This document shows positions 1 to 64,000 of a stretch of DNA of 64,000 nt, piece by piece. Under the pieces are notes generated by a model that did no database searches, had not been told where the DNA came from, and was given only the letters and a program-made list of their open reading frames with translations. Location of the stretch: assembly GCF_000377405.1 (NCBI RefSeq), contig NZ_KB905023.1, positions 1 through 64,000 on the forward strand, given 5' to 3'. The stretch's first letter is position 1; each line of letters opens with the position of its first letter. The DNA is from Thioalkalivibrio sp. ALE31. Lineage in GTDB: Bacteria; Pseudomonadota; Gammaproteobacteria; Ectothiorhodospirales; Ectothiorhodospiraceae. The position numbers were made by a program, and so were the translations under genes.

Positions 1-416
1 GGCGCGGCACGCAACGGCCAAAGGCCGTGCGTGCCCAAGATGTCCGAAGACCCAGCCTTCACCTACTGGCAAGACCGTCGGGACCACCGTTGTCTTGACC
101 TTGACCCCCCCGTTGTCGTCGCGCCGAGTGGAGAGGGTTTTCGCGGGATCAGAGGCGCTGGATGTCTGAGCGGAGCCGAAGGCGTAGCGAGTTCAGCGCC
201 GCCCGCGAAAACCCTCGGAGCGAGGGAAACCCCGGCCCGCACAGCGGGCCGGGGTCGCGGCAGTCGGGCGTGTTTCTTGGTTACTTCTTTGCACGAGCAA
301 AGAAGTAACTCGCGGCGCGCTGGCGAGTCAGCGCTCGGCAGGCAGCGGACCGGAACCACCGTAAACACCGGATGCCGAACCAGGGCCAGCCACAAAGAGG
401 CGGGCAATAGCGACCG
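1..416. other. Non-coding region with hairpins
   Basis: No convincing gene is seen here; both open frames are Arg/Ala-rich with poor codon use. An imperfect inverted repeat occupies 6-35. A perfect 13-bp inverted repeat with a 4-base loop lies at 280-309. The rest is GC-rich sequence downstream of the ABC permease gene, which ends at 417 on the minus strand. Confidence 0.6.
280..309. repeat. Perfect 13-bp hairpin (GTTACTTCTTTGC arms)
   Basis: The arm GTTACTTCTTTGC at 280-292 is followed by ACGA and its exact reverse complement at 297-309. Similar GTTACTT-type hairpins recur in many proteobacterial genomes and are often misannotated as small Arg-rich proteins; that comparison is from memory. 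It could end transcription of the minus-strand ABC operon, although no T-run follows the stem. Confidence 0.5.
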
Positions 417-2777
417 CTACTCCGCCGCCTTCAGGGCCTGCACGCGGTCAAGCTGCTGCAGGCGCCGCCACGCAAGGAAGGCGGTCAGACTGGCCGCGAC
501 CAGGATGCCGAGGGCGGCGAAACCGTAGGCCTGCGGCGTAATCACCAGCGGCACGCGGAACAGGTCCATCGCAAAGGCCTGGTTCAGCAGCCAGGCGAAG
601 CCCGTGCCGGTCAGCCAGGCGACCGGGATCGCGGCCAGGGTCAGCACCGCGATCTCGCCGAGCAGGATCCAGCTGACCTGGCCGCGCGAGTAGCCCAGCA
701 CCTCCAGCGTGGCCAGGTCGCGGGCGCGCTCGGCATAGGTGATGCGTGCGTTGTTGTAGGTCACGGCAAAGGCGATGGACACGGCCAGCGCGACGAACAC
801 CATCGCGAACACGATGATGGTCTCGCCGATGTATTGGCGGATGTTGCGCTCGGCCTCCGCGATCAGACCAACGCTGGCGACCCGCGGGCGGTCGGACAGG
901 CTGCGGAACAGCGCATCCTCCTGTGCGCGGTCGGTCAGCAGCCAGGCGCCGGAGACGGCCGGCCCCTCGCCGATCAGGCGGTTCAGCGCCGGGCGGTGCA
1001 TATAGGCGCCGACACCGATGGGTTCCTCTACCACACCGGCCAGCGGCACCGTGACCGTGCGGCGACGGCCTTCCAGGATCTCTACCTCCACCGGGTCGCC
1101 CACGCGCAGCCCGAGCTGTTCGGCCAGATAGTCCGTCAGCAGGATGCCCTCGTCGGGCAGTCGGCCGCGCCCGCCTCCCATCGGCAGTTGCCGCAGGCGC
1201 GGCTCGGCGTCCAGCCCCAGCAGGCGCACGCGCTCCTCGCGGTTCACGCCCACCAGCCGTACCGGCACCGCGCGGAAGGTCTCCACCGCCAGCACGCCCG
1301 GCTCGTGGCGCAGCTCGCCGGCCGCGCGCGCCGGCACCGGGTCGGTGAACTGCAGGTCGATATCCATCTGCAGGACCTGCCCGTACTGGGTGTCCAGCAT
1401 CTGGGTCACCGCGTTCAGCTGATAGGCGCCCATCAGCAGCAGACCGCCGGAGAGGCCGATGCCGATCACCGACAGCACGGACTTGAGCCGGTGGCGCGCG
1501 AGGTTGCGCAGGATGATCCGGGTCGGCTGGTCGAACGCGCCCCAGGCCGCCGAGCGCTCCAGCCAGCCGCGATGAAAACGTTCCGGGGCCGGCGGACGCA
1601 TGGCCTCGGCCGGTTGCATGCGCACCGCCTGCCAGACCGCGCGGAAGGTGCCAAGCATCGCCGCGCCCATGGCCACGCCGACCGCCAGCACCATCACCCA
1701 GCCCTGCAGGCGAAAGCTCATCTCGGGGAAGCGGAAATACTCCGCGTAGATGCCGGCCAGACCCTGTGCGGCCCAGGCCCCGAACGCGAGCCCCAGCGCA
1801 CAGCCCACCAGCACGATGCCGCCGGTCAGCAGGGCATAGTGCCCGGCGATCGCGCCATTGCCGTAGCCGAAGGCCTTGAGCACGGCGATCGGCTCGCGCT
1901 GGGAGCGGATGATGCGGCCGACGACGACGTTCAGCAGAAAGGCCGCGACAGCCAGAAAGATGGTCGGCAGGATCGCCGCCTGCGCCCGCAGCTGGGTCAG
2001 CTCCTCGGACAGAAAGCGATGCGAGAACTGGTCGTCGCGGCCATAGGCCCCCATGCCGCCGTAGCGCGCCAGTTCCCGGTCCATCGCCTCGATCACGGGG
2101 GCCGGGTCCGCGCCTGCCCCCAGGCTTACGGCCACCGCGTTGAATGCCCCCTCCATGCCGTAGGCGGCAGCCAGCGCGCGGCGGTTCATCCACAGGATGC
2201 CGTAGCGTTCGTAGTCGGGCAGCAGGTCGGTGGGGCTGATCTGATAGACAAACTCCGGCGACAACGCGATGCCGCTGATCTGCAGGTCGGTCAGGCGCCC
2301 GTCGATGATCGCGCGCAGGGCATCCCCGGCGCCCAGACCGTGCGCCTCGGCGAAGGCCTCGCTGACCACCACCTCGCCCTCGCGGCCCGGCTCGGGCAGC
2401 CGGCCCTCGCGCAGGTAGAGCCGGTTCAGGAGCGGCTCGCCCCCGTCCGGCAGGGAGAGCATGGTGCCCCGGATCGGGTCGTCGAAGCCGGCCACCTCCA
2501 GACGCACCGGCGCCTGCACGCGGGTCTCGATCTGGTTGATGCCCGGCGCGTCGCGGAAGCGTTCCACCGCGCTCTCGGGCGCGCGCGTGATCTCCGCGAA
2601 CACGTCGGCGAACTGGTATTCGGAGTAGAAGCGCTCCTGGGTGATGGTCAGGGCGTCGAGGCTGGTGACCGCGATCACCAGCGTCATCACCCCACTGGCG
2701 ATCACCAGCGCAATCGCCGCCGCCTGCCCCTTCAGGTGGCCGAGATCACGCAGGATCTTGCGGTTCAGGGCGCGCAT
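417..2777 (-). CDS. ABC transporter permease, duplicated FtsX domains
   Basis: This 786-residue integral membrane protein has an N-terminal membrane anchor at about residues 18-40 and a large periplasmic-type domain. A first FtsX block starts near 265 ([19 protein letters not shown]), followed by a second soluble domain and a C-terminal FtsX block near 650-775. This layout is typical of exporter permeases of the lipoprotein/macrolide class that carry two fused FtsX modules. It is the last gene of a minus-strand unit, starting 15 bp after the ATPase stop, so the two should form one transporter. The substrate cannot be read from sequence. Lipid, lipoprotein or peptide export, or mechanotransmission, are all possible. 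Confidence 0.85.
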
Positions 2778-2792
2778 GGTCGGCCGCGGTCG

Positions 2793-3542
2793 CTACCAGT
2801 GGAGCTCGGCCGGGGACTGGCGCGTGGCATTTTCGTGGATCTCGCTCACGCGCCCATCGCTCAGGTGGATCACCCGGTCCGCCATCTCGCCGATCACCGC
2901 GTTGTGGGTGATGATCGCCACCGTCGTGTCCAGGCGCTCGTTGATGTGCTGCAAGGCCTCCAGCACGCGGATGCCGGTCTTCGAGTCCAGCGCACCGGTC
3001 GGCTCGTCGCACAGCAGCACGGCCGGCTGCTTGGCGATCGCGCGGGCAATGGCCACCCGCTGCTGCTCGCCGCCGGAGAGCTGCGAGGGGAAGTGGTCCA
3101 TGCGGTCCTCCAGCCCGACCAGCGCCAACGCCTCCTCCGGCGGCATGGGGTCGCGCGAGATCTCGGTGACGATCGCCACGTTCTCGCGCGCGGTCAGGCT
3201 GGCGATCAGGTTGTAGAACTGGAACACGAAGCCGACATGGTCACGGCGAAAGGCCGTCAGCGTGCGCTCGGAGGCCTGCGCCAGATCCTGGTCGCGGTAG
3301 CGCACCTCGCCCTCGGTCGCGGTATCCAGCCCGCCCATGATGTTCAGCAGCGTCGACTTGCCGGAGCCCGAGGCCCCCAGCATCACCACCAGCTCGCCGG
3401 TATACAGCTCCAGGTCCACCCCGCGCAGGGCGTGAATGGTCACCTCGCCCATGCGGTAGACCTTGGTCACCCCCGCCGCGCGAAAGATCACCTCCCGCGT
3501 GGCCGCACCGGCGTCCGGGGCTCGAGCCACGGCTGGGCTCAT
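2793..3542 (-). CDS. ABC transporter ATP-binding protein (LolD/MacB class)
   Basis: This 249-residue nucleotide-binding subunit shows Walker [10 protein letters not shown] (56-64), the signature LSGGEQ (155-160), Walker B LLCDE (176-180) and the ALDSKTG D-loop region. These fit the LolD/MacB/FtsE-type ATPases that drive FtsX-like permeases. The open frame runs upstream to 3806, but the start at 3542 is preferred because its ATG overlaps the TGA of a small upstream gene as ATGA, a translational coupling arrangement. The partner is the permease immediately downstream. Function as the motor is secure; the cargo is unknown. Confidence 0.9.
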
Positions 3543-3712
3543 GCCATCGGAGTGAGCGGGCCCGCCAGCAGGACCGGCCGCTCGCCGGACGGTGCCGCCC
3601 CGGTATCCGGCGCACCGGGCAGGATGCCGCCGTCCCCGTCCAGGCTCATGGACCACAGACTCAGCAGCAACAGCAGGATGATCAGGATCGGGATCAATAC
3701 GCGCGGATTCAT
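3539..3712 (-). CDS. Small single-span membrane protein, coupled to ABC operon
   Basis: A 57-residue product starts [10 protein letters not shown] and has one hydrophobic segment (residues 4-19, rich in Ile and Leu) followed by a Gly/Pro-rich tail that should lie outside the membrane. An AAGG element precedes the ATG at 3712. Its TGA overlaps the ATPase start codon, so it is probably the first gene of the exporter operon. I recognise no family. It may be an accessory or assembly peptide of the transporter, or a leader whose translation sets ATPase expression. Confidence 0.55.
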
Positions 3713-4302
3713 CGGCCTTGCCCTCAGTCGCGGGAATAGCTCCATGCTGCCACAAAGCCCCCGCATCACGTCGCCAGAAGCTGTGCCGCCGCCCCGGCCG
3801 GGCCAACGTCGGGGTTACGTCCGGAGATCGCCACGTCGCCTTCGGCTCCTCGCGATGACGTTGTTTACCGTCCCGTCATTGCGAGGCCCCCTTCAGGGGC
3901 CGTGGCACAAAAGCGCGCAGCGCGTTGAACGGCCGCAGGTCGGCCCGCAGGGAGAACAAAGCGAGGAATCTCCTGACGCTGCCCCCGAAGGCGAATCGTG
4001 GACGCCCTGCCAGCTTTTGGAGATTGCTTCGTCGCTGCGCTCCTCGCAATGACGGGGGCAAAAGCAACGTCATTGCGAGGAACCGAAGGCGACGTGGCAA
4101 TCGCTGAAATCGAGCACAAAGCCAGCGCGACCCCTGCTTCCATCCCCCCCGATTTGTTGTTTTGCGCCCAAATATTTACCCTATGCGCACCGTCCGGCCT
4201 GTTGCGGGCGCGCAGCGAACCCCGAAATCGCGCGCCGCCAGGCCGCTGTGCCGTCTTTTTCGGACGCCACGCCAACCCGTTTCAACAACGCAAGGAGTCA
4301 AC
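3713..4302. repeat. Intergenic cluster of 35-40 bp GCGAGG-type repeats
   Basis: No gene is seen in this divergent gap. It holds at least four copies of an interspersed repeat whose core reads CGTCATTGCGAGG followed by a purine-rich part ending GGCAATC. Copies lie at 3823-3860 (minus), 3874-3908 (plus, degenerate), 4019-4054 (minus) and 4069-4103 (plus). The alternating orientation could fold transcripts into long hairpins. Promoters for the flanking genes must lie at the edges, but I could not assign -35/-10 boxes. Confidence 0.6.
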
Positions 4303-5235
4303 ATGTCCGCTCTGATCTGTGGGTCCATGGCCTACGACACCATCATGGTGTTCCCCGACCGCTTCAAGAACCACATCCTCCCGGACAAGGTGCACATGCT
4401 GAACGTGTCCTTCCTGGTCCCGGACATGCGTCGCGAGTTCGGCGGCTGCGCCGGCAACATCGCCTATAACATGAAGCTGCTGGGCGCGGACCCGACCGTG
4501 ATGGCCACCGTGGGTGGCGACTTCGCCCCCTACGCCGACTGGATGGACAAGCACGGTATCTCGCGCAAGTTCGTGAAGGAGCTGCGGGACACCTACACCG
4601 GTCAGGCCTTCATCACCACCGACCAGGACGACAACCAGATCACCGCCTTCCACCCGGGCGCGATGGGCTTCTCGCACCAGCAGAAGGTCACCGACGCCGA
4701 CGGCATCAAGGTCGGTATCGTCTCCCCGGACGGCCGTGACGGCATGATCGAGCACGCCCAGCAGTTCGCCGACGCCGGCATCCCGTTCATGTTTGACCCG
4801 GGCCAGGGTCTGCCGATGTTCGACGGCGACGACCTGAAGCGCTTCATGGAGAACGCCACCTATGCCGCGTTCAATGACTACGAGGCGCAGCTGACCGCCG
4901 ATCGCACCGGCATGAGCATGGAGCAGCTGGCGGAGATGGTGGACGCGATGATCGTCACCCGTGGCGGCGACGGCTCCGACATCTACACCGGCGGCAAGAA
5001 GATCACCATCCCGTCGGTCGAGCCGGCCGCAATCAAGGACCCGACCGGCTGTGGCGACTCCTACCGCGCCGGCATCCTGTTCGGCCTGGAAAAGGGCTTT
5101 GATTGGGAGACCACCGGCCGCATCGCCTCGCTGATCGGCTCGATCAAGATCGCCCACTCCGGCACCCAGAACCACCACTTCACCGCCGACGAGTTCGCCG
5201 ACAAGTTCGAAAAGGCCTTCGGCTACCGCTACTAA
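4303..5235 (+). CDS. PfkB-family carbohydrate/nucleoside kinase
   Basis: This 310-residue cytosolic kinase is of the ribokinase/PfkB superfamily. The N-terminal GG motif region (EFGGCAGNIAYN) and the C-terminal signature DPTGCGDSYRAG (246-257), with the catalytic Asp at 252, are intact. The start at 4303 is supported by AAGGAG 8 bp upstream, so the longer frame from 4162 is not used. It is monocistronic, with a strong terminator just after the stop. Adenosine, ribose and fructose-type substrates are all possible in this family; the sequence resembles adenosine-kinase-like members, but the substrate is not established. Confidence 0.88.
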   Translation: MSALICGSMAYDTIMVFPDRFKNHILPDKVHMLNVSFLVPDMRREFGGCAGNIAYNMKLLGADPTVMATVGGDFAPYADWMDKHGISRKFVKELRDTYTGQAFITTDQDDNQITAFHPGAMGFSHQQKVTDADGIKVGIVSPDGRDGMIEHAQQFADAGIPFMFDPGQGLPMFDGDDLKRFMENATYAAFNDYEAQLTADRTGMSMEQLAEMVDAMIVTRGGDGSDIYTGGKKITIPSVEPAAIKDPTGCGDSYRAGILFGLEKGFDWETTGRIASLIGSIKIAHSGTQNHHFTADEFADKFEKAFGYRY

Positions 5236-5273
5236 GCGACCTCACGCCGCCCCGGGCACCCGCCCGGGAACGC

Positions 5274-5312
5274 AAAAGGCCCGGCCCGAGTTTCCTCGGC
5301 CGGGCCTTTTTT
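5274..5312 (+). terminator. Rho-independent terminator of the PfkB kinase gene
   Basis: A GC-rich stem (AAAAGGCCCGGCC paired with GGCCGGGCCTTTT, short loop) ends in a run of six T residues, 38 bp after the kinase stop codon. The A-run on the other side makes it potentially bidirectional. Confidence 0.9.
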
Positions 5313-5343
5313 GTGGATGGCATCCGCTCCGCCCCCTGCCCCC

Positions 5344-5424
5344 GTGGGAGCGTGCTTGCACGCGAAGCCCCTGCCTGCGCCCGACTCTGGCAGGGCTTCG
5401 CCGCCGAGCCGGCTCCCACAAGAA
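5344..5424. repeat. REP-like hairpin (GTGGGAGCGTGCTTGCACGC type)
   Basis: The element starts GTGGGAGCGTGCTTGCACGC and ends GCCGGCTCCCACAAG, so its ends pair. An inner palindrome (GCTTGC) and a CTGGCAGGGCTTCGCC block sit between. A near-identical copy lies at 6042-6125 and a diverged one at 7194-7272, flanking the toxin-antitoxin and PEBP genes. GTAGGAGC-type REPs of this form are common in gammaproteobacteria. Confidence 0.75.
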
Positions 5425-5436
5425 ATTCCTACAAGG

Positions 5437-5691
5437 CTATTCGCCGTAATGCGTACGCGCCCGGATCACGATCACCAATAACTGCTCGTCCCGAATCGTG
5501 TACAGCAGACGGTCCTTGTAGCTGATCCTCAGGGAGTAGTATCCGCGCAGATCACCAACCAGCGCCTTGCCACAGTACGGGTCGACCGCCACCCGGTTGC
5601 GCAGGATCTGCTTCACCTTGTCACGCAGCTTCGGCGTCAGACGCCGCAAGTCCTTCTCGGCTTGACGGGTGAACCGAATAGTCCAGGTCAC
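5437..5691 (-). CDS. RelE/YoeB-family mRNA interferase toxin
   Basis: This 84-residue basic protein has the RelE-fold layout. An N-terminal strand-helix part reads TWTIRFTRQAEKDLRRL. A central segment, GDLRGYYSLRISYKDRLLYTI, carries the conserved Leu-x-Gly and Arg residues. The C-terminal tail RARTHYGE has the His/Tyr expected near the active site. Toxins of this family cleave mRNA on the ribosome. The gene overlaps the antitoxin gene upstream by 4 bp, the standard order of antitoxin first. YoeB/Txe is the likeliest subgroup, but a more general RelE/ParE assignment is possible. Confidence 0.85.
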   Translation of the reverse strand: MTWTIRFTRQAEKDLRRLTPKLRDKVKQILRNRVAVDPYCGKALVGDLRGYYSLRISYKDRLLYTIRDEQLLVIVIRARTHYGE

Positions 5692-5948
5692 TGCTTCTCC
5701 CCGAACACCTCCTCGAATCCCAGCGTATCGCCCTCATCCGCCTCGCGGCGGCCCTGCTCGAATTCCTGCCGAAAGCCGGGTTCCGAGAGCAGTTCCAGGG
5801 TCTCGATCAGGCTGGCGTACTCGTCTTCCGACATCAGCACCGCATCGCCGTTGCGATGCCGGATGTGGTAGATCGCGTGCTGCTCGTTCACGCCCTTGAT
5901 CAGGTCAAACAGACCCTTGCGGGCCTCGGTAGCGGTCAGCGTCGTCAT
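5688..5948 (-). CDS. Phd/YefM-family antitoxin
   Basis: This 86-residue antitoxin begins MTTLTATEARKGLFDLIKGV, the Phd/YefM DNA-binding N-terminus. It continues with the VLMSEDEYASLIETLELL block and an acidic C-terminal tail (QGRREADEGDTLGFEEVFGE) that would wrap the toxin. Its stop overlaps the toxin start as ATGA. Proteins of this family neutralise the toxin and repress their own operon. Two TGTAC motifs 12 bp apart lie just upstream of the gene, in the arrangement known for YefM operators. Confidence 0.9.
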   Translation of the reverse strand: MTTLTATEARKGLFDLIKGVNEQHAIYHIRHRNGDAVLMSEDEYASLIETLELLSEPGFRQEFEQGRREADEGDTLGFEEVFGEKQ

Positions 5949-5964
5949 CGCCAGTTACCCGAAA

Positions 5965-5982
5965 CGTACATAAAGTGGTACA
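5965..5982 (-). promoter_or_regulatory. Candidate YefM-type operator
   Basis: Read on the minus strand, TGTACC and TGTACG start exactly 12 bp apart, 17-35 bp upstream of the antitoxin start codon. The Escherichia coli yefM-yoeB operator is known to contain core TGTACA motifs with 12-bp centre spacing, so this is probably the autoregulatory site. Confidence 0.6.
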
Positions 5983-6041
5983 TATCGTGCGCCCGCCGCC
6001 CCACCCGGTCAAGACCGAACCGTCACAAGCAGGATAGGGCC

Positions 6042-6125
6042 CCTGTGGGAGCGTGCTTGCACGCGAATGCCCCTGCCCGCGTCCGACTCTGGCAGGGGCT
6101 TCGCCGGCGAGCCGGCTCCCACAAG
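6042..6125. repeat. REP-like hairpin, second copy
   Basis: This is nearly the same sequence as 5344-5424, with ends GTGGGAGCGTGCTTGCACGC and GCCGGCTCCCACAAG, followed by a shared CATTCCTACAAGGC tail. It sits between the toxin-antitoxin operon and the PEBP gene. The two copies bracket the toxin-antitoxin pair as direct repeats. Confidence 0.75.
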
Positions 6126-6141
6126 ACATTCCTACAAGGCC

Positions 6142-6618
6142 TCAGCCCCGCTGATAGGTACCCACCAGGCGATTCATGCCGATCACGTGGGGCTCGGCGT
6201 GTTCCAGGAACTGCCACAGGGTCAACCCCGGCGGTAGCTGCAGGTCGGCATCCAACGCCAGCAGCCAGAAGAAGTAGTGATGCTTGCCGTGGCCCTCGGG
6301 CGGCATCGGCCCGCCATAGCCGGTGCGATCAAAATCCGTCTGGCCCGTCGCGCCCAGATCGGTTGCCTCGGACAGGCCATCCAGATCCGGCGGCAGGTTG
6401 TACAGCACCCAGTGCACAAAGCCATAAGTGCCCGGCTGGATCAGCGGCGCATCCGGGTCGTGGCAGATCACCGCCAGCGACTGGGTACCCTGCGGCACGC
6501 CGTGCCACTGCAGCGCCGGCGAGGTGTCCTCGCCCTCCCCGCTATGGCGTTTGGGGATCGGCTGGCCGGGGCCGAACGCGGAACTCGACAGCTGCATCTC
6601 GGACAGTGCAAAACCCAT
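6142..6618 (-). CDS. YbhB/YbcL-type PEBP (Raf kinase inhibitor-like) protein
   Basis: This 158-residue protein shows both hallmark blocks of the phosphatidylethanolamine-binding protein family. The first is DPDAPLIQPGTYGFVHWVLY (the DPDxP...HW motif) and the second is YGGPMPPEGHGKHHYFFWLL (the GGPxPPxGxxHHY motif). No signal peptide is visible, so it is cytosolic like YbhB. AAGGAG lies 7 bp before the ATG. The bacterial members have no firmly assigned reaction; ligand binding is conserved. It appears to be transcribed alone. Confidence 0.9.
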   Translation of the reverse strand: MGFALSEMQLSSSAFGPGQPIPKRHSGEGEDTSPALQWHGVPQGTQSLAVICHDPDAPLIQPGTYGFVHWVLYNLPPDLDGLSEATDLGATGQTDFDRTGYGGPMPPEGHGKHHYFFWLLALDADLQLPPGLTLWQFLEHAEPHVIGMNRLVGTYQRG

Positions 6619-6734
6619 GACTGGCTCCTTTTGAGTAACCTGCCCGCACGGTAACGCCTACAGCCGCACCCCTCCAAGCCGTCACGCGACCATCTCCGCT
6701 TGCAGACCGGCGCCGGCATGCGGATCATCCCGGC

Positions 6735-7172
6735 ATGCGCAAACTTCTGCAGAAATGGCTGGCCCCACGCGACCCGCTGGAGTCCGCCGCCCAGGCGGTG
6801 GACCACGGCCGCAGCGGCATCGAGACCGTACTGGGCCTCCCGCACCGGCTGTCGGTACCGCTGCTGCGCCGCCACTTCGGCGACGATGCCGAACCCTCCG
6901 ACGAAGCTTTCCGCGAGACCGGCCGCGATGGACACTGGAGGCTGCCGCCGCCCGCCCCCGAGTTCGAGGTGCACCTGTTCGGCGATACCGAAGGCCGCCT
7001 GACGCTGGGCACCATCCGCGGGCGCGGCCCGTACACCGGGCTGGTAGTCTTCAGCGAATGGTCACCGGATCACCCGGCCCACGTCTGGCAGCTGCGGGTG
7101 GAAGAACCTGCCGGCGAAGCCGCCCAGGCCCTGCACGATCACCTCCTGGACCCGAACCGCTCCCCCGAATAG
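6735..7172 (+). CDS. Hypothetical protein, 145 aa
   Basis: I do not recognise this protein. Codon use is GC-rich at third positions like its neighbours, which supports it as real despite the lack of a clear ribosome-binding site at the ATG. The product is soluble. Its N-terminus is Arg/Lys-rich, and the C-terminal half has alternating strands (FEVHLFGDTEGRLTLGTIRG, TGLVVFSEW). It lies divergent from the PEBP gene, between repeats. A start a few codons away is possible. Confidence 0.6.
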   Translation: MRKLLQKWLAPRDPLESAAQAVDHGRSGIETVLGLPHRLSVPLLRRHFGDDAEPSDEAFRETGRDGHWRLPPPAPEFEVHLFGDTEGRLTLGTIRGRGPYTGLVVFSEWSPDHPAHVWQLRVEEPAGEAAQALHDHLLDPNRSPE

Positions 7173-7193
7173 CCCCCATCGCCGCACACCACC

Positions 7194-7272
7194 CCCTGTA
7201 GGAGCCTGCTTGCAGGCGAAGCCCCGGCCAGAGTCGGACGCCGGCAGGGGCGTCCGCCTGCAAGCAAACCCC
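7194..7272. repeat. Diverged REP-like hairpin
   Basis: GTAGGAGCCTGCTTGCAGGCG pairs internally (CCTGCTTGCAGG). The element closes with GTCCGCCTGCAAGCAAACC. It is related in layout to the elements at 5344 and 6042, but the arms have changed together, as expected if the hairpin rather than the sequence is conserved. Confidence 0.6.
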
Positions 7273-7422
7273 TGCCGTGAGACCCATTCGTTGGAACCAA
7301 GCCTCTACGCTGGAAAAATCCCGTCACACCCCCAACATATCCTCAAGGAAAACCGGTAACAGCAGCTCCGCGAAGCGATCGGCGCGTTCCCCCCAACACC
7401 CCAGACAGGCACGGCGGCCACC

Positions 7423-8385
7423 ATGACGCGAAAGCCCCAGTCCATCTCCCTGGTCCTTGGCAGCGGCGGCGCCCGCGGCCTGGCGCAGATCGGCGTGATC
7501 CGCTGGCTGGAGGAACACTCGGACTACCAGATCCGCTCCATCGCGGGCGCTTCCATGGGCGCGGTCGTCGGCGGCATCTACGCGGCCGGCCAGCTGGACG
7601 CCTACGAGGACTGGGTGAAGACCTTGCGCCGCCAGGATGTCTGGCGGCTGCTGGATTTCTCCTTTCGCGGCGCTGGCCTGATTCGCGGCGACCGCCTGAT
7701 CGAGAAGCTGCGCGCCATGCTCGGCGACACCGACATCGAACAGCTGCCGATCTCGTTTACCGCCGTGGCCACCGACATCGAGCGCGAACGCGAGGTCTGG
7801 CTGAATACCGGTTCCCTGTTCGACGCCATCCGGGCGTCCATTGCCATCCCCACCGTGTTCACCCCGGTGCGCCACAAGGGGCGGCTGCTGGTGGATGGTG
7901 GCCTGCTGAACCCGGTCCCGATCGCGCCGACCCTGAACGACGACACCGACATCACCCTGGCGGTCAGCCTGAATGGCCGCGTCGGCGAAGAACTGATCCG
8001 CCCCGAACGCACCGGGACTTCCGACTCGCACGTGGGCGCACCAGATAGCCGGGGCCTGCTGAATCACCGCCTGGCCGAGGCCCTGCCCGACCGGGTCGGC
8101 ACCTGGCTGCAGGACTGGCAGGACAAGCTGGGCCTGGGCGAGACCGACCCCAGTCTGAGCCGCGAACAGGAGGCCCGCGCACTGGGGCTGATCGACATCG
8201 TCTCCCACTCCATCGAGGCCATGCAGGGCACCATCGCGCGCTTTCGTATCGCCGCCTACAACCCGGAGCACCTGATCGAGGTCCCGGTCAACGCCTGCGG
8301 CGTGTTCGACTTCCACCGCGCCGCCGAGATGATCGACCTCGGCTATGCACTCGCCGAGCGCAAGCTGGGCGACCAAAGGCCGTAA
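7423..8385 (+). CDS. Patatin-like phospholipase (RssA-like)
   Basis: This 320-residue patatin-domain hydrolase carries the oxyanion-hole loop GSGGARG (13-19), the nucleophile elbow GASMG with Ser44, and the dyad Asp158 in VDGG. No signal peptide is visible, so an intracellular, RssA-like phospholipase or esterase is likely. The C-terminal third (about residues 190-290) is extended beyond the minimal fold and looks helical. It starts at an ATG and reads alone, ending before a strong 22-bp hairpin. Lipid substrate and role are not known. Confidence 0.88.
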   Translation: MTRKPQSISLVLGSGGARGLAQIGVIRWLEEHSDYQIRSIAGASMGAVVGGIYAAGQLDAYEDWVKTLRRQDVWRLLDFSFRGAGLIRGDRLIEKLRAMLGDTDIEQLPISFTAVATDIEREREVWLNTGSLFDAIRASIAIPTVFTPVRHKGRLLVDGGLLNPVPIAPTLNDDTDITLAVSLNGRVGEELIRPERTGTSDSHVGAPDSRGLLNHRLAEALPDRVGTWLQDWQDKLGLGETDPSLSREQEARALGLIDIVSHSIEAMQGTIARFRIAAYNPEHLIEVPVNACGVFDFHRAAEMIDLGYALAERKLGDQRP

Positions 8386-8396
8386 GCCCATACCCC

Positions 8397-8468
8397 CTGT
8401 GGGAGGCCAGCCCTCTGGCCGATCCAGCGCCGGCACAACCCATCGGCCAGAGGGCTGGCCTCCTACAG
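8397..8468. repeat. Perfect 22-bp inverted repeat
   Basis: The left arm at 8402-8423 (GGAGGCCAGCCC...) is the exact reverse complement of the right arm at 8442-8463, with an 18-base loop. The pairing extends outward with one mismatch (CTGTG/TACAG). The right-arm sequence GGCCAGAGGGCTGGCCTCCT recurs near 41877, so this is an interspersed repeat. Lying between convergent genes, it may also act as a transcript end. Confidence 0.8.
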
Positions 8469-8490
8469 CGGAAAAGAGGGAACGGCCTGC

Positions 8491-8745
8491 TCAGTGCTTG
8501 AAATGCACGAACAGCCGGCCGTGGTTCTTCGAGTCCTTCTCCACACGGTGGTAGCGGGCCTTGATCTCCGGCTGCTGCAGGAAACGCAGCACGCGCTTCT
8601 TCAACTGCCCGCTGCCCTTGCCGTGGATAATCTCTACCGTCTTGATGCGCTTATCGCAGGCCTGCTCGATCGCACCGTTGAGCTCGGCGTCGATCCGGCG
8701 GCCATTGCGAAAGCACTCGTGCAGATCGACCGATAACCGCGACAT
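8491..8745 (-). CDS. Stand-alone Smr-domain protein
   Basis: This 84-residue protein consists of little more than an Smr domain. It has the VDLHE motif near the N-terminus, the VEIIHGKGSGQLKKRV block carrying the conserved HGxG, and a final strand RLFVHFKH. Smr domains are structure-dependent DNA or RNA nicking modules related to the MutS2 C-terminus. The domain is complete but lacks the usual N-terminal extension of SmrA/SmrB. It ends close to the hairpin at 8402-8463 and follows the UspA gene by 16 bp on the same strand. Confidence 0.85.
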   Translation of the reverse strand: MSRLSVDLHECFRNGRRIDAELNGAIEQACDKRIKTVEIIHGKGSGQLKKRVLRFLQQPEIKARYHRVEKDSKNHGRLFVHFKH

Positions 8746-8761
8746 CGCAACAAAGCCGGGC

Positions 8762-9247
8762 TCAGTTCACCGTCACCACGATGCAGCGGGCAAGCTGCTG
8801 CACCTTGTGCGACACGCTGCCGGACAGCAGCCCCTGCAGGCCGCCCAGCCCGCGCGAACCCATCACCACCATGTCCACGTCGTGGTACTCGGCCTGCTGC
8901 AGGATCACCTTGGCCGGAGAGCCATCCTCGATATGGTGCTCGATGTCGGTCACGCCCAGTTCGGTGAAGTATTCGTGCGCCTGCTCCACCAGCTTCCTGG
9001 CGATATCCCGCAGCACCTTTGGCGGCACCGCGGAGCCGACCGCCGCGCCGCCCATCGCCAGGGGCGGATCATCCGGGTCCGGAAGATCGGAGAGTTTTCG
9101 GATATGCGGCGGCACCTCGCCCTGCAGCAGCACGCTGACCAGCACCACTCGGGCGTGATACTTGGCCGCCAGGTCCGCGGCCACCTCCACCGCGCGCCAC
9201 GCATTGGCAGAACCATCCACTGGCACCAACATGGTCTTCAATTCCAT
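8762..9247 (-). CDS. Universal stress protein (UspA family)
   Basis: This 161-residue single Usp domain starts MELKTMLVPVDGS, with the conserved Asp of the first strand. It ends with the nucleotide-binding loop MGSRGLGGLQGLLSGSVSHK, matching G-x2-G-x9-G-S. That motif marks ATP-binding Usp proteins. The start at 9247 is chosen because AAGGAG lies 8 bp upstream; the open frame further upstream has no such support. The gene is probably cotranscribed with the Smr gene. An insertion around residues 48-70 (PPHIRKLSDLPDPDDPP) is longer than in the minimal domain. Confidence 0.92.
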   Translation of the reverse strand: MELKTMLVPVDGSANAWRAVEVAADLAAKYHARVVLVSVLLQGEVPPHIRKLSDLPDPDDPPLAMGGAAVGSAVPPKVLRDIARKLVEQAHEYFTELGVTDIEHHIEDGSPAKVILQQAEYHDVDMVVMGSRGLGGLQGLLSGSVSHKVQQLARCIVVTVN

Positions 9248-9395
9248 ACCGCACTCCTTGGAAACGCCGCCAGGGAAACACTGATTAAGGTACACACTTG
9301 CGCTTCTCCCCCGTGGGACCCGGCCCGCTCCGGGCCGTTCAGTCGCCGACCAGACTGCCAGACTCGCCCCCCGCGCGCACCCCATTCCAGCCCCC

Positions 9396-9401
9396 TATAC
9401 T
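9396..9401 (+). promoter_or_regulatory. Candidate -10 box of the CorA-type gene
   Basis: TATACT lies 28 bp upstream of the CorA start codon. The -35 position has no good match, so this is a moderate candidate only. Confidence 0.4.
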
Positions 9402-9429
9402 GGGGACAACAATCCGTTCGGAATTCGCG

Positions 9430-10512
9430 ATGACCCGCCTGTTCGAAAAGACCTACCTCAAGCCCGGCGCCGCCCCCGGCCATGGGGTCCACGCCACCGA
9501 ACACCCGCACACGGGCGACGCGGTCGTCTCCGCCTGGCACTACCACCACGAACAGCTCGTCGAACTCGACCCGCAGCGCACCCTGCGCGAGGGCGCACAA
9601 CCGCACGAGGGTGGCCTGGTCTGGCTGCACCTGCAGGGCGCGCCCAGTCCGCGTCAGCTGCACGATCTGGGCGAGGCCTTCGACCTGCACCCGCTGGCGC
9701 TGGAAGATGTACGCCACCAGGGCCAGCGCCCCAAGGTGGACTTCTTCGAGGAGCAGTTGGTCGCCATCCTGCGCCAGCCGCGCCATCACAACGGCAACAT
9801 CGAACTCGACCAGGTCAATGTGTTCGTGGTGAATACCCGCCTGGTCATCACTATTCACAGCGGCGAGCATGACCCCTTCGGCCCGGTCCGCGAACGCATG
9901 CGCGGCGCCAACCGCAACTTCAATCGCCTGGGGGCCGCCTACCTCGCCTATGCCCTGATGGACACCGTCATCGACCAGGCCTTCCCGGTACTGGAGCACA
10001 TCAGCGAACGCCTGGAAACGCTGGAGGAAACCGTCCTCGAACAACCCGACCGCCAAACCCTCAACGAGATCCATATCCTGCGCCGCGAACTCCTCGTGCT
10101 GCGCCGCCAGCTCTGGCCCACGCGCGACGTAATCGCCCGTCTGATGCGCGACGACATGGAGCCTTTCACCCCGGAGCTCTTCCCGTACCTGCGCGACGCC
10201 CACGACCACACCATCCAGATCATGGATCTGCTGGAGTCCTACCGCGAGATGGCCGCCACCCTGATCGAGGCCTATATGTCCGCGATCAACCAGCGCTCCA
10301 ACGACGTGATGCGCGTACTCACCATCATCGCCACCATCTTCATCCCGCTGACCTTCCTGGTCGGCATCTACGGCATGAACTTCGACAACCCGGACAGCCC
10401 CTGGTCCATGCCCGAGCTCTACACCTACTACGGCTACCCCGTACTGCTCGGCTTTATGCTCGCCGTCGTCCTCGGCATGCTCTACCTCTTCCGCCGCCGC
10501 GGCTGGCTATAA
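9430..10512 (+). CDS. CorA-family divalent metal transporter
   Basis: This 360-residue protein has a long cytosolic N-terminal domain, coiled helices (residues ~190-290) and two C-terminal membrane spans. The first span is followed by the signature YGMNFDN, the GMN selectivity motif of CorA Mg2+/Co2+ channels. The second span is close to the C-terminus, with a basic tail RRRGWL. The ATG at 9430 is preferred over an in-frame upstream start at 9298, since the upstream part overlaps the promoter region and is Pro/Arg-rich. The transported ion may be Mg2+, Co2+ or Zn2+. Confidence 0.9.
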   Translation: MTRLFEKTYLKPGAAPGHGVHATEHPHTGDAVVSAWHYHHEQLVELDPQRTLREGAQPHEGGLVWLHLQGAPSPRQLHDLGEAFDLHPLALEDVRHQGQRPKVDFFEEQLVAILRQPRHHNGNIELDQVNVFVVNTRLVITIHSGEHDPFGPVRERMRGANRNFNRLGAAYLAYALMDTVIDQAFPVLEHISERLETLEETVLEQPDRQTLNEIHILRRELLVLRRQLWPTRDVIARLMRDDMEPFTPELFPYLRDAHDHTIQIMDLLESYREMAATLIEAYMSAINQRSNDVMRVLTIIATIFIPLTFLVGIYGMNFDNPDSPWSMPELYTYYGYPVLLGFMLAVVLGMLYLFRRRGWL

Positions 10513-10834
10513 CGTCCCCGCCCCAACATCGCGGCGCCGCTCCCCCCTTCCCGTCATCGCGAGGTCGCAAAGCGGCCGTGGCGATCTCCAGACCGAAACC
10601 CCGACGCGCGAACTGCCAAAAGCGATTCACAGGAAGCCATGAAGATTGGAAGGAATAACACAGGATCTTTGTTCGTTCCGCCGGAAGCCTGCCCCTGCCC
10701 TTCCGAGTATGGCCGCGCCCCAAGCGACAACCTGTTGAGAGATCACAGCTAGCACCGCGGAGCCGCGATTACGTCCAGCCGCAGACTCCGTTACGATGCC
10801 GGCAACGCAGCGGCACCGACCGAACGGAGGATCC
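10513..10834. other. Intergenic region with one GCGAGG repeat
   Basis: No gene is seen in this 322-bp gap. A GCGAGG-type interspersed repeat copy occupies 10552-10589 (CGTCATCGCGAGG...GGCGATCTCC). The remainder is lower in GC around 10630-10680. A GGAGG ribosome-binding site for the next gene lies at its end. Confidence 0.5.
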
Positions 10835-11203
10835 ATGGACGTCCCATCGAGCGGCACACCGGAACTGGACGAACTGACCGCCCAGGTGGAGGCCTTCGTC
10901 GCGGAACGTGACTGGGCCCAGTTCCACTCGCCCAAGAATCTGTCGATGGCGCTGGCGGGCGAGGTCGGCGAACTGATCGAACACTTCCAGTGGCTGACCC
11001 AGGAACAGTCGCGACACCTGTCCCCCGAGACCCACGAGGCGGTACGCCAGGAGATCGCGGACGTCCAGATCTACCTCCTGCTGCTGGCCCGCAAGCTCGA
11101 TATCGACCTTCTGCAAGCGGCCCGCGACAAGCTGGAGATCAACATCCGCAAATACCCGGTACACAAGGCCCGCGGCAACGCCCGCAAATACTCGGACCTG
11201 TAA
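10835..11203 (+). CDS. MazG-like nucleotide pyrophosphohydrolase (full-length copy)
   Basis: This 122-residue protein is of the MazG/dCTP-pyrophosphatase (RS21-C6) class. It shows the helix pair with EVGELIEHFQWL and EIADVQIYLLLLARKLDID, containing the EExxE-type and ExxD metal-binding acids. The C-terminal basic tail is KYPVHKARGNARKYSDL. Such enzymes hydrolyse non-canonical or excess NTPs to NMP and pyrophosphate. GGAGG precedes the ATG. A second, inverted and truncated copy lies at 16408-16725, about 87% identical over the core by eye. Confidence 0.88.
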   Translation: MDVPSSGTPELDELTAQVEAFVAERDWAQFHSPKNLSMALAGEVGELIEHFQWLTQEQSRHLSPETHEAVRQEIADVQIYLLLLARKLDIDLLQAARDKLEINIRKYPVHKARGNARKYSDL

Positions 11204-11389
11204 TCCACAGGCCGGGCCAACGATCCATTTCAGATCGCGGAAAGTATCTCCCTGGCGGGAGTCTCCACGGTTCTCTTGGCCTCAGCAAAGCCGGGGTGGG
11301 CACAGGCCTTCGGAGTGCGGGCCCTGCGGTGAGCCAGACCCGATCGCTTGCGGACTCCGACCAGAACGGGTTTCAAGCCGGGTGTTCGA

Positions 11390-11425
11390 ACGTGAAAGAA
11401 GCCAGCCGGGCGGGGTGCCCGGCTT
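11390..11425 (-). terminator. Probable terminator of the Gly/Ala-rich gene
   Basis: On the minus strand AGCCGGGC and GCCCGGCT form an 8-bp stem (11405-11425) with a 5-base loop. A short pyrimidine-rich stretch (GGCTTCTTTC) follows, 16 bp beyond the stop of the 11442 gene. The T-run is weak. Confidence 0.5.
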
Positions 11426-11441
11426 GGCGAGGGAGTGGGGC

Positions 11442-11765
11442 TTACCAGTCAGGGGCCCCTTCGTCGTCATCTTCGTCTTCGTCGTCGTCATCATCCATGG
11501 GGCCGGCGCCCGCCTCGGCACCTCCGCCCATGCTGCCGCCACCACCCGCGCCGGCTCCGCCTTGCGGCGCACCGCCGCCGGCGCCCGCGCCACCTTCGGG
11601 CGCACCCGCACCGCCTTCAGCGCCAGCACCGGCTTCAGGGGCTCCGGTATCGGCGCCCGCGCCGGCATCTCCACCCGTCTGGGCCTGCGCGGCACCGAGG
11701 CCGCCCAGCGCAAACATGGAACCCAGGACCATCGCGATCGCAGTTTTCTGGAAAGTCGACATCAT
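11442..11765 (-). CDS. Exported Gly/Ala-rich low-complexity protein with acidic tail
   Basis: The 107-residue product has a clear signal peptide (basic start, hydrophobic core, AAQAQ cleavage site near residue 29). A low-complexity Gly/Ala/Pro/Glu region of about 60 residues follows (repeats like GAGAGGGAPQG), and then an acidic run, MDDDDDEDEDDDEGAPDW. No catalytic domain is present. AAGGAG lies 6 bp before a double ATG. I do not know its family. A periplasmic ion-binding or space-filling role in a saline habitat would fit, but this is a guess. Confidence 0.7.
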   Translation of the reverse strand: MMSTFQKTAIAMVLGSMFALGGLGAAQAQTGGDAGAGADTGAPEAGAGAEGGAGAPEGGAGAGGGAPQGGAGAGGGGSMGGGAEAGAGPMDDDDDEDEDDDEGAPDW

Positions 11766-11793
11766 GCGTTTCTCCTTCAGGATTGGATCGAAT

Positions 11794-11837
11794 TGCAGTC
11801 AATCGATCAAGGCCATGCTGGCGTTCAATTGACTGCA
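11794..11837. promoter_or_regulatory. 10-bp inverted repeat upstream of the Gly/Ala-rich gene
   Basis: TGCAGTCAAT (11794-11803) and its exact complement ATTGACTGCA (11828-11837) are separated by 24 bases and lie 29-72 bp upstream of the minus-strand start at 11765. This could be a regulator-binding palindrome or a leader hairpin. No regulator is known. Confidence 0.35.
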
Positions 11838-12168
11838 CTGAAGGAACAGCAAGCGGAATGCCAGAACGACATCCGGCAACGAAGGTCTCGTTTCTGCCAA
11901 ACGCCGTGATCCACTTCTCGCGCAGGCGCGGACACGCCATCCACCCGCAATGACGCAAAACGACACATGGGCTGGAACGACCCGGTCAGGACGCTACACC
12001 GCCGTTCTGGAGCACGAGATCACGCGTCCGCCAGAGTGGGCCGCTGACCGGAGTTTCTGCTGCAGGCCGCCTTCCGCAGCAAACCCTCGATCATGCCGGC
12101 CGGAGCCCGGGACGACCTGCGGATGGCCGCAGCCCCCGCGGGAGCTCGCGATGACGGCCAGTGAAGCA

Positions 12169-12205
12169 CCGTGATGGCGAGGAGCGCAGCGACGTGGCGA
12201 TCTCC
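12169..12205 (+). repeat. GCGAGG-type interspersed repeat copy
   Basis: CCGTGATGGCGAGGAGCGCA followed by GCGACGTGGCGATCTCC matches the elements at 3823-4103, 10552 and 40536-40788. Confidence 0.6.
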
Positions 12206-12269
12206 CGGGACAGCCCGGGCGCCGGATCCGGCGGGCGTCAGGGCCTACGCCGAGAGGTTCCACCCTGCG

Positions 12270-12306
12270 CAACAAAAAAAGCGCCCGGGGAAAACCCCGG
12301 GCGCCT
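12270..12306 (-). terminator. Rho-independent terminator of katG
   Basis: On the minus strand, GGCGCCCGGGG and CCCCGGGCGC form a strong stem with a TTTT loop, followed by a run of seven T residues, about 40 bp past the katG stop. Confidence 0.9.
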
Positions 12307-12346
12307 ATGGATCTGAACCGGGCGAACCGCCCGGCTCGGGCCGTGC

Positions 12347-14692
<2,346 letters not shown>

Positions 14693-14726
14693 TCATTGGT
14701 GCCAGTTGAGATTCACCATGATCGGG

Positions 14727-14741
14727 ATAGCCCGTCACTAT
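14727..14741. promoter_or_regulatory. Candidate OxyR-binding half-site pair
   Basis: ATAG-N7-CTAT is exact, and a CCAT (for CTAT) sits 7 bases further left, giving three of the four tetranucleotides of the OxyR pattern in register. It lies in the katG upstream region. OxyR control of katG is well established in proteobacteria; here it is an inference. Confidence 0.4.
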
Positions 14742-14772
14742 CGCTCCACGGGCGAGTGCACAGCGCGTGCGG

Positions 14773-15321
14773 CTACAGGATGCTCTCGATCGCGCGGCGT
14801 AGATCGGCGGAGCCGGGGCCCGCCTGGCTGGGGAAATGCGCGACCACCCGACCCTCCCGGTCCACCACGTACTTGTAGAAGTTCCAGCGCGGGGCGTCGG
14901 CCTGGCGCGCCAGCTCGCGGAAGATCGGATGGGCATCCGCGCCGCGCACGCCAATCGGCCTGAACATGTCGAAGGTGACGCCAAAGTTCTCGAAGCACAC
15001 CCGGGCGGTCTCGGCCTCGTCGTCGGCCTCCTGATTGAAGTCATGGGAAGGAAAGCCGACCACCTTCAGCCCCCGGTCCCGGTAGTCCCGGTGCAACTGT
15101 TCCAGACCGCCGAACTGGTCGGTGTAACCGCAATGGCTGGCCGTGTTGATGATCAGCAGCGGCTGCCCCTGGAAACGCTCCTGCAGGTTGATCACTTCAG
15201 ACGAATGCAGGCGACCCAGCTCGTGATGGAACAGGGCTTCGGTATTCGGCTCCGTGGCGCTTGCACAGGCCATCGGCAGCACCAGGAACAGGGCGGCGAA
15301 CAGGGGCGCGAAACGGGACAT
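14773..15321 (-). CDS. Exported glutathione peroxidase-family protein
   Basis: This 182-residue thiol peroxidase has an N-terminal signal peptide (FAPLFAALFLVLPMACASA), so it acts in the periplasm or as an anchored protein. The peroxidatic Cys lies in NTASHCGYTDQFGGLEQLH, and the WNFYKYVVDREGRVV block supplies the conserved Trp/Asn. The usual FPCNQF segment reads FPSHDFNQ here, so the position of the canonical Gln is occupied by Asp. The start at 15321 is chosen because it begins the signal peptide. Reductant (glutathione or thioredoxin-like) is unknown. A fragment of a second copy of its 3-prime end lies at 23914-23963. Confidence 0.88.
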   Translation of the reverse strand: MSRFAPLFAALFLVLPMACASATEPNTEALFHHELGRLHSSEVINLQERFQGQPLLIINTASHCGYTDQFGGLEQLHRDYRDRGLKVVGFPSHDFNQEADDEAETARVCFENFGVTFDMFRPIGVRGADAHPIFRELARQADAPRWNFYKYVVDREGRVVAHFPSQAGPGSADLRRAIESIL

Positions 15322-15520
15322 GACACATCTCCACGGGGTCTCCACGGTCAGACCACCGGCATGCCTTCGGGTTCTGCGGAAGGCCGGTTGGTCACGGCCA
15401 GGCGGGGATCGCGATGCCGTCGCACAGCCGCCGGGCCGAAGCGCCTGTCCGCGCCGGCCATGGCCTTGCGGGCATGTCGTGCGTACCCTTGTGGGCAACC
15501 ATCAACAAGGGCTTCCGCCG

Positions 15521-15727
15521 ATGATTGTCTACGCCCGCCCGCTCCTGCTGCTTGCCGTCATCCTGCCGCTGGCGACTGGCTGCACCGCCGTGAAGGTTGC
15601 CGGCACTGCCGGGAGCGCCGCTGTCAGTGTCACAACCGGAACCGTAAAGGCCACCGGCAAGACCGCCGGGGCGGTGGGACGCGCCGTCACCCCGGGCGGC
15701 AAGCAGGACGATGATGACGCCGATTGA
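15521..15727 (+). CDS. Small lipoprotein with Asp-rich C-terminus
   Basis: This 68-residue lipoprotein has a signal sequence ending LATGC (lipobox), giving a mature start at Cys21. It then has a Val/Thr/Ala/Gly-rich amphipathic stretch (repeated TGTVKATGKT-like segments) and an acidic end, DDDDAD. It resembles the tiny NF038104-type lipoproteins of gammaproteobacteria, from memory. Function is unknown. It is divergent from the peroxidase gene. Confidence 0.75.
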   Translation: MIVYARPLLLLAVILPLATGCTAVKVAGTAGSAAVSVTTGTVKATGKTAGAVGRAVTPGGKQDDDDAD

Positions 15728-15804
15728 AGTGTCCGGGGTCGGCCGCCCGCAGCGAACGGAACTGAAACGCGGTTCCTGACCGAAAGGGCCGCGCCGGACG
15801 GCCT

Positions 15805-16173
15805 TCATTCCCCGGCGTCCGTGCGGCCTCGTTCGCACGGCAGCCCGGCCCGCCACCAGGCGAACATGCCACCCTGAAGCTGACGGGCATCGTAGCCGTG
15901 CGCCCGCAGCTTGCGTACGGCCGGGATGCTGCGGTGTGCACTGAGGCAGATGGCCACCACGGGGCGTCCGCGATCCAGCTCCAGGCCGGACAGCGCCGCC
16001 TCGGAGAACCGCGTAATCGGGAGATGGCGGGCACCCGGGATGCGGCTCCAACGGTGCTCGACCCCGGTACGCACATCCAGCAACTGCACCTCGGCGTTTT
16101 CCAACGCCCGCGCCAGATCCTCCGGACTCATCTCCGGCACGCGGCCGAACGGTCGCCACTGGCTCCAATCCAT
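15805..16173 (-). CDS. Single-domain rhodanese
   Basis: This 122-residue rhodanese-fold protein contains the CDC25-like N-terminal part (VQLLDVRTGVEH) and the active-site loop with Cys76 (CLSAHRS). A helix follows, and then GYDARQLQGGMFAWWRAGLP. Such proteins transfer sulfur from persulfides or thiosulfate. No signal peptide is present. AGGAGGTGATC precedes the ATG at 16173, clearly fixing the start. In a sulfur-oxidising host this could be a sulfur carrier partner, but no sulfur-oxidation genes are adjacent. Confidence 0.88.
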   Translation of the reverse strand: MDWSQWRPFGRVPEMSPEDLARALENAEVQLLDVRTGVEHRWSRIPGARHLPITRFSEAALSGLELDRGRPVVAICLSAHRSIPAVRKLRAHGYDARQLQGGMFAWWRAGLPCERGRTDAGE

Positions 16174-16407
16174 CGCGATCACCTCCTGTCCGGATGCCTG
16201 TACCCACCCCGAGCATAGCGCCACCCACCCCCGCGAAACGCCTTGGCCCCATCCCGCGAAAGACAAAAAGCATGCCCTACCCTTTTCTAGGCCTGCCACG
16301 GGTAAACATACAAGCCTGCTCGCAGGTGGAGCCCCTGCCAAAGCTGGCTGCGGCCCGGGACAGCTCATCATCCCGGCTGGGGGGGGATAGCACTATCGAT
16401 TCGGGTA

Positions 16408-16725
16408 TTAGCGGGGACTGGTCTGCAGTCTGTCGCGGGCCGCCTGCAGCAGATCGATATCGAGCTTTCGGGCCAGCAGCAGGAGGTAGATCTGCACATC
16501 GGCGATCTCCTGGCGCACGGCCTCATGGGTCTCGGCGGACAGGTGCCGCGACTGCTCCTGGGTAAGCCACTGGAAGGGTTCAATCAGTTCGCCGACTTCA
16601 CCCACCAGTGCCATCGACAGGTTCTTCGGCGAATTGAACTGCACCCGACCGCGCTCCTCGACGAATGCCTCCAGCTGCACGATCAACTCTTCCAGCCCCT
16701 GCGCTCCTTGCGAATACCCTTTCAT
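16408..16725 (-). CDS. C-terminally truncated MazG-like pyrophosphohydrolase copy
   Basis: The 105-residue product is almost the same as the full-length protein at 10835-11203 through the catalytic helices (EVGELIEPFQWL, EIADVQIYLLLLARKLDID). It stops after AARDRLQTSPR. At that point the intact copy continues R-K-Y-P; here the Lys codon is TAA, followed by recognisable Tyr-Pro codons and then decay. The tail of about 20 residues is therefore lost. GGGGAG precedes the ATG at 16725. It may keep activity because the metal-binding acids are present, or it may be an early pseudogene. Confidence 0.75.
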   Translation of the reverse strand: MKGYSQGAQGLEELIVQLEAFVEERGRVQFNSPKNLSMALVGEVGELIEPFQWLTQEQSRHLSAETHEAVRQEIADVQIYLLLLARKLDIDLLQAARDRLQTSPR

Positions 16726-16949
16726 CGTCTCCCCGTGGTATCGACCCTTGGGCATGCCTGCATCGTACACAAGGCCCGCATGCTCCAGTAATCACGGCCA
16801 CGCGGCCCTGGCGATTGCAACCGCCGACGATTCACGTCCCACCCTCGCCATCCGGGTTTTGTTGGGCCATGCTGCAGGCTGCGACTTGCCAATGACAGGT
16901 CCCCAGCGACCGGTCGGGCGCCGCGCCCTCGAACGAAAAGGAGCTTGGC

Positions 16950-17333
16950 ATGAACCTGGAGAAGGTGATCTTCGGCTTTTTCATCATCCTGGCGTTCACC
17001 CTGAACTTCGGGTTCTTTCTCGGCGAGATCGACAATCCGGCGCATCACAACGTATACGAGTTGTTCGCGGCCATCGTGGTGAACGTCGTGGCCACCGCCC
17101 TGAAACTGGGCGACCGGACGCAAACCGGTGCACTGCTGCTGGCCAGTTCGCTGGTGGCGGTGCTGCAGCTGTTCGCGGCCGCGGTAGTTTGGGGCTACGC
17201 CAGTCACGTGCATGCCGGAGGCATGGATGCGATGTTCATGGCCAGCATCGTTTCACTGGCGGGCGGGGCCATGGTGGCGAACCTGATCTCGGTGCTGCTG
17301 CTCATCGCGGATACGGTGGCCCTGCGCCGCTAG
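16950..17333 (+). CDS. Four-span membrane protein (DUF6394-like)
   Basis: This 127-residue integral membrane protein has about four hydrophobic spans (residues 7-26, 37-53, 60-84, 95-122) and a conserved NPAHHNVYELF segment between the first two. I believe it belongs to the DUF6394 family, from memory. AAGGAG lies before the ATG. It ends 10 bp before the GTG start of the K+ channel gene, so the pair is very likely an operon and the protein may be an accessory subunit. No function is established. Confidence 0.75.
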   Translation: MNLEKVIFGFFIILAFTLNFGFFLGEIDNPAHHNVYELFAAIVVNVVATALKLGDRTQTGALLLASSLVAVLQLFAAAVVWGYASHVHAGGMDAMFMASIVSLAGGAMVANLISVLLLIADTVALRR

Positions 17334-17343
17334 AAACGAAGCC

Positions 17344-19062
17344 GTGGCCCCCACGATCAACAAGGTGCTGTTCCTGTTCCTCCGACGCATGCGGGCGCCC
17401 CTGCTCGCGCTGACGGCGGCCTATGCGATATCGGTTCTCGGCCTGGTGCTGATACCCGGCGTAGACGACCAGGGCGAGCCCTGGCGCATGGATTTCTTTC
17501 ATGCGTTCTACTTCGTCACCTACATGGCCACGACCATCGGCTTCGGCGAGATCCCCCACGCCTTTTCCGAGGCGCAGCGGATGTGGACGGTGTTCGCCGT
17601 CTACCTGTCGGTGGTGGCCTGGCTCTACGCGATCGGCAAGATCCTCGCGCTGATTCAGGACCCGGCCTTCCGTCTGGCGGTCAGTCAGCATGCGTTCGAC
17701 CGCACCATCCGCAAGCTGCAGCGACCGTTTCATATCATCTGCGGGTATGGCGACACCGGCGCTCTGGTGGTGCGTTCGCTGCTCGGGCGCAATGGCTTCA
17801 CGGTGGTCATCGACCAGAATCCGGACCGTATCAACGAGCTGGTACTGGAGGATTATCCGCTGCAGATCCCCGGCCTGTGCGCGGATGCCAGTGTGGCCAA
17901 CCGTCTGCTGGAAGCCGGGCTGCTCAACCCCCACTGCCAGGGAGTGGTGGCACTCACCAGCGACGATTCGGTGAACCTGCGTATCGCGATTGCCGCCAAA
18001 CTCCTGAACCCGGACCGGCCCGTGATCTGCCGTGCCGAGAGCCATGACACGGAGAAGAACATGGCCTCGTTCGGGACCGACCAGATCATCAACCCCTTCG
18101 ACATCTTCGGCCAACGGCTGACCCTGGCGCTGCACTCCCCCGCGCACCACCTGCTTCACGAGTGGCTGGGCAGCATCCCCGGGAGCCCGCTGCCGATGCC
18201 GATCGATCCGCCCTGCGGTCGCTGGATCCTGTGCGGCTTCGGCCGCTTCGGCAAGGCCGTCCATGCCGGGCTCACGCAGGAAGGCGTGGAGGTGACTCTG
18301 ATCGACACCGATCCCGAGGGTGCGGACTGCCCGCCGGACTGCATCAAGGGGCGTGGCACCGAGGCGGACACCCTGCAACAGGCCGGCATCGAGAGCGCCT
18401 CGGGCATCGTGGCCGGCACCGAGCGCGACGACTACAACCTGTCCATCGTGATGACCGCGCGCGAACTAAACCCGGACCTCTTCATGGTGGGGCGGCAGAA
18501 CCACGAGCGTAATTCGCTGCTGTTCGGAGCTGCGGACCTGCCAATGGTGATGCGCCACGACCGGGTCATTGCCGAGGCCATTCTGGCGCACCTGACCTCG
18601 CCGCTGTTACCGCGTTTCCTGGAACTGAGTCGCGAGCAGTCCACCGAGTGGGCCAACGAACGGGTCAGCGCCATCACGGCGGTGGTGGGTGACCGTGTAC
18701 CAGCCATCTGGACCGAACAACTGGACGAGGCATCGGCCCCGGCACTCCTGCAACACTTGAAGCACGAACCAGTCACCCTGGGCCAGTTGCTGCGCGCCGA
18801 TCACCCGGAACGCCAGCGCCATGCCTGCATCGTCCTGCTGCTGCGGCGCGAAGGCGGCACACCGGAGATCCCCGCACCGGACGACGATACACCCCTGCAG
18901 CCCGGCGACCACATGCTGTTCTGCGGCCGCTTCGCCAGCGCGCTGGCAATCTCCCACACTCTGCGCGACGAGCATGCCCTGCGCTATCTATTGACCGGCG
19001 AGGACAGCCCCGAAGGCTGGATCTGCCGCGCGCTGCGCTCCGCCCGCGGCCAGACCGCCTAA
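17344..19062 (+). CDS. Two-RCK potassium channel (TrkA-N domains)
   Basis: This 572-residue protein has a short two-span ion-channel module (spans ~18-37 and ~78-98) with the pore loop TTIGFGE (63-69) in place of the usual TVGYGD. It is followed by two tandem RCK/TrkA-N domains, whose Rossmann motifs are GYGDTG (~130) and GFGRFG (~297), and TrkA-C-like segments. The gene starts with GTG, 10 bp after the DUF6394-like gene. It most likely gates K+ flux in response to nucleotides or ions. The altered filter makes the selectivity uncertain. Confidence 0.88.
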   Translation: MAPTINKVLFLFLRRMRAPLLALTAAYAISVLGLVLIPGVDDQGEPWRMDFFHAFYFVTYMATTIGFGEIPHAFSEAQRMWTVFAVYLSVVAWLYAIGKILALIQDPAFRLAVSQHAFDRTIRKLQRPFHIICGYGDTGALVVRSLLGRNGFTVVIDQNPDRINELVLEDYPLQIPGLCADASVANRLLEAGLLNPHCQGVVALTSDDSVNLRIAIAAKLLNPDRPVICRAESHDTEKNMASFGTDQIINPFDIFGQRLTLALHSPAHHLLHEWLGSIPGSPLPMPIDPPCGRWILCGFGRFGKAVHAGLTQEGVEVTLIDTDPEGADCPPDCIKGRGTEADTLQQAGIESASGIVAGTERDDYNLSIVMTARELNPDLFMVGRQNHERNSLLFGAADLPMVMRHDRVIAEAILAHLTSPLLPRFLELSREQSTEWANERVSAITAVVGDRVPAIWTEQLDEASAPALLQHLKHEPVTLGQLLRADHPERQRHACIVLLLRREGGTPEIPAPDDDTPLQPGDHMLFCGRFASALAISHTLRDEHALRYLLTGEDSPEGWICRALRSARGQTA

Positions 19063-19241
19063 AGTTGTTCCGGGCTATTCCCGGGAAACTGAACCATGCC
19101 GGCCTTCGGCGGCACGCTGAACCGCCCGCTCGGCAGACCGGAAGTCCCATGATTTCAGGCGTTGCTCGAGAGGGCTGGGGACTACCGGCATAATCGCGGT
19201 CCAGCGAACGGGACTGCCGGCAGACCAAGGAAAGTCACGCG

Positions 19242-21353
19242 ATGGCGAGCGTAAAAAGTACCTGCTACGAGTGCGATGCGAACTGCGCGATCGACGTGCA
19301 CCTCGACACGAACGGCGAGCCGGTGAAGATCGACGGCCCCGACTGCCCGCGCTGCTACGTCCAGCTGGATCGACGCAACCATCCCGAACGCCTGCTGCAC
19401 CCGCTGCGGCGCACCGGACCGCGCGGTAGCGGCGAGTTCGAGCGGATCTCCTGGGACGAGGCGCTGGATACCATCGCCGAGCGCCTGCGCGCGACCCGGG
19501 ACGCGCACGGTGCCCCGGCGGCGGCGTTCTTTGCCGGCTACACCAAGGAGGCGCGGCCGCAGCTGCAGCGCCTGGCGCATGCCTTCGGCTCGCCCAACTA
19601 CCTGACCGAGAGCGGCTGCTGCTTCTCCGCCACCAAGGTGGCGGAGGAGGTGACCTTCGGCACCAAGATCAAGACCTCCTCCACCGTGGCCTCGGATGCA
19701 ACCCGCTGCCTGCTGGTGTGGTCCACCAACCCGCGCGGCTCCATCCCGCCGTTCCATCAGCATGCGCTGGCCGCGGCACGCCCCGGCTGCGCCACCGTGG
19801 TGGTCGACCCGCGCGTGACCCCGCTGGCGGAACAGGCCGAGGTACACCTGCAGATCCGCCCGGGCACGGATGGCGCGCTGGCGCTGGGCATGCACTACCT
19901 GATCTTCGAGAACGGCTGGCAGGACCAGGCCTTCCTCGACGAATGGGGCAACGGGGTGGAGGCCTTTCGCGAATACGTGTCCGGATTCCCGCCGCAGCGG
20001 GTGGCGGCGATCTGCGGCATCGAGGAGGACGATCTGAGGCGCACCGCCGAGCTCTACGCGACCCGCGCCCCGGCGCAGATCATGCTCTCGCCCACCGCCA
20101 CCGTGCAGCATTCCAACGGCTTCCAGAATCACCGCGCGGTTACCCTGCTGGCTGCGGTCACCGGCAACATCGACCGCGAGGGCGGCAACCGCTTCTTCAA
20201 CGACAAGGTCACGCCGCAGCCGATCGACCTGTTCGACCACTGCAAACAGAACCTGCCGCCGCGCATCGGCGACGAGACCTTCCCGGTGTGGACGGCCCAC
20301 TGGCCGGCGGCGCAGAGCATGCTGCTGCCGGACGCGATCCTCGACGGCCGGCCGCAGCAGGTGCGCTCGCTGCTGGCGATGGGCATCAACACCGCGATGT
20401 GGCCGAACTCGAAGCGCATGGAACAGGCGCTGGGGGCGCTGGATTTCTTCGCCGTGTCGGACTTCTTCCACAACCCGGCCACGCGCATGGCGGACATCGT
20501 GCTGCCGGCCGCCACCAGCCTCGAGCGCCCGGCGCTGATCGCCTATCCCGGCTGCAACTTCCGGGGCGAGCTGCGTTACCGGCATCAGGCGGTGGACCCG
20601 CGCGGCGAGGCACGCGCCGACGCCGAGGTGTTCCTCGAGCTGGGCGTGCGCCTGGGGATGGCGGAGCAGTTCTGGAACGGCGATCTGGAGGCGAGCTGGG
20701 CCGAGGCCGCCGCGGGCATCCCCGAGACCATCCGCGAGCAGGTGTACAACGACCCGGACGGCGTGACCGTGTTCGCCAAGGCGCTGGACGACATGGTCGA
20801 GCACGGCTTCGAGGAGGGCGACCGCCAGTACCGCCTGCACGGCTTCCGCACGGTCAGCGGCAAGGTGGAGTTCGACGCCGCCGAGCTGCGCGAGGCCGGG
20901 CACGACGGGCTGCCGGTCTGGCGTGAGCCGGCCGAGAGCCCGGTTTCCACGCCGGAGCTGGCGCGCGACTATCCGCTGGTGCTGACCAGCGGCGCGCGCC
21001 ACAAGCACGCTACCCATTCGCAGCACCAGTACCTGGAGCGCATGCGCCGGGCAATGCCGGAGCCGCTGGTGGAGCTGCACCCCGAGGATGCCGCGGCGCG
21101 CGGCATCGCTGATGGCGACACCGTGGAGGTGCGCTCGCCGCGCGGGCGGGTCGCCTTCGTGGCGAAGGTCACCGACCGCATCAAGCCCGGTGTGGCGCAC
21201 TGCCAGCACGGCTGGAACCACGCCAACGTCAACGAGCTGACCGACGCCCGCAACCTCGACCCGATCAGCGGCTTCCCCGCGTTCAAGTCGCTGCTGTGCG
21301 AGGTGGAACGCCTGCACGCCGGGCACGAGCAACGCCTGCCGGAGGCGGGCTGA
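19242..21353 (+). CDS. Cytosolic molybdopterin (bis-MGD) oxidoreductase, unknown substrate
   Basis: This 703-residue member of the DMSO-reductase superfamily has an N-terminal [4Fe-4S] motif Cys8-x2-Cys11-x3-Cys15...Cys35. The candidate metal ligand is a Cys-Cys pair (126-127) in TESGCCFSATK. The central pterin-binding domains are complete, and the C-terminal molybdopterin-dinucleotide domain (LVLTSGARHKHATHSQHQYL ... QHGWNHANVNELTD) closes the fold. No Tat signal is present, so it is cytosolic, unlike most respiratory members. The gene is followed 2 bp later by an ATP-grasp-like gene and no electron-transfer subunit is adjacent. The reaction is unknown; mobA/mobB/moeA at 46-49 kb would supply the cofactor. 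Confidence 0.88.
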   Translation: MASVKSTCYECDANCAIDVHLDTNGEPVKIDGPDCPRCYVQLDRRNHPERLLHPLRRTGPRGSGEFERISWDEALDTIAERLRATRDAHGAPAAAFFAGYTKEARPQLQRLAHAFGSPNYLTESGCCFSATKVAEEVTFGTKIKTSSTVASDATRCLLVWSTNPRGSIPPFHQHALAAARPGCATVVVDPRVTPLAEQAEVHLQIRPGTDGALALGMHYLIFENGWQDQAFLDEWGNGVEAFREYVSGFPPQRVAAICGIEEDDLRRTAELYATRAPAQIMLSPTATVQHSNGFQNHRAVTLLAAVTGNIDREGGNRFFNDKVTPQPIDLFDHCKQNLPPRIGDETFPVWTAHWPAAQSMLLPDAILDGRPQQVRSLLAMGINTAMWPNSKRMEQALGALDFFAVSDFFHNPATRMADIVLPAATSLERPALIAYPGCNFRGELRYRHQAVDPRGEARADAEVFLELGVRLGMAEQFWNGDLEASWAEAAAGIPETIREQVYNDPDGVTVFAKALDDMVEHGFEEGDRQYRLHGFRTVSGKVEFDAAELREAGHDGLPVWREPAESPVSTPELARDYPLVLTSGARHKHATHSQHQYLERMRRAMPEPLVELHPEDAAARGIADGDTVEVRSPRGRVAFVAKVTDRIKPGVAHCQHGWNHANVNELTDARNLDPISGFPAFKSLLCEVERLHAGHEQRLPEAG

Positions 21354-21355
21354 CC

Positions 21356-22195
21356 GTGCCCTTCGTTGGTGTTCTGCCCGAGCGCCGGCACCTCTTCCGG
21401 CCGCAGCCGCGTCGCGAGGTGGCGGTGTCGGATGCCGCCGCCTGGCGCTTGAACCCCGCGCATCGGCATGTCTACGACAAGCTGCGCCTGGCCCTGGATG
21501 CGGGCCTGACCGCCGCGCCCTGCGGGGTCGCGCCCACGGACCTGGGGCTGGACGCGGCGGACACGGTGTTCGTGAAGCCGATCACCAACCTCGCCGGCAT
21601 GGGGCTGGATGCGCGTGCCCTGCCCGCTGGCGAGGTGCCGGCCGAGCCCGGCAGCTTCTGGTGCCAGCGCCTGGAGGGCGCCCACACCAGCACCGACTGC
21701 CTGGTGGAGAACGGCGAGGTGCGCTGGTTCGCCCACACCCGCGGCTCGGACGAGAAGGACGCCGCACGTCCGATCTACTGGGAGATCGGCGCCGCCGTGC
21801 CCGAGGTTGAGCCGTGGATCGCCGACTGGGTGCGGCGCAACCTGACCGGATACAGCGGCATCTGCAACATCGAGCTGATTGGCGAGCGACCGATCGAGGC
21901 CCACCTGCGCGGCTCCAACGGCTTCTTTGACTTCTACGGCCCGGCCTTCATCCCGGCCTGGGTGGCGCTGGCAGACGGCGAACCGTTCACCCCGCCCCCG
22001 CCGATCCCCGGCGGCTTCGTCATCTCGGTATTCGGCGAGATCGAACTGCGGGACGCCGACTTCCGAGCCGCCGAGGCAGCCGGCGTGAATCTGCAGCCGG
22101 ACCCGTCCACCCCGGGCCGCGCCGCCATCCTGCGCTGCCAGGATCGCGACGCCGGCTTCGCCCTCTACCAGCACCTGACCGGCCACACGCTGTAA
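21356..22195 (+). CDS. ATP-grasp-like protein coupled to the molybdopterin enzyme
   Basis: This 279-residue soluble protein starts with GTG at 21356, with GGAGG upstream, 2 bp after the oxidoreductase stop. I read ATP-grasp features: the Lys-containing strand VFVKPITNLAGMG (~70-82), the strand FWCQRLEGAHTSTDCLVENG (~100-120), and the metal-site strand NIELIGERPIEAHLRGSNGF (~170-189) with Glu/Arg/Asn positioned as in NxExNPR-type loops. Such proteins ligate a carboxylate to an amine or thiol using ATP. The family is not one I can name, and the role beside a molybdoenzyme is unknown. Confidence 0.7.
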   Translation: MPFVGVLPERRHLFRPQPRREVAVSDAAAWRLNPAHRHVYDKLRLALDAGLTAAPCGVAPTDLGLDAADTVFVKPITNLAGMGLDARALPAGEVPAEPGSFWCQRLEGAHTSTDCLVENGEVRWFAHTRGSDEKDAARPIYWEIGAAVPEVEPWIADWVRRNLTGYSGICNIELIGERPIEAHLRGSNGFFDFYGPAFIPAWVALADGEPFTPPPPIPGGFVISVFGEIELRDADFRAAEAAGVNLQPDPSTPGRAAILRCQDRDAGFALYQHLTGHTL

Positions 22196-22315
22196 CCCCT
22201 GACGCCCGGCCCATAACCGCCGGCAGCCCGAGCGGGACAGGAACAACGTCGTGATCTGCTTGCGGCTGCCCCGGCAGCAGTCGCCAGCTGCGCAGGGCGG
22301 GGGTATGTTGGCGGC

Positions 22316-23263
22316 ATGGAGATCGACCCCGTCATCCGCGAGTGGCTGCGCCTGGCCGGGCAGGCGCCCTCCTCGCACAACACCCAGCCCTGGCGGTTCC
22401 GCGTGGATCGCGCGGGAATCGAGGTCTGGACCGATCCGGCGCGCTCGCTGCCCGTGAACGACCCGACCGGGCGCGAGCGCATCATCAGCTGTGGCTGCGC
22501 GGTGCTGAACCTGCGCGTGGCCGCCGCCGCGGACGGCCAGGGCCTGAACGTGCGCCCGGAACAGGCGGGCGACGGCCCGTTCGTACGCCTGCTGACCGGG
22601 CACCACGGCGGGCCGGACCGGCAGGAGCTGGCACCCCTGCGGGACTGTATTGGCGCACGCCACTCCTGGCGCGGCCGGTTTCGTCCCGACGCACCCGCCC
22701 CGGACATCATCGCAACCCTCGTGCAGGCCGCCCGCCAGGAAGGGGCCTGGCTGCGCCCGGTCACGGACCCGGAATGCCGCGGGGAGGTCGCCGAGCTGGT
22801 CCGGGCGGCGACGGCGGCACAGTGGAAGAACCCGGCCTGGCGGCGCGAGCTGACGCACTGGATGCGCACGCCCTCGCGCGGCGACGGCCTGGCGGTCGGT
22901 CGGTTGAGCGGCGGTCTGACGCGCTGGAGCGTGCGCCACCTGGTATCCGCCCGGGCGATGGCCCGAGACGAGGCCCGCGCGGCCCGGGCCGCCCCGGTGC
23001 TGCTGGCACTGGGCACCGGGATCGAGGGCCCGATGCAGTGGCTGACGGCCGGACAGGCCCTGCAGCGCGTACTGCTCGAGGCCGCGCGGCACGGGCTCTG
23101 CGCCCGTTATCTGAATCAGCCGATCCAGCTGGCCGAATGGCGCCCGAAACTCGCCGAACTGCTGGGCGAGGGCCAGCCACAACTGCTGTTCGCGCTCGGC
23201 CGCCCGGACGGCACGCCCCACCCCACGCCGCGACGCCCGCTGGACGAGATGCTGAAGCGCTGA
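22316..23263 (+). CDS. Acg-type nitroreductase-family protein
   Basis: This 315-residue protein has the FMN-binding signature APSSHNTQPWRF (17-28) typical of the Acg branch of the nitroreductase superfamily. The second half contains PVLLALGTGIEGPMQWLTAG and QALQRVLLEAARHGLCARYL, the dimer and FMN-contact helix. In this branch the two halves form a pseudo-dimer, and some members sequester flavin rather than reduce nitro compounds. It starts 120 bp after the ATP-grasp gene on the same strand, so membership of the molybdoenzyme operon is possible but not certain. Confidence 0.82.
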   Translation: MEIDPVIREWLRLAGQAPSSHNTQPWRFRVDRAGIEVWTDPARSLPVNDPTGRERIISCGCAVLNLRVAAAADGQGLNVRPEQAGDGPFVRLLTGHHGGPDRQELAPLRDCIGARHSWRGRFRPDAPAPDIIATLVQAARQEGAWLRPVTDPECRGEVAELVRAATAAQWKNPAWRRELTHWMRTPSRGDGLAVGRLSGGLTRWSVRHLVSARAMARDEARAARAAPVLLALGTGIEGPMQWLTAGQALQRVLLEAARHGLCARYLNQPIQLAEWRPKLAELLGEGQPQLLFALGRPDGTPHPTPRRPLDEMLKR

Positions 23264-23370
23264 GGGCACCGCCCGCTCGCGCTCCATTCGAGACGACACG
23301 CGGCAGGGGCATGAATGGCGTGCGCTACACTGAACCCCCGTTCACCTCCCGTCCGCCGCCATTAATCGTC

Positions 23371-23703
23371 ATGCTGCTCACCCTGCTCGTTATGTTCGCC
23401 CTGCTGGGCCTTGGCCTGGCGCTGATGCTCTGGCATGCACGGCAGGTGTTTGCGGTGGAACTGCGCGATGGTGCGGCCCGCGTGCGGCGCGGCAAGCCGC
23501 CGACCGCGTTCCTGCGCGGCTGCGAGGAGGTCGCGCGCCAGTTCCGGCTGCAGCGCGGCCGGATCACCGCCGTGCGCACCGACGCCGGCGTGCAGCTGCG
23601 TTTCTCCCGCGATCTCCCGAAGAAGACACACCAGGCCTTTCGCAACGTCTGGACACCCCCGCCGGGCGGCGGCGGTGGCGGCGGCATGCGCGCGACGGGA
23701 TAA
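23371..23703 (+). CDS. DUF3634-like membrane protein, copy 1
   Basis: This 110-residue protein has one N-terminal membrane span ([20 protein letters not shown]) and a small cytosolic domain. The domain motifs are [18 protein letters not shown] and [20 protein letters not shown]. It ends in a Gly-rich tail not seen in its paralogue. I believe this is the DUF3634 family, from memory. A paralogue lies 1.1 kb downstream on the same strand. A TACACT box 41 bp upstream may be the -10. Function is unknown. Confidence 0.7.
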
Positions 23704-23881
23704 CACCACCACGGCCTCGACCATCGCCCTGGTAGGCGGCGCCCCCGTAGGCGAGCGCCACATCGAATGGAATTTCGTCTCCAGCCGCCGCGAACGCATC
23801 GAACAGGCCAAGCAGGACTGGCAGGACGACCGCTTCCCGAAGGTCCCCGGCGACGAACACGAGTTCATCCCGCTGCCCTGA
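23704..23881 (+). pseudogene. Pirin C-terminal fragment
   Basis: The reading frame from about 23704 to the TGA at 23881 encodes [20 protein letters not shown], then a Ser-Arg-rich helix and [15 protein letters not shown]. This is the conserved C-terminus of pirin bicupins (the GGxPxGxRHIxWNFVSS...FPKVPGDxxEFIPLP pattern). The N-terminal cupin with its metal ligands is absent upstream, where another gene occupies the DNA. It is a remnant, probably not translated on its own. Confidence 0.8.
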
Positions 23882-23913
23882 CTACCGGGGCCGGTACCTG
23901 CGAGAGTTGCGCC

Positions 23914-23963
23914 ACAGGATGCTCTCGATTACGCCGCGCAGGTCAGCGGAACCGGGGCCGACC
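23914..23963 (-). pseudogene. Remnant of a glutathione peroxidase 3-prime end
   Basis: On the minus strand this reads VGPGSADLRGVIESIL, against AGPGSADLRRAIESIL at the end of the peroxidase gene at 14773. Most codons match at nucleotide level; the stop TAG has become TGG. The rest of the gene is missing. It looks like debris of a second peroxidase copy, next to the pirin fragment. Confidence 0.6.
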
Positions 23964-23975
23964 CGGGCGTCCGGG

Positions 23976-24422
23976 TCAGATCTCGGTATCCACCTGCGAA
24001 CCCCGATTGGCCTGATCGGTAGCATCCAGTGTGCCGTCGGGTTGCAGCGTCTCGCCAAACCCGGCAGCCGCGTCAACCGACGCCGGCTGCACGCCCGGCG
24101 CAACAGCCGAACCGGCAAAGCTGGCCAGGCCCGCCGCTGGGGCCATCGCGCCCATGCGGGCGCTGTCCGTTGTGATCGACGTTGTACTCGACGTGGCCAG
24201 CACCTGGATGGCCGGTGCGGACAGGGCGGGCGCCTGTGCCGGGCCCTGGGCATGCGGGGCATCTGCGGGGTTGGCCCGGGTCTCCTGCCCGCTGGCAGTG
24301 CGCGCCTCCTGCGTCGACTGTGCAGCGGCATGGGCAGGGGACTGCCCATTACCCTGACCACCGGGTGTGTTCCCGTATTGGGGACGATTGAATGCGGCGC
24401 TGGCTCCGATTCCGTCAAGCAT
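23976..24422 (-). CDS. Ala/Gly/Gln-rich hypothetical protein
   Basis: This 148-residue protein has low-complexity composition (many Ala, Gly, Gln, Ser and Thr) and no membrane span or signal peptide. AGGAG lies 7 bp before the ATG at 24422, which supports translation. The N-terminus MLDGIGASAAFNRPQYG resembles the start of small secreted or flagellar-associated disordered proteins, but I cannot assign a family. The C-terminal part ends near the peroxidase remnant. Confidence 0.5.
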   Translation of the reverse strand: MLDGIGASAAFNRPQYGNTPGGQGNGQSPAHAAAQSTQEARTASGQETRANPADAPHAQGPAQAPALSAPAIQVLATSSTTSITTDSARMGAMAPAAGLASFAGSAVAPGVQPASVDAAAGFGETLQPDGTLDATDQANRGSQVDTEI

Positions 24423-24772
24423 GGCTCGGCTCCTGGGGTTTCATCCGTCCGGCGCTAGTAGCGGACAGTGTGCACTTCCGGAACGCGAGTCCCGGCTCGG
24501 ACCGGTGGAAAAGCAGGGACCATGCCAGGCCCTGCCGCTGATCGGCCAGGGCGCCCCATGGCGCGCCGCGTGCGCCATCCGGCCCCGCGTCCGGGTTGCA
24601 TTGATCGGCAAGCACGATCCGGTCCGCCGGAACCGGGTTGCCGGCATGCTGCCCTGGCGGGGGTGGTGTTCCGGCGGCCCGGGACCGACACTATGGGCAC
24701 GCGGCCGACGGCCGCGAGGACCGCAAACCGCGTACCGCGCGGCCCGCTTGGGCAAAGGAAGGAGACACCTGC
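24423..24772. other. Intergenic region, no gene seen
   Basis: The 350-bp divergent gap carries only open frames with atypical composition and no ribosome-binding sites. The only clear signal is the AAGGAAGGAG ribosome-binding site of the downstream DUF3634-like gene near its right end. No repeat copies were recognised. Confidence 0.5.
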
Positions 24773-25099
24773 ATGCTGCTGGCCCTGCTACTGATGATCG
24801 CGCTGCTGCTGGCGGCCGGTGCCGTGCTGATCTGGCAGGTCAGCATCATCTTCAGCATCGAGATCGAGGACGGACAGCCGCGGGTCCGCCGTGGCGACCC
24901 GCCAAAGTCGTTCCAGCACACGGTACGGGACGTGGTTCGCCGCTACGGCATCCAGCAGGGTCGCCTGACCGCCGTGCGCCGCCAGCAGGGGCTGCAACTG
25001 CGCGGATCGGCCTCGATACCCCGAGAGGCCAGATCCGAACTGCAGCACGCCCTGCAGCGCATCAAGGTAGGCCGCAAGCGCCGCAAGAAGCGGCGCTGA
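24773..25099 (+). CDS. DUF3634-like membrane protein, copy 2
   Basis: This 108-residue paralogue of the gene at 23371 has an N-terminal membrane span (MLLALLLMIALLLAAGAVLI) and then FSIEIEDGQPRVRRGDPP and GRLTAVRRQQGLQLRGS. It ends in a strongly basic tail (KVGRKRRKKRR) instead of the Gly-rich tail of copy 1. AAGGAAGGAG lies just before the ATG. The two copies probably arose by tandem duplication later separated by inserted fragments. Confidence 0.75.
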   Translation: MLLALLLMIALLLAAGAVLIWQVSIIFSIEIEDGQPRVRRGDPPKSFQHTVRDVVRRYGIQQGRLTAVRRQQGLQLRGSASIPREARSELQHALQRIKVGRKRRKKRR

Positions 25100-25107
25100 C
25101 CAAAGCC

Positions 25108-25452
25108 GTGCCCGTGGCTTGCGCGCCCGCGCCCGCTCCCACACCCGGGGAGACCGGCCAGCACGCCGGGGCCTGGTTCGTCTACCTGCTGGAATGCGCG
25201 GGTGGGCGCATCTACACCGGGGTGACACCGCGCCTGGCCGCCCGCATGGCGGCCCATGGCAGCGGCCGCGGTGCCCGTTTCACCCGGATGCACCGGCCCA
25301 GGCAGCTGCTCGCCGCGCGGCCTTTTGCCTCTCGTGGCGAGGCGCTGCGCATGGAGCTGCGCATCAAGCGCTACAGCCCCGCCGCAAAACGGGCCCTCGC
25401 CCGCGACTGGGCACACGCCGCCAGCATCTGCCGGCTGCCCTCGGCGACGTGA
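25108..25452 (+). CDS. GIY-YIG domain protein (YhbQ/UPF0213-like)
   Basis: The domain starts at WFVYLLECAGGRIYTGVT, with the GIY-YIG strands read as VYLLEC...IYTGV. It continues with the conserved Arg (LAARMAAH), GARFTRMHRP and EALRMELRIKRY. It ends with a basic tail, total length about 114 residues. This is a single-domain nuclease-fold protein of the YhbQ type, whose cellular role is poorly defined. A GTG at 25108, 8 bp after the upstream stop, is the likely start; a second GTG two codons later is also possible. It is probably cotranscribed with the DUF3634-like gene. Confidence 0.8.
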   Translation: MPVACAPAPAPTPGETGQHAGAWFVYLLECAGGRIYTGVTPRLAARMAAHGSGRGARFTRMHRPRQLLAARPFASRGEALRMELRIKRYSPAAKRALARDWAHAASICRLPSAT

Positions 25453-26928
25453 CTACTCCAGCGGCTGCTGGCGCGAGTGCCGGAACTGCTCCTGCACCGA
25501 GGCGGAAGGCTTGCCGGTCAGCAGGCTCACCACGACGATGGCCACGGTCGCGAAGATAAAGCCGGGCAGCAACTCGTAGACGTCGAACAGCCCGCCCTCG
25601 GCCTGGTTCCAGAGGATCACGGTAACCGCGCCGACCACCATGCCGGCCAGCGCCCCGTTGCGCGTCATCCGCGACCAGTACAGCGCGAGGATGATCACCG
25701 GGCCAAAGGCCGCGCCAAAGCCACCCCAGGCGTAGGCCACCAGGTCCAGTACCCCGGCCTCCGGCGCCATTGCCAGCAGCAGGGCCACCAGCGACACGCC
25801 CAGTACGGCGGCACGGCTGATCCACACCAGCTCGGTCGCCCCCGCCTCGGTGCGCAGGATGCCGCGGTAGAAATCGTTGGTGATCGCACTGGCGGAGACG
25901 ATCAGCTGCGAGTCGATGGTGCTCATGATCGCGGCGAGGATCGCCGCCATCAGGATGCCCGCCACCCACGGGTTGAACAGCGCGCGGATCAGCTCGATCA
26001 GCACGGTCTCGCCGTCTGCCAGCGGCGCGTCGGCAAAGTAGGCGATCCCCATGTAGCCCGTGGCCACCGCGCCGATCAGGGCCAGGACCATCCAGGTCAT
26101 GCCGATCAGCGTGGCGCGCGGCACGTCGCGCTCGGAGCGCAGCGCCATGAAGCGCGCCAGGATATGCGGCTGGCCGAAATAGCCCAGCCCCCAGGCCAGC
26201 AGCGAGATCATGCCGAGGAAGGTCATGCCCTGCAGCACCTGCACATGCGTCGGATCCACGGCGGCGACCTCGCTCTGCACACTGCCCCAGCCACCGACCA
26301 GCACCACCGCGAACATCGGCACCACCAGGAGCGTCAGGAACATCAGGATGCCCTGCAGGAAGTCGGTCCAGCTGACCGCGAGGAAGCCGCCGAGGAAGGT
26401 ATAGCTGATGATCACGATGGCGCCGACCCACACGGCGGTCTCGTAATCCATGCCGAACGAGCTCTGGAACAGCAGACCGCCCCCGACCAGCCCGGCCGAG
26501 ATATACAGGGTGAAGAACACCAGGATCACGATCGCGGAGACCACGCGCAGGATACGCGTGCGGTCCTCGAAGCGGTTCTCGAGGAAGTCCGGGATGGTCA
26601 GGGAGTCCTTCGCCAGCGCGGTGAAGCGGCGCAGACGCCCGGCCACGAACAGCCAGTTCAGCAGCGCACCGACCACCAGCCCGACCCCGATCCACAACTC
26701 GGACAGGCCGGACACGTAGATCGCACCGGGGAGCCCCAGCAGCAGCCACCCACTCATGTCCGAGGCCCCGGCACTCAGCGCGGCCACCCCCGGTCCCAGG
26801 CGGCGCCCGCCGAGCACATAGTCCGACAGCGTGGTGGTCGTGCGGTAGGCCGCGATCCCGAGGATCAGCATCGCCGCCAGATAGGCGGCAAAGGTCACCA
26901 GGGTGGGCATCGGCATGTTGATCTCCAT
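25453..26928 (-). CDS. putP: Sodium/proline symporter PutP
   Basis: This 491-residue solute:sodium symporter has about 13 membrane spans. PutP-type motifs include the N-terminal SAGASDMSGWLLLGLPGAIY and the central WGLGYFGQPHILARFMA, which are characteristic of proline carriers. AGGAG is 7 bp before the ATG at 26928. It lies just downstream of putA on the same strand, separated by about 130 bp. Together they import and catabolise proline, a common carbon/nitrogen source and compatible solute. Its stop lies immediately beside the convergent GIY-YIG gene's stop. Confidence 0.93.
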   Translation of the reverse strand: MEINMPMPTLVTFAAYLAAMLILGIAAYRTTTTLSDYVLGGRRLGPGVAALSAGASDMSGWLLLGLPGAIYVSGLSELWIGVGLVVGALLNWLFVAGRLRRFTALAKDSLTIPDFLENRFEDRTRILRVVSAIVILVFFTLYISAGLVGGGLLFQSSFGMDYETAVWVGAIVIISYTFLGGFLAVSWTDFLQGILMFLTLLVVPMFAVVLVGGWGSVQSEVAAVDPTHVQVLQGMTFLGMISLLAWGLGYFGQPHILARFMALRSERDVPRATLIGMTWMVLALIGAVATGYMGIAYFADAPLADGETVLIELIRALFNPWVAGILMAAILAAIMSTIDSQLIVSASAITNDFYRGILRTEAGATELVWISRAAVLGVSLVALLLAMAPEAGVLDLVAYAWGGFGAAFGPVIILALYWSRMTRNGALAGMVVGAVTVILWNQAEGGLFDVYELLPGFIFATVAIVVVSLLTGKPSASVQEQFRHSRQQPLE

Positions 26929-27059
26929 GGAGAGTCTCCTCGTATCAGGCCGATGGCCCTTGTTGTTGTGGTACTCGGTCGCGTCTCGATCAAGTGTAGA
27001 GGACGCCGTGCCGCCCGGCGGCCTCGCGTCGTCAGTGCGGCGTGATCCTCACGCTCTGC

Positions 27060-30000
27060 TCAGTCGGCCGCCGCCAGCAGGCTGGCGTTGCCGCCGGCGG
27101 CCGTCGTATCGATGCACAGGTGGCGCTCCACCACAAAGCGTTCGGGCGCGATCAGGGCGGTTTCCAGCGCAACGATCGGCCCGTCCCGCTGTGCCAGCGC
27201 CTGACGCAGCGCTCGGGTCCAGTCGCTCACGCCGGCTGCGGCCACCGCGACCAGCCCCTCCAGCGCAGCCAGCGCGTCCGGTTCCAGCGCGCCATCGATC
27301 CCGACCAGCGGCACACCCTCCCCGCGCAACGCGCGCGCCGCGCGCTCGGCCCCCGGTGCCAGCATGATCACGGGGCAGCCCGCCCCCAGCGCCTGCACCG
27401 CCTGCGCCAGCGAGACCTCCGCACCCGGCCCCAGGCACAGCACCGGGCCGCGGGGGTACAGGCGCAGACGATTGCTCTCGCCGGTCGGGCCCGGCAGCGT
27501 ATGCGGGCTGGTGTCGAAGGCCGCAGTCTCCGCCAGGGCCTTGCGCAGCAGCCCCGTGCGCTCGGGCAGCGCCTTGCGCAGTACGTGCATGCGGTCGGTA
27601 CGCTCGGCCCAGCCGCTCGCGTCCAGGGCATCCAGGGCCTGTTGCAGGCGCTGCGGGGCCACCCATTCCGCCTGCGCGCCCGCCTCCGGCGGGTCCGGCC
27701 GCTCCGCGGCAATGGACGTGCGACGGGCAAAGCGCGTCAGGTACAGCGGCCCGCCCGCCTTCGGCCCGGTGCCGGAGAGCCCCTCTCCGCCGAACGGCTG
27801 CGAGCCGACGATGGCGCCGATCTGGTTGCGATTGACGTACTGGTTGCCCACGCGCAGGCGTTCCACCACCTGCTGCACGCGGTCGTCGATGCGGGTATGC
27901 AGACCGAAGGTCAGGCCATAGCCGCGGGCGTTGATGGCATCCACCACCGCATCCAGCTCGCGGGCCCGAAAGCGCGCCACGTGCAGCACCGGCCCGAACA
28001 CTTCGCGCTCCAGCTCGCCGATCCCGGACAACCGGACGATGGACGGTGCGACAAAGCGGCCGTGCTCCGGTACCGGGAGGGACTTCAGCAGCCGCCCCTG
28101 CTCCTCCTGCGTCCGCAGGTAGTCGCAGATATCCACCTGGGCCTCAGCATCGATCACCGGCGAGACGTCGGTCGCCAGCTGCCAGGGATCGCCGATGCTC
28201 AGCGCGTCCATCGCGCCCTGCAGCATCTCCAGCAGGCGGTCGTAGGCCTCGTCCTGCACGTAGAGCATGCGCAGCGCCGAGCAGCGCTGCCCGGCGGACT
28301 GGAAGGCGGAGGCCAGGATGTCGCGCACCGCCTGCTCGGTCAGCGCGGAGCTGTCCACGATCATCGCGTTCAACCCGCCGGTCTCCGCGATCAGGACCGC
28401 ATCCGGCCCGGCGTTGTCCGCCAGGCTGCGGTGGATCAACTGCGCGACCTCGGTGGAGCCGGTAAAGCAGACCCCGGCAATGCGCGGGTCGGCGGTCAGC
28501 GGCCCGCCCACCGTCGGGCCATCGCCCGGCAGCAGCTGCAGGGCCGACTGCGGGAGACCGGCCGCACGCATCAGCTCGACCGCGCGGGCGGCGATCAGCG
28601 GGGTCTGCTCGGCCGGCTTGGCGACCACGGTATTGCCCATGGCCAGGGCCGCGGCGACCTGCCCGGTGAAGATCGCCAGGGGGAAATTCCACGGACTGAT
28701 GCAGACGAACACGCCGCGTGGCTCCAGCTCCGCCTCCTGCCCCAGGCGTTCGGCCTCGCCCGCGTAGTAGCGCAGGAAATCGGCCGCCTCGCGCACCTCG
28801 GCAATGCCGTCCCAGACGGTCTTCCCGGCCTCGCGGTTGGCCAGTGCGATCAGTTCCGGGGCATGTTCCTCGTAGCGGTCCGCGATCGCGCGCAGCAGAT
28901 CGGCGCGCGCCGTCACCGGGTGCGCCGACCAGTCGACGAACCCGGACAGGGCCGTGTCTAGCGCCTGTTCGACCTCCGCCGCCGTGGCCTCGCGGACCTC
29001 GCCGACCACGGCACCGGGATCGGAGGGGGAGACCGCAACGCGCGGCGCGCCCTGCGCCGCGTGACCTTCCACCAGCATGGGTGCGGCCTGCCACTGCGTC
29101 TGCGCGAACGCCTCGCGCGCGGCCAGCAGCGGCAGGATGGAGGCCGGCTCGTTGACGCGGTACCCGCGCGAGTTCTGTCGCTGTGGCCGGTAGAGATCGA
29201 CCGGGTCACGGATGGCCGGGTTGGCCACGGCGTCGCCCAGCGCGTCCAGGTCGGCGATGGGATCGCGCGCGATCTCCGCGGGCGGGATGCTGCTGTCCAC
29301 CACCTGGTTGACGAACGAGCTGTTGGCGCCATTCTCCAGCAGGCGCCGCACCAGGTAGGCCAGCAGGTCGCGGTGCGCCCCCACCGGCGCGTAGATGCGG
29401 CAGCGGGTGCCGGCCGTCGCCTTGACGATCGCGTGCACCGACTCCCCCATGCCGTGCAGGCGCTGGAATTCGAAGCCGTCACGGGCGTCGCCGGCCATCG
29501 CCAGCACCGCCGCGCAGGTGTGCGCATTGTGGGTAGCAAACTGCGGGTAGATGCGGTCGCGCCGGTCCAGCAGCATCTGCGCACAGGCGATGTAGCTGAC
29601 ATCCGTGTTGACCTTGCGGGTGAAGACCGGGAAGCGTTCCACGCCCAGCTCCTGGGCCTGCTTGATCTCGGTATCCCAGTAGGCGCCCTTGACCAGACGC
29701 ACCATGATGCGCCGGTCCAGCCGCTGCGCCAGCGCATACAGCGCCTCGATCACCGGGGCCGCGCGGCGGCCGTAGGCCTGTACGACCACGCCAAAGCCGT
29801 CCCAGCCCTCCAGCTCCGGGTCCGCCAGCAGGGCCTCGATCACGTCCAGCGACAGGTCCAGACGGTCCTGCTCCTCGGCGTCGATATTGAACCCGATGCC
29901 GGCGCGCGCGGCCTGACGCGCCAGCTCCTGCGCCCGCGGCACCAGCTCCGCCATGACCGTCGCGCGCTGGGTGTACTCGTAGCGCGGGTGCAGCGCGGAG

Positions 30001-30755
30001 AGCTTGACCGAGATGCCGGGGCTGGAGCGCACGTCGCCTTGCGCCTGGTTCGCGATCTCGGCGATCGCCGTGGCATAGGCCTGGTGATAGCGGCGGGCAT
30101 CGGCATCGGTGCGCGCGGCCTCGCCCAGCATGTCGTAGGAATAGGTGTAGCCCTCGTGTTCCCTCTCGCGGGCATTGCGCATGCCCTGGGCGATGGTCTC
30201 GCCAAGCACGAACTGGCGACCGAGCAGCTTCATCGACTGCGCGACGGCCGTGCGCACCAGCGGCTCGCCGACACGCCGGATCAGGCCGCGCAGCGCGGCG
30301 GCCGGGCGCTGCGGATCATCGTTCAGCACCTTGCCGGTCAGCATCAGCGCCCAGGTCGAGGTATTCACCAGCGGGGACGATGAATGCCCGAGGTGGGCCG
30401 CCCAGTCGGAGGGCTCGATCTTGTCCTGGATCAGCTCATCGATGGTCTCGGCATCCGGCACCCGCAGCAGCGCCTCCGCCAGGCACATCAGGCCGACTCC
30501 CTCCTCGGTGGACAGGCCGTACTCGGCCAGGAAGCTCTCCATCATCGACGGCGTGGTCTCGGCGCGTACCCGCTCGACGATGCGCGCGGCCTCCGCCGCG
30601 ATGCGGGCGCGGGCCTCGGCATCCAGCCGGATGCCGCCACGCAACTCCCGCAGTACGGCCGCCTCGTCGGCCGTGTAGGCCTCACGGATGCGGGCGCGGT
30701 GGGGATCGGACGCCGGGTCGCGTGTCGGGTGCGGGCGGGTGTGGGGCTGCGTCAT
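27060..30755 (-). CDS. putA: Bifunctional proline/P5C dehydrogenase PutA (no DNA-binding domain)
   Basis: This 1231-residue enzyme oxidises proline to glutamate in two steps. The N-terminal part (about 60-500) is the FAD-dependent proline dehydrogenase barrel (VRLVKGAYWDTEIKQAQELG). The middle (about 530-1030) is the NAD-dependent P5C dehydrogenase, with catalytic Cys in SAGQRCSALRMLYV. A C-terminal ALDH-like domain of about 180 residues closes it. The ribbon-helix-helix domain found at the start of the E. coli protein is absent, so it should not repress its own operon. AGGAG precedes the ATG. Confidence 0.95.
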   Translation of the reverse strand: MTQPHTRPHPTRDPASDPHRARIREAYTADEAAVLRELRGGIRLDAEARARIAAEAARIVERVRAETTPSMMESFLAEYGLSTEEGVGLMCLAEALLRVPDAETIDELIQDKIEPSDWAAHLGHSSSPLVNTSTWALMLTGKVLNDDPQRPAAALRGLIRRVGEPLVRTAVAQSMKLLGRQFVLGETIAQGMRNAREREHEGYTYSYDMLGEAARTDADARRYHQAYATAIAEIANQAQGDVRSSPGISVKLSALHPRYEYTQRATVMAELVPRAQELARQAARAGIGFNIDAEEQDRLDLSLDVIEALLADPELEGWDGFGVVVQAYGRRAAPVIEALYALAQRLDRRIMVRLVKGAYWDTEIKQAQELGVERFPVFTRKVNTDVSYIACAQMLLDRRDRIYPQFATHNAHTCAAVLAMAGDARDGFEFQRLHGMGESVHAIVKATAGTRCRIYAPVGAHRDLLAYLVRRLLENGANSSFVNQVVDSSIPPAEIARDPIADLDALGDAVANPAIRDPVDLYRPQRQNSRGYRVNEPASILPLLAAREAFAQTQWQAAPMLVEGHAAQGAPRVAVSPSDPGAVVGEVREATAAEVEQALDTALSGFVDWSAHPVTARADLLRAIADRYEEHAPELIALANREAGKTVWDGIAEVREAADFLRYYAGEAERLGQEAELEPRGVFVCISPWNFPLAIFTGQVAAALAMGNTVVAKPAEQTPLIAARAVELMRAAGLPQSALQLLPGDGPTVGGPLTADPRIAGVCFTGSTEVAQLIHRSLADNAGPDAVLIAETGGLNAMIVDSSALTEQAVRDILASAFQSAGQRCSALRMLYVQDEAYDRLLEMLQGAMDALSIGDPWQLATDVSPVIDAEAQVDICDYLRTQEEQGRLLKSLPVPEHGRFVAPSIVRLSGIGELEREVFGPVLHVARFRARELDAVVDAINARGYGLTFGLHTRIDDRVQQVVERLRVGNQYVNRNQIGAIVGSQPFGGEGLSGTGPKAGGPLYLTRFARRTSIAAERPDPPEAGAQAEWVAPQRLQQALDALDASGWAERTDRMHVLRKALPERTGLLRKALAETAAFDTSPHTLPGPTGESNRLRLYPRGPVLCLGPGAEVSLAQAVQALGAGCPVIMLAPGAERAARALRGEGVPLVGIDGALEPDALAALEGLVAVAAAGVSDWTRALRQALAQRDGPIVALETALIAPERFVVERHLCIDTTAAGGNASLLAAAD

Positions 30756-30851
30756 CGGCCTGCTCCTGCGGTGCCGGGGTTGGCTCGACCGGGCGCCGGC
30801 CTCTGACTGGAAGCATAGACGGGCGCGTCCGGGGTCCTCGGGGCCTCAGGG

Positions 30852-31502
30852 TCACAGATGCCCCGTCTTCACGTAGATCAGGGTCTCCTGTTCCACCCAG
30901 GGGTTGTGTTCGCTCAGGTGCGGGTTGCGCATCCACGTGCCGGCGGGGTAGCGCCCGTGCTCGTCGATGAACTCGCCGGACAGCACCAGGATCTCCTCCC
31001 CGCCCCAGTGCCGATGGGGCTGGAAGTGCTCGCCGGCTGGCCAGTGCACCAGTGCGGTGTGCTCGGTCCCGAAGCTGTGCAGATGCACGACCCGCAGCCC
31101 GCCAATGCCCGGCTGGAACGGCGCCGAACGGGTATCCACCACCACCTTGTCGCGGTCCTCCGGGGCGAACTGCTCGAGCTTCACGAACAATGTGCAGCCG
31201 GGGTCCGAATGCGGCGCGTGGCGGGAACCGGGCGGGTTGCGCAGGTAGGTGCCAGCGGGATAGTCCCCGGCCTCGTCAGAGAACACGCCGTCGAGTACCA
31301 GGATCTCTTCGCCCAGCGCGTGGGTGTGCGGCGGGAAGCGGGCTCCGGGCTGGAACTGCACGACGCTGGTGGCGCGGCCCGCTTCCGCCAGCTCGCGTTC
31401 CAGCGGCTTGCGCACCACGCCGTAGGCGCGGCTGCCGCTCCACGACATGGCGGCCGTCTCCTCCACCACCGGCTGCTGCAGATCCAGATTCAGGGCTTCC
31501 AT
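30852..31502 (-). CDS. ChrR-type bicupin protein
   Basis: This 216-residue protein is made of two cupin domains. Each has a metal-binding motif: PPHTHALGEEILVLDG (about residues 57-72) and QPHRHWGGEEILVLSG (about 161-176). This type matches the C-terminal cupin domain of ChrR anti-sigma factors, but the zinc-binding N-terminal anti-sigma domain is missing. The protein may be a metal-dependent dioxygenase-like or sensory protein. It lies downstream of a His-tailed Spy-like gene on the same strand. No sigma factor gene is present. Confidence 0.82.
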   Translation of the reverse strand: MEALNLDLQQPVVEETAAMSWSGSRAYGVVRKPLERELAEAGRATSVVQFQPGARFPPHTHALGEEILVLDGVFSDEAGDYPAGTYLRNPPGSRHAPHSDPGCTLFVKLEQFAPEDRDKVVVDTRSAPFQPGIGGLRVVHLHSFGTEHTALVHWPAGEHFQPHRHWGGEEILVLSGEFIDEHGRYPAGTWMRNPHLSEHNPWVEQETLIYVKTGHL

Positions 31503-31571
31503 CGCGCGCTCCGTTCATCTCCCCAGTCGAACACGCGACCCGCTGTTAGTTCCTGGACAGGGAGCAGGCCC

Positions 31572-32174
31572 TCAGTGGTGGTGCCCTTCGTGCCCCGGAT
31601 GATGACCGTGATGGTCGTGATGGCCGCCCCCGGAATACGCCCCTGGCGAGCCACCGGACTCGCCCTGATAGCCGCGGGCCTCGCGATAGCGCGCCTTCTG
31701 CTCCGCGTCGAGCAGCGCGTCCATCTCCAGGTGGTAGGACAGATGCACGTGGCGCAGGCGGCCACGCAGCTCGCCGATCTCGACGGTCAGCGCCTCAATG
31801 GTCGCGCTGCTGATCCCGCCCTCCGCGAAGCGCGCATCCAGCTCCCGCTCCCGCTCCACGATGCGCCGGCCAAGATCCCGCGCCTGCTCCCGCATCGCCT
31901 CGAACAGGCGCTCGGTCTCGCGCCGCTGCTCGGGCGTCAGCTCCAGCGAGTCGGCCAGCTCCAGCACATGCATCGGCCCCGGATAGCCATGCAGCTCGGC
32001 CGGCAGAGCCATGCCCATACCCCGACCTTCGAGCAGATCCTCGGTCTCCTGCGCGGAGAGTGCCTTGATCTCGCGTGCCTGCAATTCGGCGTACGGATTG
32101 GCCGCAGCCGGCGCCGCAACGACCAGTGCAAGCCCCACAACCAACCACCCGGAAGAACGGAGTACGCGATGCAT
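31572..32174 (-). CDS. Spy/CpxP-like periplasmic protein with His-rich tail
   Basis: This 200-residue exported protein has a signal peptide ending AAPAAANP (residues ~1-25) and a central helical domain carrying LTPEQRRETERLFEAM, the LTxxQ-type motif of the Spy/CpxP/zinc-resistance superfamily. A second LTVEIGELRG...LLDAEQKARY block follows. The tail is very rich in His and Gly (GGHHDHHGHHPGHEGHHH) and should bind metal ions. The start at 32174 begins the signal peptide. It is probably a chaperone or metal sensor in the periplasm, transcribed upstream of the bicupin gene. Confidence 0.82.
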   Translation of the reverse strand: MHRVLRSSGWLVVGLALVVAAPAAANPYAELQAREIKALSAQETEDLLEGRGMGMALPAELHGYPGPMHVLELADSLELTPEQRRETERLFEAMREQARDLGRRIVERERELDARFAEGGISSATIEALTVEIGELRGRLRHVHLSYHLEMDALLDAEQKARYREARGYQGESGGSPGAYSGGGHHDHHGHHPGHEGHHH

Positions 32175-32301
32175 GATGGAACCCTCGACGGTAAAAAGTG
32201 TTCGCATTGTAGATCGCTGGCGATCTCGGGGCGCGGGATCACTACGGGACGTCTAGACTCCAGAGCGGCACCCAAAACAACCAAAACAGAAAGGACGCGA
32301 C

Positions 32302-33663
32302 ATGCTGATTATCGGACTGATTGTGGTCGTTGCCGCGCTGGTGTTCGCCACGGCGAAACTGCGCGTGCACCCGTTCCTGGCCCTGCTGATCGCCGCCTTT
32401 GTGATGGCGATCATCGGCGGCATCGCCCCGCGCGAGGCCATCAGCGTCATCAACGACGGCTTCGGCAGCACCCTGGGCTATATCGGCATCGTGATCGCGC
32501 TGGGCACGATCATCGGGGTCATCCTCGACCGCACCGGCGCCGCCGTGGTCATGGCGGAGGCAATCATCCACACGCTGTCCGACCGCTTCCCCACCCTGAC
32601 GGTCTCGATCATCGGCTACATCGTGTCCATCCCGGTGTTCTGCGACTCGGGCTACGTGATCCTGAACTCGCTGAAGAATGCCCTGGCCAAGACCGCCGGT
32701 ATCTCGGTGGTCGCCATGAGTGTCGCGCTGGCCACCGGCCTGTTCGCCACCCACAACTTCGTACCGCCCACCCCCGGCCCGATCGCGGCCGCCAGCAATG
32801 TCGGCATCGCCGATGCGCTGGGCCTGGTGATTCTGGTCGGCCTGTTCGTGTCCGCGGTGGCGGCCGCCGTCGGCTGGCTGTGGGCCAGCCGCTACGCGAA
32901 GGCCAACGACGACGAGCTGCTGGAACCGGACCCGATCAGCGAGGCCACTGGTCAGGAGATCGAGAAGGAAGAGATCAAGCTGGAACATCGCCCGACGACC
33001 CTGGGCGCCTTCATGCCCATCCTGGCGCCGATCGTGTTGATCTCCATCGGCTCGGTGGCCGCGCTGGCCACCCGCGATACCGACCCCGGCATGCTCGCCG
33101 CGGCCCTGATCTTCCTCGGCACCCCGGTGGTGGCGCTGGCGATCGGCGTGATCTTCGCGCTGCTGCTGATCAAGGGGGCCGGCATCAAGGACCGCTTCCA
33201 CCAGATGACGGTGGACGCGATCCTGCTGGCCGCGCCGATCATCCTGATCACCGGCGCGGGCGGCGCCTTCGGCAACGTGCTGCGCGAGACCCCGATCGGC
33301 GATCAGCTGGGCGACCTGCTGAGCGGGCTGGGCCTGGGCCTGCTGGTACCGTTCCTGATCGCGGCCGCACTGAAATCCGCGCAGGGCTCGTCCACCGTGG
33401 CACTGGTCACCGCGTCCAGCATGATCGCGCCGATGCTGGCCTCGCTGGGCCTGGATTCCACCATGGGCATGGTCCTGGCGGTGATGGCCGTGGGTGCCGG
33501 CGCGATGACCGTCTCGCACGCCAACGACAGCTTCTTCTGGGTGGTCACCCAGTTCAGCCGCATGAAGGTGTCCACCGCGTACAAGGCGTTCACCACCGCT
33601 ACGCTGCTGCAGGGCATCAGCGCGATGATCACCATCTACATCCTGGGGCTCATCTTTGTCTAG
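32302..33663 (+). CDS. GntP-family gluconate/glycerate permease
   Basis: This 453-residue carrier is of the GntP (gluconate:H+ symporter) family. It has about 12-14 membrane spans, the conserved start LRVHPFLALLIAAFVMAIIG, and FVPPTPGPIAAA and AQGSSTVALVTASSMIAP motifs. AAAGGA precedes the ATG. The next gene is a glycerate kinase overlapping its end, which suggests glycerate or a related sugar acid as the substrate rather than gluconate. Confidence 0.9.
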   Translation: MLIIGLIVVVAALVFATAKLRVHPFLALLIAAFVMAIIGGIAPREAISVINDGFGSTLGYIGIVIALGTIIGVILDRTGAAVVMAEAIIHTLSDRFPTLTVSIIGYIVSIPVFCDSGYVILNSLKNALAKTAGISVVAMSVALATGLFATHNFVPPTPGPIAAASNVGIADALGLVILVGLFVSAVAAAVGWLWASRYAKANDDELLEPDPISEATGQEIEKEEIKLEHRPTTLGAFMPILAPIVLISIGSVAALATRDTDPGMLAAALIFLGTPVVALAIGVIFALLLIKGAGIKDRFHQMTVDAILLAAPIILITGAGGAFGNVLRETPIGDQLGDLLSGLGLGLLVPFLIAAALKSAQGSSTVALVTASSMIAPMLASLGLDSTMGMVLAVMAVGAGAMTVSHANDSFFWVVTQFSRMKVSTAYKAFTTATLLQGISAMITIYILGLIFV

Positions 33664-34855
33664 GGGGACGCGGACTAATCGGCACGCTCGCGTTGGTCAT
33701 TTCCGGGTGGTGGTGTGCCCGGACAGCTACAAGGGAAGCCTCGAGGCCGAGGACGTGGCGGCCGCCATGGCCCGGGGCGTGCACGCGGCCCGCCCGGCTG
33801 CCCGGGTACGCGCCCTGCCCATGGCCGACGGTGGCGAGGGCACGGCCCGCCTGGTCAGCCATACCCTCGGCTGGGCCTGGCACCTGTCCGACGTGACCGG
33901 CCCCACCGGCAACCACTTGAGCGCTGGCTGGGGCTGCGATCATCGCGAGCGGCGCGCGGTGATCGATGTCGCCTCTGCCTGCGGCCTGGACCGGATCCCC
34001 GACGATCGCCACGACCCCTGGCAGCTCCACAGCTTCGGGGTCGGCGAACTGATGCTGGCCGCCCTGGACGCGGGCGCCGAACACCTGCTGATCGGTCTCG
34101 GCGGCAGCGGCACGGTGGACGGCGGCGCGGGCATGCTGGCCGCGCTGGGCGTGCGTTTCCTCGATGCGCAAGGGCAGCGCCTGCCGCCCCACCCCGCGGG
34201 CCTCGCGGATCTACAACGGGTGGACTTCGACACACTGGACCCGCGCCTGGCCCGCGTCGACATCACCGTCCTGAACGACGTCGACAACCCGCTGACCGGG
34301 CCGCATGGCGCGGCGGCCGTGTTCGGACCGCAAAAGGGCCTGAAGACCGCGGACATCCCGGCCATGGATGCCCACATGGAGCGCCTGGCCGCCGCCATCG
34401 AGGCCGCGGGGCAGTTGCAACGGCCCGTCGACACCCCGGGGGCCGGCGCCGCCGGCGGGCTCGGCTTCGCGCTGGACTGCGTCCTCGGCGGTCGCGCTCG
34501 CATGGGGGCCGGCTACCTGGCCGAGCTGATCGGACTGGATGCCGCGCTGCGGGAGGCCGACCTGGTCATCACTGGCGAGGGCCAGCTCGACGGCCAGACC
34601 TCGCACGGCAAGGTCGTCGCCGAGGTGGTACGCCGCACCCGCGAGCAGCAGGTGCCGGTCGTGGCGGTGGCCGGCTCCATCGCCTGCGACGCGGCCGAAC
34701 TGGCGGCCTTTGGCCTGAGCGATGCCCGCGCCCTGTGCGATGGCAGCATCACCCTGGACGAAGCCCTGGCCCACCCCGCGCGCTACATCGCCGAGCGCAC
34801 CCGCGCCCTGGTCGAGGCCCGTCAGTCGGCGAACTCGCCGTCCGCACCGGGCTGA
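33656..34855 (+). CDS. glxK: Glycerate kinase (GlxK/GarK family)
   Basis: This roughly 399-residue kinase phosphorylates D-glycerate. Conserved blocks are CPDSYKGSLEAEDVAAAM near the start, GTVDGGAGMLAALG, FGPQKGLK, and ITGEGQLDGQTSHGKVVAEV. The start is uncertain. A TTG at 33656 overlaps the permease gene by 8 bp and gives the full first strand. A GTG at 33707 would trim the strand to VVCPDS. No perfect ribosome-binding site supports either. The permease-kinase overlap implies a single glycerate-use operon. Confidence 0.88.
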   Translation: MSRGTRTNRHARVGHFRVVVCPDSYKGSLEAEDVAAAMARGVHAARPAARVRALPMADGGEGTARLVSHTLGWAWHLSDVTGPTGNHLSAGWGCDHRERRAVIDVASACGLDRIPDDRHDPWQLHSFGVGELMLAALDAGAEHLLIGLGGSGTVDGGAGMLAALGVRFLDAQGQRLPPHPAGLADLQRVDFDTLDPRLARVDITVLNDVDNPLTGPHGAAAVFGPQKGLKTADIPAMDAHMERLAAAIEAAGQLQRPVDTPGAGAAGGLGFALDCVLGGRARMGAGYLAELIGLDAALREADLVITGEGQLDGQTSHGKVVAEVVRRTREQQVPVVAVAGSIACDAAELAAFGLSDARALCDGSITLDEALAHPARYIAERTRALVEARQSANSPSAPG

Positions 34856-34932
34856 ACATCACCCCACGGAACGCGCGAGGGCAGATCCGGTCCGATGGCC
34901 CGGACGCCAAAACACCCACCAAGGAATGACCC

Positions 34933-36036
<1,104 letters not shown>

Positions 36037-36412
36037 TCCGCAGGCACGAGACCCGGGTTCCAGGGCCCTGCACACCTCAGCCCGGGTCTCGAGTCACCTC
36101 GCGCTCGCCATGCAGCGCGCAAGAGTCGGCGTCGGGTAACCCCTTCGCTCCGCTGAGGCGCGACAAGGGGCCACTCGACACCCACTGCCCCTGGCACGCG
36201 GCTGCGGCGTCAGTATTTTTTACACATCCCAACCAGCACCGCCCAAGCCCGAACTTTTACGATCAATAAATCAATATCTTGTTGATATGGCCCCTGAATT
36301 GCTTGCAGACCGCCGGGCTACGATTTTTGCTCCGGGGCACCCGCCCCGAACCGCATAAAGGAACATGACGCGAGACCCTCGGCCTCGGGTCACCTGTCGA
36401 CAAGGAAGAAAG
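36037..36412. other. Intergenic region with hairpins and a sigma-54 promoter
   Basis: No gene is present. An 11-bp perfect inverted repeat (CGAGACCCGGG at 36047-36057 and CCCGGGTCTCG at 36081-36091, 23-base loop) lies just past the OYE stop. From about 36210 to 36320 the DNA turns AT-rich, with repeated ATCAATA motifs, and carries a TGGC-N8-TTGCT promoter. A short hairpin (CGGGGC/GCCCCG) is in the leader. Confidence 0.7.
36288..36303 (+). promoter_or_regulatory. Candidate sigma-54 (RpoN) promoter of the PEP-CTERM gene
   Basis: TGGCCCCTGAATTGCT keeps the -24 GG and -12 GC with exactly 10 bases between them, and matches TGGC and TTGCT of the consensus. It lies in an AT-rich stretch 110 bp upstream of the start codon, which predicts a leader of about 100 nt. 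RpoN together with PrsK/PrsR is known to drive PEP-CTERM genes. Confidence 0.65.
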
Positions 36413-37153
36413 ATGAACAAGAAGTCGCTTGCCACCGTTCTGGGTGGTCTTGTCCTGGCAATGAATATCTCTGCCGCCCACGCCTTCGCGATCCTGCACT
36501 TCGAGGATGCAACGGCGGGCACGAGCGTGGTACCCAGTGCGCTCGACACCCTGGGATTGAGTGGCACAACCACGTTCACGAACAACACCACCACCTTCAA
36601 CAGCCTGATCGCCAACAACCAGTACGACATGGTGATCTTCGGCGAGCAGGGTGGTTTTAGGTTCTCCGACGTCCAGACCAGTCTTTCCGGCTATCTGGCC
36701 GGCGACGGGCTGGTGCTGGGCACCACCTGGAACACCGGCTCCGGCTTCTTCGATTTCATGGGTGCCGACAACCGCACCGGCACAAACGACGCGACCCTCG
36801 AAATCGACGGCCATCCGATCTTCCTGGATCTCCCGGACCTGATCGACCTGCAGAATCCGGGCTGGGGCGTCTGGTCCAGCGGCTGGACGGCCGGCGCGGG
36901 CGCAACCGGTCTCGGCAGCCTGGCCGGCGGATCCGCGGCGGTCCTCGGCAACAATGGCCAGAGCCTGCTCCTGGGGCCGCTGTTCGACGCCTATGCCGAT
37001 ACCGGCGCGGGAGCGCAACTGGTCGTCAACTCCATCCAGTTCCTGCGCGGGGATCCCACCCCGGTCCCGGAACCTGAAGCCATCGCCCTGATGGCCATCG
37101 GTTTGCTGGCACTCGGCATCGTGATGCGCCGGCGTGACCCGAAAGCCGGGTAA
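36413..37153 (+). CDS. PEP-CTERM exported protein
   Basis: This 246-residue protein has an N-terminal signal peptide (LATVLGGLVLAMNISAAHA) and a secreted domain rich in Gly/Thr/Asn/Asp. The C-terminal PEP-CTERM sorting signal has VPEPEAIALM, a hydrophobic span and a basic end RRRDP. Exosortase/EpsH-type systems cut such signals and deliver the protein to the cell surface or exopolysaccharide matrix. The central domain resembles no family I can name. AAGGAAG lies 6 bp before the ATG, and a sigma-54-type promoter lies upstream. No exosortase gene is in the window. Confidence 0.88.
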   Translation: MNKKSLATVLGGLVLAMNISAAHAFAILHFEDATAGTSVVPSALDTLGLSGTTTFTNNTTTFNSLIANNQYDMVIFGEQGGFRFSDVQTSLSGYLAGDGLVLGTTWNTGSGFFDFMGADNRTGTNDATLEIDGHPIFLDLPDLIDLQNPGWGVWSSGWTAGAGATGLGSLAGGSAAVLGNNGQSLLLGPLFDAYADTGAGAQLVVNSIQFLRGDPTPVPEPEAIALMAIGLLALGIVMRRRDPKAG

Positions 37154-37171
37154 CCCCGGAGTCCACCATTA

Positions 37172-37190
37172 CCCCCGCCGTCGGCGGGGG
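37172..37190. terminator. Possible bidirectional terminator hairpin
   Basis: CCCCCGCC and GGCGGGGG form an 8-bp perfect stem with a 3-base loop between the convergent PEP-CTERM and lipoprotein genes. No T-run follows on either side, so this is a weak candidate. Confidence 0.4.
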
Positions 37191-37245
37191 CGCCTGCGCG
37201 CCAGAAAACCAGACAACTGCGCGGCCGGGTAAACCGGGCGTCGCA

Positions 37246-38460
37246 TCAGCGCATGGACTGCACCAGGCGGTAGCGATCCGCCTCGAAGGCGCGCAGCGTC
37301 CGGTGTGGCGGATAGGCGAGGCCGTCCACCGCCTCCAGCGTATAAACCGCAGGCCGCGGACTCTGCAACCCGACATGGATGCGGCTGAGGTCACCCTGGG
37401 AAATCTCCCATTCGACCTGGTTGCGGGCGATCACGCCGACCTTCACCGTGTCCCCCTCGCGCCACCAGCCCCGCAGACCGGTCGCCATTTCGCGGATCCC
37501 GTCACCCGCAACGTTGTACTGGACGTGGCTGCGCACATACCAGACACGGCCGTCGGCACCCGAGTTGGTGGCCCAGACCCCGGTCCCGCCCTCCGGGGCC
37601 GTTTGCGCGGTCATGAATTTCATGTCGAAGCGCAGCTCGTAGCCATGGAGCGGATTGGCGAACCGCCACATGCCGTCCAGTAGGGGATCATCCGTGGAAT
37701 CCATCGGGGACGCTGCGGGCGGGCTCGCCGGGGCCGGTGCGGGCTCGACAACCTCGGGGGCCGGCCTCGGGGCCGCCGCCGACTCGACAGGCGCAACCGG
37801 CGCCGGTTCGCGCACCCGCCCCCGGACTGGCGACGCCGGCAGTCGCGACTCGGCCACTTCTTCGGCAGGCTCCGCCCGGGTCTCCGCGACGACCTCGCCC
37901 CCCGGCTCGGGTACCGGCTGCGCCCAGGCCTGCTGCAGGAGTCGCTCGATGAGTTCGTCCACACTGGCCTGCAGCGCACCCTCGCGGGCAATCCGGATGC
38001 GGTCGCTGGCCTGCCAGGCCTCGCCGGCCTGGGCGGTATGCGCGTTCTCCTGTTCCTGCGAATACACGACCTCGCCGGTCTCGCGCTCGCTCAACGTGTA
38101 GCGCACACGTTGGGTCACGGTCATCTCGCGACCAGCCCAGGGCTCGTCATGCTCCAAAACGTCCATCTGCAGGAAATAAGGGCTGTCATCGGACGGGTCG
38201 AACACGCCAGCCTGGCGCAAGTAGGACTCGACGCGCCCCTGGAGGAACCCCGGCGTTAACCGCGAGCGCGACACCTCGTTGCGCACCCCCACGTACCCGA
38301 TCCCCTCACGCAGCGGACTCGTCGCGGGGACATCAGGCCGTTCCGCCTGCGCCACGACCACCCGAGATTCCACCGTCGCGCAGCCGCCTAACAAGACCCC
38401 GAAACCCAGCAGCCCGAGCACGGCCAGGCCGCGTGCCGTTACCCCCCGCCAACCCGCCAT
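37246..38460 (-). CDS. Large lipoprotein of unknown function
   Basis: This 404-residue lipoprotein has a signal sequence with lipobox LLGGC, placing the mature Cys at about residue 27. A folded N-terminal domain (to about 200) with YVGVRNEVSRSRLTPGF and FLQMDVLEHDEPW resembles outer-membrane-associated transport accessory lipoproteins. A Pro/Ala/Glu-rich linker (about 200-275) and a C-terminal domain (LLDGMWRFANPLHGYELRFD ... GLAYPPHRTLRAFEADRYR) complete it. The start at 38460 gives the shortest complete signal. It lies beside parE and has no recognisable partner. Confidence 0.7.
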   Translation of the reverse strand: MAGWRGVTARGLAVLGLLGFGVLLGGCATVESRVVVAQAERPDVPATSPLREGIGYVGVRNEVSRSRLTPGFLQGRVESYLRQAGVFDPSDDSPYFLQMDVLEHDEPWAGREMTVTQRVRYTLSERETGEVVYSQEQENAHTAQAGEAWQASDRIRIAREGALQASVDELIERLLQQAWAQPVPEPGGEVVAETRAEPAEEVAESRLPASPVRGRVREPAPVAPVESAAAPRPAPEVVEPAPAPASPPAASPMDSTDDPLLDGMWRFANPLHGYELRFDMKFMTAQTAPEGGTGVWATNSGADGRVWYVRSHVQYNVAGDGIREMATGLRGWWREGDTVKVGVIARNQVEWEISQGDLSRIHVGLQSPRPAVYTLEAVDGLAYPPHRTLRAFEADRYRLVQSMR

Positions 38461-38540
38461 ATCCGAACCCCGCTCGATCGATGCCCCGGGAATCATAGCC
38501 CAGGCGGCCCGGGAAATTCGGATCCACGCTGCGTCCGACT

Positions 38541-38564
38541 CGAGCGCGAGCGCGAGCGCGAGCG
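38541..38564. repeat. Hexamer tandem repeat (CGAGCG x4)
   Basis: Four perfect copies of CGAGCG lie between the lipoprotein gene start (38460) and the parE stop (38585). Slippage here would change spacing upstream of the lipoprotein gene without a frameshift in either gene. Confidence 0.7.
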
Positions 38565-38584
38565 TGTACCTTGCTCCGTGCTTC

Positions 38585-40938
<2,354 letters not shown>

Positions 40939-41814
40939 ATGGAAGAAGCCGCGAGCATCACTGGCAACGACATCCTCGACGTGACCCAGGAGGATTTCCA
41001 GCAGGCCGTGCTGGACGAATCCCACAAGCGCCCGGTCGTGGTGGATTTCTGGGCCGCCTGGTGCGGGCCCTGCCAGCAGCTGATGCCGCTGCTGCAGCAA
41101 CTGGCCGCGCAGTACGCCGGCAAGTTCCGCCTGGCCAAGGTCAACAGCGACGAGCAGCAGGCCCTGGCGCAGCAGTACGGTGTGCGCAGCCTGCCCACGG
41201 TGATGATCTTCCGCCACGGCAAGCCGGTGGACCAGTTCATGGGCGTGCAGCCGGAGCCGAACATCCGCGCGATGATCGACCAGTACCTGGAGAAGCCCTC
41301 CGACAAGCTGATCGAGAAGGCCCGCGAACAGGCTCAGGCCGGAGACACGGACGCGGCCCTCGCCACGCTGCGCGCGGCGCTGGAAGAGGACCCGGACAAC
41401 GGCGACCTGCGCATCGAGCTGGCCCGCGCGCTCGCCCAGGCCGGCGACCCGGAGGCCGCCGAGGCCGAGCTCGGCAAGCTCCCGCTGGACCAGAGCGAAA
41501 AGGAAGAGGCGAAGGCCCTGCGTGCCCGCCTGGTATTCGCCAAGACGGCCGCCGGCATCGACCCGCAGGCGCTGGCACAGGAGCTGCAGGAAGGCGATCC
41601 GCGCCCCGAGGCACTGGAGCAGATGGCCGCCTACGCGATGCTGTCCGGCCGCGCCGAGGAGGCGCTGGGGCTGTACCTGCAACTGATGAAACAGCACCGC
41701 TCCTACAACGACGGGGCCGGCCAGAAGGGCCTGCTGGCCGCGTTCGAGGTCCTCGGCAACGATCACCCGTTGGTAGGACAGTTCCGCCGGCAGATGGCCT
41801 CGCTGCTGTACTGA
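40939..41814 (+). CDS. ybbN: YbbN/CnoX-like thioredoxin-TPR co-chaperone
   Basis: This 291-residue protein has an N-terminal thioredoxin domain (about 15-115) with an intact active site WCGPC, followed by a TPR-like helical C-terminus with repeated ALATLRAALEEDPDNGDLR-type helices. The E. coli homologue CnoX has lost the vicinal Cys pair, but here the CGPC motif is complete, so disulfide reductase activity is likely in addition to chaperone function. An AGGAGG ribosome-binding site precedes the ATG. It is monocistronic. Confidence 0.93.
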   Translation: MEEAASITGNDILDVTQEDFQQAVLDESHKRPVVVDFWAAWCGPCQQLMPLLQQLAAQYAGKFRLAKVNSDEQQALAQQYGVRSLPTVMIFRHGKPVDQFMGVQPEPNIRAMIDQYLEKPSDKLIEKAREQAQAGDTDAALATLRAALEEDPDNGDLRIELARALAQAGDPEAAEAELGKLPLDQSEKEEAKALRARLVFAKTAAGIDPQALAQELQEGDPRPEALEQMAAYAMLSGRAEEALGLYLQLMKQHRSYNDGAGQKGLLAAFEVLGNDHPLVGQFRRQMASLLY

Positions 41815-42105
41815 CCGGGCTCCGGTTGCCGTCACAGCATCCTTGCAGACGGCTACGACTTCGAAGTCGCCCCGTCGGCCAGAGGGCTGGCCTCCTGCAG
41901 CACGCGGCAGGCCCCCCGTAGGAGCCGAGCCCCCTCGGCGATTGGCGTTGATCAACCACCATCGATCCGAACTGCACCTGCGACGGGAACCACGGTGTGC
42001 AGGGCAAGCGCGGGCGGGGATTCGCGAGCAGGCTCGCTCCCACAAAGGGGCCCTTCCCGGGTGGGTCGAGCCGGGCCGCTGGCTGCGGCCCGGTCGACGT
42101 CCGGA
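41815..42105. repeat. Intergenic REP-like debris
   Basis: The gap carries a partial copy of the 8397-8468 hairpin (GGCCAGAGGGCTGGCCTCCT near 41877-41897), then a CGTAGGAGCCGAGCCCCCTCGG stem and a GATTCGCGAGCAGGCTCGCTCCC hairpin near 42019-42042. No gene is seen. It separates convergent ybbN and dsbC. Confidence 0.55.
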
Positions 42106-42819
42106 TCAGTTGCTGCCGAGGATGCGCTCGATCACGGCCTGCGGTTCCTGGTAACCGGAGAGCTGCTGGCCACCCTCGGTGATCAGCGCCGGGGTGCCGC
42201 GCAGGCCGAGCTGCTGCCCCATGGCCATGTGCTGATCCTGCGGCGTGGCGCAGCTGCCGTCGATATCGTTCAGCTTGTCGCCTTCCTTGGCCCGGTCCAT
42301 CGCCTCTTCGCGATCCTCCGCGCACCAGATACGGTCCATGATCTCCGGGGAATCACGTCCCAGCACCGGGAACATCAGGTAACGCACCTTGATCCCGGCC
42401 GACAGATACTCCGGCAGGTCCTGATGGATCTCGCGGCAGTAGGGGCAGTTCGGATCGGTGAAGATGTTCAGCACGCCCCGGGTCTCTCCGTTCGGCGAGT
42501 AGGTCACCAGCTCGCTGTCGTCGATGGCGGCGAACATGTCCGCGCGCACGCCGCTGAGCGCGGACTGGGTCAGGTTTTCGCGGGTCTCCAGGTCGACCAT
42601 GTTGCCCTGGATCAGATAGCGCCCGTCCTCGGAGACATAGAGGATATCGGTGCCGTAACGGACCTCAAAGACACCTTCCATCGGCGTCTCGCGGATGCTG
42701 TCGATCTCGGTATCCGGGATGACCCGGGCCATGTATTCCTCGATGGCCTCGGTGGCCATGAGCGGGGTACTGATGACGGCCAGGGCCGCGGCAAGGGGAA
42801 GAGCGCGTTTCAGGGACAT
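42106..42819 (-). CDS. dsbC: Periplasmic disulfide isomerase DsbC
   Basis: This 237-residue protein has a signal peptide (LKRALPLAAALAVISTPLMA), an N-terminal dimerisation domain, and a C-terminal thioredoxin domain. The active site is CPYC (in FTDPNCPYCREI), the E. coli-type DsbC motif. It shuffles wrong disulfide bonds in the periplasm. The start at 42819 begins the signal peptide. It follows xerD, an order (xerD-dsbC) conserved in gammaproteobacteria. Confidence 0.95.
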   Translation of the reverse strand: MSLKRALPLAAALAVISTPLMATEAIEEYMARVIPDTEIDSIRETPMEGVFEVRYGTDILYVSEDGRYLIQGNMVDLETRENLTQSALSGVRADMFAAIDDSELVTYSPNGETRGVLNIFTDPNCPYCREIHQDLPEYLSAGIKVRYLMFPVLGRDSPEIMDRIWCAEDREEAMDRAKEGDKLNDIDGSCATPQDQHMAMGQQLGLRGTPALITEGGQQLSGYQEPQAVIERILGSN

Positions 42820-42911
42820 GGATTCTCTCGTATCGATACAAAAAAGCGGCGCCAGTTTACCAGCCTCGCGGGGGTATCCCCGGGCCATCTGGCGGAGTCC
42901 GGTAATAGACG

Positions 42912-43817
42912 TCAGCCGCGGGGATGATGTTCCGCATGCAGGCTCTGCAAGCGGGCGCGCGCGACGTGGGTATAGATTTGTGTGGTCGACAGGCTGCTGT
43001 GGCCCAGCAGCATCTGCACCACGCGCAGGTCCGCCCCGTGGTCCAGCAGATGCGTGGCAAATGCATGGCGCAGGGTGTGCGGCGACAGCGGCGACTCGAT
43101 GCCGGCACGGCGCGCGTGAGCCTTGATGCGGTACCAGAAGGCCTGACGCGTGAGCCCGCCGCCACGCCGGGTGACGAACACCGCCTCGCAGGGCGGGTGA
43201 CCGTCCATCAGGTCCGGCCGTGCCTCGCGCTGATAGCGAGCCAGCCAGTGGGCCGCCTCCTCGCCCAGTGGGATCAGGCGTTCCTTGTCGCCCTTGCCGG
43301 TAATGCGCACCACGCCCTGCCGACTGTTCACCTCCGACTGCTCCAGCCCCACCAGTTCGGAGACCCGCAGTCCGGTGGCATACATCAGTTCCAGCATCGC
43401 GCGATCCCGCAACCCGACCGCATCGTCGATATCGGGGGCCCGCAGCAGGGCCTCCACCTGGGCCTCGGACAGGCTGTCCGGCAACGGGCGCCCGGCCCGG
43501 GGGGACTCGATCCCGGCGCTCGGATCATCCTCGCGCTCGCCCTGGTGGACCAGATAGCGATAAAAACGCCGGATGCTGGACAGTGCCCGGGTGATGGACT
43601 TCGGCCGTGCCCCGGCCTGCATGCGGGCGCTGACATAGCCCAGGAGATCGGCCGCACGGGCGGATTCCAGGCTTGCCCCCCTGGGTTCCAGCCAGTGCGC
43701 CAGACCCTCCAGATCGCGCCGGTAGGCCGACAGGGTGTGGTCGGACAGACCCTCGACCGCCCAGAGCTCGTCCAGGAAACGGTCGAGGGCCGGAGATGCC
43801 GCCGTGGCGACGCTCAC
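42912..43817 (-). CDS. xerD: Site-specific tyrosine recombinase XerD
   Basis: This 301-residue recombinase resolves chromosome dimers at dif. The C-terminal catalytic residues are in place: Arg in TGLRVSELVGL, Lys in ITGKGDKERLI, His/Arg in LSPHTLRHAFATHLL, His in LLGHSSLSTTQIY, with the nucleophile Tyr in that last segment. The N-terminal SAM-like domain (LSDHTLSAYRRDLEGLAHWL) binds DNA. It starts with GTG at 43817, 4 bp after the slipin stop. It belongs to the minus-strand run nfeD-slipin-xerD-dsbC. Confidence 0.95.
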   Translation of the reverse strand: MSVATAASPALDRFLDELWAVEGLSDHTLSAYRRDLEGLAHWLEPRGASLESARAADLLGYVSARMQAGARPKSITRALSSIRRFYRYLVHQGEREDDPSAGIESPRAGRPLPDSLSEAQVEALLRAPDIDDAVGLRDRAMLELMYATGLRVSELVGLEQSEVNSRQGVVRITGKGDKERLIPLGEEAAHWLARYQREARPDLMDGHPPCEAVFVTRRGGGLTRQAFWYRIKAHARRAGIESPLSPHTLRHAFATHLLDHGADLRVVQMLLGHSSLSTTQIYTHVARARLQSLHAEHHPRG

Positions 43818-43820
43818 GCG

Positions 43821-44633
43821 TTACTGGCCACCAGGTTTCCCGGCATTGCCCGGGGCGTCCGGGTTCTCCGCGCGGAACTTGCCGGCCAGGTTCTCGAAGA
43901 CCTTGGTCAGTTCCAGCGGCAGCGGGAAGAAGATGGTGTTGGCGTTGCCGTTGGTCGACATGTCGGACATCGTCTGCATGTAGCGCAGTTGCAGCGAAGA
44001 GGGGCTGGCCTCCATCTGCTGCGCCGCCTGCACCAGCTTTTCGGCCGCCTGCAGTTCGCCCTCGGCGTGGATGACCTTGGCGCGGCGTTCGCGCTCGGCC
44101 TCGGCCTGGCGCGCGATCGCGCGGATCATGGAGTCGTCCAGGTCGACATGCTTGATCTCGACATTGGTGACCTTGATGCCCCAGGCGTCGGTCTGGGCAT
44201 CGAGGATCTCCTGGATGTCGTTGTTCAGCTTGTCGCGCTCGGAGAGCATCTCGTCCAGATCATGCTTGCCGAGCACCGAGCGCAGCGTGGTCTGCGCGAG
44301 CTGGCTGGTGGCGGCGTAGTAGTCCTCGACCTGGATCACCGACTTGGCGGAATCCACCACGCGGAAGTACAGCACCGCGTTCACGCGTACCGTCACGTTG
44401 TCCTGCGAGATCACGTCCTGGCTGGGCACGTCGAGGGTGATGATGCGCAGGTCGATGCGCACCATCTGCTGGATGCCCGGGATCACGATGATCAGACCCG
44501 GACCCTTCACCGACTGAAAGCGGCCGAGGAAGAAGATGACGCCGCGCTCGTACTCGCGCAGCACCTTGATCGACATCACGATGATGGCGACCAGGATGAC
44601 TAGCGGGACGACAAAGAAACCGAGATCGTTCAT
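43821..44633 (-). CDS. Slipin (stomatin/SPFH) membrane protein
   Basis: This 270-residue prohibitin/stomatin-family protein has an N-terminal membrane anchor ([20 protein letters not shown]). The SPFH domain includes [20 protein letters not shown] and [15 protein letters not shown] coiled-coil region [20 protein letters not shown] follows. It forms membrane scaffolds, typically with the NfeD protease homologue encoded immediately upstream. The C-terminus ends in a Pro/Gly tail. Confidence 0.93.
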
Positions 44634-44672
44634 GTCCTGCTCCTTCTGCGTTATGGGCTTGGCGGCGACCGG

Positions 44673-46235
44673 TCAGCCGGTCGTGGCAGTGCCCGGGGTG
44701 TCTTCTTCAGTCACGGGTTCGACCCGCAGCTTCAGGCCGTCGATCGCGGTAACCCGCACCTTCTGTCCTTCGCGGATCGGTGCCGAGGTCTCCGCGTTCC
44801 ACTGTTCGCTGTGGACCCAGACCCGACCGCTGCGATCGAAGTCCTCGCGCGCCTCGCCGATCATCCCGATCATCTCTTCATAGCCGGTGGCGGGCTTCTT
44901 GCCGCGCAGGCTGAACAGCCGTCCCAGCACCCAGACGGACAGGATGCCGATGGCGATGGCCGTGCCGATCACCAGTGGCAGGGCCACGTTCAGGTTGGGG
45001 TCGTCCCACAGGATGATGGAACCGGTTGTAAATGCCACGATGCCTCCTATGCCCAGCGCCCCGAAACTGGGCACGAAGGCCTCCGCAATCATGAAGATCA
45101 TGCCCAGCAGCATCAGCGCCAGGCCCGCATAGTTCACCGGCATCACCTGCAGCGCAAAGAACGCCAGGATCAGCGCGATCGAACCGATCACGCCGGGGTA
45201 GATCGCGCCCGGGTTGGCCAGTTCGAAGATGATGCCGTAGATCCCCAGCAGCATCAGGATATAGGCGATGTTCGGGTTGGTGATCACGGACAGCAACTGG
45301 GTACGCCAGTCCGGATCCATGCGCACGATCTCCAGCCCTTCGGTCGCCAGCGTGCGCTCGCCGTCGTGCATACGCACGGTATGCCCGTCGATCTGGGCGA
45401 GCAGGTCGCTCAGGTTGTCCGCCACGAAGTCGATGACGTTCTGCTCCAGCGCGGCGGTCGCGGTCAGGTTGGAGCCCTCGCGTACGGTCTCTTCCGCCCA
45501 GTCGGCATTGCGTCCGTAGCGTTCCGCCAGGCCGCGGATATAGGACACCGCGTCCTCCAGCACCTTGCGCTCCATCGCGTCGCCGCCGCGGCGCGGGGCC
45601 GGGTCGTCCTCCAGCAGTTCCTCCTCGCTGGCGGGTTCGACCTCGCCGTTGGCGGCTCCATTCTCATCCGCAGGCTCATCCGCCGCGTCGGTTTCGTCGT
45701 CGCGCGCCTCGCCATTGGCCTCGTCGGTTTCCGTATCGTCGCGCGCGTCCTCGTCCGGCTCCGGCGGGTCCATGCCCGGGAGCCCGCCGCCGCCCATCTG
45801 CACCGGGGTGGCCGAGCCCAGATTGGTGGCCGGGGTCATGGCCGCGACATGCGACCCGTAAAGCATGTAGGTGCCGGCGCTGGCCGCGCGGGAACCCGCC
45901 GGGTGGACATACGTGACCACCGGCACATCCGATTGCAGGATGTTCTTGATGATGCTGCGCATGCTGGAATCCAGACCGCCCGGGGTATCCAGCATCAGGA
46001 CCAGGATCTCGGCGTCCTCGGCCTCGGCCCGCTCGATCCCCCGGCGGATGTAGTCGCCGGTGGCCGGGCCGATCGCGTCATTCACCGTCAGCAACAGGCC
46101 GTGGCGATCCGCGGTCTGGGCCAGGCTCGAGGCGGCCAGCCAGCCGGCCCCGAGCACCAGGAGGGTCAACCACAGCAGGTGGCGCCAGCGGCGCCCTCCG
46201 CCCGCTCCTGCCTTGCGTCCAAATGAAACCCGCAT
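44673..46235 (-). CDS. NfeD-type membrane serine protease homologue
   Basis: The 520-residue protein has an N-terminal signal/anchor, a ClpP-class serine protease domain (about 45-255), membrane spans (about 325-425) and a C-terminal soluble OB-fold domain. The proposed nucleophile Ser119 lies in SRAASAGTY and the proposed general base Lys224 in MERKVLEDAVSYIR. Between them is a ~70-residue acidic, disordered insertion (residues ~150-220, DEDARDDTETDEANGEARDD and similar). It forms an operon with slipin. It likely trims membrane proteins at slipin scaffolds. Confidence 0.92.
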   Translation of the reverse strand: MRVSFGRKAGAGGGRRWRHLLWLTLLVLGAGWLAASSLAQTADRHGLLLTVNDAIGPATGDYIRRGIERAEAEDAEILVLMLDTPGGLDSSMRSIIKNILQSDVPVVTYVHPAGSRAASAGTYMLYGSHVAAMTPATNLGSATPVQMGGGGLPGMDPPEPDEDARDDTETDEANGEARDDETDAADEPADENGAANGEVEPASEEELLEDDPAPRRGGDAMERKVLEDAVSYIRGLAERYGRNADWAEETVREGSNLTATAALEQNVIDFVADNLSDLLAQIDGHTVRMHDGERTLATEGLEIVRMDPDWRTQLLSVITNPNIAYILMLLGIYGIIFELANPGAIYPGVIGSIALILAFFALQVMPVNYAGLALMLLGMIFMIAEAFVPSFGALGIGGIVAFTTGSIILWDDPNLNVALPLVIGTAIAIGILSVWVLGRLFSLRGKKPATGYEEMIGMIGEAREDFDRSGRVWVHSEQWNAETSAPIREGQKVRVTAIDGLKLRVEPVTEEDTPGTATTG

Positions 46236-46350
46236 GGGCTTCCTCTCCCGTCAGGGTGGATTCGTCGTACACTGCGTGCGCACACGCGACAGCCGACTCG
46301 CCCACCACGATAAACCAAAGGCCGGACCCGCGCCGAACCCTCAGACCCGC

Positions 46351-46944
46351 ATGGACCCGCAGGCAAAGCAGACCCCGCCCGAGAATCTCGCCGCCGTGAT
46401 CCTGGCCGGCGGTCAGGGCCGGCGCATGGGCGGGCGCAACAAGGGCTGGGTCGAGTATCGGGGCCGCCCCCTGATCGAACACGCCATCGCGCGCCTGCGC
46501 CCCCAGGCGCCGCGCCTGGCCATCAGCAGCAATACCGATATCGACCGTTATCAAGCGCTGGGGTTTCCCGTCCTGACCGATTCCCACGCCGATTATCGCG
46601 GCCCGCTGGCCGGGATCGCCGCGGCCTTCGCGGCCTTCCCCGACCACGCGATCCTGTGCGCGCCGGTGGACGCACCCGCGCTGCCCCTGGACCTGGAGTA
46701 CCGCCTGTGCCAGGCCCTGGAGGCCCACCCGGCGCCGGCCGCCATTGCCCACGACGGCAACCGCCTGCAGCCGCTGTTTGCCCTCCTCGGGCCGACGGTG
46801 GCGCCGCGCCTGCAAGCGGATCTCGCGCATGGTTCGCTGGCGGTGGGACGCTGGTTTCACGAGATCGGCGCGATCACGGTGGACTTCTCCGATCAGCCGG
46901 AGGCATTCGCCAACATCAACACCCCCGGGGACCTGATGGGCTGA
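46351..46944 (+). CDS. mobA: Molybdenum cofactor guanylyltransferase MobA
   Basis: This 197-residue nucleotidyltransferase adds GMP to molybdopterin to give bis-MGD. The N-terminal motif LAGGQGRRMGGRNKGW binds GTP/metal. LCAPVDAPALP contains the metal-coordinating Asp. NINTPGDLMG closes the fold. The start at 46351 is chosen because the sequence upstream is not conserved in composition. It is the first gene of a Moco cluster followed by mobB and moeA, divergent from the nfeD operon. Confidence 0.92.
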   Translation: MDPQAKQTPPENLAAVILAGGQGRRMGGRNKGWVEYRGRPLIEHAIARLRPQAPRLAISSNTDIDRYQALGFPVLTDSHADYRGPLAGIAAAFAAFPDHAILCAPVDAPALPLDLEYRLCQALEAHPAPAAIAHDGNRLQPLFALLGPTVAPRLQADLAHGSLAVGRWFHEIGAITVDFSDQPEAFANINTPGDLMG

Positions 46945-46973
46945 ACGCCCCTCGCGCCCCGGCCGGATCTCGC

Positions 46974-46979
46974 TATACT
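46974..46979 (+). promoter_or_regulatory. Candidate -10 box for mobB
   Basis: TATACT lies 28 bp before the mobB ATG, inside the short gap after mobA. The -35 position is poor, so a separate promoter is only possible; mobB may also be read from mobA. Confidence 0.35.
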
Positions 46980-47007
46980 CGGACGCGCTTAACGCAGGCA
47001 GGCCACC

Positions 47008-47544
47008 ATGATCCAGTCCACCTCCAACCTCCCGCGCATCGGCTTCGCCGCCTGGAGCGGCAGCGGCAAGACCACTCTGCTGAAGGGCGTGATCCCGGCC
47101 CTGCGAGCCCGCGGCCTGCGTCCGGCGATGATCAAGCATGCCCACCACGAGTTCGACGTGGACAAGCCGGGCAAGGACAGCCATGAGCTGCGCCATGCCG
47201 GCGCCGACCAGATGCTGGTGGCCTCCGGTCGGCGCTACGCCCTGATGGTGGAGACCCCGGAGACCGACGATGGCCGCGTGCCGGACCTGGACATGCTCTG
47301 CGCGCGCCTGGACCCGCGTCGCTCCGACCTGATCCTGGTCGAGGGTTTCAAGCAATGGGACCTGCCCAAGATCGAGGTGCATCGGCCGTCGGTGGGCAAG
47401 GCCCCGCTGTACCGCGAGATCCCCGGCGTGGTCGCGGTCGCCACCGATGCCGCCACACTGGACTTCGACGGCCCGCTGCTGCCGGTGAATGACCCCGACG
47501 CAGTGGCGGCCTTCGTCATCGACTACCTGGACATCCACCCCTGA
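47008..47544 (+). CDS. mobB: MobB molybdopterin-guanine dinucleotide accessory protein
   Basis: This 178-residue GTP-binding protein has the P-loop WSGSGKTTLL near the start, IKHAHHEFDVDKPGKDSHEL, and LILVEGFKQWDLPKIEVHR. It assists MobA in Moco maturation. It lies between mobA and moeA; moeA starts 13 bp after its stop, so the three genes act together. Confidence 0.93.
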   Translation: MIQSTSNLPRIGFAAWSGSGKTTLLKGVIPALRARGLRPAMIKHAHHEFDVDKPGKDSHELRHAGADQMLVASGRRYALMVETPETDDGRVPDLDMLCARLDPRRSDLILVEGFKQWDLPKIEVHRPSVGKAPLYREIPGVVAVATDAATLDFDGPLLPVNDPDAVAAFVIDYLDIHP

Positions 47545-47557
47545 CCCGGAGACCCCC

Positions 47558-48814
47558 ATGCCCGAGGCTGCCCCCGGCTGCGACGAGTTCGATCCCAACG
47601 CCAAGACCCTGGAACAGGCCCGTACCGCGATCCTGGAAGCCTGCCAGCGCCTCGAGGAACTGGAGACGGTGGCGCTGGAGCAGGCCCTCGGGCGGACCCT
47701 GGCGGAGCCCCTGGCCGCGCGCATCGACGTGCCGCCGGCCGCGGTCTCCGCGATGGATGGCTACGCCCTGCGCGCGACGGACGCCGCCAAGGGTGCGCGC
47801 CTGGCACTGGTGGGCACCTCGGCGGCCGGGCACCCCTGGGATGGCGAACTGCAACCAGGCCAGTGCGTGCGCATCCTGACCGGCGCGGTGATCCCGGACG
47901 GGGCCGAACTGGTCGTGATGCAGGAGCAGGTGGAACGGGACGACGCCACCATCCTACTGCACAACGGCGACCTCGCCACGGGCCACAACATCCGCGGCCC
48001 GGGTGGCGACACCGCCGCCGGTACCCCGCTGTATGCCGCCGGGACAACCCTGGGCGCCGCCGAGATCGGGGTGCTGGCGAGCCAGGGCATTGCCCGGGTG
48101 AAGGTACTGCGCCGGCCGCGCGTGGCCTTCTTCTCGACCGGGGACGAACTGGTGCCCGTGGATCAGCCACTGGGCCCGGGTCAGATCCATGACAGCAACC
48201 GCCACACCCTGCGGGCGCTGCTCGCGGCCTACCCGGTCGAGGTGCAGGACTACGGCGTAATCCGCGACACCGAGGATGCGGTGCGCGAGGCCCTGACGCG
48301 TGCCGGGGCAACGGCCGACGTGATCATCACCACCGGGGGGGTCTCGGTCGGCGATGCCGACCATGTGACCCGCGTGCTGCAGGCCTCCGGCCAGGTCGGC
48401 TTCTGGAAGCTGGCCATCAAGCCCGGGCGCCCCCTGGCCTTCGGGCATTTCGGCCAGGCCCACTTCTTCGGTCTGCCGGGCAACCCGGTGGCCGTAATGA
48501 CCACCTTCGCCCTGCTGGTGCGCCCGGCCCTGCAGCAGCTGGCCGGGCGCGCAGCGACCGCACCGCAGACCCTGAACGCACGCCTGCTGGAAGACCTCCA
48601 CAAGACCCCCGGGCGCAAGGATTTCCAGCGCGCGGTGCTGGAGACCGACGAACGCGGCTGGGTGGTGCGCGCCGCCGGCGGCCAGGGTTCACATCAGTTG
48701 CGCGCGATGAGCGAGGCCAACGCCTACGTCGTCCTGCCACGCGAATCCGCCGGGGCCCGTGCGGGTGACTGGGTGGAGGTCCTGCCGTTCCGGGAGATCT
48801 TTCCGACCCCCTGA
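47558..48814 (+). CDS. moeA: Molybdopterin molybdenumtransferase MoeA
   Basis: This 418-residue enzyme inserts molybdate into adenylated molybdopterin. The fold shows PPAAVSAMDGYALRA near the N-terminus, RILTGAVIPDGAELVVMQEQ, FFSTGDELVPVDQPLGPGQI, TTGGVSVGDADHV and GLPGNPVAVMTTFALLVRP, all typical of MoeA. The start at 47558 is after the mobB stop, with a GGAGA ribosome-binding site in the gap. The cofactor produced should be used by the 19.2-kb oxidoreductase, among others outside the window. Confidence 0.94.
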   Translation: MPEAAPGCDEFDPNAKTLEQARTAILEACQRLEELETVALEQALGRTLAEPLAARIDVPPAAVSAMDGYALRATDAAKGARLALVGTSAAGHPWDGELQPGQCVRILTGAVIPDGAELVVMQEQVERDDATILLHNGDLATGHNIRGPGGDTAAGTPLYAAGTTLGAAEIGVLASQGIARVKVLRRPRVAFFSTGDELVPVDQPLGPGQIHDSNRHTLRALLAAYPVEVQDYGVIRDTEDAVREALTRAGATADVIITTGGVSVGDADHVTRVLQASGQVGFWKLAIKPGRPLAFGHFGQAHFFGLPGNPVAVMTTFALLVRPALQQLAGRAATAPQTLNARLLEDLHKTPGRKDFQRAVLETDERGWVVRAAGGQGSHQLRAMSEANAYVVLPRESAGARAGDWVEVLPFREIFPTP

Positions 48815-48821
48815 GGCCGAG

Positions 48822-49175
48822 TCAGTCGGCCTGGATCAGCGCGGCGAATTCGCGCTCCAGCAGGGCCTCGTCACCGAGGTTGAGCTCGACCAGACGGCGC
48901 AGGTGGGAGGCGGATTCCAGCGGCATGGCCTCGATCTCCACGCCCAGCCACAGGCCCTCGTGCCAGCGCACCCGGCCCTCGAAGGTGATCCGCGCCTCCT
49001 CGCTGAGCGGGATGTCGACACTGACCTCGTCGCCATCGGCCATCGCGGGAAGATCCGCGCCCTCCAGCAGCACGCCCTTCAGGGAGATATCCTCCACCCG
49101 GACCGGGCCGCCCCCGCCATCGGTGAGCAGGGTAGCCGGAAATTCCAGGGGGATACGTTGAAAGCGTCGCTCCAT
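48822..49175 (-). CDS. PilZ-domain protein
   Basis: This 117-residue protein consists of a PilZ domain. ERRFQRIPLEFPA carries the RxxxR-type motif at the start, and EDISLKGVLLEG gives the (D/N)xSxxG motif, both used for cyclic-di-GMP binding. The first motif is a little shifted (Arg3, Arg4, Arg7), so binding needs testing. The C-terminal helix is extended. It is convergent with moeA, with only 7 bp between stops. Confidence 0.85.
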   Translation of the reverse strand: MERRFQRIPLEFPATLLTDGGGGPVRVEDISLKGVLLEGADLPAMADGDEVSVDIPLSEEARITFEGRVRWHEGLWLGVEIEAMPLESASHLRRLVELNLGDEALLEREFAALIQAD

Positions 49176-49234
49176 GCGGCAAGACTACGCCCACTCCGCA
49201 CCCGCGGCCAAATCCAGAACCACCCGGAACGCCC

Positions 49235-49774
49235 ATGACCGAAACCGCCGCCTCGTCCATCGACGGCCAGCCCTCCAGCCTGCTGCGCCGCCTGGCCGCC
49301 ATCGTCTACGACGCCCTGCTGCTGGTGGCGATCTGGATGGTCCTCGGCCTGCTGGTGGTCATCCTCGGCAACACCACCGGGCTGTACTCGCCCCGCGCCC
49401 ATTTCGTGCTCAACCTGATCGTGGCCTGGGGGTTCTTCTACTGGTTCTGGACGCGCACCGGGCAGACGCTCGGCATGCAGGCCTGGAACATCCAGCTGCG
49501 CACCGAGGGCGGGCACGCCGTCAATGCCTGGCAGGCGACGCTGCGCTATCTGGTTGCGGTCGCCCAGTGGCTGGTGATCCTGATGGCCATCTGGGCGGTG
49601 CGCGAATACGGCGCGGTCGCCGTTACCGTGGTTACCGCGGCGGCGCTGTTCGCGATCGGCCTGTCGCAGTTCCACCCGCGGCGCTGGATGCTGCACGACT
49701 GGCTCACCGGCACCGAACTGGTGCGCATCCCCGGCCTCGCCAAACCCCGCTGGAAACAGAACCGCAAGACCTGA
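49235..49774 (+). CDS. RDD-family membrane protein
   Basis: This 179-residue protein has about three membrane spans. It has the RDD-family starting motif LLRRLAAIVYDALLLVAIWM (Arg...Asp) and the second conserved block GQTLGMQAWNIQLRTEGG. The family has no settled role; some members act as ion or proton antiporters, consistent with a saline or alkaline habitat. It is divergent from the PilZ gene. An inverted-repeat element begins 22 bp after the stop. Confidence 0.85.
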   Translation: MTETAASSIDGQPSSLLRRLAAIVYDALLLVAIWMVLGLLVVILGNTTGLYSPRAHFVLNLIVAWGFFYWFWTRTGQTLGMQAWNIQLRTEGGHAVNAWQATLRYLVAVAQWLVILMAIWAVREYGAVAVTVVTAAALFAIGLSQFHPRRWMLHDWLTGTELVRIPGLAKPRWKQNRKT

Positions 49775-49795
49775 CCTCAATCCGGTTGTTTGTTT

Positions 49796-50087
49796 CACCA
49801 CGAAGCACACGAAGGCACGAAGAAGGGCAAAGGGCGGATTCACCACGGAGAACACAGAGGACACGGAGAAAGCCGAAAGGCTTTCGGATCGAACCTCGCC
49901 GGGACGGGTCGAGCCACGCGAAATCTACCGGGGGTGGTCGGTCCGCAGGCTTGATGCGATCTGTTGCGCACGTCGGCACACTGCCCGCCGCCAAACAAAC
50001 ACCGTTTTTCTCCGTGCCCTCCGTGCTCTCTGTGGTTCAATCGCTTTTGACCTGGCCCTTCTTCGTGCCTTCGTGCGCTTCGTGGTG
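49796..50087. repeat. ~290-bp inverted-repeat element (CACCACGAAG ends)
   Basis: The left arm (49796-49871) starts CACCACGAAGCACACGAAGG. The right arm (50005-50087) ends with its complement, CCTTCGTGCGCTTCGTGGTG. The ~75-bp arms match at roughly three quarters of positions by eye. The inside has no open frame worth calling. Related CACGAAG/CACGGAG repeats are widespread in proteobacteria. It fills the whole RDD-esterase gap and resembles a MITE. Confidence 0.7.
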
Positions 50088-50095
50088 CACAACCA

Positions 50096-50740
50096 TCAGG
50101 GGGCGAGCCAGAGGCCGAGGTCGTCCAGGGCCTCGGCGATCTCGGTGGCGATGCGGCGGTAGCCGCGGGCGTTGGGGTGGACCGGGTCCGCGCGCAGATC
50201 GCTCTCGGACAGCACCCCCGAGAGCACGCCCTCGATCAGGGGCACCTGTTCCTCGTGCGCCAGCTCGCGGTAGATCGGGTCGTCCCGCAGGCGGCCGGTG
50301 GCCGCGCCCAGGGCGGAGGCCCGCGGCACCCCCAGCAGCAGGGGCTGGGCTCCATGGTCGCGAACGGTCTCCACCAGTAGACGCAGATCCTCGCGCACCG
50401 CGGCCGGGTCGCGCTGGCGCAGGAAATCGTTGCCACCCAGCCAGATCAGCACCAGATCGGGCTCGTGCGCGCGCAGGCTCGGGGCGAGACGCTCGCGGGC
50501 GCTGCTGGCGCGATCCCCGGGCACCCCGTCGTTGACGATCGTCCAGCCGGTGATCGCCGCCAGGCGCGCCGGGTAGTCCTCGCCCGCTCCGGCCCCGGTC
50601 CCGTGGGTCACACTGTCGCCGAAGGCCAGTACTGTCGCCTGGCGCGGGAGCGGATCGAAGTCGCCCGGGACGCCGCTCCCGCAGGCCACCAGCATGGCGA
50701 CCAGCCCCAGCAGGAAGCCCGCGCGCAGCCAGGCCATCAT
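50096..50740 (-). CDS. SGNH/GDSL esterase lipoprotein (TesA-like)
   Basis: This 214-residue hydrolase has a lipobox LVAC, so it is probably an anchored periplasmic esterase. The SGNH blocks are VLAFGDSVTHGTG (block I Ser), NDGVPGDRA (block II Gly), LIWLGGNDFL (block III Asn) and DPVHPNARGY (block V Asp/His). Members act on acyl esters, thioesters or arylesters. It overlaps lptG by 4 bp (ATGA), so it is coupled to the LPS export genes. Confidence 0.9.
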   Translation of the reverse strand: MMAWLRAGFLLGLVAMLVACGSGVPGDFDPLPRQATVLAFGDSVTHGTGAGAGEDYPARLAAITGWTIVNDGVPGDRASSARERLAPSLRAHEPDLVLIWLGGNDFLRQRDPAAVREDLRLLVETVRDHGAQPLLLGVPRASALGAATGRLRDDPIYRELAHEEQVPLIEGVLSGVLSESDLRADPVHPNARGYRRIATEIAEALDDLGLWLAP

Positions 50741-51810
50741 GTCTGGCGCCCCATGCGATACAGCGCCACCAGTGCCAGGATCAGGAACAGCACGACCGGC
50801 AGGCTGGCGGCGACGAAGGGCGGCAGGTTGTAGACCAGCCCCAGGTGGGTCATCGCGCGCATCACGATGGCGAAGGACACGCCGATCGCGATGCCGATGA
50901 ACAACCGCCGGCCGGCCCCGCCCTCGCGCTGGGAACCGAACAGGAACGGGATGGCCAGCAGCAGCATCACGAAGGTGCTGGCCGGCAGGGTCAGGCGTTG
51001 CCAGAACGCGACCTCATAGGGGGCCGAGTCCAGGCGATTCTCCTGCAGGTAGTCGATATAGCGCGCCAGATTCTGCGCCGCCATCTGGCCCGGCTCGACC
51101 ACCAGCACGTCAAAGTACTCCGGTGCGATCAGACGCTCGATGGTCTCGGTCTCCAGACGCTCGGACTCGACACGTTCCAGCGACAGCCGCGAGCGTTCCA
51201 CCTCCTGCAGCCGCCAGACCCCACCCTCGTACTGTGCGCTCTGGGCGCGCGTGATCTCGCGCGGCTCGCGGTTCGCATCCAACTCGATGATGCGCACCCC
51301 GATCAGCCGATTGTCCGGCAACACGGTATCCGCCTGCACCATGCGCCGGCCATCGCGTGCCCAAAGACCGATCGGGCTCACACTCAGCTGTTCGTCGAAG
51401 GCGGTCGCCTTCAGGTTCTGCGCCCGGCTCTCGGCGGCCGGGGCGAAGAACTCGCCCACCACCACCATCGCCACCACGACGACCAGGCCGGCCTGCATCA
51501 CCCAGCCGATAAAGCGGCCCAGTGTCATCCCGGCCGCGCGCATCGCGGTCAGCTCGCTGTTCGCGGCCAGATTGCCCAGCCACAACAGACCACCCAGCAA
51601 CGCCGCCGACGGCAGCATGTCGTACATCCGCCGCGGCAGGGTCAGCGCCACGTAAAGAAGCGCCTCGGTCAGCCCGTAGTTGCCTCGCCCGGTGTCGCGC
51701 AGCTCGTCGATCAGCGCGAACACCGCATCCAGCGCCACCAGCAGGACCACGGCCAGCGCGGTCCCGATCAGGACCTGGCGCATGATGTAGCGCCCCAGCA
51801 CCGTCGTCAT
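50737..51810 (-). CDS. lptG: LPS export permease LptG
   Basis: This 357-residue inner membrane protein has six spans around a periplasmic beta-jellyroll domain. N-terminal MTTVLGRYIMRQVLIGTALA and SELTAMRAAGMTLGRFIGWV are typical of LptG. With LptF and the LptB ATPase (not in the window) it extracts LPS from the inner membrane. It overlaps the lptF stop by 4 bp. The order lptF-lptG beside pepA is the usual gammaproteobacterial arrangement. Confidence 0.95.
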   Translation of the reverse strand: MTTVLGRYIMRQVLIGTALAVVLLVALDAVFALIDELRDTGRGNYGLTEALLYVALTLPRRMYDMLPSAALLGGLLWLGNLAANSELTAMRAAGMTLGRFIGWVMQAGLVVVVAMVVVGEFFAPAAESRAQNLKATAFDEQLSVSPIGLWARDGRRMVQADTVLPDNRLIGVRIIELDANREPREITRAQSAQYEGGVWRLQEVERSRLSLERVESERLETETIERLIAPEYFDVLVVEPGQMAAQNLARYIDYLQENRLDSAPYEVAFWQRLTLPASTFVMLLLAIPFLFGSQREGGAGRRLFIGIAIGVSFAIVMRAMTHLGLVYNLPPFVAASLPVVLFLILALVALYRMGRQT

Positions 51811-52913
51811 GGCGTCACCTCGTCACGCTCCATGGCCCGGCCGAGGCCCAGCATGCCCTTGCGCCAGGCGAGCACCAGCCAAAGCACCAGCATCGAGCCG
51901 TGCGTCCACCACAGGCCCAGGGCCAGCGGCGTGCGCCCGTCCGCCAGCTGGCCCTGCCCCAGGATCAACAGGTTGGCATACAGCACGTAGACGCCGATCG
52001 CCGCCGGGATACGCGCATAACGGCCGGTGCGCGGCGGCACCTGCGCCAGCGGCAGCGCGATCAGGCTCAGCACCAGGATCGACAGCGGCATGGCGAGGCG
52101 CCATTCCAGCTCCGCGCGGTGGTCGGGGCGATGCCGCTCCTCCCAGAGAGCCAGCGTCGACATCGCGTTCAGCGAGCGGCGCCCCGCCCCGGCGTCCGGT
52201 TCGGTGATCTGGGTCCGCAGGCGCTCGAACTCGAGCATGCGGAAGCTGCTTTCGCCCGGCACACCGACGTGGCGGTAGCCGTTCTCGAGGATCAGGAAGC
52301 CGCTGCCCTCCGCCCCGGGATCGGGGATCGCGCGCTCGGCCACGGTCACCTGCGCCTCGCCCTCCACCTCCCGGTAGATGAACACCTCCAGCAGCGCCTC
52401 GCGGTCTTCGCTCAGGCGCTCGGCGAAGAAGACCTGCTCGCCCACCCGCGAGCGCAGGAAACGCCCGGGGGTAATCCCGACCAGGTCGGAGCGCTGCTCG
52501 GCCAGGTCGCGGAACTGATCGATCTGGGCCTCGGTACGCGGCACCACCAGCATCATCAGCACCAGCAGCAGCAGCGTCGCGGGCACGGCCACCCACAAAA
52601 GCGCGCGATAAAGCGCGGCGAAGGACATGCCGCTGGCCTGCAGCGCGACCAGTTCGCTGTCGCGCTGCAACCGGCCCAGCACCAGCATGAAGGCCAGAAA
52701 CAGCGCCACCGGCCAGAGGAAGACAATGCCCTTGAAGGCACCGAAGGCCACCAGCGGCGGCAGAAAATCGACCGGGATCGTGCCCTCGGCGACGTCCCGC
52801 AGCACCCGCGCCAGCACGCCGCCGATGATGACCAGCAGCAGGACGATGGTGACCGCGGTCTGGGTGACCAGCAGCTCGCGGGCGATGAAGCGTTCGGCAC
52901 GGCGCAGAATCAT
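51807..52913 (-). CDS. lptF: LPS export permease LptF
   Basis: This 368-residue partner of LptG has six spans and a central periplasmic domain. Its N-terminus reads LRRAERFIARELLVTQTAVT and it has SELVALQASGMSFAALYRAL, as in LptF. It is the first gene of the lptF-lptG-esterase unit, divergent from pepA with an 88-bp gap that must hold promoters for both sides. Proline-rich segments or fusions are not seen; length is normal. Confidence 0.95.
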   Translation of the reverse strand: MILRRAERFIARELLVTQTAVTIVLLLVIIGGVLARVLRDVAEGTIPVDFLPPLVAFGAFKGIVFLWPVALFLAFMLVLGRLQRDSELVALQASGMSFAALYRALLWVAVPATLLLLVLMMLVVPRTEAQIDQFRDLAEQRSDLVGITPGRFLRSRVGEQVFFAERLSEDREALLEVFIYREVEGEAQVTVAERAIPDPGAEGSGFLILENGYRHVGVPGESSFRMLEFERLRTQITEPDAGAGRRSLNAMSTLALWEERHRPDHRAELEWRLAMPLSILVLSLIALPLAQVPPRTGRYARIPAAIGVYVLYANLLILGQGQLADGRTPLALGLWWTHGSMLVLWLVLAWRKGMLGLGRAMERDEVTP

Positions 52914-53001
52914 GCGCGCATTACCCCGCGGCCCGCGCGGCGCGTGGTCGGTCGCCGCGTGGCGCTGGTACCATGATGGAACTCATTTTCGGGAGGCATT
53001 C

Positions 53002-54495
53002 ATGCAATTCTCCGTCACCACTTCGACCCTCGACAAACCCCGCGCCGGCATCCGCGCCGCCGGCATCAATCACAAGCGCAATCCGGCCGCGGGCGCCAGT
53101 GCCCTGGATGCCGCGCGCGACGGCGAGATCGCGGCACTGCTGAAGGCCGGCGAGATGGATGGCGAGGCCGGCAGCCGGCTGTTGCTGCCCGGCGGTGGCA
53201 GCCCAGGCAATCAGGGGAAGGGTAGCGCACTCCTGATCGGCCTGGGGGCGAAGAAGGACTTCGACGCCCGCGCCGCGCGCAAGGCGGCGCAGGCCCTGGC
53301 CGCCGCACTGGTCGAGCGCCCGGCCACCAGCGCCGCGATCGCGGTCGCGGACTTCCAGCCGCGCGGCAAGGACATCGCCTGGGTGGTGCACACCCTGGTC
53401 GCGGCGATCTCGGAGGCCGCCTACCGCTTCACCCCGTTCAAGGGCAAGGAGAAGACCACCCCGGTGAAGCTGGACAAGATCCAGCTGTGCGTGGAGCGCA
53501 AGGACGCCGAGACCGCGAAGCAGGCCTGCACCGAGGCCGCGGCGATCGCCACCGGCGTGAACCGCGCGAAGGACCTGGGCAACACCCCGCCGAATGTCTG
53601 CTACCCGGAGAGCCTGGCCGACACCGCCCGCGAGATGGCGAAGCAATACAAGCAGCTGAAGGCCACGGTCCTGGACGAGAAGGACCTGGAGAAGCTCGGG
53701 GCTGGGGCCATCCTGGCGGTCGGCAAGGGTTCCGAGCGCCCGCCGCGCCTGATCGCGATGGAGTACTCCGGCGGCAAGAAGGGCGACGCCCCGGTGGTGC
53801 TGGTCGGCAAGGGCATCACCTTCGACACCGGCGGCATCTCGCTGAAGCCCGGCGCCGAGATGGACGAGATGAAGTACGACATGTGCGGCGCGGCCAGCGT
53901 GTTCGGGGTGATCGAAGCCTGCTGCGAGCTGGGGCTGCCGGTCAACGTGGTCGGCGTGGTCACCAGTGCCGAGAACATGCCCGATGGCCGCGCGACGCGC
54001 CCGGGCGACATCGTCACCACCCTGTCCGGGCAGACCGTCGAGATCCTGAACACCGACGCCGAGGGCCGTCTGGTGCTGGCCGACGCCCTGACCTGGGTTG
54101 AGCGTTACAAGCCGAAGGTGGTCATCGACATCGCCACCCTGACCGGGGCCTGCATCATCGCCCTGGGCCATCAGGGCGCGGCAATCCTGGGCAACAACGA
54201 GCGCCTGGCGAAGGGTCTTCTGGCCGCCGGCGAGGAGACCGGCGATCGCGGCTGGCAGCTCCCGCTGTGGCCGGAGTACCAGGAACAGCTGAAGAGCAAT
54301 TTCGCCGACATGGCCAATATCGGCGGGCGCCCCGCCGGCACCATCACCGCCGCCTGCTTCCTGTCGCGCTATACCGAGGACTACACCTGGGCGCATGTCG
54401 ACATCGCCGGCGTGGCCTGGAAGAGCGGCAAGGAGAAGGGCGCGACCGGCCGCCCAGTGCCGATGCTGATGCGCTACCTGCTCGACCAGGCCTGA
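53002..54495 (+). CDS. pepA: Leucyl aminopeptidase PepA
   Basis: This 497-residue M17 metallopeptidase removes N-terminal amino acids. Metal and catalytic residues are seen in KGITFDTGGISLKPGAEMDE and in the family signature NTDAEGRLVLADAL. The E. coli protein also binds DNA at Xer sites, interesting given xerD in the window. The start at 53002 is chosen because GGGAGG lies 6 bp upstream and the long in-frame extension upstream overlaps lptF. HolC follows 16 bp later. Confidence 0.95.
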   Translation: MQFSVTTSTLDKPRAGIRAAGINHKRNPAAGASALDAARDGEIAALLKAGEMDGEAGSRLLLPGGGSPGNQGKGSALLIGLGAKKDFDARAARKAAQALAAALVERPATSAAIAVADFQPRGKDIAWVVHTLVAAISEAAYRFTPFKGKEKTTPVKLDKIQLCVERKDAETAKQACTEAAAIATGVNRAKDLGNTPPNVCYPESLADTAREMAKQYKQLKATVLDEKDLEKLGAGAILAVGKGSERPPRLIAMEYSGGKKGDAPVVLVGKGITFDTGGISLKPGAEMDEMKYDMCGAASVFGVIEACCELGLPVNVVGVVTSAENMPDGRATRPGDIVTTLSGQTVEILNTDAEGRLVLADALTWVERYKPKVVIDIATLTGACIIALGHQGAAILGNNERLAKGLLAAGEETGDRGWQLPLWPEYQEQLKSNFADMANIGGRPAGTITAACFLSRYTEDYTWAHVDIAGVAWKSGKEKGATGRPVPMLMRYLLDQA

Positions 54496-54511
54496 TCCGG
54501 GTCGGGCGCGG

Positions 54512-54934
54512 ATGACCCACGTCAGCTTCTACCTGCTGCAGGACCCGGCCCCGGAGGCGCGCCTGCGCTTCACCTGCCGCCTGGCGAAAAAGGCCAGCGG
54601 CCAGGGCCATCGCGTGCACATCCACACCGGCTCGCCGGACCTGACGCGCACGCTGGACGAGTGGCTGTGGACCTTCGAGGACACCGCGTTCCTGCCGCAC
54701 AGCACCGACGTGCGCGATGCGGACGTCCCGGTCTCCCTGCACGAGGCCCATGCCCCGTCGGATCGCTGTGATGTGCTGATCAACCTGGCGCCGGAGGTGC
54801 CAGAGTACTGCGGGCGCTTCGAGCGCGTCGCGGATATCGTCGGTGGCGAGGAGTCGGAACGCGAGGCGGGCCGCGCCCGCTACCGCTACTTCAAGGAACG
54901 CGGCTACCCGCTGGAGCACCACAACATCCAGTAA
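54512..54934 (+). CDS. holC: DNA polymerase III chi subunit
   Basis: This 140-residue clamp-loader accessory subunit links DNA polymerase III to SSB. The start is MTHVSFYLLQDPAPEARLRF; the DEWLWTFEDTAFLPHS and VLINLAPEVPEYCGRFERVA blocks match HolC. Gene order pepA-holC is conserved in gammaproteobacteria. HolA (delta) lies 3.5 kb away on the other strand. It ends 21 bp before the maf stop. Confidence 0.93.
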   Translation: MTHVSFYLLQDPAPEARLRFTCRLAKKASGQGHRVHIHTGSPDLTRTLDEWLWTFEDTAFLPHSTDVRDADVPVSLHEAHAPSDRCDVLINLAPEVPEYCGRFERVADIVGGEESEREAGRARYRYFKERGYPLEHHNIQ

Positions 54935-54955
54935 AGGGACGCTGACGGCGGCGGT

Positions 54956-55549
54956 TCAGACGCGCGGTGGCGGATCGGGAATCTCGCGCAGCCAGGCCTC
55001 CAGCTCGAACAGGGGCAGACCGACCACATTGGTGTAGGACCCCTCGATCCACTCGACAAAGGCGGCGCCGCGGCCCTGGATGGCATAGGCGCCGGCCTTG
55101 CCACGCGGCTCGCCGGTCGCCCAGTAGGCCGCGATGTCGGATGACGTCAGCGGGCGCATGCGCACGCGGGTCGTCACGGTACGCGCCCGCATGGATGCAC
55201 CGGGCCGGCCCAGCGCCATGCCGGATACCACCCGGTGCTCCCCGCTGGAAAGGCGTTGCAGCATGGCCTCGGCATCGGCGCAATCCGCGGGCTTTCCCAG
55301 GGCCTCGTCGCCCACCGCGACGACGGTATCCGCGGCCAGCACCCACTGCCCCGGGATGCCGCACGCGATGGCCGCCTTGGCCTTGGCGATGGCGAGGCGT
55401 TCGACCAGCGCCTCTGGGGACTCGCCCGGTAACGGGGTCTCGTCCACGTCCATCGGGGCCACCTCGTAGGCGAGCTGGATCTGCTCCAGCAGTTCGCGGC
55501 GGCGCGGGGATGCGGAGGCCAGCAGCAGCGGATGAGCCACGGGCGTCAC
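54956..55549 (-). CDS. maf: Maf-family nucleotide pyrophosphatase
   Basis: This 197-residue protein has the Maf N-terminal motif LLASASPRRRELLEQI. The VLAADTVVAVGDEALGKPAD block holds catalytic Asp, and IQGRGAAFVEWIEGSYTNVVGLPLF lies near the end. Maf enzymes hydrolyse modified or canonical NTPs. The GTG at 55549 overlaps the rlmH TGA as GTGA, so this start is much better than the longer frame from 55663. It is the last gene of the long leuS run. Confidence 0.93.
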   Translation of the reverse strand: MTPVAHPLLLASASPRRRELLEQIQLAYEVAPMDVDETPLPGESPEALVERLAIAKAKAAIACGIPGQWVLAADTVVAVGDEALGKPADCADAEAMLQRLSSGEHRVVSGMALGRPGASMRARTVTTRVRMRPLTSSDIAAYWATGEPRGKAGAYAIQGRGAAFVEWIEGSYTNVVGLPLFELEAWLREIPDPPPRV

Positions 55550-56016
55550 GCGCGGTGGTAGGGGTGGTTGTTCAGCAGCGACCAGGCGCGGTAGAGCTGC
55601 TCGGCGACCAGCACCCGCACCAGCATGTGCGGGAAGGTCAGCGGCGACAGCGACCAGGCCCATTCCGCACGGGTGCGCACGGCCTCATCCAGCCCCGCGG
55701 CCCCGCCGATCACCAGCGCGACATCGCGCCCGTCCTGCTGCCAGTCCGCCAGGCGCCGCGCGACGCCCCTGGTGTCCACGCCCTTGCCGCGCTCGTCCAG
55801 CAGAATCACGCGGGCGCCCTCGGGTATGGCCTTCAGCAGGATCTCGCCCTCGCGCCGCAGCAGCGTGGCCGTATCCATGGACTTGGCCCCGGAGGGACCG
55901 GCCAGGGCCTGCAGGTTCAGGTTCAGCTCGCGCGGCAGACGACCGGCGTACTCGTCGAACCCGGCCGCCACCCAGTCGGGCATGCGCTTGCCGATCGCAA
56001 TCAGGTCCAGGCGCAT
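55546..56016 (-). CDS. rlmH: 23S rRNA pseudouridine-1915 methyltransferase RlmH
   Basis: This 156-residue SPOUT methyltransferase has the C-terminal knot VALVIGGAAGLDEAVRTRAE and SPLTFPHMLVRVLVAEQLYR. It ends in NNHPYHRA, the conserved RlmH tail. It methylates pseudouridine 1915 in helix 69 of 23S rRNA. The order rsfS-rlmH is conserved. Its stop overlaps the maf GTG. Confidence 0.95.
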   Translation of the reverse strand: MRLDLIAIGKRMPDWVAAGFDEYAGRLPRELNLNLQALAGPSGAKSMDTATLLRREGEILLKAIPEGARVILLDERGKGVDTRGVARRLADWQQDGRDVALVIGGAAGLDEAVRTRAEWAWSLSPLTFPHMLVRVLVAEQLYRAWSLLNNHPYHRA

Positions 56017-56031
56017 GGCGGCGCGCCCCGG

Positions 56032-56436
56032 TCAGCCGCGCAGGCGGCGGACGCGCTCCAGGCTGGGGTCCTCGGGCGCGGCCTTTTCGGTATCCGCGGC
56101 CTCCTCGGCCAGCCAGAGCTTTTCCAGGTTGTAGAAGTCGCGGGTCTCCGGGAGCATCACGTGGACGATCACGTCGTTCAGGTCCACCAGCACCCACTCC
56201 TGGCTCTCCTGGCCCTCGACCCCCAGCGGCTGGATGCCGGCCTCCTTGGCCTTCATTGCCACCGACTCCGCGGTGGACTGCACGTGACGCCCGGAGGTCC
56301 CGGAGGCGATCACCATGTAGTCCGCCAGCGTGGTCTTGCCGCGCACGTCGATGCTGCGGATGTTCTGGGCCTTCATGTCGTCCAGAGCGGTAGTCACCAG
56401 CTCCAGGAGTTGTTCACTGTTCATGCTGTCGGTCAT
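56032..56436 (-). CDS. rsfS: Ribosomal silencing factor RsfS
   Basis: This 134-residue DUF143 protein binds uL14 and blocks subunit joining in starvation. Typical segments are [35 protein letters not shown] and [20 protein letters not shown]. Beyond the domain it has an acidic tail ([20 protein letters not shown]) of about 22 residues. Its ATG overlaps the nadD stop by 4 bp. Confidence 0.95.
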
Positions 56437-57083
56437 ATCCCGTGATTGCGGTTCGACACGGCCCGGTACAGGCCGCGGTCGTGGATGTAGCGATTGACGG
56501 CGCCGGGGAGCAGGAAGCGCGGGCTGCGCCCGGCCTGCAGTTCATCCCGGATCGCGGTGGCGGAGATATCGAGCTGGGTCACCGGCTGGAAATAGACCCG
56601 CCCGCCCGGGGCATTGCGCAGCACCGCCGGGTCGCGGGTTGCGGCATTACCCAGCCAGCCCCCCAGATCCTGCGAGGCCGGGCTGCCGGGACGATGCGAG
56701 ACCACGATATGCGCCAGATCGAAGATCTGCTTCCAGCGGTTCCACGACGGCAGGCCGGCGAAGGCGTCCATGCCCATGATCAGCACCAGCGGTGCCTCCG
56801 GCCCCAGCTCCTCGCGGAAGCTGAGCAGGGTGTCGACGGTGTAGGACGGCCCTTCGCGATCCAGTTCACGGCGATCGGCCACAAACCCCGGCACGTCCGC
56901 GATGGCACTCTCCACCATCGCCAGCCGGTCGTCGCTGCCGGTGCCCGGGCTCGCGCGATGCGGCGGCACGTGGCAGGGGATGAAGTGTACCCGTTCCAGG
57001 CCCAGATGCTGCTGGATCTCCAGCGCCGGACGCAGATGCCCGAAGTGGATCGGATCGAAGGTGCCGCCGAGGATCCCGATCAC
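56433..57083 (-). CDS. nadD: Nicotinate-nucleotide adenylyltransferase NadD
   Basis: This 216-residue enzyme makes deamido-NAD from NaMN and ATP. The (H/T)xGH-type motif [14 protein letters not shown] is at the N-terminus, and the C-terminal [20 protein letters not shown] contains the ISSTxxR-like site. It starts with GTG at 57083. The order proA-nadD-rsfS-rlmH matches other gammaproteobacteria. Confidence 0.94.
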
Positions 57084-57128
57084 GCCGGGCGTGCCCCAGA
57101 GAGACGCTGATCCAATCGCGCGTCTTTC

Positions 57129-58433
57129 TCAGCCACGCACATGACCGTCGCCGAACACCACGTACTTGAGGGTCGTCAGCCCGTGCAGGCCCACCGGGCC
57201 GCGCGCGTGCAGCTTGTCGGTGGAGATGCCGATCTCCGCACCCAGGCCGTACTCGAAGCCGTCGGCGAAGCGGGTGGAGGCATTCACCATCACCGAGCTG
57301 GAGTCCACCGCGCGCAGGAAGCGCCGGGCCCGGGTGTAGTCCTCGGTCACGATGCTGTCGGTATGGTGCGAGCCATAGGTATTGATGTGGTCCATCGCCA
57401 TATCGAGGTCGTCGACCACGCGGATCGCGAGGATCGGCCCCAGGTATTCGGCCACCCAGTCGTCCTCGGTGGCCTCGGCGATGTCCGTCCCGGTGTGCGC
57501 GAGGATGGCCCGGGTGCGCGCGCAGCCTCGCAGGCTCACCTGGTGTTCCCCCAGGGCCGCCGCCAGGCGCGGCAGGAAGGCCTCGGCCTGATCCGCGTGG
57601 ACCAGCAGCGTCTCCATGGTGTTGCAGGTGCCATAGCGCTGGGTCTTGGCGTTCACCGCGACCGCCAGCGCCTTGTCGAGATCGGCCCCGCCGTCCACGT
57701 ACACGTGGCAGACGCCGTCCAGGTGCTTGATCACCGGGATCTGCGACTCGTTGCTGACGCGTTCGATCAGGCCCTTGCCACCGCGCGGCACGATCACGTC
57801 CACGTACTGCGGCATGCGCAGCAGCGCGCCCACCGCCGCGCGGTCGGTGGTCGGCACCACCTGCACCGCCTCGCGCGGCAGCCCGGCCTGCTCCAGCCCG
57901 GCCTGGATGATCGCGGCCAGGGCCTGATTCGAGTGCAGGGCCTCGGAGCCGCCGCGCAGGATCGCGGCGTTGCCGGACTTCAGGCACAGCGCGGCGGCGT
58001 CGATGGTCACGTTCGGGCGCGACTCGTAGATGATGCCGATCACGCCCAGCGGTACGCGCATCTGGCCGACCTGTATGCCGCTTGGCTGATAGGCCATGTC
58101 GGAGATGGTGCCCACCGGATCGGGCAGGCCCGCCACCTGGCGGCAGCCCTCGATCATGGTGTCGATGCGGGCATCGGTCAGCGCCAGGCGGTCCAGCATC
58201 GCGGCGTCCAGGCCGCGCTCGCGTCCGGCCTCCAGGTCGCGACTGTTGGCCTCCGCCAGTTCGGCACGGCGCGCGGCGATGCCCTCGGCGATCGCGTGCA
58301 GGGCCGCGTTCTTCGCGCCCGGCTCGGCCTCGGCCATGCGCCGCGAGGCCACGCGCGCGGCACGGCCCAGCGCCTCGACCTGGGCGATCACATCGTCGGC
58401 TACGGATTCGGTGGGGTTCACGGCAGCGTTCAT
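57129..58433 (-). CDS. proA: Glutamate-5-semialdehyde dehydrogenase ProA
   Basis: This 434-residue ALDH-superfamily enzyme reduces glutamyl phosphate to glutamate semialdehyde in proline synthesis. The active-site Cys lies in [15 protein letters not shown], and the N-terminal helix set ([21 protein letters not shown]) is family-typical. Length is normal. ProB is not in the window. Together with putA/putP it means the host both makes and degrades proline. Confidence 0.95.
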
Positions 58434-58437
58434 GCGG

Positions 58438-59474
58438 TCAGACTCGTTCCGGGTTCAGGGCGGGTTCGGCCACGGTCAGCGGGCGCCCCGCCATACGGGC
58501 CACCAAGTCTAGCAACCCCTGCCGGGCATTGCCGTTTTCCTGACCCTTGATCACGCGATCCACGCGCGCGGCCTCGGCCAGCAGGCCCCGCGCCTGCGTC
58601 AGGCTCAACCGCGACATCGCCTGGCGCAGGGCCTTCTGGCCATCGCCGAAGCTGCCCTGGAAGGCCTCCTTGTCGGGCGCGCCGGCGGCCTTGCGCTCCA
58701 TCGCCTGCACCAGCAGCCGGCATTCGCGCGCCAGCGCCCAGAGGATCAGCGGCTCGGCCTGGCCCTCCTCAAGCAGCCCCTCCAGCATGCGCAGCGCATG
58801 GCGGACATCGCCGCGCAGCGCGGTCGGCGCCAGGGCGAACAGCTCGAAGCGCGCCGAATCGGTGGTGGCCTCCGCCATTACGGTCTCGTCGATCTCGGTG
58901 ACGCCGGCCAGCGCCAGCTTCTCGATCTCCTGACGCGCGGCCAGCAGGTTGCCCTCCACCCGCGCGACCAGCAGCGCCAGCGCCGGGTCGGTGATGCGCA
59001 GCCCGTTCTTCTGCAGGCGCGCGCGGATCCAGCTGCCCAGCTGGGCCGGCGGCACCGGACGCGCATGGATCACCACCGCGCGGTTTTCCAGGGCCTTGAA
59101 CCAGGCGGCCCGGCGCATGTCGCGGTCCGGCCTGGGGAGCTGCAACAGCAGCACCAGATCGTCCTGCGGCTCGCCGGCATAGGCCTTCAGGTGGTCACCA
59201 CCGGTCTTGCCCGGTTTGCCGGTGGCCAGGCGCAGGTCCAGCACCGTGCGCTCGGCGAACAGCGAGCGGTCGCGGATCGCGGCCTCGAACGGCCCCCAGT
59301 CGGACTGCGCGGTCAGGTCCAGCACCGTGCGCTCGAGGAAGCCCTGCTCGCGGGCGGCCGCGCGGATCGCGTCGGCCGCCTCGATCGCCTGCAGCGGCTC
59401 CTCGGCCAGCAGCAGGTAGATCGGCGCCAGCCCGCGGGCGAGATCCTGCTCCAGGCGGGCGATATCCAGCGCCA

Positions 59475-59475
<1 letters not shown>
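58438..59475 (-). CDS. holA: DNA polymerase III delta subunit
   Basis: This 345-residue clamp-loader subunit opens the sliding clamp. It starts [20 protein letters not shown], followed by the [20 protein letters not shown] Walker-like region that lacks ATPase residues, typical for delta. FFAL-type and [15 protein letters not shown] segments fit. Its ATG overlaps the lptE stop by one base (TAATG). The order leuS-lptE-holA is conserved from E. coli. Confidence 0.93.
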
Positions 59476-62755
<3,280 letters not shown>

Positions 62756-62848
62756 TCACGTCAATTCAGGAACATGCCCCCGGCTCGGACTGCCTCACTG
62801 GGTAAAGCAACCGGAAACGTTGAACCTGACGTTCCAAGGAGGAAGGAC

Positions 62849-63700
62849 ATGCACGAGAAGGACGAGATCCCCGTTGTGCAGCGGGCCTACCCGGAGGATC
62901 TGGGCGAGACCCATCCCGAACACACGCCCGAGACCGACTCGCCCGCGATCCGTGAAGTCGCGCCCGAGGACCTCGGCACCTGGCTCGGCAAGGGCTGGCG
63001 CGACCTCTGGAAGACGCCGGTGGCCCTCGTACACGGCCTGGTGATTGCGCTGGCCAGCCTGGTCCTGTTGGGCCTGTCGTGGAACCAGCCGTGGATGGCC
63101 TTTTCCTTCCTCGCCGGCATCCTGCTGCTCGGCCCTGTACTCGCGGTGGGGGTGAACTACCTGGCGCTGCAGAAGGAACGCGGCGAGCCGGGCGGTGCCG
63201 GACTCGGCTGGCTGGGCACCCTCGGTGGCTCGATCTGGGGCTTCGCCGCGCTCCTGGCCGTGCTGTTCGTGATCTGGGCCAGTTTCGTGTGGATGTGGAT
63301 CGCGGTCCTCAACATCGGCGAACTCGCCATGATGGGGCAGTTGCACCATCTGGTGGGTGCGATGCTCGGCAGCGGCGCCGGGATCATCTCGCTGGTGGGG
63401 GTCGTGCTGGCCGCCATCGTGTTCGGGCTGGTGGTCTTCGCCCTGAGCCTGGCGACCATCCCGGCCCTCCTGGATCACCGGGTGCGCGCCGATGCCCCGC
63501 AAAAGAGCCTGATCGAGTCCATTGGTGTCAGCCTGAAGGCCTTCAACCACAACCCGGGCACCCTGATTCTGTGGGCCCTGATCATCACGGCCCTGTTCAT
63601 GGTGTCGATCGCAACCGGCCTGCTGGCCCTGATCGTGATCTTCCCGTGGCTGGGTTTCGCCATGTGGCATGGCTACCGGGATATGGTCGAGGCAAGCTGA
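62849..63700 (+). CDS. DUF2189-type integral membrane protein
   Basis: This 283-residue protein has an acidic, Pro-rich N-terminus and about six membrane spans. The central YLALQKERGEPGGAGLG loop and LATIPALLDHRVRADAPQKS are segments of the DUF2189 (BPSS1780-like) family. AAGGAGGAAGGAC precedes the ATG at 62849, clearly fixing the start. Function is unknown. It is divergent from leuS. Confidence 0.8.
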   Translation: MHEKDEIPVVQRAYPEDLGETHPEHTPETDSPAIREVAPEDLGTWLGKGWRDLWKTPVALVHGLVIALASLVLLGLSWNQPWMAFSFLAGILLLGPVLAVGVNYLALQKERGEPGGAGLGWLGTLGGSIWGFAALLAVLFVIWASFVWMWIAVLNIGELAMMGQLHHLVGAMLGSGAGIISLVGVVLAAIVFGLVVFALSLATIPALLDHRVRADAPQKSLIESIGVSLKAFNHNPGTLILWALIITALFMVSIATGLLALIVIFPWLGFAMWHGYRDMVEAS

Positions 63701-63714
63701 GCTCCGACAGGCCA

Positions 63715-63758
63715 AGCGCGGTCGTCCCCGGGGCGCGGGCTCCGGGGACCACCGCGCT
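63715..63758. repeat. 17-bp hairpin with one mismatch
   Basis: The arm AGCGCGGTCGTCCCCGG at 63715-63731 pairs with CCGGGGACCACCGCGCT at 63742-63758, with a 10-base loop and a single mismatch. No T-run follows. A perfect 10-bp palindrome, CTAACGTTAG, lies just after it at 63763-63772, close to the next gene's promoter area. It could terminate the DUF2189 transcript or act in regulation. Confidence 0.55.
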
Positions 63759-63810
63759 CGTGCTAACGTTAGGGACACGCCACCATCTACGCTCGCAAAG
63801 GAGAGGCCGA

Positions 63811-64000
63811 TGAGCGAAGAACAGAAGGATCAGGAGCGCGAATCGCGCCTGAGCGATGCCTATCACCGCATGCTGAACGAGGTCACCGAGGACCTCGAGA
63901 AACTGGAAGACAAGACCAGCAAGGCCATCACCGAGGCCCTGGAGAACGCCCGCGACCGTGTGCAGAAGGCCAGCGACCTGACCCGCGAAGAGGCCCACGA
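63811..64000 (+). CDS. YbeL-like protein, N-terminal part (runs off the window)
   Basis: The first 63 codons encode an acidic, helical protein (AYHRMLNEVTEDLEKLEDKT, then KAITEALENARDRVQKASDL and TREEAH). This matches the N-terminal helices of the DUF1451/YbeL zinc-ribbon proteins, which lie beside leuS in E. coli as here. AAGGAGAGG precedes the ATG. The C-terminal zinc ribbon lies outside the window, so the assignment rests on this part and the location. Confidence 0.7.

Follow-up and report, generated by a model that had tools for sequence, protein, structure and literature searches.

A conserved gene pair coding for a molybdopterin enzyme and a minimal ATP-grasp protein in sulfur-oxidizing gammaproteobacteria

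The window considered here is a 64,000-nt stretch of the genome of Thioalkalivibrio sp. ALE31. Two of its genes, both on the forward strand and only 2 bp apart, code for a molybdopterin oxidoreductase of 703 residues (MO; 19242..21353) and a protein of 279 residues (AG; 21356..22195), which an initial annotation had taken for a coupled pair. MO starts with ATG and AG with GTG. A Shine-Dalgarno-like GGAGG (21341..21345, forward strand) lies inside the 3' end of the MO reading frame, 10 nt ahead of the AG start codon, and the same or a similar motif precedes AG in those relatives where the gap between the two genes is short. Upstream of MO there is a weak sigma-70-like promoter candidate (19166..19194, forward strand); its 9/12 match to the consensus is suggestive, with 0.3 promoter-like matches expected by chance in the 3.5 kb scanned. 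Downstream of the pair, at 22316-23263, comes a gene for an Acg/Rv3131-family FMN oxidoreductase in a neighborhood that is not conserved. The initial annotation correctly called this nitroreductase Acg-type (NF047509, 255 bits against a cut-off of 199), but its suggestion that the gene might belong to the cassette has to be dropped: the gene is found near the pair in just three closely related Thioalkalivibrio genomes, at distances of 0.1, 1.1, and 2.9 kb.

MO is a cytosolic bis-MGD oxidoreductase of the DMSO reductase/MopB superfamily. The assignment comes from matches to the Molybdopterin (PF00384, 6e-45) and the dinucleotide-binding Molydop_binding (PF01568, 1e-32) domains, from a predicted cysteine ligand of the metal (C127), from its relative of known structure (2e7z, below) and from an alignment of 25 homologues. 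No Tat signal peptide is present at the N-terminus (MASVKSTCYECDANC), and inspection of the neighborhood revealed no adjacent FeS, membrane or other electron-transfer subunit. Both the signal and the B and C subunits of the respiratory complex iron-sulfur molybdoenzymes are therefore absent, as the initial annotation had observed.

Alignments assign the [4Fe-4S] ligands to C8, C11, C15, and C35 (19263..19346, forward strand), in the spacing C8-x2-C11-x3-C15-x19-C35. The spacer before the fourth cysteine is indeed short, as had been noticed: x19, as against x27 in the formate dehydrogenase of HDCR and x29 in acetylene hydratase. Most members have a cysteine (C38) for the usual Gly of the CxxG motif. 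Since the position is Gly in the Thiothrix-type members and in three others (G135, G166, and G280), C35 is the residue taken to bind the cluster. An Asp (D12) stands immediately after C11 in every member whose N-terminus is present. The Cys-Cys pair seen earlier at the expected metal-ligand position (C126-C127; 19617..19622, forward strand) is invariant in 25/25 homologues, and C127, the predicted ligand, aligns with the ligand cysteine of acetylene hydratase and with that of formate dehydrogenases. The next residue, F128, occupies the position of a His in the formate dehydrogenases compared. The AlphaFold model of MO is poor (pLDDT 64).

Which of the known enzymes MO resembles most can be asked of profiles, sequence comparisons and trees. 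Among the NCBIfam models, formate dehydrogenase alpha scores highest, at 280 bits for a cut-off of 666, and MO falls far below every cut-off listed. The overall fold family and the cofactor domains are those of cytosolic formate dehydrogenases and of HDCR FdhF. From its highest-scoring NCBIfam model, MO could be an ordinary cytosolic dehydrogenase, for formate or a similar substrate, that feeds a soluble carrier, AG being an unrelated hitch-hiker. The low score, the Phe in place of His after the ligand cysteine, and the lack of partner subunits and of any electron-transfer gene nearby all set MO apart from that group, and we regard this as the least probable of the readings discussed here.

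The best PDB sequence relative of MO is acetylene hydratase (2e7z, E 5e-68). The two enzymes are cytosolic, single-subunit and Cys-ligated, and share the C-D-x2-C motif, in which the second cluster cysteine is directly followed by Asp; we take this Asp (Asp13) to be catalytic in acetylene hydratase, and Cys141 to be its metal ligand. These likenesses would fit a non-redox hydratase or another lyase whose product AG ligates. The identity is only 30%, however, and the surroundings of the ligand differ, with Phe rather than Ile after it and an extra Cys before it in MO. To our knowledge, no ATP-grasp partner has been described for acetylene hydratase. A hydratase or lyase is a rather improbable identity for MO.

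A third relative is the metallopterin-dependent ergothioneine synthase (MES) of Caldithrix abyssi, a cytosolic bis-MGD enzyme that likewise has one [4Fe-4S] cluster and a Cys ligand. MES converts trimethylhistidine to ergothioneine with sulfur taken from cysteine and is a proven case of a molybdenum enzyme that forms a C-S bond (PMC9516567). MO shares about 35% identity with MES-type modules, compared to 30% with acetylene hydratase and 27% with formate dehydrogenase; one protein of genome G165 comes closer, at 38%. Unlike MES, MO has no cysteine desulfurase domain at its C-terminus: it ends at 703 residues, whereas the MES-type relatives carry PF00266. The cluster motif is CYECDANC in MO and CGxCPAGC in MES, and the ligand motif GCCF and ALCY, respectively. 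In a tree of 26 rows, MO and its homologues form a deep clade of their own with full support, lying among acetylene hydratase, MES, and the formate dehydrogenases. The best tree joins MO to MES with support of 16/0, that is, without a supported join; the alternatives, one of them MO with an acetylene-hydratase-like clade, are neither supported nor rejected (p-AU 0.385 for the latter and 0.45). As the placement of the clade is left this wide, sulfur transfer by MO is only a lead.

The second protein, AG, has no sequence match in Pfam, NCBIfam or the PDB, and a profile search of PDB sequences returned chance matches only. That it is a real gene follows from the pattern of substitution: changes fall mostly at the third codon position in 3/3 relatives tested, and against the closest of them 40/50 changed codons are synonymous. 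An AlphaFold model built with 28 homologues has a pLDDT of 93.2 and a pTM of 0.89. When compared with the PDB by Foldseek, the model gave 256 matches at E <= 0.001; the 50 best were all ATP-grasp enzymes or complexes with one, and PurK (4e-10), L-amino-acid ligase, biotin carboxylase, and PylC were among the top structures. AG is thus predicted with high confidence to have the ATP-grasp fold, which is the outcome the initial annotation had anticipated from motifs. It represents a family of ATP-grasp proteins that escapes the current profiles of Pfam and NCBIfam.

The model is minimal. The strand that bears K74 begins at residue 70 and no N-terminal sheet precedes it, so the pre-ATP-grasp N-terminal domain, which is usual but not obligatory in the superfamily, is missing. 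This sets AG apart from PurK, the L-amino-acid ligases, PylC, and biotin carboxylase, which it resembles in the predicted fold and in the residues of the ATP and metal sites. These residues we take from general knowledge of ATP-grasp enzymes and from motifs, and they are nearly all conserved among 36 AG and distant homologues, a result that the initial annotation had named as support for a joint system. The predicted ATP lysines are K42, in the DKL motif of a linker helix (21479..21481, forward strand; K in 35/36), and K74, in an FVKP motif (21575..21577, forward strand; K in 33/36 and R in 3/36, those of G135, G166, and G280). The predicted metal-site segment, E173 ... E181-x-H183-x-R185 (21872..21910, forward strand), has all four named residues invariant (36/36), and a weak hhalign alignment puts it in register with a bona fide ATP-grasp_4 protein. 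H183 takes the place of Asn in the usual ExNxR, an Asn that is common but not universal in ATP-grasp enzymes. ExHxR is accordingly a change at one site and not a loss of the fold.

A scan of contigs identified 35 AG loci, in Thioalkalivibrio, Ectothiorhodospira, Chromatiaceae, and Thiothrix. MO lies upstream on the same strand within 4.8 kb at 31 of them, within 413 bp at 28, and the spacing is 2-5 bp in many genomes. In an order-level survey, AG was present in 15/47 genomes and MO in the identical 15, at identities of 86% or more; the next-best matches elsewhere were at 36%. Four genomes of a class sample of 369 also carry both genes (G135, G166, G208, and G280), as do 12/12 named genomes of Chromatiaceae and Thiothrix type, even where the genes are unlinked; the twelve had been picked to include ones whose AG had first appeared without MO. 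All 31/31 genomes with close AG homologues (15 + 4 + 12) thus carry MO. The survey that the initial annotation called for therefore bears out a pairing conserved across several families, although the gene fusion it also envisaged was not seen. Pairwise distances of MO and AG are correlated (r 0.93, 0/2000 permutations), which indicates that the two travel together. Such co-occurrence and co-divergence also speak against AG as a hitch-hiker beside a dehydrogenase. The pair is patchy and co-inherited. Among the plasmids of PLSDB, no AG turned up.

The pair is tied to sulfur-oxidizing gammaproteobacteria, among them phototrophic purple sulfur bacteria amenable to laboratory culture. In the class sample, SoxB occurs in 8/8 MO genomes against 151/369 overall, the eight coming from six genera and the comparison being uncorrected for kinship. 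No neighbor other than MO and AG is common to several families. A glycine-betaine-type ABC transporter and a K+ channel were considered as further members and set aside as lineage-local, to Thiocapsa and Thioalkalivibrio, respectively. In Thioalkalivibrio sp. ALJ7 (L031:8001-8837), AG has one in-frame TAG, through either decay or a sequencing error, whereas MO is intact.

The dependence of the two genes is not symmetrical. MO (67-68% identity) occurs without AG in two genomes of 100% completeness, G120 and G349, and no close AG homologue was found without MO. AG thus looks like the dependent, downstream partner of MO and not the reverse. The initial annotation had raised the possibility that the second protein acts on the first, as a chaperone or a modifier, and this provides the main rival to a metabolic role: AG would be a dedicated maturation or modification factor that uses ATP to ligate a group to MO or its cofactor, or aids insertion, and MO would handle its substrate by itself. 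It would explain why no close AG homologue is found without MO, and why the genes are coupled by 2-5 bp in many genomes. The missing N-terminal domain, which serves small-substrate binding in many ligases, would also fit a protein substrate. But a dedicated factor should hardly be dispensable in the two complete genomes with MO alone, and in genomes of Thiocapsa KS1, Thiorhodococcus, and Thiothrix the two genes lie apart.

Distant relatives of AG offer a further argument. These proteins of 300-320 residues align with AG in hhalign (100%, 35% identity), have the same conserved site, and likewise go undetected by Pfam. An AG-like gene (~315 aa) stands directly before one for a Peptidase_S15/CocE-type hydrolase at L091:1240-4187 (reverse strand), L093:4822-7338 (forward strand), and L094:9417-11359 (forward strand). 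The partner of this second family is thus an alpha/beta hydrolase, unlike that of AG, and no MO was found in the genomes with such pairs. This suggests that, taken as a whole, the family has small molecules or peptides and not MO as its substrates. A maturation role for AG is, on balance, possible but unlikely.

The coupling of a molybdenum enzyme to an ATP-grasp protein is met once more elsewhere. In G201 and G311, the MO homologues are built like MES: each, at 1140 aa, fuses a Mo module to a class V aminotransferase. A full-length ATP-grasp_4 gene follows directly downstream. The two arrangements, L128:4777-9545 (reverse strand) and L129:8939-13775 (forward strand), belong to two genomes of one genus, and the ATP-grasp protein differs from the minimal AG. 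There is no mention of the arrangement in the part of the MES paper available to us (PMC9516567). No ATP-grasp gene adjoins the MES-type genes of G193, G171, and G421, so the recurrence rests on a single genus.

The likeness to MES raises the question of whether MO also serves ergothioneine synthesis. It could be a desulfurase-free sulfur transferase for trimethylhistidine that draws on persulfide carriers of the cytosol, and AG would conjugate ergothioneine or trimethylhistidine. MO is closer to the MES-type modules than to acetylene hydratase or formate dehydrogenase, as given above, and EgtD is found in 14/15 of the AG genomes of the order; in one genus (g5, Ectothiorhodospira-type) the species with EgtD are precisely those with AG. 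The AG gene of Thiothrix caldifontis has a DsrE-like gene and an ergothioneine cluster (EgtB-EgtD) for neighbors (L060:8001-11642), MO being located elsewhere in the genome; in Thiohalocapsa ML1, Egt genes are near the pair, separated from it by unrelated genes. EgtD, however, is common anyway (135/369 genomes of the class sample, or 37%) and is absent from three genomes with MO (G120, G349, and G208). Canonical EgtB is also present in Ectothiorhodospira genomes with AG, one genome (G421) contains MO as well as a MES-type protein, and the tree lends no support to a MO-MES join. In a Chromatiaceae MAG, a MES-type fusion (L150:982-4401, reverse strand) is found besides MO and AG, so neither molybdenum enzyme is a simple replacement of the other. 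Because EgtD is missing from three MO genomes and frequent elsewhere, and because MO and MES-type proteins coexist, we do not classify MO among the ergothioneine synthases; the pathway was discarded as the main answer, and such a role for the pair is quite doubtful.

In sum, the pair is real, conserved, and uncharacterized, and it brings together enzymes of known kinds in a combination that we did not find in the literature. (The enzyme of a Thioalkalivibrio arsenite paper is SoeABC-like and was not demonstrated to be MO.) We prefer the view that MO and AG probably produce or modify a small molecule, which retains the metabolite-forming role proposed by the initial annotation. More specifically, and with somewhat less than even confidence, the two would catalyze consecutive steps of a short pathway in the cytosol, MO tailoring a substrate and AG ligating the product with ATP. 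MO stands alone as a Mo/W bis-MGD enzyme with a single [4Fe-4S] cluster, and its substrate would be a small organic molecule. The reaction at its metal would most likely be sulfur-atom transfer or a comparable tailoring step, and not respiratory electron transfer. AG would then activate a carboxylate with ATP, as an acyl phosphate, and join the MO product to a second molecule through an amide or similar bond. We infer the order of the reactions, the action of AG on the MO product, what kind of chemistry MO performs, and the ligation partner. The presence of MO in genomes without AG is the asymmetry expected if AG is the downstream enzyme. A bolder version, which we consider improbable, makes MO a metallopterin sulfur transferase of a new class: it would form a C-S bond on a cytosolic metabolite with sulfane sulfur derived from sulfur oxidation, and AG would conjugate the thiolated product.

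We found no precedent in the literature for a molybdoenzyme coupled to an ATP-grasp ligase. On the bolder reading, sulfur oxidizers would contain a previously unknown low-molecular-weight sulfur compound. A new sulfur metabolite as the product would add to MES, so far the sole molybdenum enzyme described as forming a C-S bond. Otherwise, the pair still is a clean two-gene target for knockout combined with metabolomics.
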